A DNA stretch of 64,000 bases from the NCBI RefSeq assembly GCF_000277795.1, contig NC_018149.1, positions 124,001 to 188,000 on the forward strand, written 5' to 3'. The notes under the pieces are model-generated. The model was not told the origin of the DNA, ran no database searches, and saw only the letters and a list, made by a program, of their open reading frames with translations. The stretch comes from Mycoplasma wenyonii str. Massachusetts (GTDB lineage Bacteria; Bacillota_I; Bacilli_A; Mycoplasmatales; Mycoplasmoidaceae). A program made the translations under genes and the position numbers. Below, in pieces: positions 1-64,000 of this stretch; position 1 is the first letter of the stretch; every line of letters begins with the position of its first letter.

Positions 1-408
1 AATCTATTAACTGTTAAAACAAATCTAGACTCTCTTGTTCCAACACCAATGTCAATATTTTCGTGTAAATTCTCTTCCCTATATCTTTCGCGCTCTGTAA
101 TATTTTTTCCTCTACCTTTTATATAAGACCCCCTACCTTTTAATTGAAGTTCAGCACCTTCTGTAATTGTGGAAATATTTTCTTTGAATGTCAAGTAAAC
201 TGATAAATCTGAATCAAATCATTGTTCATTGCCGATTTTGTTTTCTAGTTTTGGTCTTTGACTACAAGTAAATAAATAGAACTTATTATTAACTCCTACT
301 CTCCAAACATTTGAAGGATCTAACTCCAAAGAAGAGAGGGAAGAAACACCACTTATACCGACAAAACCTCCAACAATCGCAAAAAGAACCTTTGCCCCCC
401 CCCAACAT
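1..408 (-). CDS. Putative surface protein, family 2, phase-OFF, cut by window edge
   Basis: Reads leftwards from an ATG at 408 and runs off the window, so its C-terminus is not seen. Directly after ATG-TT lies a run of 9 G (395-403). With 9 G the frame stops within about 40 codons. With 8 G it joins an open frame that encodes a hydrophobic N-terminus followed by SSLSSLELDPSNVWRVG, then NNKFYLFTC. This matches the start of the intact paralog at 2637-3290 (LNWDPSNVWRVGANDKFYLSNC) and the one at 41734-42414. I therefore read it as a family member switched off by one extra G. Function is unknown. A signal or anchor segment followed by a Trp-rich extracellular part is inferred. The alternative is a plain frameshifted pseudogene. 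Confidence 0.6.
395..403 (-). repeat. Poly-G tract, 9 G on the minus strand (OFF)
   Basis: Nine C on the plus strand, nucleotides 6-14 of the minus-strand ORF starting at 408. Eight G would restore the family frame. Confidence 0.85.
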
Positions 409-546
409 AAAGGTCTGTTAATTAAATTAAAAGCTCTTCCCTTCTTGTTTTTATTTTTCTAATCTTTTTCTTCTTCTTTTGTGCAACCGACAACTACACA
501 AAGACAACAAAATTATTAAAAGAATTTAATTTTCTTAAGGTTTTCA

Positions 547-1951
547 ATGATTTGAAAAAAGTTATTATTAGAAATTGTTGCATTGGGTGGTTTTGGTGGA
601 GGAATAGGTGGTTACTTTAATCACTCGGGGGGGGGACATTCAAGTAGAGAGGGATAAAGATTCTTTTCTTTTCAATTCCAACAATTCCTTAAATGTCAAA
701 AAAGCAGTAAGTAAAGATATAAAAAGAAACTCAGGTTTAGTTAAAGATCTCAACCGTACATCTCTAGGAGTCTATAGATGACAAAGTGAAGGGGTTAGCG
801 AAGACATTCTCTTTGTTGAAGGATGAGATAATGCAGGACAACACAAAACCATTGAGAGCAAAAAACATTCTCAGGCGGAAAGAGAGTTATGAGGAGGTAG
901 AGACATAACTTACGGTAATAGTTGATTTGGACCAAGAAGCACTAGTATAGAGTTAGACAACTTAGAGAGGGCTGGAGAAGCTACAAAGAATAGTCAAAAG
1001 AATTACTGAACTGAGATACAAAAATCAGGAAAGTATGTAACCAAAGAAGATCTAGAAGGATTACAAGAATATTGAAAAAAGAGAAACAAAGCTCTGGAGG
1101 AAGATATCTTTGGTCTATATCATGGTTGAGAATGATGGGCTGATAAGTTTGGAAAGAAAAAAGATGGAAAGTTAGTAGACCTAGAGTTTGATCTTTCAAA
1201 ACTTAAAGATATGTTGGGTAAGACTGAGGCAGAACTTAGAGATAGTCCTTGAAATTATGGACAAGTATTTCAAAACCCTAAACTAGCTAAAGTTAGATTT
1301 TTTGGGGATGTTGAAGCTACAGCCTTTAATTATCTAAAGAAATACATTTGACCAACCTCTCCAAAAGTTCAATCATTGTCAGAAAAGAATATCCTTCCTG
1401 CTATTGTGGAACTTTTGTTTGGAGGAGACAATACTGGTTGAAATTGCCAAGAACCAACAGCAACCGATAATTCACTTCAAAGCAAATTCTTTGGAGAATG
1501 TGTGTGAAATACAAGAAACAATGGAGACTGAAAAGTTAAGAAGGTACTTAAATCGGCCTATAAAAATAACAATGGGTTTTGAGTACCTCAAAAAGGGCGC
1601 GGAGGGGGTTGAAATGGCCAACAAAAACTAGAAGACAGAGAAAAAGATCAAGTATTAAAAATGGATTCTGTTCAAGAAACAGGACTTTTAGATGAGAAAT
1701 GTGAAAAAGATACTTCTTGATGGGGAGTACCAAGCTGAAGTGATCCTACCAATGGAATTCGTCGTGAAGTCTGTGACCAAATCATAAGACCTTGGTTTGG
1801 AGATACAGTTAATGACAAAAGACTTTGCTTAATTGAAGTTAAAGATTATTCTTATCACTTAAGACTTCAAACTTACTTAGAAGTATTGCAAGTGCCTGCT
1901 TGACTAAGCAAGAATACCTTTTGAACTAAGTGTTCTAATTACAGAATCTAA
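547..1951 (+). CDS. Phase-variable paralog A (family 1), OFF here
   Basis: Starts with ATG-ATT-TGA (M-I-W), then a lysine pair and a hydrophobic glycine-rich segment (about residues 4-25). A 9-G run at 627-635 follows. Reading on from the ATG, the frame ends after 36 codons. The long frame, about 468 codons and open to TAA at 1949-1951, is reached if the tract has 8 G. That long frame is clearly homologous to copies B (60486) and C (61883): shared blocks include SEGVSEDILFVEGW, SKKHSQAERELWGG, NSWFGPR, FGLYHGWEWW and a C-terminal RLCLIEV ... LRLQTYL. The length of 1405 nt is one more than a multiple of three, as expected for a single-base slip. No known domain is recognised. The layout suggests a membrane-anchored surface protein. 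Confidence 0.75.
627..635 (+). repeat. Poly-G tract, 9 G (gene A OFF)
   Basis: Nucleotides 81-89 of gene A, right after the hydrophobic segment. Eight G opens the long frame. Copy B has the tract at exactly the same place. Confidence 0.9.
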
Positions 1952-2091
1952 ATCTTTAGATTTTTATTAGTTTTTAGTAAGTTGTATTAGTTTTGCCGAT
2001 ACTAGAGAGGATCTATTTCTTAAAGCTAGAACAGATAACAAATTAGATAGAGTTTCTGCATCAGGGTAAACAGCATAGTTAAAGAAAAACT

Positions 2092-2612
2092 TTATCTATT
2101 TAAAGATACAGAATTTTCTTCATTTTTTCACTTGCAATCTTCAAATATTTTTCTTTTCTTCCCGACTTCTAATCTACACTCTTCCCCTTCAATACTTCCT
2201 TTAATTCTTCTTCATTTAACTTTTTCTTGTTCACCTTTTTTCGATGACACTACCAACCCCCAACATTCACTACTATTCTTTAATAACCAATATTTCTCTC
2301 CCCCAGTTTTACCTAGATATTTTCAATTACCACTTCATTTATATTTCGCTTGCCCATTCCCGCCCCCAGAACTACTACCGTCATTCCACGTTCAACCTCC
2401 ACTTCCTGTTCCGTTGGTAACTTCACTTGCTTTAATCCCTTTTACTTTTTGATATATTTCTTTACCTCACCCAGCTTTTACTTCAGCAACTCTTTTATCT
2501 TTTGATTGCCCCCCCCGCGTACCAACAATTCACTTAAACCTCCAACTCCAATACCACCCCCACTAACAATCATTACAATCACTTTTCCCAGCATTCCTTT
2601 TAAGCCCAACAT
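2092..2612 (-). CDS. Phase-variable putative surface protein, OFF here
   Basis: The ATG at 2612 encodes a hydrophobic, glycine-rich N-terminus (MLGLKGMLGKVIVMIVSGGG) that looks like a signal anchor. After codon 32 comes a run of 8 G (2509-2516). In the present frame the product ends at 44 residues. With 9 G it reads through to TAA at 2092-2094 as a 173-residue protein rich in Gly, Ser, Lys and Trp with three spaced Cys (SSECWG, GEECRLE, FEDCKWK). Total length 521 nt is one short of a codon multiple. No family is recognised. The gap to gene A (1952-2091) shows nothing I can name. Confidence 0.65.
2509..2516 (-). repeat. Poly-G tract, 8 G on the minus strand (OFF)
   Basis: Nucleotides 97-104 of the ORF starting at 2612. 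Nine G would open the downstream frame. Confidence 0.88.
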
Positions 2613-2636
2613 AACTGACTTTTCTTTTTACAAATA

Positions 2637-3290
2637 CTAAATTACTATAGGCTTAAATCCATCTGCTCACTTTAATTGTTTGTCTCTTTGATTAGTGTTA
2701 ATTACTATTTCAAAAGCTTCACGGCCCTTGTATTCTCTGTACTCTGACTTTTTTAATTTAAAAGTAACTTTGTTTAATGGAATATCTAAGAAACCCAAAC
2801 TCGAAGCATGTCCATCCACATCAAAAATTTGATTACCACACTTTATGGTGTCTCCAAAAACTTGAGAATCCTCCCCAGAACCAGTTTCACCTATTTTGAT
2901 ACCATGGCTACTTTTTGTTAATACATAATCGCTGTCTCCGCCATCTATTGCTGAGCTCTGAAAACTAATATCTTTATATCATCTAGGAATAATAATTTTG
3001 TTGCCTTGTCTCCTTTCGCCATATCCTTCAGCTCACAATTCAAGATCAGTATTTTCTGATATACCATTACTTTTTGGGCCTTTAATAGTTAAATAGATTC
3101 ATAAATTTGAGTTAGTTCATTTTTCCTTTTTGTCATATGGGTTATTAAAGCAATTAGATAAATAGAACTTATCATTAGCTCCTACTCTTCAAACATTTGA
3201 AGGATCTCAATTTAAGGAAGAAAGTGAGGAGAAGCCCGCAATACCTGCGGTTCCACTCAAAACAAACAATATAGGCTTTAAGAAAAACAT
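2637..3290 (-). CDS. Putative surface protein, family 2 (intact)
   Basis: 217 residues from the ATG at 3290 to TAG. Residues about 2-20 are hydrophobic (FLKPILFVLSGTAGIAGF), consistent with a signal peptide or anchor. Then comes the family block LNWDPSNVWRVGANDKFYLS, which recurs in the ORFs at 1-408 and 41734-42414. The rest is polar with LWAEGYGERR and several Trp, many encoded by TGA. Unlike its relative at 1-408 it has no long G tract, so it should be expressed constitutively. It lies 24 nt downstream of the start of the ORF at 2092-2612, on the same strand. Function unknown; a surface location is inferred from the N-terminus and the paralogous setting. The 137 nt upstream (3291-3427) show no gene. 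Confidence 0.75.
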
Positions 3291-3427
3291 AGAAATCTAT
3301 TAATTAATTTTTAAAAGTCTTTCCAATAAATAAGTATTTTTTTTCCCCCAAAACAAATTAATTTTTCTTTTCACCCTTCAGCAATTAAAAGTTCTCACCC
3401 TCTATATCTTTCCTGTTAACTTTTTAA

Positions 3428-3949
3428 CTACTGAGAATTACTTTTGAAGAATTCCATATTTTGTGGATATTGCCCATTACAACCTAATCTTCTGGAAGTT
3501 GTTACATCACCTGTTATTTTGCAATTCCTGTTAATTTCATCTCCGAATACAGAATTTCAGATTGTATTGCTCGCATTAATTGTCTTACTTTCGCCATCAG
3601 AGAAGGTTACAAGAAATTTATGTCCATGACCATCGCCATTTTGATATGTGACATTTTTTACTTCTTTAGGTAAGTTAACTGAATCTGCTGTTTTTACAAA
3701 AAAGTAAAATCTTGCAACCTCAGAATCTTTCTTAACTCGACAAGCTAATAGTTTTGCCGTTTCTTCACCGCCCTTTGAAAGTGTTCCTTGAACTGAAACT
3801 CAACAATTGTTTTCAAAATCACCAATTGATGTCAATCTAATTTGTCCTTCGCCCCCCCCGAACTTGGTAGTCATAGTAGGATAAGCTATTCCTGCACCAA
3901 CTACTGGAACCAAAGTCAATAATGCAAGCTTTCCTATTATTAAAGACAT
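3428..3949 (-). CDS. Phase-variable putative surface protein, ON here
   Basis: 173 residues from the ATG at 3949 to TAG. The N-terminus (IIGKLALLTLVPVVGAGIAY) is a hydrophobic signal-like segment. A run of 8 G at residues 31-33 is in frame (TTKFGGGEGQIRL), and the ORF continues to its natural end, so this copy is ON. The body has four spaced Cys (NNCWVS, LLACRVKK, NRNCKI, LGCNGQ). The stretch FLVTFSDGESKTI followed by NRNCKI has the same general layout as the C-terminal half of the tandem family at 4020-8297 (F-x-NG ... CKI ... LICD), which may mean distant kinship. It faces the plus-strand array and is divergent from the gene at 4020, with 70 nt between starts. Confidence 0.72.
3852..3859 (-). 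repeat. Poly-G tract, 8 G on the minus strand (ON)
   Basis: Nucleotides 91-98 of the ORF starting at 3949. The present length keeps the ORF open. Confidence 0.88.
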
Positions 3950-4019
3950 TTGGTTTTGCTTATCTCTTTACAAATAATTAAATATAGTGTTTAGAGCCTT
4001 TTCACCCTAAAACCCTAAT

Positions 4020-4721
4020 ATGGCAACATCTCACTTTGTTAGAGCTTTTCAAATTTTTTCTGGCTCCGGAACTATAGCGGTTGTACCCTTCGCAACACAA
4101 TTTGCAAATAAACAGTCAAAGATTAGTCTCAGAGAAGACACAAGATTAATGTCTGATGACTTTAGGAGGGAACAGGAAATACCAACCCCTCAAGCACCAA
4201 TTACAGTTCCGAAAAAACCAAGCAATGAAGGAGAAAGCATAATAGAAAAAGCTATAGAAAAAATAACAGAAGCAGGAGAGGGGGCGAAGAAAGGAGGAAG
4301 GGGATTTGGATGTTTTTGAGCCTTTTCTATATTGGAATTTCTTTTCTGCTTTGACACGGAATTAGAAGAGACCTCCCCATTTTTATTCCATTTCTCTTGA
4401 AAAAATGGTGCTAGAAGAAAAGTGGAAGAAAGATTAAAAATGGTAGATGTCATGCCAACTTCACGAACAGTGCAATTTAAAAATGGAGGTTCTGAAGATA
4501 TATCCCTACAATCAAGAACTCATTTTTCTTGAGTTTGAAAATTTCAACCAGAAAAATTTATGCCAAGTAAACATTGCAAGATTATTAATGTCGGCCAACA
4601 AGGAGATTACAAGTTAATTTGCGATACTCCACAAAGAACACATACAAATCCTGTATGAACTAAAAATGTTTCTCAAGGTCAAGTTGTAAAGCCAACAATA
4701 TCTCTACAACCCAAAAGTTAG
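4020..4721 (+). CDS. Tandem paralog 1, family 3 (putative surface protein)
   Basis: 233 residues, ATG start, TAG stop. First of six head-to-tail relatives. Layout shared by all: a weakly hydrophobic N-terminus (here VRAFQIFSGSGTIAVVPFAT), a charged middle, a G-CF-W junction (GFGCFW, the W being TGA), an LFCFD-like motif (EFLFCFDTE), an LFHF or LFHY motif, then a Cys-bearing C-terminus of the form PSKHCKI ... DYKLICD. The N-terminus resembles a signal anchor and the four conserved Cys suggest a disulfide-bonded outer domain; both are inferences. It has no G tract. No database family is recognised. Confidence 0.75.
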
Positions 4722-4819
4722 TCTCTTAAAAATATCTCTTAAACCACCTTATTAATCAATCAAAAGGCTTTTAATTGCCTTACATAAAATGGCAATAAAA
4801 ACTTAGGTCAAAATCATCT

Positions 4820-5467
4820 TTGTCTCTTTTAGCCAGAACCACTCAAATTTTTTCAGTTTTTGGAGTCGGAGCAACAATTCCCTTTACCACCCCCTTCACA
4901 AAAAATCGAGCATTAAAAAATTTGGAAAAAGACATAAGAGTGATAAATGAACCAGTTCAAGAGCAAGAAGTAAGTGATCCTAGACTAGAAGAACAAAAAG
5001 ATCTACAACAAAAAGAAGTCTTGCAAGAAGTTAAGAAAATTTTGGAGAAGGGTGGCGGAAAAGAAGATCTAAGATGTTTCTGAATGCCAAAACAAAATCA
5101 AAGAATAGGATTGGAATTTCTAATGTGTGCATATATGGGGGAATTAAATGCACCAATTCTATTTCACTATGACGTAAGAAAGAGTTTGGGAAATAGCAGG
5201 CAAGTAAGACGAATAGAGAGTATTACTTTCTCTAATAGTCCAACAAAAATGAAATTTAAAAATGGAGAATTGGTTGATGTTCCGAGAACAGCAAGGCTTT
5301 ACCTTACAACTCAATTGTTAAAAAAACACAGTATTTTAATTCCAGAAAGTAACTGTAAGATCGAGAAGAGTTCCAAAAATTACCAATTAATTTGTTCTGA
5401 TAAGAATCTAGGAGAAGTTGAATTAGACAAATTACACCAAAATAATCACACTGTACTAACTAAATAA
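4820..5467 (+). CDS. Tandem paralog 2, family 3
   Basis: 215 residues. TTG at 4820 is the only sensible start; upstream codons in frame lead to a stop. The N-terminus LLARTTQIFSVFGVGATIPF matches paralog 6 (ITRIAQIFSVFGVGASVPL). The GG-x-x-DLRCFW junction with TGA at 5081 is followed by EFLMCAY, LFHYDVRK and the C-terminal pair NCKIE ... YQLICSD. It follows paralog 1 after a 98-nt gap and has no homopolymer tract. Confidence 0.75.
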
Positions 5468-5530
5468 TTTCAATTCACGAAATTAATTAAAGGGAGTTAT
5501 ACAGTGTGATTATTTCTAAAATAGCCAAAT

Positions 5531-6181
5531 ATGGCTGCCTTCTCAGTAATAAGAATTTTGCAAACATTCGCAGGATTAGGCTCTGTGGCAACCACTCCCT
5601 TTGTGATGAAATTTGTGAGTAAGCAAGGAATAACTAATTTTGGAAATGTTGCAAGAAAAATTACTGACGGAGAGGTGGAACCAATTAAACAAGACAATGA
5701 AAATGCTATGGATAAGGCAGTCAAAATGATGACACAAGACGGAGATGATGAAAATAATGCAGGTCGAAAAGGATGTTTCTGAATGCCTTCTGTGTTTCCA
5801 ATGGAATTATTTTTCTGCTTCAATATCGACAAACTAAATTCATTATTCTTATTTCACTTTGACAAGAAGGCTGGAAATACTTGAGAAGAAAGATTAAATC
5901 GAATAGAAAGCATCACTACAGCCCGCCCAACCATTTTGCATTTTTCTGGAAATAAGAATAAGTCCTTAAATCCTCGCTTAAGAGCGCCTCTCGCTTGGAT
6001 GTTGAAAGAATCGACTTTTGCGCCAAACAGTAAATGTCGAATAGAAAAGCAAGCTAATAAACAAGATTACAAATTAATCTGTGATGTCGTACAAGGAGCC
6101 GGAAATAAAGATCCTTGAGAAAAACATGTTTCTCATATTGAAGTTCACATACCAGAATTTCAAGAAAAAATAAAAACTTAG
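5531..6181 (+). CDS. Tandem paralog 3, family 3
   Basis: 216 residues from the ATG at 5531 to TAG. It shows the family order: a hydrophobic N-terminus (RILQTFAGLGSVATTPFVM), an acidic middle with MTQDGDDENN, GRKGCFW, MELFFCFN, LFLFHFDKK, and the Cys pair KCRIEKQ ... DYKLICD. No G tract, so expression should be constitutive. The AT-rich 63-nt gap upstream could carry a promoter, but I cannot point to a clear one. Confidence 0.75.
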
Positions 6182-6227
6182 TATTTTGCTTGAATTAATC
6201 ACATAACTAAATAGTTACCCTACACGC

Positions 6228-6866
6228 ATGATTTCTTTAGTTAAAAGAACTTTGCAAATATTTGCAGGTTTAAGTGTTGGCTCGACTATACCTTTTATGT
6301 CTTCAATTTCTGGAAGAACAGAAGAAATTAAGTTACCTAGAGGCGATGATAGAACAGTCTCTAACGATAAGCAAGAAGAAACACAAGAAGTCAAAGAGGT
6401 TACAGAAAATGTCATGTTGAGCGCAACAAAAAGAATGGAAGAATCGGGAAAAACTGGAGAAAAAGGGTGTTTTTGATTATTTGAAGAAAGAAGATGATTG
6501 GAGCTATTTATATGTGTAGATATGAAAACACTTGGTTCTCCAACTTTGTTTCACTATGCTCGAAGGGAAAGGAATTTATCTCAAAAAGAAAAATTAAATG
6601 AAGTTAGTGAGATAACTTATAACGGTACCTCCACTTTGAAAATGACATTTAGCAATAACAGAACTATAGAGATGCCTCGTTATTTATCCTTGTCTTTTGC
6701 GTGATTGAGGCAATGGGGAACTGGTTTGTTTTTTCAAAATCATTGCAATATTTCTAAAGATAGAGATACTAAAACACATACTTTGACTTGTGATAATTTG
6801 AAAAAATCTGGAGGCAGGGAATTTACAAAAAAAGTGAATCCAGAATTACCACATAATAGCAATTAA
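6228..6866 (+). CDS. Tandem paralog 4, family 3
   Basis: 212 residues, ATG start, TAA stop. The N-terminus VKRTLQIFAGLSVGSTIPFM is closest to paralogs 3 and 1. The junction reads KGCFWLF, then LELFICVDM and LFHYARRE. The C-terminus keeps two Cys (NHCNIS and LTCDN) but is shorter and more diverged than in its neighbours. It lies 46 nt after paralog 3. No homopolymer tract. Confidence 0.73.
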
Positions 6867-6905
6867 ACTCTATTAATTTCTGGAGTTAAGGGTAAGTAGC
6901 TTTAG

Positions 6906-7600
6906 TTGTCTGTCGGATCAAAACTTCTTCAATTCGGTTCAATAATAGGAGCAGTCTCTTCTGCCCCTTTAATTCCTGCTCTTACAGAAGAGAAGGCAGT
7001 TGCTGAGTTAGTTTCAGTAGTTGCGGGGGGGGCGAAGTTTCAGAACCTACACCAACCATTCCCGATGTAATTCCTAAACCTGAACCTTTACCACCAACAA
7101 CACCCAAGACAGAAGAAAAGAGCACCCCAGTATTTAAACAAGCCATGAAAGAAGTGGTTGAGGAAAATGGAGGAAAGCCAGTTACTGGATTGGGATGTTT
7201 TTGAATTCCAAATCTGCCCGGAACAGAATTATTCTTCTGTTTCGATAGAGAAGATTCTGGGATTTCTCCCTATTTATTTCACTATTCCTATAAAGGGAGA
7301 GGGACAGTAAATGACAGATTGCAAAAAGTTTTGAGTATGACCGTAACAGAAGCAAAACTTAGAGGTGATAAAACCGTAAAAATATCTAAACCTCTGCAAA
7401 TACACCTGCAATGGATACGAAGTAAGTGAAAAGACTCTATTTTTGAACCAAGCAAATATTGCAGAGTAACTAAGAAAGAGGGTGGAGGTACCTATCTTTT
7501 AACTTGCTCTCCAGACAATTCAACTAATTTGCGCCCGTGAAGAGAAGTTCCTAAAGGCCAAGTAGAAGTTGCAAAACCACAATTAATGGAAACCGCTTAA
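6906..7600 (+). CDS. Tandem paralog 5, family 3, phase-OFF
   Basis: Begins with TTG at 6906 (LSVGSKLLQFGSIIGAVSSA), as in paralogs 2 and 6. At nucleotides 120-127 there is a run of 8 G (7025-7032). With 8 G the frame ends after 54 codons. With 9 G the downstream frame opens: a proline-rich linker (EPTPTIPDVIPKPEPLPPTT), then LGCFW, ELFFCFDRE, LFHYSYKG, YCRV ... LLTCSPD and a TAA at 7598. Length 695 nt is one base short of a codon multiple. The complete conservation of the family motifs downstream argues for a reversible switch rather than an old pseudogene. Confidence 0.75.
7025..7032 (+). repeat. Poly-G tract, 8 G (paralog 5 OFF)
   Basis: Nucleotides 120-127 of the ORF starting at 6906. The tract in paralog 6 is at the same nucleotide offset but in a different sequence context. 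Nine G restores the frame. Confidence 0.9.
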
Positions 7601-7658
7601 ATTTTTCACTTCTTTTCTACTTAAAATTGCTGTAAATTCGACAATCCTGTTTTAAGCC

Positions 7659-8297
7659 TTGTCTGCAATAACTAGGATTGCACAAATCTTTTCAGTTTTT
7701 GGAGTTGGAGCATCTGTTCCACTTACAACCGTATTCGCTAAAGATCGGTTAAAGCGTATAACTTTCTTACGACAAGCGGGGGGGGATACTAGAGTTGTTG
7801 AGATACAAAAAGAACAAACAGCGATGGAAAAAGCCACACAACAATTAAATGAAGCGCACGGATCTTCTGGTGAGATGAAATGAGGTTGTTTTTGATACCC
7901 AGATTTTCAAGGACTAGAACTATTTTTCTGTTTCGACCAAAATAACCCAAAGTCACCTACCTTATTTCACTGAAAAGGGCCTAAAGATAAAACAGTAAGT
8001 TGAGTTCAAAGCATTGAAAAGCCCACAACGTTGCACTTTAAAGAGGGAGGGTCTCAAAAACCAATAAATAGAAAATTGCAATCTTTGTTGAGCTGAACTC
8101 AAAAATGATCTAATGAAAATCCTTTCAAGCCTAGTGAACACTGTATTATTAATCGACATAAAGTAAAAGACTACCAATTAATTTGCAATAACCCAAGCCC
8201 AGAACAAGCAAAAATCAAGAATCCTGCCTGAACAAGAGATATTTCTGGAAATCTTGTTGTAGAACCCGGAGTAAGTCTAAAAAATAAACCTACCTAA
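7659..8297 (+). CDS. Tandem paralog 6, family 3, phase-ON
   Basis: 212 residues from TTG at 7659 to TAA. The N-terminus (ITRIAQIFSVFGVGASVPL) is close to paralog 2. A run of 8 G at 7778-7785 is in frame (RQAGGDTRVVE) and the ORF continues through KWGCFW, ELFFCFDQN, LFHWKG, HCII ... YQLICNN. It is the last of the array. Its stop overlaps the end of the convergent ORF at 8290-8466 by 8 nt. Confidence 0.75.
7778..7785 (+). repeat. Poly-G tract, 8 G (paralog 6 ON)
   Basis: Nucleotides 120-127 of the ORF starting at 7659. The present length leaves the ORF open. Confidence 0.9.
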
Positions 8298-8466
8298 ATA
8301 TTGCGAATATAAAAAATACAGCCACTCCAACTGAAATAAAGATTGTTGCTCAAATCTTGTAAAGATCTTTAGCTCCCTTCTTATCTACTACTTTTCTAGA
8401 TAAATAGGAATCTACTTTATATTTCTCAAATAAAGGAAAGAACTTCTTAAGCTTATCTTCTGCTAT
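8290..8466 (-). CDS. Small single-pass membrane protein, SecE-like
   Basis: An open frame of 58 codons directly after rpmF and in the same frame as its stop codon. There is no ATG, GTG or TTG; ATA at 8466, six nt after the rpmF TAG, is the first possible start. The product has a charged N-terminal half (EDKLKKFFPLFEKYK, SRKVVDKKGAKDLYKIW) and one C-terminal transmembrane segment (ATIFISVGVAVFFIFAIF). This is the size and layout of SecE, the small subunit of the SecYEG translocon. The match rests on layout, not on a diagnostic motif, so it could be another small membrane protein. It overlaps the end of the gene at 7659-8297 tail to tail. Confidence 0.45.
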
Positions 8467-8472
8467 ATAGTA

Positions 8473-8640
8473 CTAAAAAATCTTTTTATTTCTATATTGA
8501 CCACACTTACATACTCTGTGCAATCTAACTTGTTCAGCACATTTAGGACATCTAGTCAAAGGGGCTAAGGAATGAATTCCTAAATGAGAATTTCTCATTC
8601 CCTTTCTTGATTTGGAAACTCTTCTGGGTGATACTGCCAT
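8473..8640 (-). CDS. rpmF: 50S ribosomal protein L32
   Basis: 55 residues, ATG at 8640, TAG stop. The N-terminus MAVSPRRVSKSRKGMRNSHL is the hallmark of bacterial L32. The C-terminal CPKC ... CKCG pattern is its zinc-ribbon form, with all four Cys present. It sits near the peptidyl transferase region of the large subunit. The start lies just 3 nt after the stop of the large gene at 8644-11058, so the two are probably cotranscribed and translationally coupled. The SecE-like ORF follows at once. Confidence 0.95.
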   Translation of the reverse strand: MAVSPRRVSKSRKGMRNSHLGIHSLAPLTRCPKCAEQVRLHRVCKCGQYRNKKIF

Positions 8641-8643
8641 TGT

Positions 8644-11058
8644 CTATGATAAAGCTATTTTAAATTTCTTTAATAATAAAGAACCTGCACCAGCTAATAA
8701 TCCAGCACCGATCCCTGTACCTCCAATAAGTGCTGGTAGAAAAGAGCTAGTTTCACCTCAACTACTTCCTGAGCTTTTATTCGAATAGGAAGAATATCTA
8801 CTAGAGGATCTTTTATTTCAAAAATCTTCTGATTCAGGACTTATTTGATTCTTATTGAACTTAAAGTTAGTCTTTCCAGTTAGTACAACTCCCTCATAGA
8901 CCATATTTTGAACATTAACTAGTTTTGTTCCCCTATTTCCCTTGTATTCAACTTCAATTTCTATTTCATTATTGTCTTCAAATACCTTTCTGAAATTAAA
9001 GTCAGAGAGATTAATTCCTACCTCTTCTTTTCCATTATCAGAAATAGAAAATAGTCTGTGATAAGTTGAGGAGTTAATAGATTTATCAAATGATTGAGCT
9101 TCATTTCTAACTAGATAGTGAGTGTTTTCTCCTTGAACCACTATCTCTATATCTTTGTAGTAGTCTTTTAAATCTTCAATATCTGGATCTCTTTGGTTTT
9201 TAGGTTGAAGTGTGTATTTTTCAATTCCATTAAATAAATCTTTTTCTTTTAGTTGCAGTTTCATTTTGCTTCAGAAATAACTTCCTATTTTGTGAGAATT
9301 TTGCTCACCAATTAGTTTTTCAATAGAAGTTGAATGATCTTTCTTTACATATTTCTCTCGATCAAAAGAAGGTAACATCAAGAGATTTGATAGTTCCACC
9401 TTCTTTGTTCTTCCTTCAAAAAAGTCATAGTATTCTAGAGTCGCTGAGCTACTATAGTCCATTCCTATGAGCTTTACCTTTAATGACTCAGTCCATTCTG
9501 AAGAAAGATTTATCAATCTAACTCTAGGCTCTCTGACACTTTTGTTAATTAGGTAGAAGAATTTTTGTAACTTTTCTTTATTCTTCAACTCTGAGTAATA
9601 CATATCTTTCAATTCTTCTTGGTCCAGCAAAAGACCATAAAGAATATTGAATCTCGACTCAACTATAGATAGATTTAGTTTGTAGCTAAATTCTTTCTTA
9701 TTCTCTGGAGTTTGTAATTTGATGTTTGGATTATCAGAAAAGACTAATAGCTCAAAGTTTGAGAATGCACCAGTATTGCTCTTTCAATACTTTCAGTGAT
9801 CCTCAAAGTAGAATTTCTTGTCATTAAGTACTTCACTAATTGTGAATAGTTGTTCATAATCCTTAGCTCTGTATTTGAATTTCAGCTTGAACTTTAGTTT
9901 GGTGCTGATTTTTAGGAAGGCTTCAACATTATCTATCTTTTTGTAGTCTAGATAGAAGGAGAGTTGAAATTGTTTTTTCTCAAAATTACCTTTTACTGGT
10001 TCCTTAACTAACTGTATTTCCGGAACAAACAACTTGTCAAAGTCAACATATCACAAGCTTTGATCTGTTCCTTCTCTATTTACTTGATATTTAGAAGGCT
10101 TATCTAAATTTCAATCTCCCAAGGAATAGAAGTAAGTGTGAGTAGTTCAATATGCTGGATGTAGTCTTTTATATCCAACAACACCAGAGGAATAAATTCT
10201 TCTATTTTGGTGTCTCTTGAAGAAGGAATTGTAATTTAGTAAGCTAATTCGACCACATTGAGAATCAAATCCCTCCGACATCTCCTTTCTAATCACTCTC
10301 AATTCATCATCCTCATTGTGTTCTAGCTCCGAGCAATCTCTCTTTTTATTTCTTTCATAGTGATATAAATCACTTCATAGAACTGAATCAGGCTTCAACT
10401 TTCCATAATTAACCTTGGAAATAACATTATTTGCCTTATTCAACTCTCCTTTTTTCCAATAACCAGAGAAAAGGGAGATAATAGGACTCATTAAGAAAGA
10501 TTGGTCTAGCTCAATGATCTTTTTGTGTATCTCAAATGACCCCTTTATATCTTCTGGTTTTGGGAGATTTAGACTCAATAAATTCTTTAGAGTCTGACCA
10601 GAAGCCTCTCCATCAATTCAATTAATGTTTTGAGCATCATCTTTTTGCGGAAACTTATAGACTGAGGTTCAAAGATAGTGATAGTTTTTTAAGTGAGTTA
10701 GATTATTTAGTCAATTCTTTTTATAGGCACCTATTTGATTTATTTTTTGCGGATCATATCCTTTCTTATCAAAAACTAATATCTCTTGGTCATATTGGTA
10801 TTTATCTAGATATTTCCACTCAGAGATCTTTTCATAATACTTGTCATAAATGATTAAGTTAACTGGTAATACTAACTCTTTTCTTAGATTAGGTTCTGAT
10901 GTGGCGGAATTAACTAAATCTTTGTAAGTCTCAAGATGTGTCTTATTTTTGGCTTGACTATCTTCAACAATCTTGCTATAGTCTAGTCAGAGCTCCCCAG
11001 CAGGTCTACTTGTTGCAAGAAGAGCAGATTGCAAACCATATAAAGTTTTTAGACTCAT
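8644..11058 (-). CDS. Large protein with C-terminal membrane anchor, unknown function
   Basis: 804 residues from the ATG at 11058 to TAG at 8644-8646, one continuous frame with many TGA Trp codons. The N-terminus (SLKTLYGLQSALLATSRPAG) is only mildly hydrophobic. The bulk is polar, Lys/Tyr/Trp-rich and beta-like, with no motif I recognise. The C-terminus has a Ser-rich stretch (KRSSSRYSSYSNKSSGSSWG) followed by a glycine-rich membrane segment (ALIGGTGIGAGLLAGAG) and a short basic tail, so it looks tail-anchored. It is the first gene of a unit with rpmF and the SecE-like ORF. A role at the surface or in secretion is possible, but nothing in the sequence proves it. Confidence 0.75.
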
Positions 11059-11115
11059 ATCCCCAAGGTCTTTTCACTACATTTATTAGTCGAAAAGTGA
11101 AAAAAGGATGAAAAT

Positions 11116-11697
11116 TTATTTTTTTAAATAGTTAATTGGGTCTTTCAACTCCTTCTCGCTCAGTAAGATAAACCTCTTTACTAACTGAAAAATTGAATCT
11201 TGCAACTGATCTAATATATTTCTTTCATCAAGAGTAAAGTTTTCCATTACATAATTTCTTATTACTAAGCTCTCGTTAGTAACTGTTGGTCTTATCCCAA
11301 CCTTTAACTTAAGACACTGAGAGAGGGGAAAAGAAGTTTCTACATTTCTAACCCCTAAGTGTTTTATCTTCTCTTCCTTTCTCTTAATTAACTTGTAATT
11401 TCCAATAGAAATATCTAGTTCATCATAGATTAGTAGGACATTCTCGAAATCCAGCTTTAACTCTCTTAAGGTTTTCTTTAAAGACTGTCCAGAGCTATTC
11501 ATATACTCATAAGGCTTACAAAGAATAAAAGAGTTTCCTTTTAAAGAGTTATTTTTTGAAACCATAGAACCATTAACTAAGCTAAATGGGGAACACCCCA
11601 ACTTAGCTTGTATTTGATCTATTACTTGAAAACCTAGATTGTGTCTAGTGTTCTCGTATTCTTTAGTTGGATTTCCTAGTCCGACTATTATTTTCAC
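11116..11697 (-). CDS. pth: Peptidyl-tRNA hydrolase
   Basis: 193 residues from GTG at 11697, the usual length. Pth releases tRNA from peptidyl-tRNA that drops off the ribosome. Visible motifs: GLGNPTKEY at the N-terminus, TRHNLGF with the catalytic His (residue 19), KPYEYMNSSGQS, and LLIYDELDIS with the conserved Asp. The segment that is normally GHNGL plus a basic residue and Ser reads KHLGVRN here, so the conserved substrate-positioning Asn is missing. The start overlaps the exonuclease gene upstream by 35 nt. Confidence 0.93.
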   Translation of the reverse strand: MKIIVGLGNPTKEYENTRHNLGFQVIDQIQAKLGCSPFSLVNGSMVSKNNSLKGNSFILCKPYEYMNSSGQSLKKTLRELKLDFENVLLIYDELDISIGNYKLIKRKEEKIKHLGVRNVETSFPLSQCLKLKVGIRPTVTNESLVIRNYVMENFTLDERNILDQLQDSIFQLVKRFILLSEKELKDPINYLKK

Positions 11698-12496
11698 TTT
11701 TTATGGTGAAGTCTGACAGGCTATATTTAAATCTAATTTTCGTTTGAATAGTGGCCAATTGCAAGCACTTCTCTAAAGTTTCTAGATTTGCTTGAAGTGA
11801 TCTTTTTATCCTACTTTCAGGTAAGTTATCTAAAGAAGACAATAGTCTCTCTTTAGTTTGATAGTCTGTTATTAGCTTAGTTGCATTCTTAGGACCAATA
11901 CCTGGTATTCCAGAGTAGTTATCACTAGAATCTCCAGCCAATGCCTTTAATAAAGGTATTTGAAAAGGAGATAAACCTTCATTTAACTCTGAGAAGTTTT
12001 GATGATTATTTATCTCTAAGCCAGAAGAGATCTTTATTCTAATTACTGAAACCAAGTGGTTAACTAATTGAAGTAAATCTTTATCAATAGTAATAATGTC
12101 TACTCTATAGTCTGCCTCTGAGAGTTGTCTAGAGAGAGTACCTATTAAATCATCTGCCTCATAACCTCTAGGGGCATAAAGAGCATTTATTCCCTCTTCC
12201 CTTGCCTTTAGTATGATTTCAGGAAATCAATCAACTAACTCTTGAGGCATAGGTTCTCTATTTGCTTTATAGATAGGTAGTATTTCTGTTCTAAAGCTCT
12301 TTCTATCAACATCCAAAGCTAATAGTCCATAACCATAGCTATTTAACTTAAGTCACTTTCTAAGTTGCGAAGTGAATAAGTCAAAGAAATTCTCTTTAAT
12401 CTTTGCAGGCAACACATTTGGGTCTTTAGGATAAACAGCATGAAAACATCGATATATTATGGAATTTCCATCTATTAATAAGAATCTCTTATTCAC
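11663..12496 (-). CDS. 5'-3' exonuclease (PolA N-terminal-like)
   Basis: 277 residues from GTG at 12496. Family signatures in order: LLIDGNSIIYRCFHA at the N-terminus, GYEADDLIGTL and TIDKDLLQLV (metal-binding acids), and ALAGDSSDNYSGIPGIGPKNA, the helix-3-turn type DNA-binding and acidic region. This is the stand-alone flap/5' nuclease that mycoplasmas have in place of a full DNA polymerase I; it removes RNA primers and flaps. The GTG overlaps the dnaE stop (GTGAATAA), which suggests coupled translation, and the 3' end overlaps pth by 35 nt. Confidence 0.93.
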
Positions 12497-14975
12497 AGAA
12501 ATTAAAGTCTTTCAAGTTAATTTTTAGAGAATCTACTTTGTTTTTTTCAAAGAGCTTCACTTCCTCTTCATTGAAGGAATTTCTTAAAGAGTTATCTTCT
12601 TGTTCTGAGCCAAACAATCACTCATTTCACAAACTATCTAAGTTGTAGTGAAGAAAGAGTTGCGACTCTGTCTCACAAAATAACTTTCTAAATCAATTCA
12701 GATAGTTAAGGGAGAGTATCTCTTCTTTTGTGAAACCCTCCTCTAGAAGTAAAAAGATAACTTCTTTTAAGTTTTTAGACTCAATCTTTAAGCAAGCGTT
12801 TTGCAGTCTGTTAGTTAATTCTGAGGTGCTACTCTTTAGAACATTTAGCCCCAGTTGAAAGACTTTTTTATCTTTAGAGAAACTACCAAGATATTCTGTA
12901 CGAGAGAGTACGCTAGGCAACTCTAATTGATAGTCCATTTTGACTAATTCTTTCAAAATCTGTTCAGTCACTCCCTCTTTTTCTAATAGAGTAAGAAAGA
13001 ATTCTTCACTGTAATTTGCTTTCAAATAAGCTGCTTGATAGGCAGATAGAGCATATCCAATTGCATGAGCCTTATTGAAGCTATATTCCCCGAAGGATTT
13101 AATGAATTCTCATAAGTTAATCTGTTCTGCCCTTGAATAAGAAGAGTTAGAGATGATGCTAAAGAACTCTTCTTTTAGCTTTTCTAACTTAGAAAGATCT
13201 TTCTTTTGCAAGGCTAGTCTATATTTATCTGTTTGATAGAGAGGAATATTTAAAGCAAGAGAGATAATTGACATTATTTGCTCTTGATAGAGTATTATCC
13301 CTCTAGTATCAGAGAGAATCTTTTGGATCTCTGGGCGAGAGAATTGTTTTTTATTGGGGTTGTAGTTAAGGAACTTAGAGATGTGTTTATTAATTCCAGG
13401 TCTTATGACTGAAATTAATTGAGCGAGATCAGAAACTGATTTCACTTGAAAGCTGTTCAAAACCTTTTTGATCAAAACATTATCTAGGTGAAAAAGGTAA
13501 TAAGTACAACCAGAGTTAATTAGCTGTAAAGTTTTTTGGTCTTGTAAGTCTAGTTCAGATAGTTGCAACTTTTTATTTTTAGAGACTTGAATCTTTCTTA
13601 AGATCTCTGAAATGAAATCAAGATAGGGAGAGGATAGGATATCAAACTTCTGTAGGGAGAAGTAAGAAGAGAGATTGTATTCTAGATAGGCTACTGGAAA
13701 AGATAGAGAAAACTCTTCAGAGATATGCAATAAAGGTGGATTGTTTGAATCTATAGGTATTAAAGAAGAGGGGTGTGGTTGATAGAGAAAGGGTAAATTA
13801 ATTAATTTATTTAGTAATTGCTGATTAGAAGGTTCTTGATAGTTTGGAAAAGCTTTTGCTAAAGGAGAACTAATCAAATTAATATTCCTTATTTGCTTCT
13901 GAATTAAGGGAATTACAAAGTTAGTTCTTCCAAAGCTTTCAGCTAGATAATCTAGTGTTTCTTGCTTTCTAAGACTCTCAATATCTAGATCTAAGTCTGG
14001 AACTCTCTCAGAAGATAGATTCAAGAATCTATCTAGTAACAAACCATATTTCAAGGGATCAACTTGAGTTATTCCAAGCAAAAAGATAATTAGACTACTA
14101 GAAGCGGAACCTCTTCCTGCGCTAGTAAGTATCTCTTTTTCTTTTATGTATTGAAGTAACTTAAAGAAAATGAATAGATAATTCCAGTATTCCTTTAGCT
14201 CAAATAACTCTATCTCTAACTTAAGTCTTTCTAGATATTGAGCCTTATTCTCTATATTCTTGAGATATTTACTTAATCTAGACTTACAAAACTGAATAAT
14301 CTCCTTAGCTTGTTCCTTTTGATCTCCAGAAGGAGTTACTTCACTTACTGGATAGTACTCACAATTTTTAAGTATTACTAGTAGGTTTTTAACTCAATGT
14401 TTGTGAAAGCTTAAAAGATTATCTTCTTGATTCAAATAATTAACTCTTAAGTGTGAGTTAAGCTCTAACTCTGACTCAAACAAAGAATCATTTCTTAAGG
14501 AAGAGACTAAAGAGAAGGCTTCATAATCTTCTGGATTTAAAAAGAGATTCTCTCTGATATATATTCCATTCTCTAGTTCAGAATTGGAGAGATAGTACTC
14601 TTGATCCCCTCAAGGTAATTCATTTTTATCTCCAGAAAGAAAGATCTTGAAAATGTTCTTTCACTCTTCTTTCTTTATTTCTTTTTGGCTTGTGAAATTA
14701 ACTAAAGACTTGTAACCTTTAAAGTTCTTAGGTATTAAGAGTCACTCCGAGCTGTCCTTATATATGTAATGAAGAGATAAAACTGGGACTAATCCTTTCT
14801 TACTGGCTTTGGAGTGAAAAGAAGGAAAGTGTTTTACAATCTGTGACTCAGAAAAAACAGAGTGTTTGTGATTATTAGCTAGACTAAACTCAATGATCTC
14901 ATCTATTGAGATTGTTGACTCAAAGATAGAGTTACTCGCTCTAACAAAAAGTTGCGGAAGTCTTAATCTCTTTAT
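12489..14975 (-). CDS. dnaE: DNA polymerase III alpha subunit, DnaE type
   Basis: 828 residues if ATA at 14975 is the start; there is no in-frame ATG, GTG or TTG upstream of the conserved part. The N-terminus (LFVRASNSIFESTISIDEII) aligns with the PHP domain of DnaE, but the first His-x-His pair is replaced. Polymerase signatures follow: LLDRFLN and VPDLDLDI (residues about 313-332, with catalytic Asp), GCTYYLFHLDN in the place of the T-x-G-x-FQ motif, ISVIRPG, and DTRGIILYQEQIMSI. The C-terminus ends soon after the helix-hairpin-helix-like region, shorter than usual. It begins 9 nt after the lysS stop in the same frame, and its end overlaps the exonuclease start. Confidence 0.9.
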
Positions 14976-14984
14976 TTCTTTAGA

Positions 14985-16415
14985 TTAGCCCTTGAGGTAT
15001 GGAAAGGAAATAACTTCTTTGATAGATTTACTATCTAGCAAGAACATTATTAATCTATCTAAACCTATTCCTACTCCTCCAGTTGGTGGCAGCCCATACT
15101 CTAAAGCAGATAGATAATCATAGTCTAACTTCAGTTCAAACTCTGATTCAGAAGCTATTTGTTTCTTAAATTGTTCCTCTTGGACAAAGGGATCATTTTG
15201 TTCTGCAAAACCATTAGCTATCTCTTTTCCTCCTATGTACAGTTCAAATCTCTTAGAAAAGAAATTATTGGACTTATCTTCTTTCGCTAGAGGAGAACAC
15301 TCTGAGCTAAATCCATATACAAAGGTTGGATAGTCTAATTTCTCCGAGATAAGCTCTTCAAAGAATTTCTCATATATTCTTGATAAGCTCTTCTTTTCTT
15401 CTTCTGTCAACTCTATTCCTAACTCATTGGCTTTTTGAATAGCTTCAGAGAGAGTTGGAGGATTGGAATAGAAATCCAATTCTGTTTTCTCCTTAACTAA
15501 CTCTCACATTGCTTTTCTTTCAAATCTCTTTATCTCTCTCTCCCCAACTAAGAACTTATTTAGTAGGTGTTGAATTAACTTTTCAGTTAGTTCCATAGTC
15601 TTTTCTAGTCCTAAATAAGTACTATAGATCTCTATAGAACTGAATTCAGGATTATGGAAGTTATCTACTCCTTCATTTCTGAAAGACTTACCTATTTCAT
15701 AAACCTTTGTTCAACCTGAAACTATTAGTCTCTTTAGATATAGCTCAGGAGCAATTCTTAAATATAAATCTTCCTTTAGGGTATTGTGGTGAGTCTTAAA
15801 GGGTCTGGCTGAAGCTCCTCCAGGAATCTTATGTAATATAGGAGTTTCAAACTCTAAGTAACCTAACTCACTTAAATACTTTCTTAGTTCACTAATTATT
15901 TGTGCACGAAGAGTTAATTTATTAAATAACTCTTCATTGAGTATTAAGTTCCCTACTCTATTCCTAACAGCTAGTTCAGGGCTTTGTATTCCTGCTCATT
16001 TTTCCGGCAGCGGTTTTAAAGCCTTAGAGATTATCTTTAGTTGTTGAACTCTAATACTTAAAGTTCCCTTATGAGTAGTAAATAAAGGTCCTGAAACTAA
16101 AACATAATCTCCTATATCTACATACTTTTCAAAGTATTGGTGTATTTCCTTAATACTTTCTTCTTTTAAATCTATGTAGGCTTGTAATTTACTATTATTC
16201 TCTTTAAATACAAAGAAAGGTCCTCTAACTGTAAGAACCCTTCCTCCAAGTATTAATGACTTATTTAGGTAGTTATCTGGACAACTTGTAACCTCCTCTA
16301 TGGAGTAATTAGGAGTTAAGCCCCCGGAAGAGTAACCATCTTCCCCTAGGGTTTTAAGCTCTAATAATTTTTTTCTTCTAACCTCTTCTTGGTCATTTAA
16401 CTTTCTTTCTTGCAA
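14985..16415 (-). CDS. lysS: Lysyl-tRNA synthetase, class II
   Basis: 476 residues from TTG at 16415. The N-terminal OB-fold anticodon-binding domain includes [14 protein letters not shown]. Class II motif 2 is seen as [20 protein letters not shown] and motif 3 as [15 protein letters not shown], both complete. It charges tRNA-Lys. First gene of the minus-strand unit lysS-dnaE-exonuclease-pth. Its start is only 11 nt from the start of the divergent gene at 16427, so promoter elements must overlap coding sequence of one or both genes. Confidence 0.96.
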
Positions 16416-16426
16416 CTTAAGAGGTA

Positions 16427-19400
16427 ATGCTAACCCTCTTCACGATCAAAAAAATTTTATTTTTTGGGGCTATAGGAACAGGTGTCTTAGGCCCTATTAT
16501 TGGTACCTCTCCAGTAATAAGAGAGTTTACTTGAGGCGGTTCAGATATCTCTCCCTTAAAGGAAGGTATTTTTGACTTAGCCAATGTAAATATATATGAC
16601 AATGTAAGCATTCCCGCCTTCCTTAAACAAGCCCTGATCTTTAAGGAGGGTCAAGAAGGTTTAGTTGAATCCTTTGCTCAAGAACTAGCTAAAAGATGAT
16701 ATTTCTCTCAACCTTCTAATTGAACTGAAGAGCAGAGATCCAATTGAAAAGAACTACAAAAAAAACAATTTGAAGATGCTTGAAAGAGTATTAATCCTAA
16801 AAATCACCAAAGAGACTTCTGAGATAACTACTGAGGCTCCAGAGAAAGTATGGAGTCTTTTTGACTAAGACACAATAGTTACAAACTAGTTAAGTCTTTC
16901 TTAACTGATGTCAAGAAATCTGATTTTGCTTTAAGTGAATCTTGAGAGTGACATAAGAGTGGAGGAAATAGCAATAGCAACGGAGAACTCTTTAAAAGAA
17001 AAGTTTTTGCGAGCGATGAAGAATTAGAAAAACCAGATAGTTGAAAAAAGATTGGCTTCTTCCCCTCTAAATCTAGAGAGCATTTCAAAGATGAAAAGTG
17101 AAAGAAATTTATTCAGGGAAAGTTTGACTTTATTAATTGAAGTTACAAGAAGTGATTTGATCGAACTCTTCCTATGTATTTCTGAAAAATTAGTTGATAC
17201 TATGACAAAAATGCAACTAATTCAGAGATAGAGAAAGAGTACAGCAAAAAACATTTAAAAGAGCACTTTCCCTCAAAAGCAAATTATTCTTTCCCTGTTT
17301 TCTCTAAAAAGACTATTGAGAAATTTAAGTCATTTATTAAGAATGTTTCGGAAAGTAACGCGGAAAGTTCCGGTAGCAGCAGTGTTGGTCAAGAAAAACT
17401 AGAACTTGAGAAATACTATATTGACAACTGAAAGGGGGATCAATCTTCCCCAGCCACCTTACTTGAGATACTTAATTCTTTTGAAGGAGCAACTCCGGAG
17501 TATGCCTCTGTAGCTTCTTATTTAGTTAATAAGGTACTAAGTGGTAACTCAACTGCAGGGGCTGGCGACCGCGTAGGACAAAATGACTCCCAAATAAATA
17601 AGTTAGAAGGACAAACCATAAAAACAAAAAACGGAGATCTTAATGATCCAATCTCAATCTTTTTTGATGAGAATGGAGGAACTGGCAAAAATAACAATAC
17701 CAACATCTCTTTTGATTCTGAAATTCTCACGAAAAAAACAGAATCTAAAAAACATAAATATGTTCATGATGTCAGAGAAACTGATGCTGGATGAATTTTT
17801 TTCAGGGATGCCGATGGAGCCCATGCCTTAGCTTTAGATGGTCATCGTTATTTAGAAAGAAAGAGTGGCACTAGTGAACAAAATGAAGATGCCAAAAACA
17901 AATTATTTAATTGGTTTAATTTCAGAAATCTTCAATCTAGTGAAACTAGAAGAAATTGATCTTCTGGAAAGAAATTCTTAAATCTTTCTGAAACAGATAA
18001 TTGGTTCTCTAAGTTCTCTGACTATCTAAATACCAACTTTGATAAATTACTGGCAGAATATTTTGTTAGAGACAATAATGGCAACAAGGAATTATTTGAA
18101 CTTTTAAAAGAAGAAGATAAAAGCTACTTCAACAAATATAAAGATGTATTAACTAAGATATTTGGTCTTTGAAGTACTAATGAGTGAAATTCAAAGATAT
18201 TTGGACTAAGACAAAAAATCATTGGAAGATACAGCTCTATAGATTGAAAGAAAGAAGGTTATGGAAATTCAAATATCAAAGTAGTAACTAAACAAGGTTT
18301 ATCTTCTCCATTTCCCTTTGCAACTGATTTTTCAGATAGCAAAAAAGAAAGATTCAAAAGCCAAGAGAATGTATTCAATGAATTTCTAAAACCGAAGGAA
18401 CAAGCGACTCAATCTGTAGTTGCCGTAAAAGTTTCTGATCCGGTAGAAGCCGAATCACCAAATCCTCAAGATTCTGCAACTGCAAAAAAATTTATTGAAT
18501 ATCACAAATCCATACAAGAGTTATTGGATGGTAACAAGATTGATCTAAAAATCAGAAGTAAAGGTTTTGATTTCCAAAGTAGCCAAAGATTATTTGTTAA
18601 TGACTCAATCTTTGACTATCTGCAAGATAAGTTATTTGCCAATAAAGATTTATTGAACTATCAAGTAAAAGAAGGAAAGTTATTAAATAGTGGGTTTTTT
18701 CGAGGAAATAGTTTACTTAAGGACAAAAAAGACAATCATCAAAATGAAACCAATCTTCCTTGGTTAGCACCTCTTAATGTAGAAAAGAACTTATCTGAAT
18801 TTTTACAAGTTCCACCGAAATTAACTCAAGCCAACGCACAACAACCAGCAACTGGGGCTCAGAATAATGGATGTTGAAAATGTGAATCTTTTCAATCCGG
18901 AAAAAATGAAGAAACAAACAAAAGCAGTCTTGAATCCCTTCTTAACAAACTCCTAAAGATTTATTTTTTCAAAAATTACCTAAAAACTGTTAAAGAAGAT
19001 TACTTTGATTTCTTATCTGACTTTCCCTCCGGACAAAGAAAAAATGGAGCAGGCGTAGAGCAACAACAAGAAAGTCAAGTTCAATTAACAAACACCACTA
19101 AATTTGACTTTCTAACTGATGAATTGTTTGAAAAGTGAAGAAAGAGTTATCTTTCAGATATCAAAGAAAGAAATAACTTTTTAGATTTCTTAATAACTCT
19201 CAGTTATTTATCAAAAAAGAACTTTGAAGGTTTAAGAGAAGCTATGAAAGTTGAATTAGTTTCAAGCACTGACTATCATTATCTACTTTTCGAAGCTACT
19301 TCAAATAAGACAACAGAAGGGGAACAAAACAAAAAGCCGATTCACCCCTTCTTAGGCAAAAAGAATGGAGAAGCGGAAGATAGTTCAGAACAAAACTTCT

Positions 19401-20236
19401 TTGAGAGTCGAGAAAAAGCAAGACAGCACATCCGAGAAAATTGAAGAACTGTTGGAAAATTAAGCCTCTCAAATCCTCCAACAATTCCCCAAACTACCGG
19501 AGAAACAAAAGATGCAATATACAAACAATTAATAACTGAAAAACCTAGTCTACCAAGCAAAACAGACAAAAACAATCTCTTTAATTTCAAAGATCTAAAA
19601 GGATTAATAGATCGAATTAAAAATATCTCTAGTCCCTCTGACTTTGATAAATTAGTAACTCTAATTTCCAAAGTACATACCAAAGTAATACCTGATTTCT
19701 ACAGAGGAGATAAGTTATTCACTAAAGAGAAAAAAGAAAAAAAGATTTATTTAGAAGAAAAGAAAAAACTATTAGTTTATCAATTATTACACACCGATCA
19801 AGGACCTTTCTATTCCTCTTCTGAAATAGAGAAAGAAAATGAAATATTGTCCAAAGATATTGACAAAATTGCACAAGAGGCAAAACTTAGTGAGAATAGC
19901 GGCACAACTGCAGTAGCTGTTCAAACCACTTCAGGTGGTAGTGGCGGAACAGAAAAAAAACACCTAAATTCAAAGTACTTCAATAGAGAAAAAGGAACAA
20001 CTAAAGATGGTGGTTACTTCATTCAAGTGTCTTCAAAAGACTTTGAAGATGAAAGCTCTACTTGTGAATTCTTTAACTTACTACCTATAGAGCTATTAGC
20101 AGAATTTCTTGCTCTAGAGGCAGATAAGCCTTTAAACAAAGACAAAGCACAGAAGAGCTTCTTTGATGGCACTTCTAGAGTAAAAGCAAGAGATATGAAG
20201 TTCAAGAGCCATGTAGATAGTAAGCATGTGGAATAA
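16427..20236 (+). CDS. Very large putative secreted or surface protein
   Basis: 1269 residues from the ATG at 16427 to TAA, one frame with about 30 TGA Trp codons. AAGAGG just upstream of the ATG could serve as a ribosome binding site. The N-terminus (TIKKILFFGAIGTGVLGPI) is a signal peptide or signal anchor without a lipobox Cys. The body is hydrophilic, rich in Lys, Asn, Ser, Phe and Trp, with low-complexity Ser/Gly/Gln linkers (NVSESNAESSGSSS-like and TTSGGSGGTE). There is no C-terminal membrane segment. No domain is recognised. It is followed by a similar large gene with a 1-nt overlap, so the two probably form one transcript and may act together. Confidence 0.8.
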
Positions 20237-23200
20237 TGCTTTGAATTAAAAAGCTCTTATTCACTACTATCCTTGGTACCAGTGTTATTGCACCTTCAGT
20301 AACTCTTACCAGACAACAAGAGGCTCTTGAAAGATTAGAGCTAGATTCAACCCTTAAGAAATGAAACAGATTATTAGAAAAGATTTCCGGAGATTCAGAA
20401 ATGGAAAAACTATCAAAGATATTTGCCAAAAACCTAACTACTTTTTCTAGGTTTGCACTAATTAATGCAGTCAAACAACTCTTAATGGGGTGAGCTATCA
20501 AGATCTGAGAGAATCAAGAAGATTTCTTTCCTATTTCTCAAAGACTAAATAAGTTCTTTTTCTATCATCACATTTACCACTGAAAAACAAAAAATGAAGT
20601 AGAAGAACTATCTTGAGAGTTAATAAAGAAGTTCTTTATTGACTTCTTCTTCAATGAAAAAGGTTGATTTCTTTTATCTCAATTTGGTGACTTTAGCTCT
20701 TTTGTTCTAAAGGAATGAGAAGAAAAAGAAAGACCTATGAAGTTGTATGAGTGAAAGATATCTTATTCCAATGCTGGAGAAGAGAGTAGTTCCCCAGAAT
20801 CAAAAAAATCCAAACTTTATGACTCAGCTGTTTTAGAGAGCTTAAAGACTAGAGTTCCCTATCTATTTCCAGAAATAGAGGGAAATAAAGAATACTCAAC
20901 TCTAATCTCTAGACTAACTCACAAGAATGAGATTGAACTCAATCTCTTTAAGAAAAAATGAGTAACTATCTCAGATTTATCAAAAATCACTGATGGTTAT
21001 GCTCTAGGGGCTTTGTTACACATGTATGCACAGCAAAGTACTAGACCACAAACAACTTCAGCACCCGCCCCAAACACAGATCAAGTCACCACTCTAGGGT
21101 TAAAGAAGGGATCGCAACAACAAAATACTCCCGACCCTCTTAAGAATCCTCTATATATCTTTGCTGGCGGTAGCGAATCAAGTGGCGCAGGACAAGGTTC
21201 TGAGAGTGGAAAGTGTTTAACCATCGATTCTTCCCTCTTTAAAGAAGAAATAAAGAAAGAATTTAAGGGAAAAGATCTTTGTATTTATGGAGTTAGATGA
21301 ATAAATCAATGAGAAAATGGTGGTGGAGGGGGAGGAGGCAGCGGCTCTTCCGCCCCAAACAAACCCAAAATACTTGTCTCCAGAGAAATGGATGGAATTA
21401 GTTTTTATTATTCAGCAGAAGATTCAAAGTTAAAGGCAGAAAACGGTCAACAAAAAACCCTCAACCAGCAAGAACCAGAAGTTATTGAAAAAGTTAAACA
21501 ATATCTAACTGATAATTTTGAAACTATATTTGCTAAGTTTTTAGTTTCAAAGAAAGGAAAAAATGGAGACCAAAATTACACACCATTCACTATCAAGTCA
21601 ATTAATACTACTAGTTCAGATAAGAGTCAAACTTTTGACTTTACTGAATTCTTTAAGAAAAATTCAGGTGTAATTGATGCTTCTGTCGCTTATCTTGAAG
21701 ATCTCTATTGAACTGAAAAAATCAAAGTTTTGCAAAACATATTATTAAGTGTTTACAAACACACTCCGCAAAATATTCAAATAAAAAGACAAACTTCTGG
21801 ACAAAAAAACAATATTTCATTAAAAAAAGAATCTGGACTTTTTGCCCCTCTACCCTTCAAGAGAAGTAATGGTGAGGAAACTACCAAAAAACTAGAACTC
21901 CCTTTAGCCGAAAGTAGTGGCACAACTAATTCACAAAAACATGAATTCTTTGAAGATTTACTGAAACTTTTGCCAACCAAACAACAAGATTCACGGGCAC
22001 AAAAAATTTCTCTAAAGAGCAAAGCTGAGGAACTAAAGAAATTAATAACAAATAAAAATGGACAAAAGCCTTTTAGTGAAGATTCTTTAAGAAAACTATT
22101 CTTAGAGAATTCTTATTTCAGAGCTCAGCTAGAGGCAATATCAGGAAACAAATTAAAGGCCATTGATACTATCTTTGCCCTTAAAGCTGAAGAAATATTG
22201 TTTCCAAACAAAGGCGCAAGTGGAGAAACAAGTAAAGATTTCTCAAAACTCTTACAAGAATTTGCAAAGACTATAAAGGGTACTGGAGGAGAAGGACAAA
22301 CTCAAGACAACAACACCTGAGAAGACTTAATCAATAAAGGTCTTTTCCTAGAACCCTTCTTAAACAGTCCTATCGAGAAAAAACTTTTGTATGGATCTTT
22401 TTCTTCAAGCGAACAAGTAGCCCCAGAAGGAAGTAGTGGCACAAGTACAAAAGAAATTACCAATAAATCTAAGAACGACTGAATGCTAGATAATTTCTAT
22501 TTCAGTGATTCAGGATATGAAAGTTCAGCAACTAGCTATAAAGAGTTATTAGCTTTTCTTCTATCTATTAAGTGATTAACAGAAAATAATCATTCTAATT
22601 TCGAAAAACTAATAAATCACATATTTAGTAAGAACAAGAACAAAAATGCTTATTTGGTTTGAACTCAAGAGATTACTTCAGAGGAAAAGAAGAAATTAGA
22701 GGGGGAAGGGGGTCAACAAGAGCAACAAGAACAAGAAGCCCAACCTGAATCTAAATTAAAAGAATTCTTCAAAGAAACTATTTCTAAAGAACTTTCTAAT
22801 CCATTGTTAAGTGGAGAAAATACAATGGCTGGTTCCGTGGGAGAAGATGGTGGAGGTGGCAAAGCACAAACTAAGAATTTCTCTTCCAAAAACTCACTTT
22901 ATGAAACAGATGCTTATAAAAATGGACAGACTGGTGACGGACAAAAAACTAAATTGGGTGGTTTTCTCGGTTTAGTTACAGAATCCTTTTCTACCAGAGA
23001 TGTTCCTCCTGCTCTAAAAAACTATATTTTTGGTGACTTCTTGAAATTTAACTCTACAGAAAATAAAAATTATTCTATTGAAGGTGCAGGCCCACAAGCT
23101 GAAGGTGGAGCAAAAGGCATTGTAGAAGGTGCCTTCTTTTCAGATAATCACAAGAGAAACTTGACAAAAAACAGTGATTTACTCGATCTATTAAAAGAAG

Positions 23201-23697
23201 CTAAAAAGAAAACCAGTTTACTGAGATATCTTGATAAAGAAACTTCCAATTCTCTTCTAATTGCCCTAAGTCAATCTGAAAAATCTGAGGAAGTAAGTGA
23301 ACTAACTCTTGAAGAATTAAAAGAAGAGTTATCTAAAGCTTTAAAGTCTAGTGACACCGCACAAGTTGCTGAAGCCCCAACAAGCTCACAAAGTACCGCA
23401 ATCAAAGATCTTTACAAACTCTTCAATAGATTCTCTGGTTACATTTATTCTTCCAAAGGTGATCAAAAATCTCCTTATGTATTTACCGAAAAGAAAGAAG
23501 GAGAAAAAGAAGAAAAGTACTACGTTGGGTTTGTATATCAAGTCAATAGATTTGACTTTGATTCAGAAGGAATTAAAAAACTAAAAGAAAATCTTTCTGA
23601 AAACACTCTAAACACTCTAATAACGCTATTAGCTTCTAATAGAGAAATTAGAGACTGAATATATGAAAGTGAGATTATTAGACAGCTAAGTCTTTAA
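20236..23697 (+). CDS. Very large putative secreted or surface protein, second of pair
   Basis: 1153 residues. The ATG overlaps the previous stop (TAATG), a typical coupled arrangement. The N-terminus LWIKKLLFTTILGTSVIAPSV is a signal-anchor-like segment, close in style to the gene upstream. The remainder is hydrophilic and rich in Lys, Glu, Phe and Ser, with Gly/Ser/Gln-rich linkers (GGGGGGGSGSSAP-like near 21320, and EGGGQQEQQEQEA-like near 22700). No known domain is seen. The pair occupies 7.3 kb, an expensive investment for a reduced genome, which suggests an important host-facing role; this is inference. The stop overlaps the convergent DJ-1 gene by 4 nt. Confidence 0.8.
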
Positions 23698-24317
23698 GGA
23701 GATACATAGTCATAAAGCATCGCTTTTGCCAGTCTAGTAGCTTCTTCTATTCCACTAAATATCTCTACTACTAAAAAAGCTAGTTGTAAAGAACAAGCTG
23801 CAGCTTGTGCTGTAATGAGCTTCTTTTTTAGATCTATATGAACTGGAGTATCTACTCATAACTTAGAGTATTCTCCAATTAGCTTAGGATCTTTATAGCA
23901 AGTGAACTTGATATCTGGCTCTCAATCTCTTTCTACTATAGATATAACTGCTACAGGAGCTGCACATATAGCTACTAATCACTTGTCTTCACTTTTATAA
24001 AACTTTCTAACAGCTAGGTGTAGCTTGGATTCTCCCACCTCTTTCGCTGTTGCCGGAGGAGAGAAATAAGACCTAAATCCAGGTCCACCAGGAAAGAACA
24101 ATAAGTCATATTGATCTAAGTTAGTTAGTTGTAAGTTAGAGCTAGCAGAGAACTTTATATCTGTGTAGTTAAGAGTTATTGAATTCTTTACTTCACATGA
24201 GATTGTTTCTACTACATACTTAGCTCTTCTTCAGATATCAAAGGGAATAACAAATTCCATATCCTCAATTCGGTTTGCAACCAATATTCCTATTCTTACT
24301 ATTCTGTTGTTATCCAT
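23694..24317 (-). CDS. DJ-1/PfpI (ThiJ-like) family protein
   Basis: 207 residues from the ATG at 24317. It shows the DJ-1 layout: a beta-strand start RIGILVANRIEDMEFVIPFD, the central DLLFFPGGPG, and the nucleophile elbow VAICAAPVAV with the conserved Cys, then the C-terminal helix region AQAAACSLQLAFLVVEIF. Members act as deglycase/chaperone or redox-protective proteins; the exact activity cannot be read from sequence. It starts 8 nt downstream of the tmRNA 3' end on the same strand and may be cotranscribed with it. Confidence 0.85.
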
Positions 24318-24325
24318 AGATAAAT

Positions 24326-24570
24326 TGGTGGAAGTAATGGGTTATGCTCCCATCTCCGTTAGAGACTCCTATTTTCCCTACTCCTTAAGCGCGACTAAAT
24401 CCCTCTGCCTAAAAGTTAATTAAAAGACTAAAACGCTAACGCGCCTAGTTGTTGACCTCTACCGACTAAAAGATTTATGTTTCTTTTTGGATTTTTTTAA
24501 CAGTTTAAAGGCACTGCTAGGCCCGTCGCAGAGTAGGTCGAGCCTCTTCGTCTATCTTAGAACTACTCCC
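24326..24570 (-). ncRNA. ssrA: tmRNA, compact form
   Basis: Minus strand. The 5' end GGGAGTA pairs over seven positions with TACTTCC, which is followed by A and CCA at the 3' end. Inside this, AGAGGCTC pairs with GAGTCTCT and CCTACTC with GAGTAGG, giving the long tmRNA helix H2. Next is an H-type pseudoknot (GGGC with GCCT interleaved with GCAGT/ACTGT) in the PK1 place. After it an open frame of 22 codons begins AAA-AAT-CCA and ends LGALAF then TAG, as expected for a proteolysis tag. The RNA is only 245 nt, so the usual extra pseudoknots seem lost. The T-loop (AGCATAA between ATGGG and CCCAT) is unlike the normal TTCRANN, and the D-part is diverged. tmRNA rescues stalled ribosomes. Confidence 0.85.
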
Positions 24571-24694
24571 ATATTAAATTTATTCCCTCAGACACAAAAA
24601 AAACAATTACTTAGGCAACATATTTGAACTAGATGGTGAGTAGAAAAATTCCGTCTTTTTCCCCTTTTCCGCTAATTAATGAATAAGAAATTAC

Positions 24695-25276
24695 TTGACA
24701 CAAAAGTTGATAATCAAATTCCTTTGTTCTGACATAGAACCCCTAGGGATTGAAAAAGGTCAAGAAATAATTCATGATCGCTTCAAGATGGAATTAGCTA
24801 AAGCAGATGAAATAAAAATCTCTGTTGCTTATTGTTCAGAAGACTCTTTGTGGGAACTAGAGAGATTAGTTGACTTATACGAGATTAAAAAAGTGAATGT
24901 AGTTTTAGGAATGTATAGAAGTAGTAATTTTCCGGCCTCTCGATGAACAACAGCAAAAAAGATAAATAGAAAATGAAAAAAGGCGGGAATGGGAGAGATA
25001 AAGATGACCAAGAAATTGTGATACCACGGCAAAAAATATTGTTTCTTAAAAGACAATCAAATCTTTTCTGCTATTGTCGGCTCTGCAAATTTAAGCTTTT
25101 TAGACTCTAGAAATCAATCTCAATATGAAGAGGGCGTTCTAGTAGAAGAGCCAGAGGCTCTTCAAGTCATTTTGAATCAAGTCAATAAATTGCTTTCTAA
25201 GGATGTCTCCGAAAACGTATCCAAAATTATGAGAAAATCATCTTCTCGGGGAAAAAAGTCCAAAAAAAAGAAATAA
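24695..25276 (+). CDS. PLD-family nuclease, NgoFVII/BfiI-type catalytic subunit
   Basis: 193 residues from TTG at 24695. The order of residues matches the single-site PLD nucleases of the NgoFVII/BfiI restriction family: His111-x-Lys113 (WYHGKKY), then IVGSANLSF with Asn132, then QYEEGVL with Glu145. The N-terminal half (KADEIKISVAYCSEDSLWEL, VNVVLGMYR) matches the first strand region of such enzymes. The product ends with a basic tail and lacks the C-terminal B3-like DNA-binding domain that the full-length enzymes carry. Two following genes, each after exactly 39 nt, look like that missing domain. No DNA methyltransferase is seen in the window. An alternative is a stand-alone PLD nuclease with no restriction role. 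Confidence 0.78.
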
Positions 25277-25315
25277 ACACAATTTCTAAAATGAATTGCA
25301 CAACAAATTTCTAAT

Positions 25316-25903
25316 ATGAGTTCTTACGGTGAAATGTCTCTAAAAGAGCTATTTAATGCAAAAGTTTTACAAACTATTGTTTTTCCATTAGTGGTACCCA
25401 CCTCACAGGAGATAAAAAAATTTGATTTCTCTAAATCAGACTTAAATGCCTGTTATTCCAAGCCACCAATAAATTCCAGAAACGGACAAGAACAAAGTTG
25501 ATTCGAGGTTAAGTTAACTGTTGTTGGTGAACACAACTTACCACCAAGAAAAGAATGGTTTTATGTGGTCATGGAAGATGGAAATATATTTAAGGCTCAT
25601 TTTTCCGGAAAAAAGACTAAAAAATTAGTTACCTTTGAAGACACAAGTCTCATAGGTCACTGTATTAAGAGTATGTTTTTTGATAGAAGGTTGGTGAAAG
25701 ATTTTGAATACTGCTTTGATGATCCTTATAAGTACGGAGTGATCACTAAAGAAATGTTGGATTCATATGGAAGTGCAGAAGTAATCTTGAAAAAAACAAA
25801 TAAGACCAAAACAGACGGTAAAGGAAATAAAAGAGACATTTGGATATTCTCTTTCCCCTTAATGCCTGACCTTCTCGATGAAGAGTGGAGAGAAGAATAT
25901 TAA
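25316..25903 (+). CDS. DNA-binding-like protein, NgoFVII C-terminal domain type, copy 1
   Basis: 195 residues from the ATG at 25316. The pattern LNACYSKPPINSRNGQEQSW, then EWFYVVMEDGNIFKAHFSGK, then LIGHCIKSM, GVITKEMLDSYGSAEVILKK and DIWIFSFP resembles the B3-like recognition domain found at the C-terminus of NgoFVII/BfiI-type restriction enzymes. This is pattern recognition from memory and needs a profile search. It is a stand-alone protein placed 39 nt after the nuclease gene. Three of its four Trp codons are TGG rather than TGA, unlike most genes here, a weak hint of later acquisition. The next gene is a clear paralog. Confidence 0.65.
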
Positions 25904-25942
25904 GTAACTTAATAAAAATGTCACTTACAAAAGATTTTTAGT

Positions 25943-26578
25943 ATGTATTCCTACTACGAAATATCCCTAGAAGAAGTACTTAATGCAAAAGTTTTACAAA
26001 CCATTGTTTTTCCGTTAACAGCACCTACTGATAAAGAGGTAGAGGGTGGTTGAGAAAAACTAGATTTATCCAAATCCAACTTAAATGCTTGCTATAGTAA
26101 ACCAGAAATAAATGAAAGAAGTGGGCAAGAGAGAAGTTGATTTGATGTAACTCTAACTGTTGAAGGAGAACATGATTTACCACCAAAGAAGGAATGATTT
26201 TATGTAGTTACTAGATATGGTGATTGTTTCAAAGCACACTTTACAGGCAAAAAGACTAAGAAATTAGTTTCTCTCGAAGATAGAAATATTATTGGTTATT
26301 TCATTAAGAGCATGTTGGTGGAATGGGAATTATTCACTGAATTGAGTTATTGTTTCTATGATCCAGAGGGCTATGGAATTATTACTAAAGAAATGTTGGA
26401 AAAACGTATGGGCTCAAAAGTTACTTTGAGAAAGACTAACAAGACCAAAACAGACGGCAGAGGAAACAAAAGAGATATTTGGATATTTTCTTTTCCAATA
26501 GAAAATGAAGAGGAAGGCTGAGACAGATTAAGAGAAAAGAGTGTTAGTAACTTAATAAAGATACAAACACTACCTTAA
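25943..26578 (+). CDS. DNA-binding-like protein, NgoFVII C-terminal domain type, copy 2
   Basis: 211 residues from the ATG at 25943. It is a close paralog of the gene at 25316: both share NAKVLQTIVFPL, KSDLNACYSKP-like and KKTNKTKTDG stretches and the C-terminal RDIWIFSFP. It adds about 25 residues at the C-terminus (EGWDRLREKS...). The gap to copy 1 is again 39 nt. Two copies could recognise two half-sites or two different sequences with one shared nuclease; this is inference. Four of six Trp codons are TGA. Confidence 0.65.
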
Positions 26579-26737
26579 TTAAGCAAAAATAACTATTAAT
26601 TAGAAAATTTCACTTCTAATGTTCATCTTCTTTTATCTCAGAAAGACAAAGGCCATTTAAGTTATGTTCGGGAGAAGATAAGTTTTCTGTTAGTCGAACA
26701 AATATTGACTCTGATCAGAGCTGAATACTTCAAAAAA

Positions 26738-27895
26738 CTAACTCCAGGGGGGAAAGATATTTATAAAGACACTGTTTGAATGTGCTACTGCACTTAGCAA
26801 TGCAGTTAGGTTATGTAAGAAGTGAACAAATATACTAATCCAGATATTCCTATATTTCTTATAGCTTCAAGCAAACACTAACCCCCCACAGAAATAAGGC
26901 AATAGGTGAAAGATAGTTTCTTTTGAACTATTTAAGTGAATTAGTCCAAATATAAGTGCAGAAGAGAATAGAGTGGAGGTATGAAAATTAGCTGTCTTTA
27001 ATATAGACCTTCTATAGATTAGCTCTTCAAATACAGGAGCAAAGATTAAGACAGAAATAACAATCATGATTATTCTGGCATCTTTTAGTGAAGTCGTAAT
27101 TCTCTTTTGGTTTTCTGTATTTGCCGCCCCACTTGTTGGAAAGATAGTCTGTAATAAATGAGCAAAAGCAATTGAAACAGCAAGTTCTGCTATAAGGATT
27201 AGTCATATTCTTGAACCAAAGAACTTAACTCTTTCTCAAGAGAACACCCCTCTATCATTCCAAAAAATTAACTTAAAGTGAGGTCCCAGAGTAGACATTG
27301 AGTTCTTGATATAGAAGTAGTTAGAGGCAAAATAAACTATTTGAATACCTAGAGCAATTAGAGCTATTGCATCCAGCTCTTTTGAATCATCATTTTTTCT
27401 AAAAAAATCAAGAATAGGATTTAAGGATGCAATCAGAATTGAGTTGATGAATCACAGCTTGTACTCTGGTTCAATTTTTGATTCTTGTTGTCCCTTTTCG
27501 AGACTTGTAGGAGACTTAAAGTACTTTAGATAAAAAAGAAAAAAAGCTCCAACAACAAATCTTCAACCTATATTGATATAGCTACAAGGGGAACTTTGAA
27601 ATCATTTAGAATCAGTGGTTTGTTGTTGAACTTGTTGCTGTTGAGTTTGTACTAAAGTGTTGATGAAAGTATTTGCAACTGCTGAGGTCGCCGCTTGAGC
27701 CTGAGTTGACTGAACACTCGCACCATTGTTTCCTCAATTACTAAAAAAATCAATAGTTGAACAAATTAATAAAAAGACTTCAAAAAAATAAGGGAGTAAA
27801 AAGAATAGTTGTAACTCTCAGAGCTTAAATTTTCCTTGGCTTGAGGAGTTGTTTTCTTTATCTAAAAATGTGAAGGAGTTATTAAATTTGCTTAT
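26738..27895 (-). CDS. CPBP-family intramembrane metalloprotease
   Basis: Open for 385 codons before TAG. No ATG, GTG or TTG is in frame near the beginning; the first plausible start is ATA at 27895. The C-terminal half has the three CPBP (CaaX protease/bacteriocin-processing) motifs in membrane segments: EELIYRR (EExxxR), FGLIHL (FxxxH) and HFLHN (HxxxN). The N-terminal half has hydrophobic segments and a Gln/Ser/Ala-rich loop (VQTQQQQVQQQTT). Substrates are unknown; family members process membrane proteins or give immunity to peptides. The gene stands alone between two plus-strand units. Confidence 0.85.
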
Positions 27896-28049
27896 AGTAG
27901 ATAGAGAGTGAAATAACTAATTCAATTTCTCTATTGAAGGAAAGAAATATTTAATAAATATTTAATTAGAAAACTAAATAACAAATATTAGGTTTTTCCT
28001 TCCCTTTAAAGCTAAAAAACGTGAGTTAGATCTTAGTCTAGGATTAGAA

Positions 28050-28066
28050 GCCCTCTATCCGAGGGT
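28050..28066. other. Short hairpin before the MFS gene
   Basis: CCCTC-TATCC-GAGGG forms a 5-bp stem (6 with a flanking G-T pair), ending 8 nt before the ATG at 28074. It could affect translation initiation or be chance. The rest of 27896-28049 is AT-rich with no gene seen. Confidence 0.3.
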
Positions 28067-28073
28067 CTTTCTA

Positions 28074-29477
28074 ATGTGACTCTCTCTTTTCCTTGGATAT
28101 TGTCTTTTCTGTGCAAACTGATTGATTTTCTCTAAGTTAAAGGGGAGTAAGTCCGCTGACGGAGGAGGAAACGGAGGTGGCGGAGGTTGATATGAAACCT
28201 TCGGGACAATTGCAGAGGGAGTTCCTGCAGAAACAGTTAACTACTCAATTACTTTAGCTAGAGGGATTTTTACTATCCCAGCCTCTCTAATTCTTGTTAA
28301 GTTAGGCTACAGAAGAGCTTGTTTGTTAGCTTTCGCTCTAACAACAGTTGCTCTGCCACTTATATTTAGCCCCCACTGAACAGTCTTGATTCTAGGTAGA
28401 TTTGTTATGGCCGCCGGAGGAACATTAACCATTATCTATATTTCTCCTCTACTCGCCAAACTAGCCTTACCTGCAAAAAAACAAAAACTAGCCACTCTCA
28501 ACGGCTTTACCTATGCCATTTCAGGACTAATTGTTAATGTATTGTTCATTATTCAACCCGTCTCTCAATTCTTAGTTAAACACTGAAAATATGTAGCCTC
28601 TGCAGTAGCTGTATTCTCTTTCTTACCTTTAATTCTCTTTTATTTCTATGGTGAAAACTTTGAGATAGTTTCACTAAATGACAAGTTGAGAGTTGAAATG
28701 CCTGACAACTATTCAACTCTATTAAGAGATAAAGAAGCTTGAACTTGAATTATTGCTTACAGTGGATTATTGGTAGTTTCCATTCTCTGCTCTAACTTTG
28801 TTCCTGCAAGAATAACTGAATTAGTTGAGAATATTAAAAAACCTTTAGCCGAAAAAGTTGATTGAAAGAGTCTTTATACAGTTGTTTTCTTCATAGGAAC
28901 TTTCGGAGGGCTTTATTTCCTAGGAAAACTGAATCCTAAAGAAATAAAGAGAACAAGTATAGTTAGATTCTCCATTGCAATCGTTCTATTCACTTGAGTA
29001 GTTATTTGCTCAATGACTTTAATGACTCACCTGATGAAAGAACACACTTGGGCTCAAATACTGGCAACGGTCTTAATCTTTATCTCTGCTTTCTTACTAG
29101 CTTTCTTTGGATTAGGAATACAATCAGTCTTTCTTTATATTCCTCTAGAATACAAAGACTACAACCCAAAGAAAACTTCTATCTTCTTTAGCTGTCTTTG
29201 AGGAATTGGATACATTATCCTAACCGGTTACAACGTGATTGCTTCTGTAATTAATCAGCTTGGAAATAAGATTTTTCCTTCCTCCGGCCAAACAACTAGC
29301 AACAGCAAAGGTGGAGTAGGTGGTATTGCCTCCCTTGTCTTCATAACTATGCTATTAATTCTTTACTATGTGATGGTTAGAAGAATAAGAGAGTCTAAGC
29401 CAGAATATATGGAATTCAGGAAGTGAATCGCAATGAACTTATTCTCCAGAAGAGCTTCTTTGGCTAGACTAGCTTAG
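28074..29477 (+). CDS. Major facilitator superfamily transporter
   Basis: 467 residues from the ATG at 28074. About 12 hydrophobic segments are spread over the whole length. The loop LVKLGYRRACLLAF corresponds to the conserved MFS loop 2-3 (G-x-x-x-D-R/K-x-G-R-R type), and ILGRFVMAAGGTL is typical of segment 4. A Gly-rich loop (SADGGGNGGGGGW) follows the first segment, and a Ser/Gly-rich loop precedes the last. The substrate cannot be told. The stop overlaps nadD by 9 nt tail to tail. Confidence 0.8.
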
Positions 29478-30056
29478 TTGAGACTTTAGATAGCTTTTCA
29501 CTTTTTTGTGTAACAAACTATATTTCTTTTGCTCCCTAACTGCTGTTGAGGAATGAGGAAAGAAACGATTAGGCAGAAATATAACTTTCTCCAGTAACTT
29601 TCTATCTAAGTGTTTCAAAGAATCTAACTCAGTTGAACTACCTTTTCTCTTAAATATCACTGGAGTAGTTAGTTGAAAAATTTCTTCTATACCATCTCAA
29701 CCATTTAGAGTTGCACAGTGATCCGACCCTAATAAGAAATAAAGTTCATCCTCAGGAAATCTCTCTTTAAAGTGTCTAACAGTAACTACAGACTCTACAG
29801 GTTTTCTTAGATTCAACTCAAAGTTAGAAATAACAGATAAGTATTTAGTCTTGGAAAGAGAGAGCATATAAGCTCTCTTCTCCCCCTCTAAATACTCTTG
29901 TTCTACCTTATCAACAGACTTAAAGCTAGGAATAAAGATTAAGAGATCTAACTTTAATTGTTTAATTGCAAACTGAGCTAATAGTGTGTGAGCCATATGT
30001 GGAGGATTAAAAGAGCCTCCAAATAAGCCTATCTTTCACTTCTTAGCTGGATACAT
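29469..30056 (-). CDS. nadD: Nicotinate-nucleotide adenylyltransferase
   Basis: 195 residues from the ATG at 30056. [14 protein letters not shown] is the nucleotidyltransferase signature with the H-x-x-H metal/ATP site. [13 protein letters not shown] corresponds to the G-x-D substrate region, and [11 protein letters not shown] to the conserved S-S/T-x-x-R motif near the C-terminus. The enzyme makes NaAD from NaMN for NAD synthesis. The ATG overlaps the stop of the gene upstream (TAATG), showing coupling. Confidence 0.92.
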
Positions 30057-31780
30057 TAACTCTCTTCCTCCTCAATAACTTCTAAGGCAATTGGTTCTTG
30101 TGAAATAGCGTCAGAGAAACTAAGACTTAGATTTTTATACTCTCCCCATAAAGTAGTGTTCTTCTCTTTCACATTATTAAGTGCCTTCTCAGATTTAAGT
30201 AGTTTGTTCTTTGCTTGTTTAAATTTCTTCTCTAAATCTTCAAAGAATTGTTCAACTAATTTAAGAATGGCAAAAGAAGCTCCTTGAGCTTCTTCAGTCA
30301 TACTATGACAATCTCTTATAAAGTCTGCTATTTTTTGATCTAATTTCTCAATACTTTCTGCTTGAGGCATTACATCTACCTTTCTAGTTGTAGGTGCTAA
30401 TCAGAATAGCAGATAGAGCATTCTTACTCACCTAAAAGAAGCCTCAGGAGTCATAATAGCTAGAATAGGTTCTCCTTCAGTTCTACTTCTCCCTAGTCCA
30501 AACTTTTCATAGTCTCTATCTGAGACTACTCAGATAGTTTCACTCTTCTTGTATTCTTCTATCTCAAACTCTCTATTAGTTACTAGGAATATGAATCTAT
30601 AAGGTTCAGGGCTATATTTTGCCACCTCTAAAGCCTTTCTTAAGTCAGATTTAGTGGTACTAAATTGTTGATTCAGACTTATTTCCCCAAAGGAATATTT
30701 AAGTTCCACCATAATTCTGATGCTGTTTGTGGAGCTCTGTTTATTTCTACTATTCCTAAAAACTAACTTAAAGTCTGCTTTGCCCCCTTGTGAGCTAGCA
30801 GGTTGTTCTTCTAAATCTATGTAGTCAAGCTCTTCTGGACTAAATAGTTCAATTATTCTTTCTCCCCAGTTACCTTCATAAATCTTTCCAGCCTTTACTC
30901 TGTTCTTCTCTAGATCTGCCTGTTGCTTTCAGTCTTCAATTATCTGAGAGTATTCTCTATAAAACTCTTGATATCTGACTAAGTTAGTTAGATCTTTATC
31001 TAATCCCTTCTCTAAAAAGTCTTCATAGAACCTCGAAGAAGAGATAGAGATTTCTTGTAATTTCTTTGCCCCTTCAGATTCAATTAGGAGTTTTTGGTTA
31101 TTTTCTTCAAGTTCCTTTATTTTTCTCTTAAGACTTTCTTCTTCATTTATTCGATTTATCTTTTCTTCTTCTAGCTGTTGAGTTTTTTGGTTCTTTGTGG
31201 CTACTTCAACGGAAAGATTTTTGTTATTAGCCTCTAGTTCTTGTAACTTGTTCTGATAACTCTCTGTTCTTGTTCTTAGATCTTGGTTAGAGTTTTCTAA
31301 AGCTTGTAGTCTTTCATTGTCTTTCCCTGATTTAACTGAGAGTTCCCTGTTAATACTCTCTAAACTTTCTTGTTTTTGTTTGTAACTAGAGAGCTCTGAG
31401 AGTTGCCTCTGAAGTTCTAGTTCTAACTGTTGGATTCTCTGTTTATTACCTTCAGATTCAATTAATAGATTTTGGTTTTCTTCTTGTAATCGTTTAAGCT
31501 CTTGATTTTCTTCTTCAACTTGATCTAGTTGTTTTTGTTTCTCTTCTTCTAATAGTTGGAGTTTTTGTCTATCTCCCTCATGTTTAATTAATAGCTCTGA
31601 TTCTCTACTCTTATATTCATCAATGATTTTTAAGAGACTATCAATCTTCTGGTTTAGTTCTGAGTCTTTGCTCTCTTTAGCTCTTCTTTCCTCTCTACTC
31701 TTTAGAAATAAGTGAGTACTGACATATACAGCTAAGAAACAAACTAAACCTAGGGCAACATAACCGGGAGTGTCGGACAT
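30056..31780 (-). CDS. Membrane-anchored coiled-coil protein with nuclease-like domain (RmuC/DUF2130-like)
   Basis: 574 residues from the ATG at 31780. An N-terminal membrane segment (YVALGLVCFLAVYVSTHLF) is followed by a long Glu/Lys/Gln-rich coiled coil (about 30-250), then a globular part with AGKIYEGNWGERIIEL and GGKADFKLVF (Asp336) followed by MVELKYSF (Glu359-x-Lys361), then a C-terminal helical part (about 470-574). The D ... E-x-K set is the PD-(D/E)XK nuclease signature and the order membrane anchor, coiled coil, nuclease fold matches RmuC and DUF2130 proteins, which are linked to DNA rearrangement or unknown roles. An internal ATG at 30370 is in the same frame and should not be called as a separate gene. 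Confidence 0.75.
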
Positions 31781-31797
31781 ACTAATTTAAGTTTGAA

Positions 31798-31803
31798 TAT
31801 AAA
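31798..31803 (+). promoter_or_regulatory. Possible -10 element before rpsB
   Basis: TATAAA, 35 nt before the rpsB ATG in the 58-nt divergent gap. No convincing -35 element is visible. Confidence 0.35.
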
Positions 31804-31838
31804 ATTGGTCTAGAACTCTTATTGGACGGGACTTTTCT

Positions 31839-32627
31839 ATGGAAGAGAAGGAATTAGTTTCACTAGAAAAAATGGTGGAATTTGATCTTCACTTAGGGGC
31901 TAATACTAGACTTTGAAATCCTAAGATGTCTCCTTACTTAATAAAGGAAGGATACAAAAGAAGACATGTAATAAATCTAGAAAGGACCTCCGAACACCTC
32001 AAGAATGTTTACTCTTATCTCTTTGATCTTTCTAGATCTGGACTAGAAATAATGTTTGTTTGCTCCAAGAATAAAGTGATCTCTGAGATAGTTAAAGAGT
32101 CCGCTAGAAGAGTCAATGCCTTCTATATAACTCAAAGATGACTAGGAGGTTTGTTAACTAACTTTAAGCAAGTAAACAAAACTCTAAAGATACTCTCTCA
32201 ACTAGATGAGATGCTAGAACAAGACAATATAAATCAACAATTAACTAAGAAAGAAATCTCTCAATTGAAGAAAAAGAAAGCCAAGATAGAAAAGAACTAC
32301 GATGGTATCAAAGGTTTAACTAAGTTACCCAATGTATTAATAGTCTTTAATCCTATTAATGATCTAATTCCTATTCAAGAGGCTCACAAAATGAACATTC
32401 CAGTAGTAGGAATAGTTAATAGTAATAACAATCCAGATCTAATTAATTTCTCTATTCCTGCTAACAATTACTCCCCTAAGTCTGTATATCTATTAGCTAA
32501 CTTACTTTGTGATGCTATTGCAGAGGCTGTAGGGCAAGAAACTCTAATTGCCTACAAAGAAGATAGTCTTATTACTCTTCCAGAGCATCTAGAGATTCTT
32601 AACTCTTCTACTCAAAGATCTACTTAA
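31839..32627 (+). CDS. rpsB: 30S ribosomal protein S2
   Basis: 262 residues from the ATG at 31839. Family signatures: DLHLGANTRLWNPKM (the G-x-R-x-W-N-P motif), RRVNAFYITQRWLGGLLTNF, GLTKLPNVLIVFNP, and AHKMNIPVVGIVNSNNNPD. First gene of an eight-gene translation unit that runs to 38988. Confidence 0.96.
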
Positions 32628-32635
32628 GTGTCTCT

Positions 32636-33067
32636 GTGGGAGAGGCAAAAAAACTCTCCAGACATAGAAAGCGTATTTCTATTTGTGAGGCTATCTATTC
32701 TAACTTAGTACTAAGCTCTTTAAACTCAAATAGTACTAAGTATTTAGAAAGTGGTTTTGAGAGAAAGATATACCAAAGATATATTGAACAAAAAGAGATA
32801 TATCTCTCTGAAATTAATCAATTATTAAAGTCTGGTTGAGATGTTGATAGACTTAATCTCAGCATACTTGCTGTTCTCTTAGCTATATTTACTGAATATG
32901 AAGTATTTAAGACAGCTCCCGCAGTCTTAATTCACCAAGCAGTAGAGTTAGCTAAAAAGTATGGTGAAGATGACTACAAGTTGGTTCATGCCTTATTAGA
33001 TAACTACCTTAAGAAATTCAACAACCAGAAGAACAACAATCTGAAACCTCTAAGCCACAACAATTAG
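32636..33067 (+). CDS. nusB: Transcription antitermination/assembly factor NusB
   Basis: 143 residues from GTG at 32636, an all-helical protein. The first helix region KLSRHRKRISICEAIYSNLV and the later VDRLNLSILAVLLAIFTEYE, then LIHQAVELAKKYGEDDYKLV match the NusB fold, where the last part carries the conserved N/H-x-A-V-E-L-A-K-x-Y motif. NusB acts with NusA and S10 in rRNA antitermination, consistent with nusA two genes away. Confidence 0.88.
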
Positions 33068-33579
33068 TTCTTCGCTGAAAACATAAATACTGATACTACT
33101 TACTATTTAGTATTTTTGGTCCAGCTATTACTCTGGCGGTTGTAATTGCTTTGAAAGCGAAATCATCACTTTCGAATTATCACCAAACAGGCTCTTGAGC
33201 CACTCTAAGCATTAGTGCACCAATCTTCTTAACCGCTTTCTTTGCATATGTATACAAGTCTTTTAAGGAGAATGCTCCCTGCAGGGAATGCATTAAACCA
33301 ACTAGAATGAAATACTTTCAATCTGGTTTAGTTTGTGCTTTTATACTCTTTAGTCTTTACCTAATTCTTTGATTAATCGCTTTTAAAACCCAAAAAGAAG
33401 GTTGTATATATGGCGCTCTAGCTGGAACAATGGTCTTTGGACTAGCAACCATTATCTATCTATCTATATATGAGTTCTGCGTCTCTTTTGATGTACTCTA
33501 TAGTAAAAATAAAGAGCAATTGGTTCATAATTTCTTAGAAAGAGTTTCGGGCAAGAAATTAAAAATAGTTAATGATTAA
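33016..33579 (+). CDS. Four-pass membrane protein, unknown function
   Basis: About 187 residues. The frame opens inside nusB after a TAA; no ATG, GTG or TTG precedes the conserved-looking part, so the start is probably ATT at 33016, giving a 52-nt overlap with nusB. The first 15 residues are Gln-rich (QQPEEQQSETSKPQQ). Four hydrophobic segments follow, with a short cytosolic-looking loop between the second and third that holds a Cys pair (APCRECIKPTRMK). No family is recognised. It lies in the translation unit between nusB and nusA, 4 nt before nusA. Confidence 0.6.
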
Positions 33580-33583
33580 TTAA

Positions 33584-34867
33584 ATGGCAAAGGAGAGAGT
33601 AGCAATTAATCACAAACATTTCTTAGATGCTGTTTCTAAGCTATCTGTTCAATATTCTCTTAGTACTTCTAAGATTGCTTCATTCTTAGAAGAAGCCTTT
33701 AAGACTGTATTTGAGAGAGAGAATGCAGATAGTAAGTTAAAGATAGAGATTGACCTAGAAAAGTGTTACATAAAACTGTGAAGAGAGCTCAAAGTAGTCA
33801 GTGAAAAATACTTTTATGGAGAAGGGATGGAAGACTCTGGTTGTTTTATTCCCACTTCAGCATTAACCACTAAGGAAAAAAAAGAATATAAAGAAGGAGA
33901 TATCTATCTAGAAGATATTCACTTAAACCAACTAGATACCAGAATAGTAAAAAATATTCTCTTTCAGTTTCAAAAACTAACTTTAGAAACTGCTAACAAA
34001 AAGATATATGACAAGTGAATAGAGAGAAAGGGAGAGGTCTTTGAGGGAATGGTTGAAAAAGTCTTTGAAACCAAAGAAAAACTCCCTAAAGAAGCTATAG
34101 TCTCTCTAATTGATCCAAATAATGAACTAGATAGTACTAGGGGGGTAGTACACAGAATTGACTTTGTTCAAACTCTCTCAAATGCTGGTTACAGAATATA
34201 TGAGAGTCTAGTTCCAGGAAAGATCTATCAATTCCAAATTAAAGATGTATTGGAAGAGGCTTCAGGGCAACACCCTATCTTACTATCCAGAACTAGTCCA
34301 GAGATAGTTAAGTATCTAATGAAAAAACACATCTCAGAAATTCATGATGGTCTAGTAGAGATTAAGGCAATCTCTAGAGTTTCTGGTATTAAGAGTAAGT
34401 TATTAGTTAGTACCAAGAATAACAATATAGACCCTGTAGGTTGTTGTATAGGCCCTAAAGGTAATAGACTAAAGATTGTTTCCTCTCAACTCTTAAATGA
34501 GAGAATAGATGTAATTCTCTGAAATGAAGATCCAATAAGAAATATTGTTAATGGATTTGCAGGAGCACAAATACTTGGTTACAAGGTACTAGATAAGGTA
34601 GAAGGGGAAGAAGAAAACTCCATTCTTCTTATTACTACCCTAGAGAACTTACTACTAGCTATTGGTAGAAGAGGTATTAATGTAAAGCTTGTTTCAATGC
34701 TTACTGGTTGAAAGATATTCTTGAAGACTATTCAAGAAGCAAAAGCAGAAAGAATTGAATATACACCTATAGATGAAAATTGAGACTCTAAGACCTCAGA
34801 TGTTTCAGGAAGACTATATAAATTCCATAAATTCAAATTTGAAGAAGAAACAAACTCTAAGAAATAG
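33584..34867 (+). CDS. nusA: Transcription termination/antitermination factor NusA
   Basis: 427 residues from the ATG at 33584. The N-terminal RNA-polymerase-binding domain is followed by an S1-like part (RKGEVFEGMVEKVFETKEK) and KH domains with DPVGCCIGPKGNR (residues about 284-295) and LLLAIGRRGINVKL. It contains the conserved LSRT motif (ILLSRTSPE). The acidic C-terminal repeats found in enterobacteria are absent, as usual in Gram-positive relatives. Confidence 0.95.
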
Positions 34868-34897
34868 CTAGCTTAATATCTTACTTTTCTTTAGTTA

Positions 34898-36622
34898 ATG
34901 GATAGCTTTCAATACAATAACAGGGCAGTTTCAGTTAAGTTCTTTGCTAGTCAAACTCAAATACCTGTTGTTGAAATCATTAAATATTTCTTTCTCAGGG
35001 GGGTTGAGATGAAGATTAACTCTTGATTAGATGAAAGATATTGCAGAGAGCTTTGTGAAGAATTTGGACTTAAGTTCTTAAAAGCAGAGCAGGCTCAAAG
35101 AAAGAATCTCTACTCAGAAGAGCTTTTAGCTAAAGAAGGAGCAGAAGAAGAGTGAGTTAAGAAATATCCAGTGGTTGCAGTAATGGGTCATGTAAACCAC
35201 GGAAAAACTACCTTACTAGACCAAATAAGAAAGACTAATGTTGCAGAACATGAGTATTCCAATATCACTCAACATATCTCTTCTTATCAAGTTAAGTTCC
35301 AAGACAATCTCATTACCTTTTTAGATACTCCGGGTCACGAGATCTTTCAAAAGCTGAGAGAGCTAGGTGGAGTTATTGCAGACATTATTGTTCTAGTTAT
35401 CTCCATAGAAGATGGAGTTCAATCCCAAACAAAAGAGGTAATTAAATACTTTAAGCAAAATAACTTAAAGCTAATCATTTTTGTTAACAAGATTGATAGA
35501 GGTGAATCTGCCCTAGGTGCACTTAAGGAATCTCTAACTCAAGAGGGAGTAGAACTAGAAGAATATGGAGGAGAGGTTATTCTAGTTAAAGGTTCTGCTA
35601 GATCAGGATTAGGTATTCCAGAACTACTAGAGACAATTACAGTTATCTCAGAGGTTGAGAATTACTGCACAACCTTGAGTCCTCCAGCTATAGGAATAAT
35701 CTTGGAATCTCGAATAGAAAAGGGATTAGGTCCTGTTGCTGAGATTATCACTATTAGAGGTACTCTAAACTCTGGAGACTATATAGCAGGAGAAAAGCTC
35801 TTCTGCAAGCTCAAAACTATTCAAGGAGAGAAGAAGGAAAAGATAACTAAGTTAGTTCCAGCAACTCCAGCAACTATTGCAGGCTTTGATCAATTACCAA
35901 TCCCAGGAACTAGATTCTTTTCTTTCGCAAATAAGAACGAAGCGCAAGAGCACTACCAAACTCAAACTAAAAAGTTACAAGAAGGTTATGACTTCAAAGA
36001 TGCTCTCTCTATTGCAGAGTCAGATAACCCAACTCACTTTTCTTTCATTATTAAAAGTAAGGTTTTAGGCTCTTCTGAAGCTATTAAGTCCTTTCTCTCT
36101 AAGTTCAAATATTCAATACTCTCTATAGGTTCAGGGGAGTTAACTGAAGCTGACTTAAAAGAAGCTACAGTTAAGAAGGCAATAATTATTAACTTTGAGC
36201 AAAAGATACCTAAGAAGTTAGAACCACAAATAGAGTTCTTAAATATTCCTATTTGGTCTATTAGATCTGTTTATGAGCTAGAAGAGAGAATAGAAGAACA
36301 CATAGAGAAAAATAGGATTATTGAGAGAGTTGAAAAAGTTGTTGGTAGATGTAAGGTTATTAGACTCTGAACTCACTCAAAGATTGGTACTATTGCAGGT
36401 TGTTCAGTCATTTATGGTTCTATAAAGATAGAAAATAAAATCAAGCTAATTAGGGAGGGAAACCTCCTTACTAAGACAACTATTAAGTCCTTCAAGACAG
36501 AAAACTTTGAGATTAAAGTAGCCGAAGAAGGAAAAGAATGTGGTATTGTGCTAAATAACTGAAACAATATAGAGATTGATGATGTTATAGAGAGTTATGA
36601 AGTTATAGAAAGAAAGCTCTAA
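34898..36622 (+). CDS. infB: Translation initiation factor IF-2
   Basis: 574 residues from the ATG at 34898, short because the long N-terminal region is missing. G-domain motifs: G1 VMGHVNHGKTTLLDQIR (residues 96-112), G3 FLDTPGHEIF, G4 FVNKIDRG. In G1 the usual GHVDHGKT has Asn for Asp. Later domains include GLGPVAEIITIRGTLNSGDY and IWSIRSVYELEE. IF-2 brings initiator tRNA to the 30S subunit, so its features are of interest given the many non-standard start codons in this window. Confidence 0.95.
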
Positions 36623-36626
36623 TGAA

Positions 36627-36977
36627 ATGTCTATCCTAAATGAAAGACTTTCAAAAGAAATCTATGTGGTCTTAAAAAGAATCTGACTGGAAGAGTTAGA
36701 TGAACAGTTCTATTCTTTTATAGGAATTAACCACATAAGACTTAGTAAGAATCTAACTAATATAACTGTTTTTATTGAGTTAGAGTTACTCAAAAAGGAT
36801 TATCCGAAACAAGATATATTTGCTAAATTAGAGAAACTCACTCCTTTTTTTAAGAGGCAGTTAGTTCACAAGTTAAATCTCCCTCCACACCTAAAACTTA
36901 GTTTCAGAGAAGATCTATTTATTCAAAAGGCTAAAAGAGTTGAAGAATTAATTAATAGTTCTTTGAGTTCTAGCTAA
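36627..36977 (+). CDS. rbfA: Ribosome-binding factor A
   Basis: 116 residues from the ATG at 36627, the usual length for RbfA, a cold-shock maturation factor of the 30S subunit. The KH-like fold is suggested by RLSKEIYVVLKRIW at the N-terminus, LTNITVFIELELL in the middle and LPPHLKLSFREDL near the end, matching the P-x-L-x-F-x-x-D motif. It starts 4 nt after infB, the classical infB-rbfA order, and its stop overlaps the next ATG (TAATG). Confidence 0.85.
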
Positions 36978-37831
36978 TGGAAGAGGAAAAGAGAACACTA
37001 GAACAAATAGAAGACAATGAGTTAGCTAAGTTATTCCTCTATAAAAACCAAGAAGCTCAAGGAAGTAATAGAGTCTCAATTTCTGATATCTTTGTTAGTT
37101 CTAGAGAAGAATTCTTTAGAAATAATCCAGCTCCTGCTCCAGAATTACGAGCCAGACTTGAACAAGAAAGTCCTGATACAGCTATCACAGCAAGTATTGA
37201 AAAGGTCATTCAAGGCTATCACAAGAGAAAAGAATTTCTAAAGAAGTTAGCTGAAATCTTTAGTTTAAGAGTCAGAAAGAGAGGAGAGTTAATGAGAATG
37301 AATATTCCATTCTTAGGTGCTGACTATAGATATTTCTATACCTATTTAGCTAACTACAAGAAATCTATAAAGACTGCTTGAAGTGAGTTCAATAGCTTTA
37401 TGGAGATACTCATTAAAGCCCCAGGTAACTTCGCTAAATTAAAGAAGTTTGAGTTAAAGAGTGCAGGAATTCTGCTTGGACTCTCACTCTTTCTTTTAGT
37501 AGCAAGGTTATTTCTACACAACTGAGATAGTCACTACTATTTAAGTCACCATACTAAGTTCTTCGCAGATTGAATTAGCTCAATTGTTGTTATTTGCTCT
37601 ATTTCTTGTATAGCAGTAGTATTTCCCTATATAGTTCTAGGGATACTCTACTTCATTAATATCAACTATCTTTATCAAACGAAGTACTTTCACTATTTCT
37701 TATTGGCTTGTACTTTTTTGGCAGGTGTATTGTTTGCAGTTGCACTTTGCACCTTCTTAATGTTTCAAGTAGCTCAAATATGAGGTGGTTGGGGAATAGT
37801 GAATCTCAAGTTAGATATGACTAAAAAATAG
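36977..37831 (+). CDS. Membrane protein, unknown function
   Basis: 284 residues from the ATG at 36977. The first 165 residues are charged and helical (EEEKRTLEQIEDNELAKLFL at the start). Three hydrophobic segments follow (AGILLGLSLFLLVARLFL, SSIVVICSISCIAVVFPYIV and FLLACTFLAGVLFAVALC). It is coupled to rbfA upstream and obg downstream (TAGTG overlap). No family is recognised; its place among ribosome-assembly genes does not define its role. Confidence 0.7.
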
Positions 37832-38988
37832 TGAACTATATTAGGTTAGAGTTAAAGGCTGGTAGAGGAGGAGATGGAATTATCTCTTGAGCTAAGACTA
37901 GATACAACTCAAGATTAGGTCCTGCAGGTGGTAATGGGGGAGATGGTGGAAATATTTATCTAGTAGTTGACTCTAAGTACTCTGATTTCTCTCACCTAAA
38001 GAATGCAGAGAAAAAAGCACCAAATGGGTCTAATGGACAAAAAGACAACAAATCAGGTAGTGCCGGTTCAGATATCTATCTGAAAATACCTGAAAACACA
38101 GAGATATACGATCTAGACAGAAAAATAAGAAAGTTACCACTTAAGAAAAAAGAAGCAAAGCTTCTTATTTGTAAGGGCGGAAGAGGGGGAAAAGGTAATT
38201 CTTCCTTCAAGAATGCTCAATTTCAAGCCCCTTGACTTTATGAACTAGGAGAAGAGGGGGAGAAACTCAATCTCTTACTAATAAAAGAAGAAGTTAATTA
38301 TGTGGGAATTATCTCTTTATCCGGAGAGAGCCTCTCTAAAGAATTAATTGAGAAATTACAAGAACTTACTTCCGAGAAAGATCAAATTATCTTTTGTTCT
38401 TTCCCTTTTGCTATCTTTGAAAAAGAGCCAATTAAACACTTCTATCTAAAAGAGTTAGAACTTTGTAAGACTCTTTTACTAGCCATAGAATATCCAAGTG
38501 AGAATTGAAAACAAGAACAAAAGCAGCTAGATAAAACTCTCAGGAGACTAGGTTTTTATTCCTATAGAACCATCTTTGTCTCTGAAAACTCTCAACTCAT
38601 CCCTCAAGATAAAGAACTAACTCCTTGCTCTTGAAAAAACTCAGAGCTTAAACACATTTACAACCAATTAACCAAAGACTTAAAGAAAGTCTCTCAACTA
38701 CCTTGTTTTAAGCCCAAGGGAGTTATTGAAGATGACTATATAGAATACTCTGATGAACTCCTTCCAGATAAAGAAGACTACAAGATAGTTAAGGTTCCAG
38801 GAGGTTGAGAAGTTAGTTCCAAGAGACTCAACTATTGAAGCACTAGAATTCCCCAAACCACCTTACATAATATAGAGAGATTGAAAACTAAATTAAGAGT
38901 AGAGGAGATTATTAAACAAATTAAAAAGTCCGGAGGGATAAAGGGAGAGACACTTAGGATATGTAATTACACTACGAATATTTACTAA
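37831..38988 (+). CDS. obg: Obg-like protein with degenerate GTPase domain
   Basis: 385 residues from GTG at 37831. The N-terminal Obg fold (about 1-155) is intact: LKAGRGGDGIISWAKTRYNS, GPAGGNGGDGGNIYLVVD, KGGRGGKGNSSFKNAQFQAP, and ELGEEGEKLNLLL. At residue 158 the P-loop that should read G-x-P-N-x-G-K-S is replaced by GIISLSGESLSK. The switch DxPG, the NKxD (here IFVSENSQL) and other G motifs are also gone. Only scaffold similarity remains (HFYLKELELCKTLLLAIE in the place of F-L-x-H-I-x-R). A C-terminal part with WSTRIPQTTLHNIERL keeps an Obg-C-like look. It can hardly bind GTP in the usual way, yet the ORF is intact and in an operon with ribosome-assembly genes. Confidence 0.85.
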
Positions 38989-39019
38989 AAGGAAAATGGA
39001 ACTTTAAATTTAGGATAGT

Positions 39020-39964
39020 TTGATCACACCATTAGTAGTCAGTGTATTCGGCCTCTTAGGGGCTATTACCCTATCTCCTTTCTATCTATCTTCTACAGGA
39101 TTTAGTGCCCCCCCCCGGCAGAATAAACAAAGAGAAAAATCAAATCTAGTTAAGGTTAAGTCGAATTCATCAATTCTTTCAGACAGTCGAATCGAAGTTA
39201 CTCCAACAGCCTTCAGGTTTTCTGCTTCACAACCTAGTAATTATTTAAGAGTAGAAAGTAGCGATAGGAAGAGAGTTCGAAGAGAAATTAAACAAGTCTC
39301 TCAACCAAGAAGAGACAAGATAGAACCAAAACCTATTTCACCCCAAGAGTATCTCTCAAGCTTTTATGCAAATGCATCAATTAACGACAAAGTTAATCCA
39401 TTAACTATTGTTGTGAAATATGACAACTATTATTTCAAGATAGTTCAGTGAGATTCGGATTGTATGTGTTTCAAACAATTACCTAAAGATCTGGGTCTAT
39501 GAAACAATGATTCAGCTTCCTTTATTGTCTTAAGGAATAACTTTACCGTTTTGTCTAGTCACATCAAACAAACAAGAGAAAGTGATCAATGCAAAGCTTG
39601 AACTACCTTTTGGTGACAAGAATGAGATGTTTACGATAAATTCGTTAATTGAACAAAATTACCAAGAGAGCAAATAGGAAAGAATAAAGAAGTTCAATCT
39701 AATTGCTATACTAATCCAGTAATTTTGTTAGATTCTGAATCTGAGTTAGTTTACTTTCCTGATAAAGCTAATTTAAGTCTTGAAACAAGATTAGCTAACT
39801 CAAGAGAGGTTTATTGATCACCAACCCTAACTAAATTTGTGAATAAATCCTATCTAAAAAATACTACTGACCTAATAAAGATAAATAACTACTCAGATTA
39901 CTTGAAGATATTGGATTTAAATGTGGCCAGAGAATCAGATTTCACTGAACTTACGGAAAAATAA
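39020..39964 (+). CDS. Phase-variable putative surface protein with poly-C tract, ON
   Basis: 314 residues from TTG at 39020. N-terminal hydrophobic segment (TPLVVSVFGLLGAITLSPFY), then a run of 9 C on the coding strand (39108-39116) read in frame as SAPPRQN. The remainder is polar, with a basic Ser/Arg-rich stretch and a Trp-rich C-terminal half (WTTFWWQEWDVYDKF), several Trp as TGA. No domain is recognised. It is the only gene here with a C tract on the coding strand. It follows the translation unit after 31 nt; the 131 nt to pyrG (39965-40095) hold no gene that I see. Confidence 0.7.
39108..39116 (+). repeat. Poly-C tract, 9 C (ON)
   Basis: Nucleotides 89-97 of the ORF starting at 39020. 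The present length keeps the frame; one more or less would shift it. Confidence 0.85.
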
Positions 39965-40095
39965 TACACCAATAAATTAAGTCTCAAAATTAATTAATAA
40001 GAATCAGAGTTGAAGAATGACAATTTACAAGATTTAAGAGCCACAGAAGAGGCGACAAAACAATCTCAAAATCAATTAATTTAATCTAAATAGAG

Positions 40096-41685
40096 ATGAA
40101 AATTATCTTTCTCACTGGAGGGGTTTATTCTTCCTTAGGAAAAGGAGTCATTCTCTCTTCAATTGGTAAAGTCTTACAGTTTGAGGGATATAAGTGCAAT
40201 GTTCTTAAGTTTGATCCATATTTAAACTACAACTCTAAATTTCTTTCTCCCTTACAACACGGAGAAGTCTTTGTTACTAAAGACGGAGAGGAAACAGACT
40301 TAGATCTAGGTCACTATGAGAGATTCTTAGGAATAGAGCTAGATTCTCATTCCTGTTACACCACAGGAAAAATATTCCAAAGACTACTGGATAAAGAAAG
40401 AAGAGGGGAATATGATGGCAAGACTGTTCAGGTAGCCCCACACTTAGTCAATGAGATTCTCTTAACCCTAGAACACTTTAGAGAATCTGGTACTGAGATT
40501 CTCTTAATTGAGTTAGGAGGTACTGTATTTGATCTAGAACAAAAGCCTTTTATACTTGCAGCTTCTCAAATGAAAAAGAGAAAGGGAGATGAACTAACTT
40601 TTGTTCACTTAGCCCCTTTACTTCACTTAAGTCACAATAATGAGAAGAAAACAAAACCTATTCAACACTCACTTGCTCTACTAGCGCAACTAGGAATAGT
40701 TCCAGATCTACTGATACTTAAGGGAGATAAAGAGATTAGTGAGGCTGAGCTCTCTAAGATAAGCTTTAACTTTCCTGCAATTCCAGAAGAAAATATTCTC
40801 TCAGCCCCTTATCTCCTAGATATATATGAGATTCCCCTACAACTCTATCAAACTGAGAAGTTATTTGAGAAGATCTCTCCTATTCTCAAGCTAGATTCTG
40901 TTTCCAGAGATGTAGAAAAAGGGAAACAATATCTCAAAGAGTGAATTGACTTCAATGAACAAATTAAAGCCCCCAAGAAATATCAACTAAGAGTTGCTAT
41001 TGTAGGGAAGTACTCTAACTCTCCTGAGTCTTACTACTCTATAATTCAGTCACTTAAGTTTGCAGGATACAAACTATCTGCAGAGCTTTCTATTGAGTTA
41101 ATTCAGTCTGCTGAATTAACTTCAGAAGAGCAACTAGAAGGATTTCAAGCCATTTGTGTTCCTCCCGGATTTGGAAATAAGTCACTAAACGGTATCTTCT
41201 TAGCTATTAAGTATGCAAGAGAGAAAAAGATTCCTTTCTTAGGTATTTGTTTTGGAATGCAATTAGCTGTAATTGAATACTTTAGAAATGTTTTGGGTCT
41301 AGAGGCTGATAGTGTTGAGTTGAACCCAAACACCTCTTGTCCTATCTTTACCTCTTGAAGTGAAAAGCAAGAGATGAGATTAGGAAATAGAACTATTACT
41401 TTTGATCCAGCAAGCAAAATAGCTCAAATTTATGAAATCTCTGAAAAAGTAACAAGACACAGAAATAAATATGTTTTGAATCTAGAGTTAGCTAAAGAGA
41501 AATTAGCTTCAGATTCTGAGTTAATATTCTCAGCCTCAGAAGGTGAGATTGTTGAGGCTATTGAGCTTAAGAACCATCCTTTCTTTATAGGAGTTCAATA
41601 TCATCCAGAGTTCAACTCAAGACCAAATGATCCAGAGAAGTTATTCTTAGCTCTAATTGAAAAAACTATTGAGCAAAACTATTAG
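40096..41685 (+). CDS. pyrG: CTP synthase
   Basis: 529 residues from the ATG at 40096. The synthetase domain shows LTGGVYSSLGKGVILSSIGK (P-loop), DPYLNYNS, and HGEVFVTKDGEETDLDLGHY with the metal-binding acids. The glutamine amidotransferase domain shows GICFGMQ with the nucleophile Cys, and QYHPEFNSRP with the His/Glu pair; the glycine loop that is usually PGGFG-x-RG reads PPGFGNKS here. It makes CTP from UTP using glutamine or ammonia. Confidence 0.95.
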
Positions 41686-41733
41686 ATATAGGAATAGTGC
41701 TAAGAGCATGAGATTTAAATTAATAACGTTTTT

Positions 41734-42414
41734 ATGTTAGGTACAAAGATTCTCTTAACTTCTGTTATTAGTGGTGTTAGTGGTCTAGTTGGTTACACTT
41801 CTCTTTCTATTCCAAATTGAGATCCTAAAAATGTGTGAAGAATAAAGAGTAACAACAAGTTCTATTTATCTCTTTGTAGTTATAGAGGAGAAAAGTCGGG
41901 AAACTGAGTTGCATCAGATTTATGAATCTACTTAACGATCAAAGACAAAGTTACAGACAATATAGATACAAATACCAAGCTTGAATTATGGGGAGAAGGA
42001 TATCATTGGAGAGGTGATGGAGCAAAAGTTACACAACCACCCACATGAAGAGCTGAAAGCTTACAGGAATTAGTAAGAGGAAGTTTTGGTACACAAGGTA
42101 GATTTAATTGAATTAACGACGATGGAATTGATGGAGAAGGAAGAGTCACCAGACTAGGAGAGGTAGGCGGAGGTGAAGAGAATGAAACGTTTGGCTCTTA
42201 CATAAGATGTCCCGATAAGTTATTCCAATTTTCCGGAAGCGGAAGAAAAGAGAAAGGATTAAATGAATTCAAATTTTCTTTAGATAACTGCAAGGATGGC
42301 AGTGAGCGCAAAGGAACTAAAGAATGTTCAATAAAAGTTGAATTAACAAAAGGCTCTTCCCCCTCTGAACAATTAGAGTGAAAAGAATTTATTCCTAGAG
42401 TAATTATTGATTAA
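41734..42414 (+). CDS. Putative surface protein, family 2
   Basis: 226 residues from the ATG at 41734. Hydrophobic N-terminus (TKILLTSVISGVSGLVGYTS) followed by the family block IPNWDPKNVWRIKSNNKFYL, which matches the ORFs at 2637-3290 and 1-408. The body carries WIYLTIKDK and KLELWGEGYHWRG, closely matching the 2637-3290 protein (WIYLTIKGP, DLELWAEGYGER). Intact, without a G tract. It sits alone between pyrG and hisS, a dispersed copy of the family far from the array. Confidence 0.75.
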
Positions 42415-42449
42415 CAACCTCTGATTAGCGGGATCTACTTCAGAGCTAA

Positions 42450-43703
42450 GTGATAAAAGAGCCTAGAGGAACAAGAACTTTATTCTCTGAAGAGCTAAAT
42501 AAGAGAGAGGGTTTAGTTAAGGAATTAAGTTCTTGAGCAAGCTCTTTAGGATTTAGTAAGATTCAAACTCCTACATTCGAGAATAGCTCTTTGTATATTG
42601 ATCAATCAGCGCCTGAGAATGAAATACTCAAAAAAGAGTTGTTCTTCCTAAGAGATGAAAGTCTAGCCTTAAAGCCCGAAGAAACTGCTTCAGTCGCAAG
42701 AGCGGTTACTTCTGGGAAATTACTTTTTTCTAATCCAACTCCTCTTAAGTTTTTTTATTCCTCCCAGTGCTTTAGACATGAAAGACCACAGAAACAAAGA
42801 TTCAGAGAGTTCACACAATTTGGATTAGAGATAATAAAGGCTAGTTCTTGAGTCTACGAAGTTGAGTTAATTTATATGCTTGACTCTTTGTTTAGAGAGA
42901 AATTCCAGCTAGATAGTCTCAAACTAAGAGTTAACTATCTCTCTAATAAAGAAACTAGGTCTAAGTGAACTAAGGCACTTACTGCTTATTTCTCTGAGAA
43001 CAATGAAGGTTTAAGTTCCAACTCTCTAAAGAGAATAAAGACTAATCCAATAAGAATATTGGATGACGAGAGAGACTCTTCTCTGGAGATAGTTCAAAAA
43101 GCACCTAAGATAGAACAATTTCTTAGTGAAGAAGAGAGAGAAAAGAGCTCTAAGATAAAGACTCTTTTAAGTGAATTAGGCCTTAACTATCACTGAGATG
43201 AAAGCTTAGTTAGAGGGTTAGATTACTATACTGGAACTGTATTTGAGTGAAATTACAAAGGATTAGGAATTGCTGGGGGAGGGAGATATGATGAATTATT
43301 TAATAAGTTTGGACTAAAAGATATTCCTTGTGTTGGATTAGCAATTGGAATTGAAAGACTATTAAACACACTAGAAGAAAGTGGATTTAATTGACCAAAG
43401 AAGTTAGACAAAAGGGTTTACTTTTGTAACTTACTTTCCGAAGTAGAGCCTAGAATACTTAGATTAGCTAAGAAATTAAGAGATAGTGGAATAGAACTTG
43501 AATCTAATTGAGAGTTACAAGAGCTTAAGTCTCACTTTAGATTCTCTGAGAGACTAAATATTAAGTGACTTTTAATTTATGGAGCAAAGGAACAAAGTGA
43601 AAATAAGGTAATACTTAAGGAACAGAATCAAAAGTCTCAAAGCTCATTTGAGTTAGAGAATCCAGAAGAATTAGTTAAAGAGCTAAATAAATTAATGACT
43701 TAG
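42450..43703 (+). CDS. hisS: Histidyl-tRNA synthetase
   Basis: 417 residues from GTG at 42450. Motifs: EPRGTRTLF and KIQTPTFENSSL at the N-terminus, ETASVARAV (motif 1 region), QCFRHERPQKQRFREFTQFG (motif 2), the His-specific RGLDYYTGTVFEW, and LGIAGGGRYDELF with VGLAIGIERL (motif 3). The stop TAG is directly followed by the GTG of aspS with no spacing. Confidence 0.95.
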
Positions 43704-45284
43704 GTGTTTTCTGAAAGAGTTTTAATTTCTAGTCTTTCTGGACGAGGTCAAGAAAGAGTAATACTTGCTGGATTTATTCAGAGAATTAAGAAATTCAAGA
43801 ACTTAACTGTATTAGTTCTTAGAGACTGCAGCGGCTCCATCTCAGTTAATTTCTCTCTAGATAAGTTAGATCCTAGCTCAATAACTAGAGAAAGTGTAGT
43901 ACTAGTTGAAGGAACAACTAAGTTCCTAGAAGAAAGACAACAGTTAGAGATAGAAGGAGAAAGACTAGAGTTACTTTCTAAAGCTAAAGCTATTCCTATT
44001 GATCTAGTTGAAGAAAGGGTTAGTGAAGAGAAATACAGAATGCGTTATAGATATCTAGATCTCAGAAGAAAGTCTCTTCAATATAATCTGGCTTTCTACT
44101 CTAAATCAAAACTATTAGTTACTGAATATCTCAATTCACTGAATTTCACTGAGATTAATACACCCATTCTTTCTTTTCCAACTAAAGAAGGAGCAGCCAC
44201 CTTCTCCACTTTAGTTAGTGATCAAGTTAAAGAGAGCTTTACTTTAGCTCAGTCTCCCCAACTCTATAAACAATTACTAATGATCTCTGGCTTTGAGTCT
44301 TACTTTCAGTTTTCTAGAAATTTCAGAGCTGAAAAATTAAGGGAAGACAGACAATATGAGTTCACTCAACTAGATATTGAGCTCTCTTTCTCAACCCCTC
44401 AAAAGCTATTCGAGCTTATTGAAAATCTATTGATACTCTTAATTAATAAACTCCTAAGAGTTCAATTAGAACCAAAGGATTTTCAATTAATGAGCTTTCA
44501 AGAGGCTTTGTCTAACTATGGAACAGACAAACCAGATCTAAGAAATCCCTTAGTCATTCAAAAGTGAAACTCTAAAAGTATTTCAATCTACTATATAGTC
44601 TTGCCAGCAACTAAAGCAGAAGTGGCTCAACTTTCTACCTTGTTAGGCAATAAGTTTCAATACATATTCAAAGGTGAAGATGAACTAGAAGGGGAATTAG
44701 AAGATTTAATAGATGAGTTTGTTAATTCTCTAGAATTACAACCTAACTCTTTTGTGTTCTATAGAAAGAGTTCAGAAAAAGTAGATAAAAAGTCTATTTA
44801 TCTCTTTGGCTCTTTAAGAAATGAGTTATTTAGGTTAGGTTTGGTTAAGTGAGATGAAAGTAAACCTTATAGATTTGTTTGAATCACTGATTGACATTAC
44901 TTTGAAAGAAATAAAGAAGGTGAACTAGTAACCTCTCACCACCCCTTTACCCTGCCTATTAAGACTTCTGAAGATATCTTCAGCTGGAAATCTACTGGCT
45001 ATGACTTAGTTCTCAATGGGGCAGAGATTGCTTCTGGCTCTATGAGAATTACAGACCCACAACTCCAAAGAGAGATATTTAAATTATTAGATTACTCAGA
45101 TGAATCAATTGAAAAAGACTTTGGTTGATTTCTTCAAGCCCTAGAATTTGGAGTTCCTCCCCACTTAGGAATTGCTATCGGTTGAGAGAGACTGATAAAA
45201 GAATTGCTTGATCTACAGAGCATTAGAGATGTAATTGCCTTCCCAAAGAACTCTCATGGTAGTTGTTCTATGTCATCTCTTTAA
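43704..45284 (+). CDS. aspS: Aspartyl-tRNA synthetase
   Basis: 526 residues from GTG at 43704. OB-fold anticodon domain (VILAGFIQRIKKFKNLTVLV, LRDCSG), then YRMRYRYLDLRR, TKEGAATF, the QSPQLYKQLLM aspartate-specific motif, motif 2 FRAEKLREDRQYEFTQLDIE, and motif 3 GIAIGWERLIKELL with the conserved Arg. Second gene in hisS-aspS-leuS. Confidence 0.95.
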
Positions 45285-45290
45285 GCACTC

Positions 45291-47537
45291 ATTACTAAAC
45301 TAGCAGATCCTACTGTTCTTTCTCCAGAAGAAAAAAGCCCTTTTTTCGCCCAAATAGAAGCCAAATGAATTCAAAGATGATCTCAAGAACAAACTTATGC
45401 CTTCAAAGATGATCTAACTAAACCCAAATACTACATACTAGATATGTTTCCCTATCCTTCCGGGGCAGGGTTACATGTTGGTCACGTAAAAGGTTATCTA
45501 GCAACAGACATTATTGCTAGATATAAAAAGATGAAGGGATTCTCTGTACTACATCCAATAGGTTGAGATGCTTTCGGTCTTCCAGCAGAACAATTTGCAA
45601 ATCTAAATAAAAAACCACCACAAGAGTTCACTCAACAAAATATCAATAACTTCAGAAGAGAGTTAAATGCTCTCTTTTTTAGTTATGACCCAGAGCTAGA
45701 GATAAATAGTACAGATCCGGAATACTACAAACAAACTCAGTGAATATTCATCCAACTATATAAGCGAGGCTTAGCGAGCCTAGAGAAGAGAGAGGTTAAT
45801 TGAGTTGATGAACTACAAACTGTACTAGCAAATGAAGAGATCTATCAGGGAGAAGATGGTCTTTTCTATTCTGAAAGAGGAGATCACTTAGTTCAAAAGA
45901 GGAAATTAACCCAGTGAGTCTTAAAGATTACTGAATATGCAGAAGAACTTAATGCCTCTTTAGCTCATCTTCACTGACCAGAAAAGATCAAAACTATTCA
46001 GTCAGAGTGAATAGGAGAGCAGGAAGTCTATCAACTTGAACTAAAGATCAAAGATAGAGTCTTCTATCACTATGAGTCAGAGCTAGACAAAATCAGATCC
46101 ATTTCTGGTTTTCTAATAGATAAAGAGTCTGAGATTTATAGCTTATTAGAACTAGAACAAGAGCCCAAAGATGGAGAGATACTTTTCTACTACAGCGACT
46201 CTAAAACTCTCCAGAAACTTCCATTCAAGTTCTCTGTTTCCAAGCTCACTTCTGGTAATCCCTTAGAGCCAATTTATGAAGAGCTCATTGGAAATAAAAG
46301 ACTTCCTTCATTCTTCAATTGAAAGTTACTTCCTAAAGTCAAGAGATTTAAGTTACAAGACTGAGTCTTTTCTAGACAAAGATACTGAGGAGAACCAATC
46401 CCTATCTACTATGACTCAGAAAATAACTTCTATATAGAAGAGAGCTTACCTCTAAAGCTCCCAGAATATAAACCAATAACTACTAAAACTTCTGAGAAAA
46501 CAACACCTTTAGAGTACTATGAGGAGTGACTCTTTGAAAAAGAAGGTTTCAGAAGAGATGCAAATACTATGCCCAACTGAGCTGCTTCCTCTTGGTATTA
46601 TCTAGCTTATCTAATAAAGCAAAAGGAAGGTTATCTTCCTTTAGATAGCTCTGAAGCTAAGAGAAGAATAGAGAGATGAATGCCTGTAGATCTCTATATA
46701 GGAGGTCAAGAGCATGCAACTATGCACTTACTCTATGCTAGGTTTTGATACAAAGTTTTGTATTCCACCCTAGGATTACAAATTGAGGCTGGAGATGAGC
46801 CTTTCTATACCCTCAAAAATCAAGGAATGATACTAGGAGAGAATGGAAAGAAGATGTCAAAGTCTAAAAACAACTTTGTTTCCATTTCCTCTCTACTCCA
46901 AGAGTTTGGTGGAGATGTAATTAGACTCAGTGTTGCTTTTCTTGGACCTTTAGAGCTAACACAATATTGGGATAGTAGACAACTTCCAGTCTTTCAACAG
47001 TGAATTGAAAAACTCTATAGATATTTTTCAGAAGTTAAAGATTCTCTGAACCCCAAAAAATCTAGTCCTACTAAAGAGCTCGTTACTTTCTTATCCAAGC
47101 TTGAATACAGCATTCAAGCCTTTAAGTTCAATGTTCTAGTCTCAGAGTTAATGGTTTTCTTTAAATACCTACAGAAAGCTTTAAATAAGAACTGACTAGA
47201 ACACTCCCTTTTTATTCAATCCCTCAGCCTTGTTGCTCCTTGTATCGCAGAAGAGCTTTGAAGAGAGCTATTGAAACAAGAAACCTCTCTCTTTAACTCT
47301 AGTTGACCAAGCTTTTCAACTTCTTTTGAAGAAGAAACTCTTAACTACTCAATTCAACTTAATGGAAAACATAAATTAATGATTCAACTCCCTTCTTCGC
47401 TCAAAACAGAACAAGAGCTATTTAATCACTTTAGTTCCCTACCAGAATACCCTCAACTCTTAAAGGAAAATAAATTAGAAAAATATGTAGTTATTCCAAG
47501 AAAGGTAATTAATCTAATTACCTTCAAGTCTTCTTAA
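45291..47537 (+). CDS. leuS: Leucyl-tRNA synthetase with degenerate editing domain
   Basis: 748 residues if ATT at 45291 is the start; from the aspS stop to the first conserved block there is no in-frame ATG, GTG or TTG. Catalytic motifs are intact: [18 protein letters not shown] (HIGH) and [11 protein letters not shown] (KMSKS). The segment between [13 protein letters not shown] and KLQDWVFSRQRYWGEPIP, where the CP1 editing domain sits, is short and lacks the T-T-R-P-D-T and G-A-V-M-x-x-P-x-H-D signatures. Editing-defective LeuRS is known from other mycoplasmas. The gene starts 6 nt after the aspS stop, in the same frame. Confidence 0.93.
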
Positions 47538-48400
47538 TGAGATTCAAGAACTATTCCTATCCAGAGGACTTCTACTTTGCAAATAACCAAATATATCTAA
47601 CTAAGCTAGGAAGACAGAAATCTTCTAGATATAGAAGAAAGATTACTGGTTCTAGAATGGCAGCTGTGATAGGTAGGAATAAATATAAATCTCCTTTTCA
47701 GTGCTGATGTGAGATATTAGGTTTTGTAGAAACAGAGATTGAACCCTTCTTTGCAGAAGCAGGAGTGGTTATAGAAAAAACCTTACTTAAGTATGCAGAA
47801 AAAGAGTTAAATAAGAGATTTGTTTCATATAACAGTAAGGAAGTGGGGTATGATCTCTTTCCCGATGCAGAGGTATTTGGAGGTATACCAGACGGTGAAG
47901 AGTTTGCGGGAGAAACAGTTAAGTCAATTCTAGAAATCAAAACCACTCCCTTAGATAAATACTGTTATACCTTTGAAGACAATGAGCTAAGACTAGTTAG
48001 AGATAGTTTTGGTAAGCCAATAATCAAAGAGCTTAAAGGGAATATACACAAGTGATTCTCTTTAGAAAATAGAGAATTAAAAATACCAGAAGAGTATCAA
48101 TACCAATTAGCTCTGTATCTTTATCTGAGGGGGATAGAGAAAGGTTATTTCTGCATTGCCTTCTTAAATAAGAATCACTACTTAAAACCAGAGAGTTTTG
48201 ATCCCTATGCAAAAGAAGAGTGAAGTAAAGAGAATCCACAGATGATTGTTTTAGATGAAATGAAAATTGACTTAAAGTCTTTTGAGCCAGTCATCAACTA
48301 TGCTACTGAGTGATATCACAAATACATTATGGGTGGAGTCAGCCCTATCTTGTCCCCTCAAGACTTAAATTGAATTAGATTTGGTTTTCCTGCTCTTTAA
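47537..48400 (+). CDS. PD-(D/E)XK nuclease, mycoplasmal YqaJ/MAGa7180-like
   Basis: 287 residues. The ATG overlaps the leuS stop (TAATG). RRKITGSRMAAVIGRNKYKS resembles the first helix of YqaJ/lambda-exonuclease-type nucleases. The acidic set GGIPDGEEF ... SILEIKTT supplies the D and E-x-K of the active site. Similar stand-alone nucleases are conserved in mollicutes, where the role is unknown. An involvement in recombination or DNA uptake is possible. Confidence 0.75.
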
Positions 48401-48402
48401 CT

Positions 48403-49500
48403 ATTACTCAATCCATAGAAGAAAAAAGTAATAGTAAGGTATTAAAAGAGTTTGGAGAGAGATTTCTCCAAAAGCTCCAACAATACCAATATATTTCTCT
48501 TTTCTTACATCTAAAACCAGACTTTGATGCCTATGCTTCTGTTTTCACTCTCTACCACTGAATAACTCTTAACTTCCCCTCAAAAGAAGTTATTGCTTGA
48601 ATTATTCCTGAAAGCTTAGCCCCTAATGAAAAAAGCCTATTTGACTGAAATAAAGAGATCAAAACTAAGTTAGAGTTATCAGAACTAAAGCAAAGTCTTG
48701 GAATAGTTTTAGACACTCCTAATGAAGGGAGAATCTTAACTCAAAAACATGTCTTCTGCCAAGAGTTAGTTATTCTAGACCATCACCCAAAGATAGACTC
48801 TTTTGCTCAACTGGAATTTATTAATCACTTATATTCCTCAACTGCAGAGATGTTAGTTGAGTTACTGCTCTTCTTTGAAACCAACTATGGCTATACCTTT
48901 ACTACTCAAATGGCTCAATATCTCTATGCAGGCATTCTCACAGACACTAATCACTTAAAGGCTCATATTTCTCCCTCAACCTTTTACTATCTCTGAAAGC
49001 TCTTAAGTAAAGGTATTAAGAGAAAGGCAATTAATGAGCTAATTTCTGAAAATAGCTTAAATAAAAAGCTATTTGATCAAGAAGTAGTTAGGAATATAAA
49101 GGTAACTCCTAATGGACTAGCTTTCTCTATAGTTAGTGCTAAGTTACTAAAGAAATACTCTATTAAAGACTATGTCTCTGCTATCTCTAATCTAGAGAAT
49201 ATAGCTGGAATAGAGATCTGAGTGATCTTTATTCAAGATAAGTTACTTAAGAAGTGAAAGTGTTCTCTTAGATCTAAGAAATTACAGATAGATAAGATAG
49301 CTACTCAATTTGGCGGGGGAGGACACAAACTAATTGCCTCTACCCTATTCAAAAGTAGAAGGGAATTCTGACCTCTTCTACTTGTATTAGATAACTACTT
49401 AGTTAAATATGGTTTCTCAGGTTGTTCAGATTATGGTCAACTTGGAGTCTCTAAATTACTCTCTTGATATAAGTGGTGAAAGGGCTTTAGAGAGTCTTAA
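48403..49500 (+). CDS. nrnA: DHH/DHHA1 phosphoesterase, NrnA-like
   Basis: About 365 residues. No ATG, GTG or TTG lies before the conserved part; ATT at 48403 (2 nt after the upstream stop) or ATA at 48415 are the likely starts. Motifs: LHLKPDFDAYAS (the H-x-x-P-D-x-D-A-x-x-S motif), VILDHHPKID (DHH motif), AGILTDTN, and the C-terminal QFGGGGHKLIAS (DHHA1 motif). Such proteins degrade nanoRNA and convert pAp to AMP. It precedes two tRNA genes. Confidence 0.88.
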
Positions 49501-49517
49501 CATAAAATAGTGAGTCT

Positions 49518-49611
49518 GGAATAGTACTCAAGTGATTTAAGAGGGCAGCTTGGAGAGCTGTTAGATAGAGTCTTTCTCTATGCGGAGGTTTGAATCCTCT
49601 CTATTCCGCCA
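49518..49611 (+). tRNA. tRNA-Ser (GGA)
   Basis: Acceptor GGAATAG pairs with CTATTCC, followed by G and an encoded CCA. The anticodon arm GCAGC-TTGGAGA-GCTGT gives anticodon GGA. The long variable arm (TAGATAGAG-TCTT-TCTCTATGC) is typical of serine tRNAs. The T-arm is GGAGG-TTTGAAT-CCTCT. Confidence 0.95.
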
Positions 49612-49651
49612 GTATATTTAGCATTTAAATTAGTTGGGAATCTCCCTTATT

Positions 49652-49726
49652 GGGGGTGTAGTTCAATGGCAGAACAGCAGTCTTCAAAACTGCGTGTTGT
49701 GGGTTCGAGTCCTGCCACCCCCGCCA
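49652..49726 (+). tRNA. tRNA-Trp (UCA), reads UGA and UGG
   Basis: Acceptor GGGGGTG pairs with CACCCCC, then G and an encoded CCA. The anticodon arm GCAGT-CTTCAAA-ACTGC has anticodon TCA. The T-arm loop is TTCGAGT. This tRNA decodes UGA as Trp, in agreement with in-frame TGA throughout the window. The 40 nt between the two tRNAs hold no gene. Confidence 0.97.
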
Positions 49727-49738
49727 TAATACCTTAAA

Positions 49739-50869
49739 CTGGCCTCGTCTCTTTTAGAGAATCCTTATTTACTATTCTTTTCCTTTTTAGTAACTAGTGC
49801 AGGAGTACTTACACTATCTTTTTTATTCTCTGAATCTATTAAGGGTGTTCTTAATAGATTTCAACTATCTGAAAGATTTGTAGGTTCTAGCTTACTAGCT
49901 ACTGGTACCTCTTTCCCAGAAGTTATAAATGCTATTACTGCTGGGTTTTATGATAGAGCTGATTCCAAATTCAAGTATTCCATTGACTCTTTCTATAACC
50001 TGACTGGAGCTAGTTTAATTCAGATAATCTTTCTTGCTGGATTAGGAATTGCACTCTATCACCTAACTAAGAAAAAAAGATTCACCTCAGAAGAGTATCA
50101 AAGCTTTATTGGCTCTACCTTTCACAAGAAAACACTCTTGTGATTTCTTTTTACCTTTGAACTAGCTCTTCTCTTAGTTGCTGTCTCTTTTCCTACCTTC
50201 TCAACCAAGCTGAATATTGGACAGATTAGTCCACTTCCCTTCTTATTCTGCTTAGTTTGAATTTGTTACCTAGTCTTTTCCAAAAAAGAAAAAGAAGAAA
50301 TAAAGAGTTACTCCAATATATTTGACAAATTAAGTAAGAATAAGTTCTTAGGTGTCTTTGGACTTATATTTATCTGTTTCTCTGGTCTTTCTTTTCTTAA
50401 TTTCAATATTGTTACTAAGTTTGAAAAGAGTTTTAGTATTCCTAGAAATATAGGACTAGGAACCATATTAAGTCTTGTAACCTCTTTTCCTGAGTTCTCT
50501 TCTTTCTTCTTTTTGTTTAAGTCCAGACACTTTGGACTAGCTAGTGCAGGAATATTTGGCTCTGCTCTATTTAATCTCTTCTTGCCCTCTTTAACTCAGT
50601 CAATACAAGGTGGTTGAATACTCTCTCAATTAAGTACAGATACTAATACTCAAACCTCTTTGAGTTGTTGGTTAGGCTTGGCTCTTGTACTTAACCTTCT
50701 CTTTTTAGTTGCCTTTTACACGAATAGCAAAGGTAATTACATTCTGAATCTGAAATATGAGAAGTGAAATCTTTCTTGAGATTGAGTCTTAGTGCTTTGC
50801 TATCTCACTTGCTCTTTCATTCTCTTTCCTATATTCTTGAAGAGCGATGGCGCAGAAACTGCAAAGTAA
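49739..50869 (+). CDS. Sodium/calcium exchanger-type membrane protein (CaCA family)
   Basis: About 376 residues. The frame opens after a TAA shortly downstream of the tRNA; CTG at 49739 is the likely start, as no ATG, GTG or TTG precedes the first membrane segment. Ten or so hydrophobic segments in two halves. The first half has GSSLLATGTSFPEVINAIT and NLTGASLIQI, the second GTILSLVTSFPEFSS and GIFGSALFNLF; these correspond to the two inverted alpha-repeats (G-T-S-x-P-E and G-x-N) of cation/Ca2+ exchangers. The last 81 nt overlap the end of ileS on the other strand. Confidence 0.8.
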
Positions 50870-53467
50870 ATGTTCTTTTTCCTCAAAAAATTCTGAAGTT
50901 AGCTCTCTTTCCTTTCAATATTTACAACATCTTTCACACACTCTCTTAGTAGTTGGACCAAAAGAGATCTCGCTCCCCTCTGTTTCTTCCAACTCAGCTA
51001 CTAATAACAATCTAGTTAAGTCTTCTATATTGAAGTATTTGATTTTTGACTTAGGTAAAAATAGTTTTTGTTCTCTCAAGAGTTGTAACTTCTCTCCAGA
51101 GGATTTATTTCCCATTTGACTATCTCATTCTTTAAGCACTCTTTCCCTTAGCTCAAAGAAATATTCTCATCTCTCGGAGTCAAAGCCCTCAGATTCAACT
51201 CCCCTTCACTCTTCTAGGAGAATAGAAGACTCTATGCCTTCCATTTTCTGATAGGCCTCTTCAGAGGTTTGAGGAATAATTACTGAAAGCAATAAGCTTG
51301 AAAACTTAAAAACTACAGAGATTACCTCAATCGCCTCTTCTCTGTATAAATCTTTAGAGTCTCTAGCATACAAAGCCGGTTTAACTATCTCTAGATATCA
51401 ACTAGAGTAAAGCTCTATAAAGTCTCTGAAGTAATTAGTAACTTTTCTGAAGAGAAGAGAATCTAAGGCTTTCTCAGAGTTATTCAGTAGTTGTGTGAAG
51501 GTATTGTAGATATATTCGTGTTCTGGAAAGTGTCAAGTTTGTTTAAGTAGCTCAATCTCTTTTCAGCTCTTTTTACCAATAACACTCAAAGAGAATCTAA
51601 ATAATATATTTCTGATCTTTCTGTATTCTTGTTGAGTGGCTTTAATTTTTTCTTCACTAAAGCTAATGTCTTTAGAGTAATTGACACTAGCAATTCAGAG
51701 TCTAAAAATATCTGAACCATATTTATTAATTAGTTGAACAGGATTTACTACATTCCCTTTAGACTTGGACATTTTTTCTTTGGAAGCATCTAAGACAAAA
51801 CCATGAGAGACTAAGTGAGTAAAGGGTAAAGAAGAACTACTAGCGACTGAAAGAATAGAAGAGGAGTTAAATCAACCTCTGAGTTGATCCCCTCCCTCTA
51901 GATAAACTATTGAAGCTTCTTTTAACTCTTCATCTTTAGTGAATACAGAGCCAGAGTCAAATCAAACATCTAAGACATCAAAGGATTTACTAAAGCTCTC
52001 TAGCCCTTCTTGTTCCCCTACAAAGTAAGAGATAGGCTTTTTATACCAACTGTCAACTCCTTCTTCCAAGAGAATAGAGATATTCTTTTTTAGTTGCTCT
52101 AATCCCCCAAACTCTTTTCCATTCTTAAAGATGACTGGGATAGGAAGTCCTCATGCTCTCTGTCTAGAAAGACATCATTCTTCTCTAGAGAGAACGGTTT
52201 CTCTTAATTTCCCAAATAATCACTCTGGATTTGAGAAAGTCTCTTTTTCAAAGGCTTGAGTTAACTGACTCTTTAAATCTTTTAAGTTAAGAAATCACTG
52301 TTCTGTAGCTCTATAGAGAGTTGGTTTTTTAGTTCTTCAATCTTTACCTACTTTGTGTCTTATCTTCTTAATAGCTATTAAAGAGTTATTTTTCTCTAAG
52401 AAAGAAATAACTATCTTAGAGGCATCTTTGTAGAACTTTTCAGCTAATTCAGAGAACTTAACTTCTTTATTGAAATAACCTCTTTGATCTATAGAACAAT
52501 AGGGAGAAAGATTGTGTTTCTTACAGACTAAATAGTCTTCTGGTCCAAGCCCCGGAGCCAAGTGAACAAAACCACTTCCTGTGTTCTCTAGCACAAAGCT
52601 CGCAGAGAAGATGGGATTAACCTCTCCAGTTAGGTTATTTAGATATTTAGCTGTTAGTAGTTCTTCTGCGGAGAGTTCCTTAATTAACTCAAAGTCATTC
52701 TCTCTAAGAAAGAAACTCTCAGAAGCTATGTAGTTAAATCCATTTTTTTTGGCTAGACAATACCTTAACTCTGGATGTAAAGCAATTGCTAAATTGCTTT
52801 CTAGACTGTAAGGAGTTGTAGTTCAAAGTATTATCTTTGAACCTAGTAATTGAAAGTTATTAGATTCAACAATCTCTCAAGAGAAGTAGATACTTTCACA
52901 TTCTTCCTCTTCATATTCAATCTCTGACTCTGCTAAAGCAGTTTGAGAGGAATAAGACCAAGCGACTGGCTTGTATTCTCTCGCAATTAGTCCTTTTTCT
53001 CACAGCTTTTCAAAAAGAGAGTATTCTCTCTTAATGAACTCTGAATCAGATGTTGAGTAGTAATTATTTAGGGGATGAACTAAATGTAGATTCTCTAGTT
53101 GAGAGAGTTGGAGTTTCAATTGAGACTTAGCATAACTAAAGGCTTTTTCTCTTCTTTCTACTAAAGAAAGATTCTTGAAGTCTTTGTTTTCTGACTCTAC
53201 TTTGTGTTCTATTGGAAGACCATGCACATCTCAACCCGGTAGAAAAGGGCTCTGAAAACCAGAGATATTCTTTCACCTAACAACAAAATCTTTAAGTATC
53301 TTGTTAAGTGCATGTCCCATATGTATAGCTCCATTGGCATAAGGCGGACCATCAATAACTAGAAATAAAGGTTTATTGGAGTTTTTTTGTAGTCTCTTTT
53401 CATAAACTTTTTGTTCTAGTCAAAAACTTGAGTACTTGGCTTGATTCTCAACTAAATTAGCTTTCAT
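50789..53467 (-). CDS. ileS: Isoleucyl-tRNA synthetase
   Basis: 892 residues from the ATG at 53467. Motifs: [20 protein letters not shown] (HIGH), [29 protein letters not shown] and [16 protein letters not shown] in the editing domain (the usual PGHG His is Leu here), [12 protein letters not shown], and a C-terminal zinc-finger with CERCCKYW ... CSFC. The end lies inside the 3' end of the convergent CaCA gene. Confidence 0.95.
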
Positions 53468-53589
53468 TGGAAAGTCAGTTTGAGGGAGTCTGAGAGTTTT
53501 TTTGAGGCTAGACAAGCAGGAAAGGCTGGAAGATTTTTTAAATTAAATATAAAAGTCTTAAAATAGCTCTAATTCTCTAAGCTTTCTAC

Positions 53590-54171
53590 TTGCAACAAAG
53601 CAATAACAAGATATTTATTGTTTGTGGACCTAGTGGTGTAGGGAAAAAGACACTGTTATCAGAATTAGTTAAGATTCAAAAGTTTAACTTAGCCATTAAT
53701 GTTTCTCATACCACTAGAGCTCCTAGAGATGGAGAAGAAGATGGTAAAGACTATTACTTCATAACTAAAGAAAAGTTTGAAGAATTAATTAAGAATGATG
53801 ATTTCTTAGAACATGCTTATTTCTTTGGTCAATATTATGGAACTCACTCACAAACTTTAGAAAATTTAATAAATGAAGGAAAGAATGTTATCCTAGAGAT
53901 TGAAACTGATGGTTTCAATCAATTGAAGAGCAAACTCAATGGTTTTGTCTCTATCTTCATCTATCCTCCATCTATGGATAACCTAAAGACTAGACTGGAG
54001 GGGAGAGAAACAGAGGAAGATCAAGAAATTAGAACTAGACTAGAGAAGGGAGAAAAAGAAATGGAGGAAATCTCCCAATTTCAATACAAAGTCTTAAATG
54101 ACTCTATTGAAAGAAGTCTCTCTGAACTGGTTGGGATATTCAATAAAGAGCTAGGGTTGGTAGAAAAGTAA
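53590..54171 (+). CDS. gmk: Guanylate kinase
   Basis: 193 residues from TTG at 53590. P-loop FIVCGPSGVGKKTLL (usual GKGT has Lys here), SHTTRAPRDGEEDGKDYYF (GMP-binding), EHAYFFGQYYGTHSQT, and VILEIETDGFNQLK. It makes GDP from GMP. Divergent from ileS with a 122-nt gap that should contain both promoters. Confidence 0.95.
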   Translation: MQQSNNKIFIVCGPSGVGKKTLLSELVKIQKFNLAINVSHTTRAPRDGEEDGKDYYFITKEKFEELIKNDDFLEHAYFFGQYYGTHSQTLENLINEGKNVILEIETDGFNQLKSKLNGFVSIFIYPPSMDNLKTRLEGRETEEDQEIRTRLEKGEKEMEEISQFQYKVLNDSIERSLSELVGIFNKELGLVEK

Positions 54172-54216
54172 ATAGATAGTTTTAGTTAGTTCTTAGTTAG
54201 ATATAACTAGCTTTTA

Positions 54217-55092
54217 ATGCAGAAAAGTAGTATGACACCAGAGATAAAAGTGGTCTATTCAGATCTAGACGGAACACTCTTATCCCCCAAGAAACATTCT
54301 TGAAAGAAAGTAAAGACCTATACTCTCTCTACCTTAAGTGTCTTTCTAGAGAATTCCAGTAACCACTTCATATTAGCTACCGGTAGAAATCTTGCAAGAA
54401 CTAAATCTATCTCTAATTGATTAGAGAATAGGTTAGGTGGTTACAAAATACCTTATCTTATCTGTTTAAATGGTGGGTTACTCTTTGACAACAGAGAAGG
54501 AAAGATAATACACACTCAAACCTTTAAGTGTTCTCAATTACTTAAATTACTTAGTTTCCTGAGAAGACACTACTTTCTGGTCTATTTCATAGTTGATTCT
54601 TCTAATCAATTATTTGTAGAAAATAATTGGATCTCAAGAGTATTTGCAAGAAAGTTTGCAAAGAAATACAATGCCACTATTAAGTTCAATACTCCTGAGA
54701 ACTATAAGAATGGTTGAGAAGGTATTCAAAAGGTATTATTCTTTACCTTTCATAAGAACTCCTCAAAGTTGAGAATCTTAATTGAAACTCAGTTTTCTGA
54801 GTTTTATGTTTCTATTCATGGAGATTGACTCTTAGAGGTAATAGATAGAAAGGTAAATAAATTCTTTGCTATTCAGAGAATTAATGAGATAGAAGGTTGA
54901 GAGCTAGAAGAGTGTTGTGCTATTGGGAATGAACACAATGATTTGATGATGATTGAAAAATGTGGTTTTGGGGTTGCAGTCGATTTCTCTCCTGAACACA
55001 CAACCTTCAACTATGACAACACTCTCATTAACTTCAATACCACTAATAAATATGGGTTAGCGGTAGCTAATGTTATTAATCACCTTACTTAA
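54217..55092 (+). CDS. Cof-type HAD-IIB phosphatase
   Basis: 291 residues from the ATG at 54217 (or 54232). HAD motif I is YSDLDGTLLS with the catalytic Asp, motif II FILATGRN, and motif IV AIGNEHNDLMMI followed by CGFGVAVDF. The cap domain is of the C2 type. Members dephosphorylate sugar phosphates, nucleotides or FMN/PLP; an FMN reductase follows, but the substrate cannot be read from sequence. Confidence 0.9.
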
Positions 55093-55097
55093 TTACC

Positions 55098-55580
55098 TTG
55101 AAGAGCAAGGGGCTAATAGTCTGTGGAAGTAATAGTCAAGAGTCCAAGAGTCTCACTTTAGCAAAACAGCTCTCTGAAGGCCTTTCTATCCCCACTTTTT
55201 ATCTCAATTCTTCAGATGAGATTCCCTTACTCAATAATGAAATAATTGCAAGCAGTGAGTTCCCCCCAACCATTAATTGGTTAGTTGAGAAGATACAAGA
55301 GACAAAGAGCTTAATACTTGTATTTCCTCAGTACAACTACAACTTTTCTGGTTTTTTCAAGAATGTCTTAGATTGATGTAGTCTTTCTTCTAGACGAATA
55401 TTTCAATCCAAGAGATTAATACTAGTAGGAGTTAGTCAAACTTCAGCAAGAGAAGAAGAATTCAAAAAGATTATTACTTGAACTCTTGAATCTTTAGGGG
55501 CAACTGAAGTAACTCTTTTTAATTTCCTTCCTGAATCTCAAGTAGAGGAATTAATTAGCCAAATTCAAGAATATGTCTAG
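55098..55580 (+). CDS. NAD(P)H-dependent FMN reductase family protein
   Basis: 160 residues from TTG at 55098. Flavodoxin-like fold: the N-terminal strand GLIVCGSNSQES (phosphate-binding loop), and the typical LVFPQYNYNFSGFFKNVLDW motif, then RLILVGVSQTSARE. The 3' end overlaps the next gene by 8 nt. Being directly before FecCD-type permeases, it may reduce ferric or flavin ligands for iron uptake; this is inference. Confidence 0.85.
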
Positions 55581-56703
55581 TAGTATTCAGGCCTATAATA
55601 GGCCTGCTAACTATATATATAACTTCAATTTTTCTTCAAACACTAATCCCAAGGATATCCCCTTAAGCTCTCTTTTCTCTAATAAAAAGTTTTTACTAGC
55701 CACTCTCTCCCTTTTCGCACTCTCCCTCATATTCTTCAATCTCTATAGAAAAGCTGAAAGCGGAGAGCTAGAGCAACTCCTTTCTCCTTTATTTGGATTT
55801 AGAGCTCCCGCTAAGGGAGGAGAGGCAACAAAAGAATTATCTTTCCTACCTTACCAAAAAATTGTCTGAATTATTCTTGCCTCTCTGATTGCAGCAACTC
55901 TTTTAGCTATCTCAGGAAATATCTCTCAATCCTTATTACAGAACCCACTAGCTGACAGTTCCACCTTAGGAATGATGGATGGAGCTGCCTTTGGCTTAAT
56001 TGCCTTAAAGGCTTTTTTAGGTTCTAGTATTGGGAATTTCTACTGAACTCACTTTGTAGTCTCTTTCTTCTTTTCCTTTATTGTTTTTTCTTTAATTCTC
56101 TTTCTCTTTAATAGAAAGCCTGCATGAGAGAGACACAATCTCTGTGCAACGCTAATACTCTTTGGGTTAGTACTGAATATCTTTTTCAGAACAGCTATTC
56201 ACTTAATTAAGGAATACAGTGCGGTGTCTTTGACGACCTCATTCGCCTTAGCTATTGGAGGGGCTGAAAACATTTATGAGTTATTTCCCCATCAATTCTC
56301 TCTTATTCAAATAGCCTTTCCAATTGCAATAGTTCTACTCTTTTCAGTGAGATTATTGGCAAAGAATTTAAATCTAGCAGAGTTAGGTTTTGACCAAGCT
56401 CACTCTCTGGGAGTAAATATAAAGCTATTACAGTTTTTTGGCTATCTGATTATCTTGTGTTGTAATACCTTAACTATTAACTTAGTCGGGAATATAGCCT
56501 TTCTAGGTCTTATTAGTACCCATATAGCTAGAAAGGTACTAGGAACAAGAAAGTATGAGAGCATCATTCCTGTTTCCTGCATGGTCTCTATTTGTTTATT
56601 GCTTTCAGCAATAACTATTAACTCTTTTCTTCCTTATATCTCTAGCTCTAACTTAATAGTTGCTTTAGGAGCCACTTTTCTTCTCTTTTTGAACAAAAAG
56701 TAG
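55573..56703 (+). CDS. FecCD-type ABC transporter permease 1
   Basis: 376 residues from the ATG at 55573. About nine hydrophobic segments. The signature LLAISGNISQSLLQNPLADSSTLGMMDGAAFG corresponds (split here: LLAISGNISQSLLQ and NPLADSSTLG) to the G-x-x-x-Q-x-x-x-x-N-P-L-A-x-P-x-x-L-G motif of iron-siderophore/cobalamin importers. NIAFLGLISTHIARKVLG is the cytoplasmic coupling helix for the ATPase. An N-terminal extension of about 90 residues includes an extra membrane segment and a loop. First permease of the ABC unit. Confidence 0.9.
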
Positions 56704-56738
56704 TGAACTCTCTTTTCCTTTCTTTCTACTCAGCCTAA

Positions 56739-57761
56739 TTGAGCAGAGCTAATACTCTGCAAATAAGGGCCCAAAATGAGCCCTCTAAATGAATATGTTT
56801 AACACTTGTTCTACTATCTGCTTCTTTTTGTACTCTCTTTACCTTTAACTGGAGATATGACTTCTCTTACAAGGCCTTAAATCCTAGGTTATGACAGTAT
56901 TTCTTGGCAATATTCAGTGGAGGTGCTTTGGGGGTTGCAGGATTAATGCTACAGAAGTTAACCAAAAATCCTTTAGCAGATATCTCTCTTTTGGGAATAG
57001 GCTCTCTAAACATTATTGCCATAAGTATCTTTATATATCTAAGTTTTGATGGAGAGAAAACTTCCCTTCCATTCTTAAAAGCTGTATTACCAATAATCTC
57101 TTTACTAGCTTCCTTAGCCGGTACGGCAATAGTCTATTGACTAACTAAGAAAAAGAAAACTTCTAAGTCATTTGTAATTTCTGGCATTGCCTTTCAGTTT
57201 CTCTGTGAGGCTATTAGTGTTTCTATTCTTAGCTTCATCAAGAGTAACAAAGAGAATGCTCAACAAATATTTGTTGAGATCTCTAACTATAGCTATGGAA
57301 AGTTTCCAAATATTAGTGAAGTCTCTCTCTTTCCGGAGTGAAGAATAACTACTATAGTTTCTTTCTTACTTATTGCAGTTATTGCAATAGCAATATGAGT
57401 ATTTAGAAGAGAGTTAGAGTTGATGGAGATAGGAGAGGATTATGCAACTTCTCAGGGTATCCAAGTAAAGAAGTTAAGAATTATTCTCTTTACTGCTATT
57501 GCTTTATTGGCAGGAATAGAGAGTGCTTTAGTTGGAACTATTTCTTTGTTGGGAATAATAGCTCCACATATTTCTAAGTTCTTATTTGGAAATAAAGCCT
57601 CTTCCAATGTAATAGCTAGTTTTATTATTGGAGCTTTATTGGTTGTCTTGGCTACTTTCTTCTCCGTAAATCTCTCTCAGAATGTTCCTATTGGAATATT
57701 CTCTACAGCCCTAATAACTCCAATATTTTTGTTCTTATTACTTAAGAATAAAAACCTATAG
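56739..57761 (+). CDS. FecCD-type ABC transporter permease 2
   Basis: 340 residues from TTG at 56739; ATA codons just downstream are alternatives. FSGGALGVAGLMLQKLTKNP and LADISLLGIGS form the family signature. TISLLGIIAPHISKFLFG is the coupling helix. Eight to nine membrane segments. The stop overlaps the GTG of the next gene (TAGTG). Together with permease 1 it would form a heterodimeric channel. Confidence 0.88.
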
Positions 57762-59224
57762 TGAAGTTCCTAGCCCTTTCTATCTGTACCTTAGGCTGTA
57801 TAGCCTCTGGAATTGGAATTAATCACATTAATAGTCAGATATCTACTAAGTTTGAGGAGATAAAGGGAGATGAGTTTGTGAAAACCAAAGAAGAGTCTAG
57901 TAGCTATCCTACTTATGGCCCTTGGAGCTTGATCTACTCCTCAGGAAGTGTTTCTTTTTTGAGGGAGTTACTAGCTCAAATTAGATTGAGTTCTGAAGCT
58001 GGGAAATTAGTTAATGAAGTTCCAGCAACCAATTCTTTTGGGGCGATGATGTGAACATCTGAGACTTATCTCCCAAATATTAGGAATTGAATGGTTACTT
58101 TCTTTAAGAAATTAAGTTGAAAGGATTTTGTTACTCCAGAGAATGTTCCCGCGACAGTTCAAACGCAAAATCAAGACATTTCAAAGAATTTCCAATCCTT
58201 CAAAACCAAGTTCTTTAGCTTTAATAGTTGAGTAGAACTAGGAGTTATTGGAGTAGTAGTAGAGGCTATTTTCACACTCTCTCTACTCTCTTCACTAGTT
58301 GCGATAGTTCTAGATAAACAACTAAAGAGAAAAGAAAAGATTAAGCGAACTCTCTACTACTTATGTACTAACTTAGTAGGTTGGTTAATTAGAGATAAGT
58401 TACTAAAGAAAGCTAAGAAGGCACAAGAAGATAGTTACCAACTACTTGGACCTAATAGAGGTATTGTCTTATCTAACTTTAGCTTCGCACAAGGGAATTA
58501 CCAAATACTAAAGGAAGTTAATTTAAGACTACAAAAGAATGAGTTCTATGCAATAATAGGGCCTAATGGAGCAGGAAAAACTACCTTGTTAAAGAATATA
58601 GGGGGAATATTAGAGGGTGGTAGAGGAAAGATAGTACTAGGAGGAAAGCATCTTAAGTCTATTTCTAGAAAGGATTTCTGAAAGAAAGTTGTTTATATCC
58701 CCCAAGAGTTGGAGTTACAACCAGACACTCCTGTATATGATTTCCTTCTTTATTCAAGATTTATCTTTCTCAAGAGAACTCAGAGAGCTACTCCTGAAGA
58801 TCACTTAAAGGTATTAGAGGCAATGAAGAAGTGTGGTCTAGAAGACTTTAGATACTCTAGAATGGGTGAGCTATCCGGAGGACAAAGACAAAAGGTAATA
58901 CTGGCAAGTATTATGGTCAAAGATGCAGAGCTTATTCTTCTAGATGAACCTACAACTCACTTAGATACAGAAAATAGACTCTTTTTAATCTCTTTCTTTA
59001 AAGAGTTAAAAGACTCTAGAAAGATTGTTATTGCTAACCTACACAATTTTGCAGAGATAGCACAATTATCTTCCAAGATAATTGCTATTAAAGATGGAGT
59101 GGTTAGGAGATTCTCTGAAACTAATAAGGTATTAGAGTCTCAGTTCTTAAATAAGCTATATGATCTTGAGCTTTCAGAGCAAAAGTGAGAGAGAATAATA
59201 AATGCCTCCTTACTTGGCTATTAA
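57761..59224 (+). CDS. ABC ATPase fused to an N-terminal membrane/extracellular domain
   Basis: 487 residues from GTG at 57761. The N-terminus LALSICTLGCIASGIG is a signal-like segment with a lipobox-like LGC. About 130 polar residues follow (SLIYSSGSVSFLRELLAQ), then a membrane segment (GVIGVVVEAIFTLSLLSSLV) and a FecE-like ATPase: Walker A GPNGAGKTTLL, Q-loop IPQE, signature LSGGQRQKV, Walker B LILLDEPTTHLD, H-loop NLHN. A fused outer domain on the ATPase is unusual. It might replace part of the missing substrate-binding lipoprotein or serve as a scaffold. Confidence 0.85.
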
Positions 59225-60467
59225 GCTCTATTTCTCTCTTCTCTGGAACAACTGAAAAGGTATATCATTTAAATTAAGTCTCAAGTGGGCTACTGTAGCT
59301 CACTGAACCATTATTGGTTTACTTGGAGTTTGACTCTCTCTTTACTTCTTAAGTAACTTACAACTACCTTCTTTTGGCTTTTTAGAGAGATGAAAGATCT
59401 TCTTTGCAGTAGTTATTGGATTATTCTTTTGTCTTAAGCTCTCCTTTCTTTCTAAGATCTCTCACTCTAACCTAAATGTCAGCAAGAGCTTTAAGTTTTG
59501 GTTTTGAGTAGAAGGGTTATTAAATCCAGCGGGATTGGTCTTAATGAAATATGCCATTTCTTCTCTACCCATTAAGACTTGAGAAGAAACAGATAACAAT
59601 CCATTATTAAGTAGCTTCAAGACCCCTTTCCTAAAGTCTGCCTTTCCCGATATTTCTCTTTCTAGCTCTAAAAAATTACTAGTAATCTCTAATCTCTCCT
59701 TCTCCTATAAAGCTTTTTCTTCTCTAGTATTTAGAGCCTACAAGCTCTTTTCAAAGAGAGAACAACTTTCTAGACAATGAGCTAAATATCTCTCTAGCCA
59801 AGAGAAAGATAAGTTACTTAGCTCTATTAACTTGAGTTTGATGTCTCAAAGATTCGTTGCTATAGTAGGAAGAAATGGTTCTGGAAAGAGCACTATAGCC
59901 AAGATAATTGTTAACTTACTGTCTAGTTATGAGGGTCAAGTGTATTGAATAGGAAAGAACTTACAAGATATCTCTGTCAAGTCTTTTGCTAGGAATGTAG
60001 CTTACATTCCTCAGCACTCTATTATGTATCAAGATATCTCTTTAGTTGATTTCATTTCAATAGGATTTGCACCTAGTGAAGGGTTAATAGGTTCCAAACT
60101 CTCTAAAGAAGAGAAAAAGAAAAGAATTTACACCATTATTAAAGAATTAGGGCTAGAGAAAGAGGCCGGAAAGCCCCTACATTCTTTATCTGGAGGTAAT
60201 AGACAAAAAGCAATAATAGCGAGAGCTATTGCTCAAGGAACTAGCATTATTGTCTTGGATGAACCTCTTAACTTCTTAGATATAAAGAGTAGGTTGATGG
60301 TACTAGACTACTTGAAATTCCTGCAAACTAATAAAGGTGTAACTATTATCATGATTCATCATGATATAGAACAGATAAGAGAATATCTAGATGAGGTTGT
60401 AGTAATTGATCAAGGGTTTCTGGAAGGCCACTATAGTTTGAGTTCTGGCTCTGAGTTACCTTTTTAA
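59202..60467 (+). CDS. ABC ATPase with N-terminal membrane domain
   Basis: 421 residues from the ATG at 59202, overlapping the gene upstream by 23 nt. The first 160 residues contain two hydrophobic segments (TIIGLLGVWLSLYFLS and FFAVVIGLFFCLKLSF) and a loop region. The ATPase part has Walker A GRNGSGKSTIA, Q-loop IPQH, a signature reading LSGGNRQKA, Walker B IIVLDEPLNFLD and H-loop IHHD. With the previous gene it gives two different ATPases for the two permeases. Last gene of the importer unit. Confidence 0.85.
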
Positions 60468-60485
60468 TATATGTTCCGTATTTAG

Positions 60486-60641
60486 ATGATCTGAAAAAAG
60501 TTACTACTAGAACTAGTTGCTTTCAGTGGTTTTGGCGGAGGAATAGGAGGTTGATTTAGTCGCTCGGGGGGGGGCATTGAAGTAGAAGAAGATAAGGATT
60601 CTTTACTTTTTAAGACTAAGAGTTCCTTACAGGTAAAACAA
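60486..60641 (+). repeat. Near-identical 5' block shared with 61883-62037 (copy B side)
   Basis: The first 156 nt of gene B and the first 155 nt of gene C differ by one substitution and one G in the tract, while the genes diverge strongly downstream. Confidence 0.9.
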
Positions 60642-61865
60642 GCGGTAAGTAAGGATATAAATAAAAGTTCAGGTTTAGTAAAAGAGTTAAAAAATCCAGC
60701 TCTGGGAGTTTACAGGTGACAAAGTGAGGGAGTAAGCGAAGATATTCTCTTTGTTCAAGGATGAGGGGGTGCAGGAAGGCACAAAGTTATTGACAGTAAA
60801 AAACACTCCCAAGCAGAGAGGGAGTTATGAGGAGGAAAGAAAGTAACTTATAGCAACAGTTGATTTGGACCTAGACAAAATAGCGCTATATTAGAAAGTT
60901 TGGAAGAGACTCGAGAGAAGTTTTCAACATCTGAAAAGAGTCATTGAGAAAGAATACAAGATGCAGGAAAGTTTATTGAAGAGAAGGATATAAAGGGAAT
61001 TCAGGATTTTTGAACTAGAAGAGATCGGTATTTTGAGGAAGATCTTTTTGGGTTGTACAACGGAAGAGGTTGGTGAGCAAAAAATTTTGGAACCACTGGA
61101 AAAGAACAATTGGTAGATTTGACCATTAATATAGAAGGTTTGAAAAAGATTCTCGGGAAAACAGAAGAAGAATTAAAAACGGGAAGATGAGAGTATGGAG
61201 AGTTATTTAATAATGCCAAGATCAGAATAGTTAGAGCTCTTGGGAATGTTGAGGAAGTTGGATTTAACTATTTGAAAAAATATTTGTGGGGAGAGGAACC
61301 GCGATTAAAGGTATTAGAAGAGAAAAACATCTTAAAAATCATTGAGGATTTAATCACTGGGGAAGGAAAAGTTGGTTACAAGTGTGAGACTGGAGGCAAT
61401 GAGAAGATTTTCCCAGAGTGCGGGGAAAGTAAAAAATTTGAAAATGGAGTGACACTCAAGAAAGTCATTAAAAGTTCTTGAGAGAGCAGTGGAAAACTAC
61501 CTGTGCCTGTCTGAAGCAGACAAGGCGGGTGGAGGAACATGGAGACATTAAGTTCAGGAGAAGAACGACAATTTGTAAATGAGAACCAAATTGAAAATTC
61601 GTCAATAGTTGTTGAAGGTTGCGAGAAACAAGTAAGTTGGCTTTATATGTGAAGAGTGGCTGGAAATCAGATCCGAAGAAAAATTTGCCAAGAAATTATG
61701 GATCCTTGATTTGAGCATACGGTAAGAGACAAAAGATTATGTTTGATAGAAGTAAAAGACCATTCTTACCTGCTTAGATTGCAAACCTATCTAAAAGTAA
61801 TAAATATTCCAACTTGAATGAATAAGAATACCTTCTGAACTAAGTGTTCAAATTACGGGATTTAA
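60486..61865 (+). CDS. Phase-variable paralog B (family 1), ON
   Basis: 459 residues from the ATG at 60486 to TAA. N-terminal M-I-W-K-K, then a hydrophobic Gly-rich segment (LLLELVAFSGFGGGIGGWF) and the 9-G run (60566-60574), which is in frame here (SRSGGGIEVEEDK). The ORF is open over its full length and shares SEGVSEDILFVQGW, SKKHSQAERELWGG, NSWFGPR and RLCLIEV with copies A and C. Several conserved Cys (YKCETGG, FPECGES, EGCEKQ, ICQEIM) lie in the C-terminal half. The first 156 nt are almost identical to copy C. Only this copy of the three is ON. Confidence 0.8.
60566..60574 (+). repeat. Poly-G tract, 9 G (copy B ON)
   Basis: Nucleotides 81-89 of gene B. The present length keeps the full ORF open. 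Confidence 0.92.
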
Positions 61866-61882
61866 GTGAATAATTTATTTAA

Positions 61883-62037
61883 ATGATCTGAAAAAAGTTA
61901 CTACTAGAACTAGTTGCTTTCAGTGGTTTTGGAGGAGGAATAGGAGGTTGATTTAGTCGCTCGGGGGGGGCATTGAAGTAGAAGAAGATAAGGATTCTTT
62001 ACTTTTTAAGACTAAGAGTTCCTTACAGGTAAAACAA
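61883..62037 (+). repeat. Near-identical 5' block shared with 60486-60641 (copy C side)
   Basis: Partner of the block at 60486-60641; see that entry for the differences. Confidence 0.9.
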
Positions 62038-63261
62038 ACAGTAAGTAAAGACATAAATCAAAAAGCAGGTTTAGTCAAAGAACTAGACTACACCACTTTA
62101 GGGATTTATAGATGACAAAGTGAAGGGGTGAGTGAAGATATTCTCTTTGTTAAGGGCTGGGATCATGCAGGCAAACATAGAACTATTGAAAGCAAAAAAC
62201 ATTCTCAAGCTGAGAGAGAATTGTGGGGTGGAAAAAAGGTAACTTACAGCAATAGCTGGTTCGGACCAAGAAAAACTAGTTTAGAGCTAGATAACTTAGA
62301 AAAGGTTAAGGAAGCAACTAAAACAAGTCAAAAAAATTATTGAACTGAGATACAACGATCTGGTGAGTTTATAACCCAACAAGATCTCATTGAATTACAA
62401 AAGTTCTGAGAAAAAAGAGATAAAGGGCTAGAAGAAGATATCTTTGGGCTATATCACGGATGAGACTGGTGAGCAGAGAGATTCGGACAAAAGAATGGCA
62501 AAGTGGATCTTGAATTTGATCTTTCAAAACTCAAAGAGATGCTAGGTAAATCTGAAAATGAACTCAGAGATAATCCTTGAAATTATGGCAAACTCTTTAA
62601 AAATCCTAAATTAGCACTAGCTAGACTGGCTGGTGATGTTGAAGTAATAGCCTTCAATTACCTTAAAAAATATGTTTGGCCTAATGCCGATTCAGTCAAG
62701 AATCTCAAAGAAAAAAACATTCTCCCAGCAATCTTCGCTCTTCTTACTGGCGGAGAAGAAACTGGTTTCACTTGTGGCTCTCAAACATCTCATCAAAGTA
62801 AATATTTTGGAGAGTGTCAATCAGATAAAAGGAGTCAAGAAGGTTGAAGAGTTAAGAAAGTGCTGAAATCCACTTATCAAAATAGCGGTGGTTTTTGAGT
62901 GCCAAAACATGGAGGTGGTCCTGGCTGGAACACGCAAGAAAACTTAAAAACAAGAGATAAATCCCAAATATTAAATATGGAAAATGTTTCTAGTACGGGA
63001 TTATTGGATGAGAAATGCGAAGATGCGGTTGCTTGGTATATGTCTTGAAGTGACACAACTAATCCTGTAAGGCGAGAAGTCTGCGACAGAATCATCAGAC
63101 CTTGATTTGGAGACCGAGTAAACGATAAAAGACTTTGCCTAATAGAAGTAGACAACTTTTCTTACCACCTAAGATTTCAGACTTATCTACAAGTAATTCA
63201 AATTCCAACTTGAATGAATAAGAATACTTTCTGAACTAAATGTTCTAACTACAGGATCTAG
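61883..63261 (+). CDS. Phase-variable paralog C (family 1), OFF
   Basis: Starts at the ATG at 61883 with the same N-terminus as copy B, but the tract has 8 G (61963-61970), so the frame meets TAG after 32 codons. With 9 G it opens into a 459-codon frame ending at TAG 63259-63261. Downstream motifs (SEGVSEDILFVKGW, KKHSQAERELWGGKK, FGPRKTS, LYHGWDWWAERFG, RLCLIEV) are intact. It is closer to copy A than to B in the body, although its 5' end is nearly identical to B, which points to gene conversion or shuffling of the 5' end. Length 1379 nt is one base short of a codon multiple. Confidence 0.8.
61963..61970 (+). repeat. Poly-G tract, 8 G (copy C OFF)
   Basis: Nucleotides 81-88 of gene C; one G fewer than copy B at the same place. 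Confidence 0.92.
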
Positions 63262-63285
63262 TTTCTCAGTAAAGAAAAACTCTTA

Positions 63286-63966
63286 TTAATGTCCTAAAGA
63301 AGAATCACAACTTTTTCACTTTTCTGGAGAATCACTTAGTTGTTCCAAGCAGATTGGAGTTGTTTTATCAGCATTAACACTGCTTCTTGAATAAAGAACT
63401 AATGTATTTTTTGATAGCTCAATACTTGAGCAAATAGAACTACCAGTATCTCCTTTGCACTTGGAGTTATAAGGGGTCTGTAAAGCTCCATAGTAAGAGA
63501 ATTGATCACTTCAACCTGAAGTATTGAAGACAAAATCTTCTTCTCCTACAAAGTTCGGTTGAGTTCCTTGAATTCCTTCAGCTCCCTTATAACCTCTTCA
63601 TTTCTTTTGAGCTCAGTGAGATTTTGAGTTATCTTCTGGCAATTTTCGACTTTCGTTAGAAGTACTTAATCCATCTATTTCTTGTAACTCGTTATTTTCT
63701 TTAAATAGATATCAAATTTCTTGATCTATCGACTCTTTTACCTCGCCAGAATCAGGACAAATAATAATTTTTTGTGTTTGATTTTGACTAGTTAGAAGAA
63801 CCTTACAGTTTTTAGTTACTGTAGTTTTTGCTGGCTCTGATTTAGATTGTTCTACTGAACTGGATGAGGTTCTGGTTCCTGCAACAATTCCTCCAGTTAT
63901 TCCACCAGTAACTCCTAAAGTGGTACCGGCAATTAAGAATTGTTTCAATAAACCTGTAATAACCAT
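63286..63966 (-). CDS. Putative surface protein with signal anchor
   Basis: 226 residues from the ATG at 63966 to TAA. The N-terminus LLKQFLIAGTTLGVTGGITG is a glycine-rich hydrophobic anchor, in the style of the other putative surface genes, followed by a Ser/Thr/Glu linker (RTSSSSVEQSKSEPAKTTVT) and a Cys-containing body (KNCKVLLTSQ, IIICPD, SKCKG, SSICSS, TPICLEQ, SCDSS). No G tract, so constitutive. It converges on copy C with a 24-nt gap. No known family. Confidence 0.72.
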
Positions 63967-64000
63967 AACTAGCTCAGTAATTTTAAAATTTTAGGGAATT

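Follow-up and report, generated by a model that had tools for sequence, protein, structure and literature searches.

Restriction enzymes are thought to be restrained by a cognate methyltransferase. SauUSI is a single chain with an ATPase and a reader of modified cytosine. The NgoAVII/NgoFVII and CglI systems consist of M (a C5-methyltransferase), R (PLD plus B3) and N or H (a DEAD-Z1 ATPase). Both CglI and NgoAVII recognise GCCGC (PMC4267653). BfiI, a single polypeptide accompanied by two methyltransferases, is ATP-independent and requires no ATPase (PMC4267653). The NgoFVII domain was found by domain counting to be enriched in haemoplasmas (PMC5293770). That study concerns the same domain family and the same group of organisms as the copies described here; its text mentions neither a split of the gene nor stand-alone B3 genes, the architecture of the copies, loss of a methyltransferase or avoidance of a site. 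In the literature that we searched (subscription papers lay outside it), the split, the copy structure and the site avoidance are not described.

The window analysed here is a 64,000-nt stretch of the genome of the blood-dwelling Mycoplasma wenyonii str. Massachusetts (the source genome; 650,228 bp in a single contig, TGA read as Trp). Coordinates are positions within the window, and ORFs were read with genetic code 4.

A catalytic gene followed by two recognition-domain genes

An earlier note on this DNA had described a PLD protein of 193 residues with the H-x-K, N and E set of the single-site PLD enzymes, lacking a C-terminal recognition domain and followed by two paralogous genes, each after exactly 39 nt, that resembled the missing domain. 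The ORFs and spacers lie exactly as placed (Table 1), and the translated PLD ORF carries the whole set, with H-x-K in the form HGK. The PLD protein matches Pfam PF09565 (NgoFVII N-terminal, E 4e-30), and the two downstream proteins match PF20731 (RE_NgoFVII_C) with E-values of 7.2e-10 and 2.3e-8, exceeding the curated cut-off. In the 350-aa Type II REase model of PADLOC the PLD protein covers positions 2-181 and both B3 proteins cover 217-345. Among PDB sequences the PLD protein matches R.NgoAVII (E 6.8e-11).

The AF2 model of the PLD protein (pLDDT 87.6) has R.NgoAVII (4RCT, E 2.9e-14) as its top PDB fold match, with SauUSI and BfiI next (E 1.2e-5 for BfiI). For B3 protein 1 (pLDDT 87.7) the top fold matches are the R.NgoAVII B3-DNA structures 4RDM/4RD5 (E 1.5e-7). 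Pfam, PADLOC, the PDB sequence search and the fold search thus agree that the downstream genes correspond to the missing recognition domain: the NgoFVII N-terminal and C-terminal B3-like domains expected in the earlier note are present as separate genes, and neither an unrelated family nor the lack of a DNA-binding fold was seen by Pfam and the AF2 fold search. That PLD and B3 match complementary halves of one enzyme supports a two-component nuclease. An Rfam search of the locus region gave no match.

Table 1. Features of the PLD-B3 locus (positions within the window)
Feature	Position	Strand	Remarks
PLD catalytic gene (NgoFVII/R.NgoAVII N-terminal domain)	24695..25276	+	193 aa, TTG start, code 4; H-x-K, N, E present
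39-nt spacer, PLD stop to first B3 gene	25277..25315		From ORF coordinates
B3-like DNA-recognition gene 1, stand-alone (RE_NgoFVII_C)	25316..25903	+	195 aa; Pfam, PADLOC and AF2 fold match
39-nt spacer, B3 gene 1 to B3 gene 2	25904..25942		Starts with GTAACTTAATAAA, also seen close to the end of B3 gene 2
B3-like DNA-recognition gene 2, stand-alone	25943..26578	+	211 aa, 63% identity to gene 1; C-terminus extends beyond the homologous end
Extra block between DJ-1/PfpI and Rce1-like genes	about 24583..26810		Three related genomes lack it at the orthologous site

From their sequences, the two B3 genes of the locus are tandem duplicates; the recurrence of GTAACTTAATAAA at the start of the second spacer and near the end of B3 gene 2 is expected for a tandem duplication.

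Several other features of the window were observed. A roughly 270-nt intergenic stretch on the minus strand (24330-24600) is conserved in four species with 73% mean column identity. It has a CCACCA end, a GGGAGTA near the 5′ end that pairs, by eye, with TACTTCC near the 3′ end in the manner of an acceptor stem, and it folds better than its shuffles (z −2.1). Neither Rfam nor ARAGORN gave a match; the stretch is possibly an unannotated or very divergent tmRNA-like RNA. At 20236-23697 a 1153-aa protein spans the entire Pfam DUF3713 (E 6e-203); a second large membrane-like ORF lies upstream of it (16427-20236), with synteny conserved in the genus. The tRNA at 49652-49726 (anticodon TCA, called SeC by the program) is most likely a tRNA-Trp reading TGA.

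Copy number, arrangement and distribution

Pfam detected 18 PLD and 16 B3 matches in the source genome, and an iterated profile added further B3 genes. For sixteen of the 18 PLD genes (one frameshifted) the next gene, on the same strand, is a stand-alone B3 gene; the other two have no adjacent B3 gene. There are also B3 genes and fragments beyond the paired ones, and copies L051, L052, L058 and L063 are frameshifted or fragmentary. The division into separate genes that the earlier note described is real but not specific to the locus: since the locus is one of about 16 PLD-B3 pairs, the split is a general feature of the genome.

The same split arrangement was found in a 702-kb genome (G024) and in Mycoplasma wenyonii INIFAP02 (G032), with one fused copy in each; these two, L065 and L066, are the only PLD-B3 fusions among the copies of the three carriers. 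In 30 pairs from the three genomes, both genes lie on the same strand with spacings of −44 to +39 nt. PLD and B3 are separate genes with their own starts, and at many pairs their reading frames differ. The 39-nt spacing is peculiar to the locus of Table 1; other pairs have −44 to +26 nt, mostly 1-5 nt.

Neither domain was found in four other congeners. Matches to B3 occurred in 6 of the 392 genomes of the phylum sample, the source genome included. Outside the genus, L118 is a PLD-B3 fusion, L119-L121 have B3 behind another N-terminus and L122 is a weak stand-alone match. The statement that all other PF20731 proteins in the phylum are PLD-B3 fusions was rejected, as the N-terminus of L119-L121 has no PLD match. 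These three genes (L119:2474-3616, L120:6306-7445 and L121:6109-7293) carry the NgoFVII-type B3 and stand beside a C5 methyltransferase; the reader domain seems to have been swapped between nucleases. A Z1 identity for the neighbour of L118 was likewise rejected, its 3′ half being a KAP NTPase. Relatives in the databases, from plasmids of lactic acid bacteria and from phage-like gut contigs, have a fused R in the canonical gene order; M, R and the Z1 protein are all annotated in the plasmid relative, and the third gene of the gut contigs was called by sequence appearance only. A scan of genome contigs gave matches at the INIFAP02 loci only.

Selection on the partner genes

Both genes are under purifying selection: by the Nei-Gojobori method (code 4, dS 0.1-2; the gene pairs compared are not independent), dN/dS has a median of 0.23 in B3 and 0.31 in PLD. 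The partner genes co-evolve, with a correlation between PLD and B3 distance matrices of 0.88 for 15 pairs of the source genome and 0.76 for 30 pairs of the three genomes (0 of 2000 permutations as high in either case), though tandem inheritance alone could also yield such a correlation.

H-x-K and N are retained in 31 of 34 full-length PLD proteins. Both PLD proteins of the source genome that have no adjacent B3 gene lost the H/K and N residues (HGQ/D and MGN/H); the chance of such a two-of-two loss is 1/136 given the 17 full-length PLD proteins of this genome. In B3, a stretch with LNACY and an S-W pair is nearly invariant across all copies, which fits one target common to all of them.

Probable fused ancestor and loss of the methyltransferase

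The fused R of INIFAP02 (L066) adjoins an intact C5 methyltransferase (L066:3760-4812). The pair nearest to this fused gene is L048 of the source genome (support 100/97 and 100/99). At L048 the PLD start lies 13 nt downstream of the end of a C5-methyltransferase pseudogene that is interrupted by many stops; the PLD ORF shares 44 nt with the B3 ORF, which is read in another frame. Given this kinship, the upstream pseudogene and the out-of-frame overlap, the L048 pair seems to have arisen when the same parent gene was split a second time, independently. Since the PLD of the fused copy L065 groups with split PLDs, changes between fused and split forms may have run in either direction.

The cognate C5 methyltransferase is broken in the source genome and in G024 and intact in INIFAP02. 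A second C5 methyltransferase shows the same pattern: intact in INIFAP02 (L125), broken at the syntenic place in the other two. The search covered the C5, PF01555 and HsdM families. By family search the source genome has no intact C5 methyltransferase and no match to PF01555, the type to which we assume the BfiI companion methyltransferases belong; five type I HsdM genes are the only methyltransferases left among the families searched. The absence of a neighbouring methyltransferase, remarked on in the earlier note, accordingly holds more widely: no known NgoFVII-type enzyme adjoins the locus, and none is intact genome-wide in these families. The Z1 ATPase (PF10593) is absent from the three carrier genomes, while the positive control, C. 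glutamicum, was detected.

The genes on either side of the locus, DJ-1 and Rce1-like, adjoin without the extra block in INIFAP02, G024 and G046, the gene order being otherwise kept (G046 has another ORF between them). The two B3 genes of the locus are sisters (support 100/91) and form a clade with those of L057 and L060; the locus PLD groups with the PLDs of these two loci.

Depletion of a candidate target word

The scan covered every 4-, 5- and 6-mer whose expected count was high enough (1302 words) in the three carriers and eight non-carriers, with samples of 100-297 kb per genome. GCAGC/GCTGC was the sole outlier for carrier-specific depletion. Its observed/expected ratio is 0.55, 0.34 and 0.36 in the carriers (0.55 in the source genome) vs 1.05-1.35 in the non-carriers; the between-group gap is 0.50, with 0.05 for the next word. 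Under a codon-aware null (synonymous codons permuted given the next base) the ratios are 0.68, 0.40 and 0.51 (z −5.3 to −5.6), with 0.97-1.11 in the eight controls. The word differs from GCCGC only at the central base, a match that the scan did not seek. GCWGC is depleted in the carriers, GCSGC not consistently so. Because the carriers are each other's nearest relatives (by MFS protein), the depletion counts as one evolutionary observation, not as independent ones. In the genomes with L118-L122 GCWGC is hardly depleted (0.83-1.18).

Deamination by a former C5 methyltransferase was rejected as the cause, with GTWGC/GCWAC at 0.86-1.05 in carriers. CCWGG was set aside as a target, since it is depleted in non-carriers as well. 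Its ratios (0.26-0.33 in carriers, 0.45-0.65 in congeners and 0.19 in G005, of another genus) suggest another restriction pressure in the family.

Proposed function and alternative explanations

We consider it likely that the pairs encode a working two-component, sequence-specific PLD nuclease whose origin is a restriction-modification system of the NgoAVII/CglI type. As in BfiI and R.NgoAVII, two PLD protomers would together build a single composite active site. A B3 subunit encoded by its own gene would be bound to each PLD where the fused enzyme has its C-terminal domain, and would read DNA. The parent would be an M-R operon with a fused R, as still present in INIFAP02. A break in the linker would have split R, and the resulting pairs would have multiplied to about 16 in the source genome and changed their places as the methyltransferase fell into decay; a Z1 ATPase is absent. 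A single 5-bp site is probably the target of every copy, and the best guess for it is GCAGC/GCTGC, which the host genomes under-use. The role is most likely restriction of foreign DNA.

Against a working nuclease speaks that R.CglI and R.NgoAVII, the closest characterised enzymes, cannot cut without the Z1 ATPase partner (PMC4267653). The genes might instead be retired, dead remnants of an NgoAVII-type system kept as non-catalytic DNA-binding or structural proteins for another role, with the GCWGC depletion as a relic. The decayed methyltransferase, the missing ATPase, the four damaged copies and a depletion that is weakest in the source genome, as if relaxing, agree with this. We nevertheless find it unlikely in view of the purifying selection on both genes, the H-x-K/N residues retained in paired and lost in unpaired PLDs, and the B3 gene next to nearly every PLD. 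Rather less likely still is that PLD and B3 work with HsdS/HsdM, which would give protection or targeting. Seven of the eight hsdS loci of the source genome directly adjoin a PLD-B3 pair, six of them preceding the pair on its strand at distances of about 90-345 nt and one following it, which gives the order PLD, B3, HsdS, HsdM; the linked pairs are L047, L048, L049, L050, L052, L054 and L056 (contig C1, around 36, 121, 191, 208, 291, 382 and 472 kb). This linkage reflects either shared duplication or function, and duplicating one hsdS-PLD-B3 segment would give the same pattern. Moreover, no hsdS adjoins the locus of Table 1, only one hsdS of the 702-kb genome (that near the fused copy) lies close to any copy, and type I sites are bipartite, B3 sites short. 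An improbable explanation is a type IV-like, modification-dependent enzyme whose B3 reads modified DNA; it would need no methyltransferase, and loss of the host C5 enzymes would be expected. Both C5 methyltransferases of INIFAP02 are indeed broken in the source genome, and the PLD fold is common to SauUSI, a 5mC-dependent enzyme. However, INIFAP02 has split pairs along with two intact C5 methyltransferases, the B3 fold matches the unmodified-site reader of R.NgoAVII, and the site depletion suggests pressure on unmodified sites.

For the two-component nuclease itself, self-protection has to be considered: 297 kb of the source genome still contain about 96 GCWGC sites, so that an active unprotected nuclease with this target would be lethal. 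The nuclease may be restrained or may need two sites or a partner; alternatively, its target is longer, the search overlooked a methyltransferase, or the depletion is a relic. The depletion could stem from the ancestral restriction-modification system or be due to another enzyme; GCWGC may be the present target, a proposition to which we give slightly less than even weight. A more elaborate version, in which R outlived methyltransferase and ATPase, was split and grew to about 16 pairs of interchangeable cutter and reader with a common 5-bp target, and in which the host gains at least part of its protection by purging GCWGC rather than methylating it, is a speculative and rather doubtful proposal.

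A PLD-B3 restriction nuclease family has expanded, and is under selection, in a strongly reduced genome where its methyltransferase is broken. It would be a two-component nuclease found in nature, with cutter and reader apart, and a testable case of whether target-word avoidance can replace methylation; GCAGC, as candidate target, can be checked by a simple binding or cutting assay.

Comparison with known systems

With the NgoAVII/NgoFVII and CglI systems the pairs share homology of both halves, by sequence and by fold, and the H-x-K/N/E site. The fused ancestor beside a C5 methyltransferase in INIFAP02 and the M-R-N order of the plasmid and gut relatives (with the N gene of the latter as called above) also resemble NgoAVII and CglI. 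Unlike in those systems, R of the source genome is two genes in many copies, and neither an intact cognate methyltransferase nor a Z1 protein was found. As in BfiI, a type IIS enzyme, a single-site PLD nuclease is combined with a B3-like reader; unlike in BfiI, the two are separate in the source genome, and their sequences are closer to R.NgoAVII. SauUSI has the PLD nuclease fold in common with them and differs in its recognition domain.
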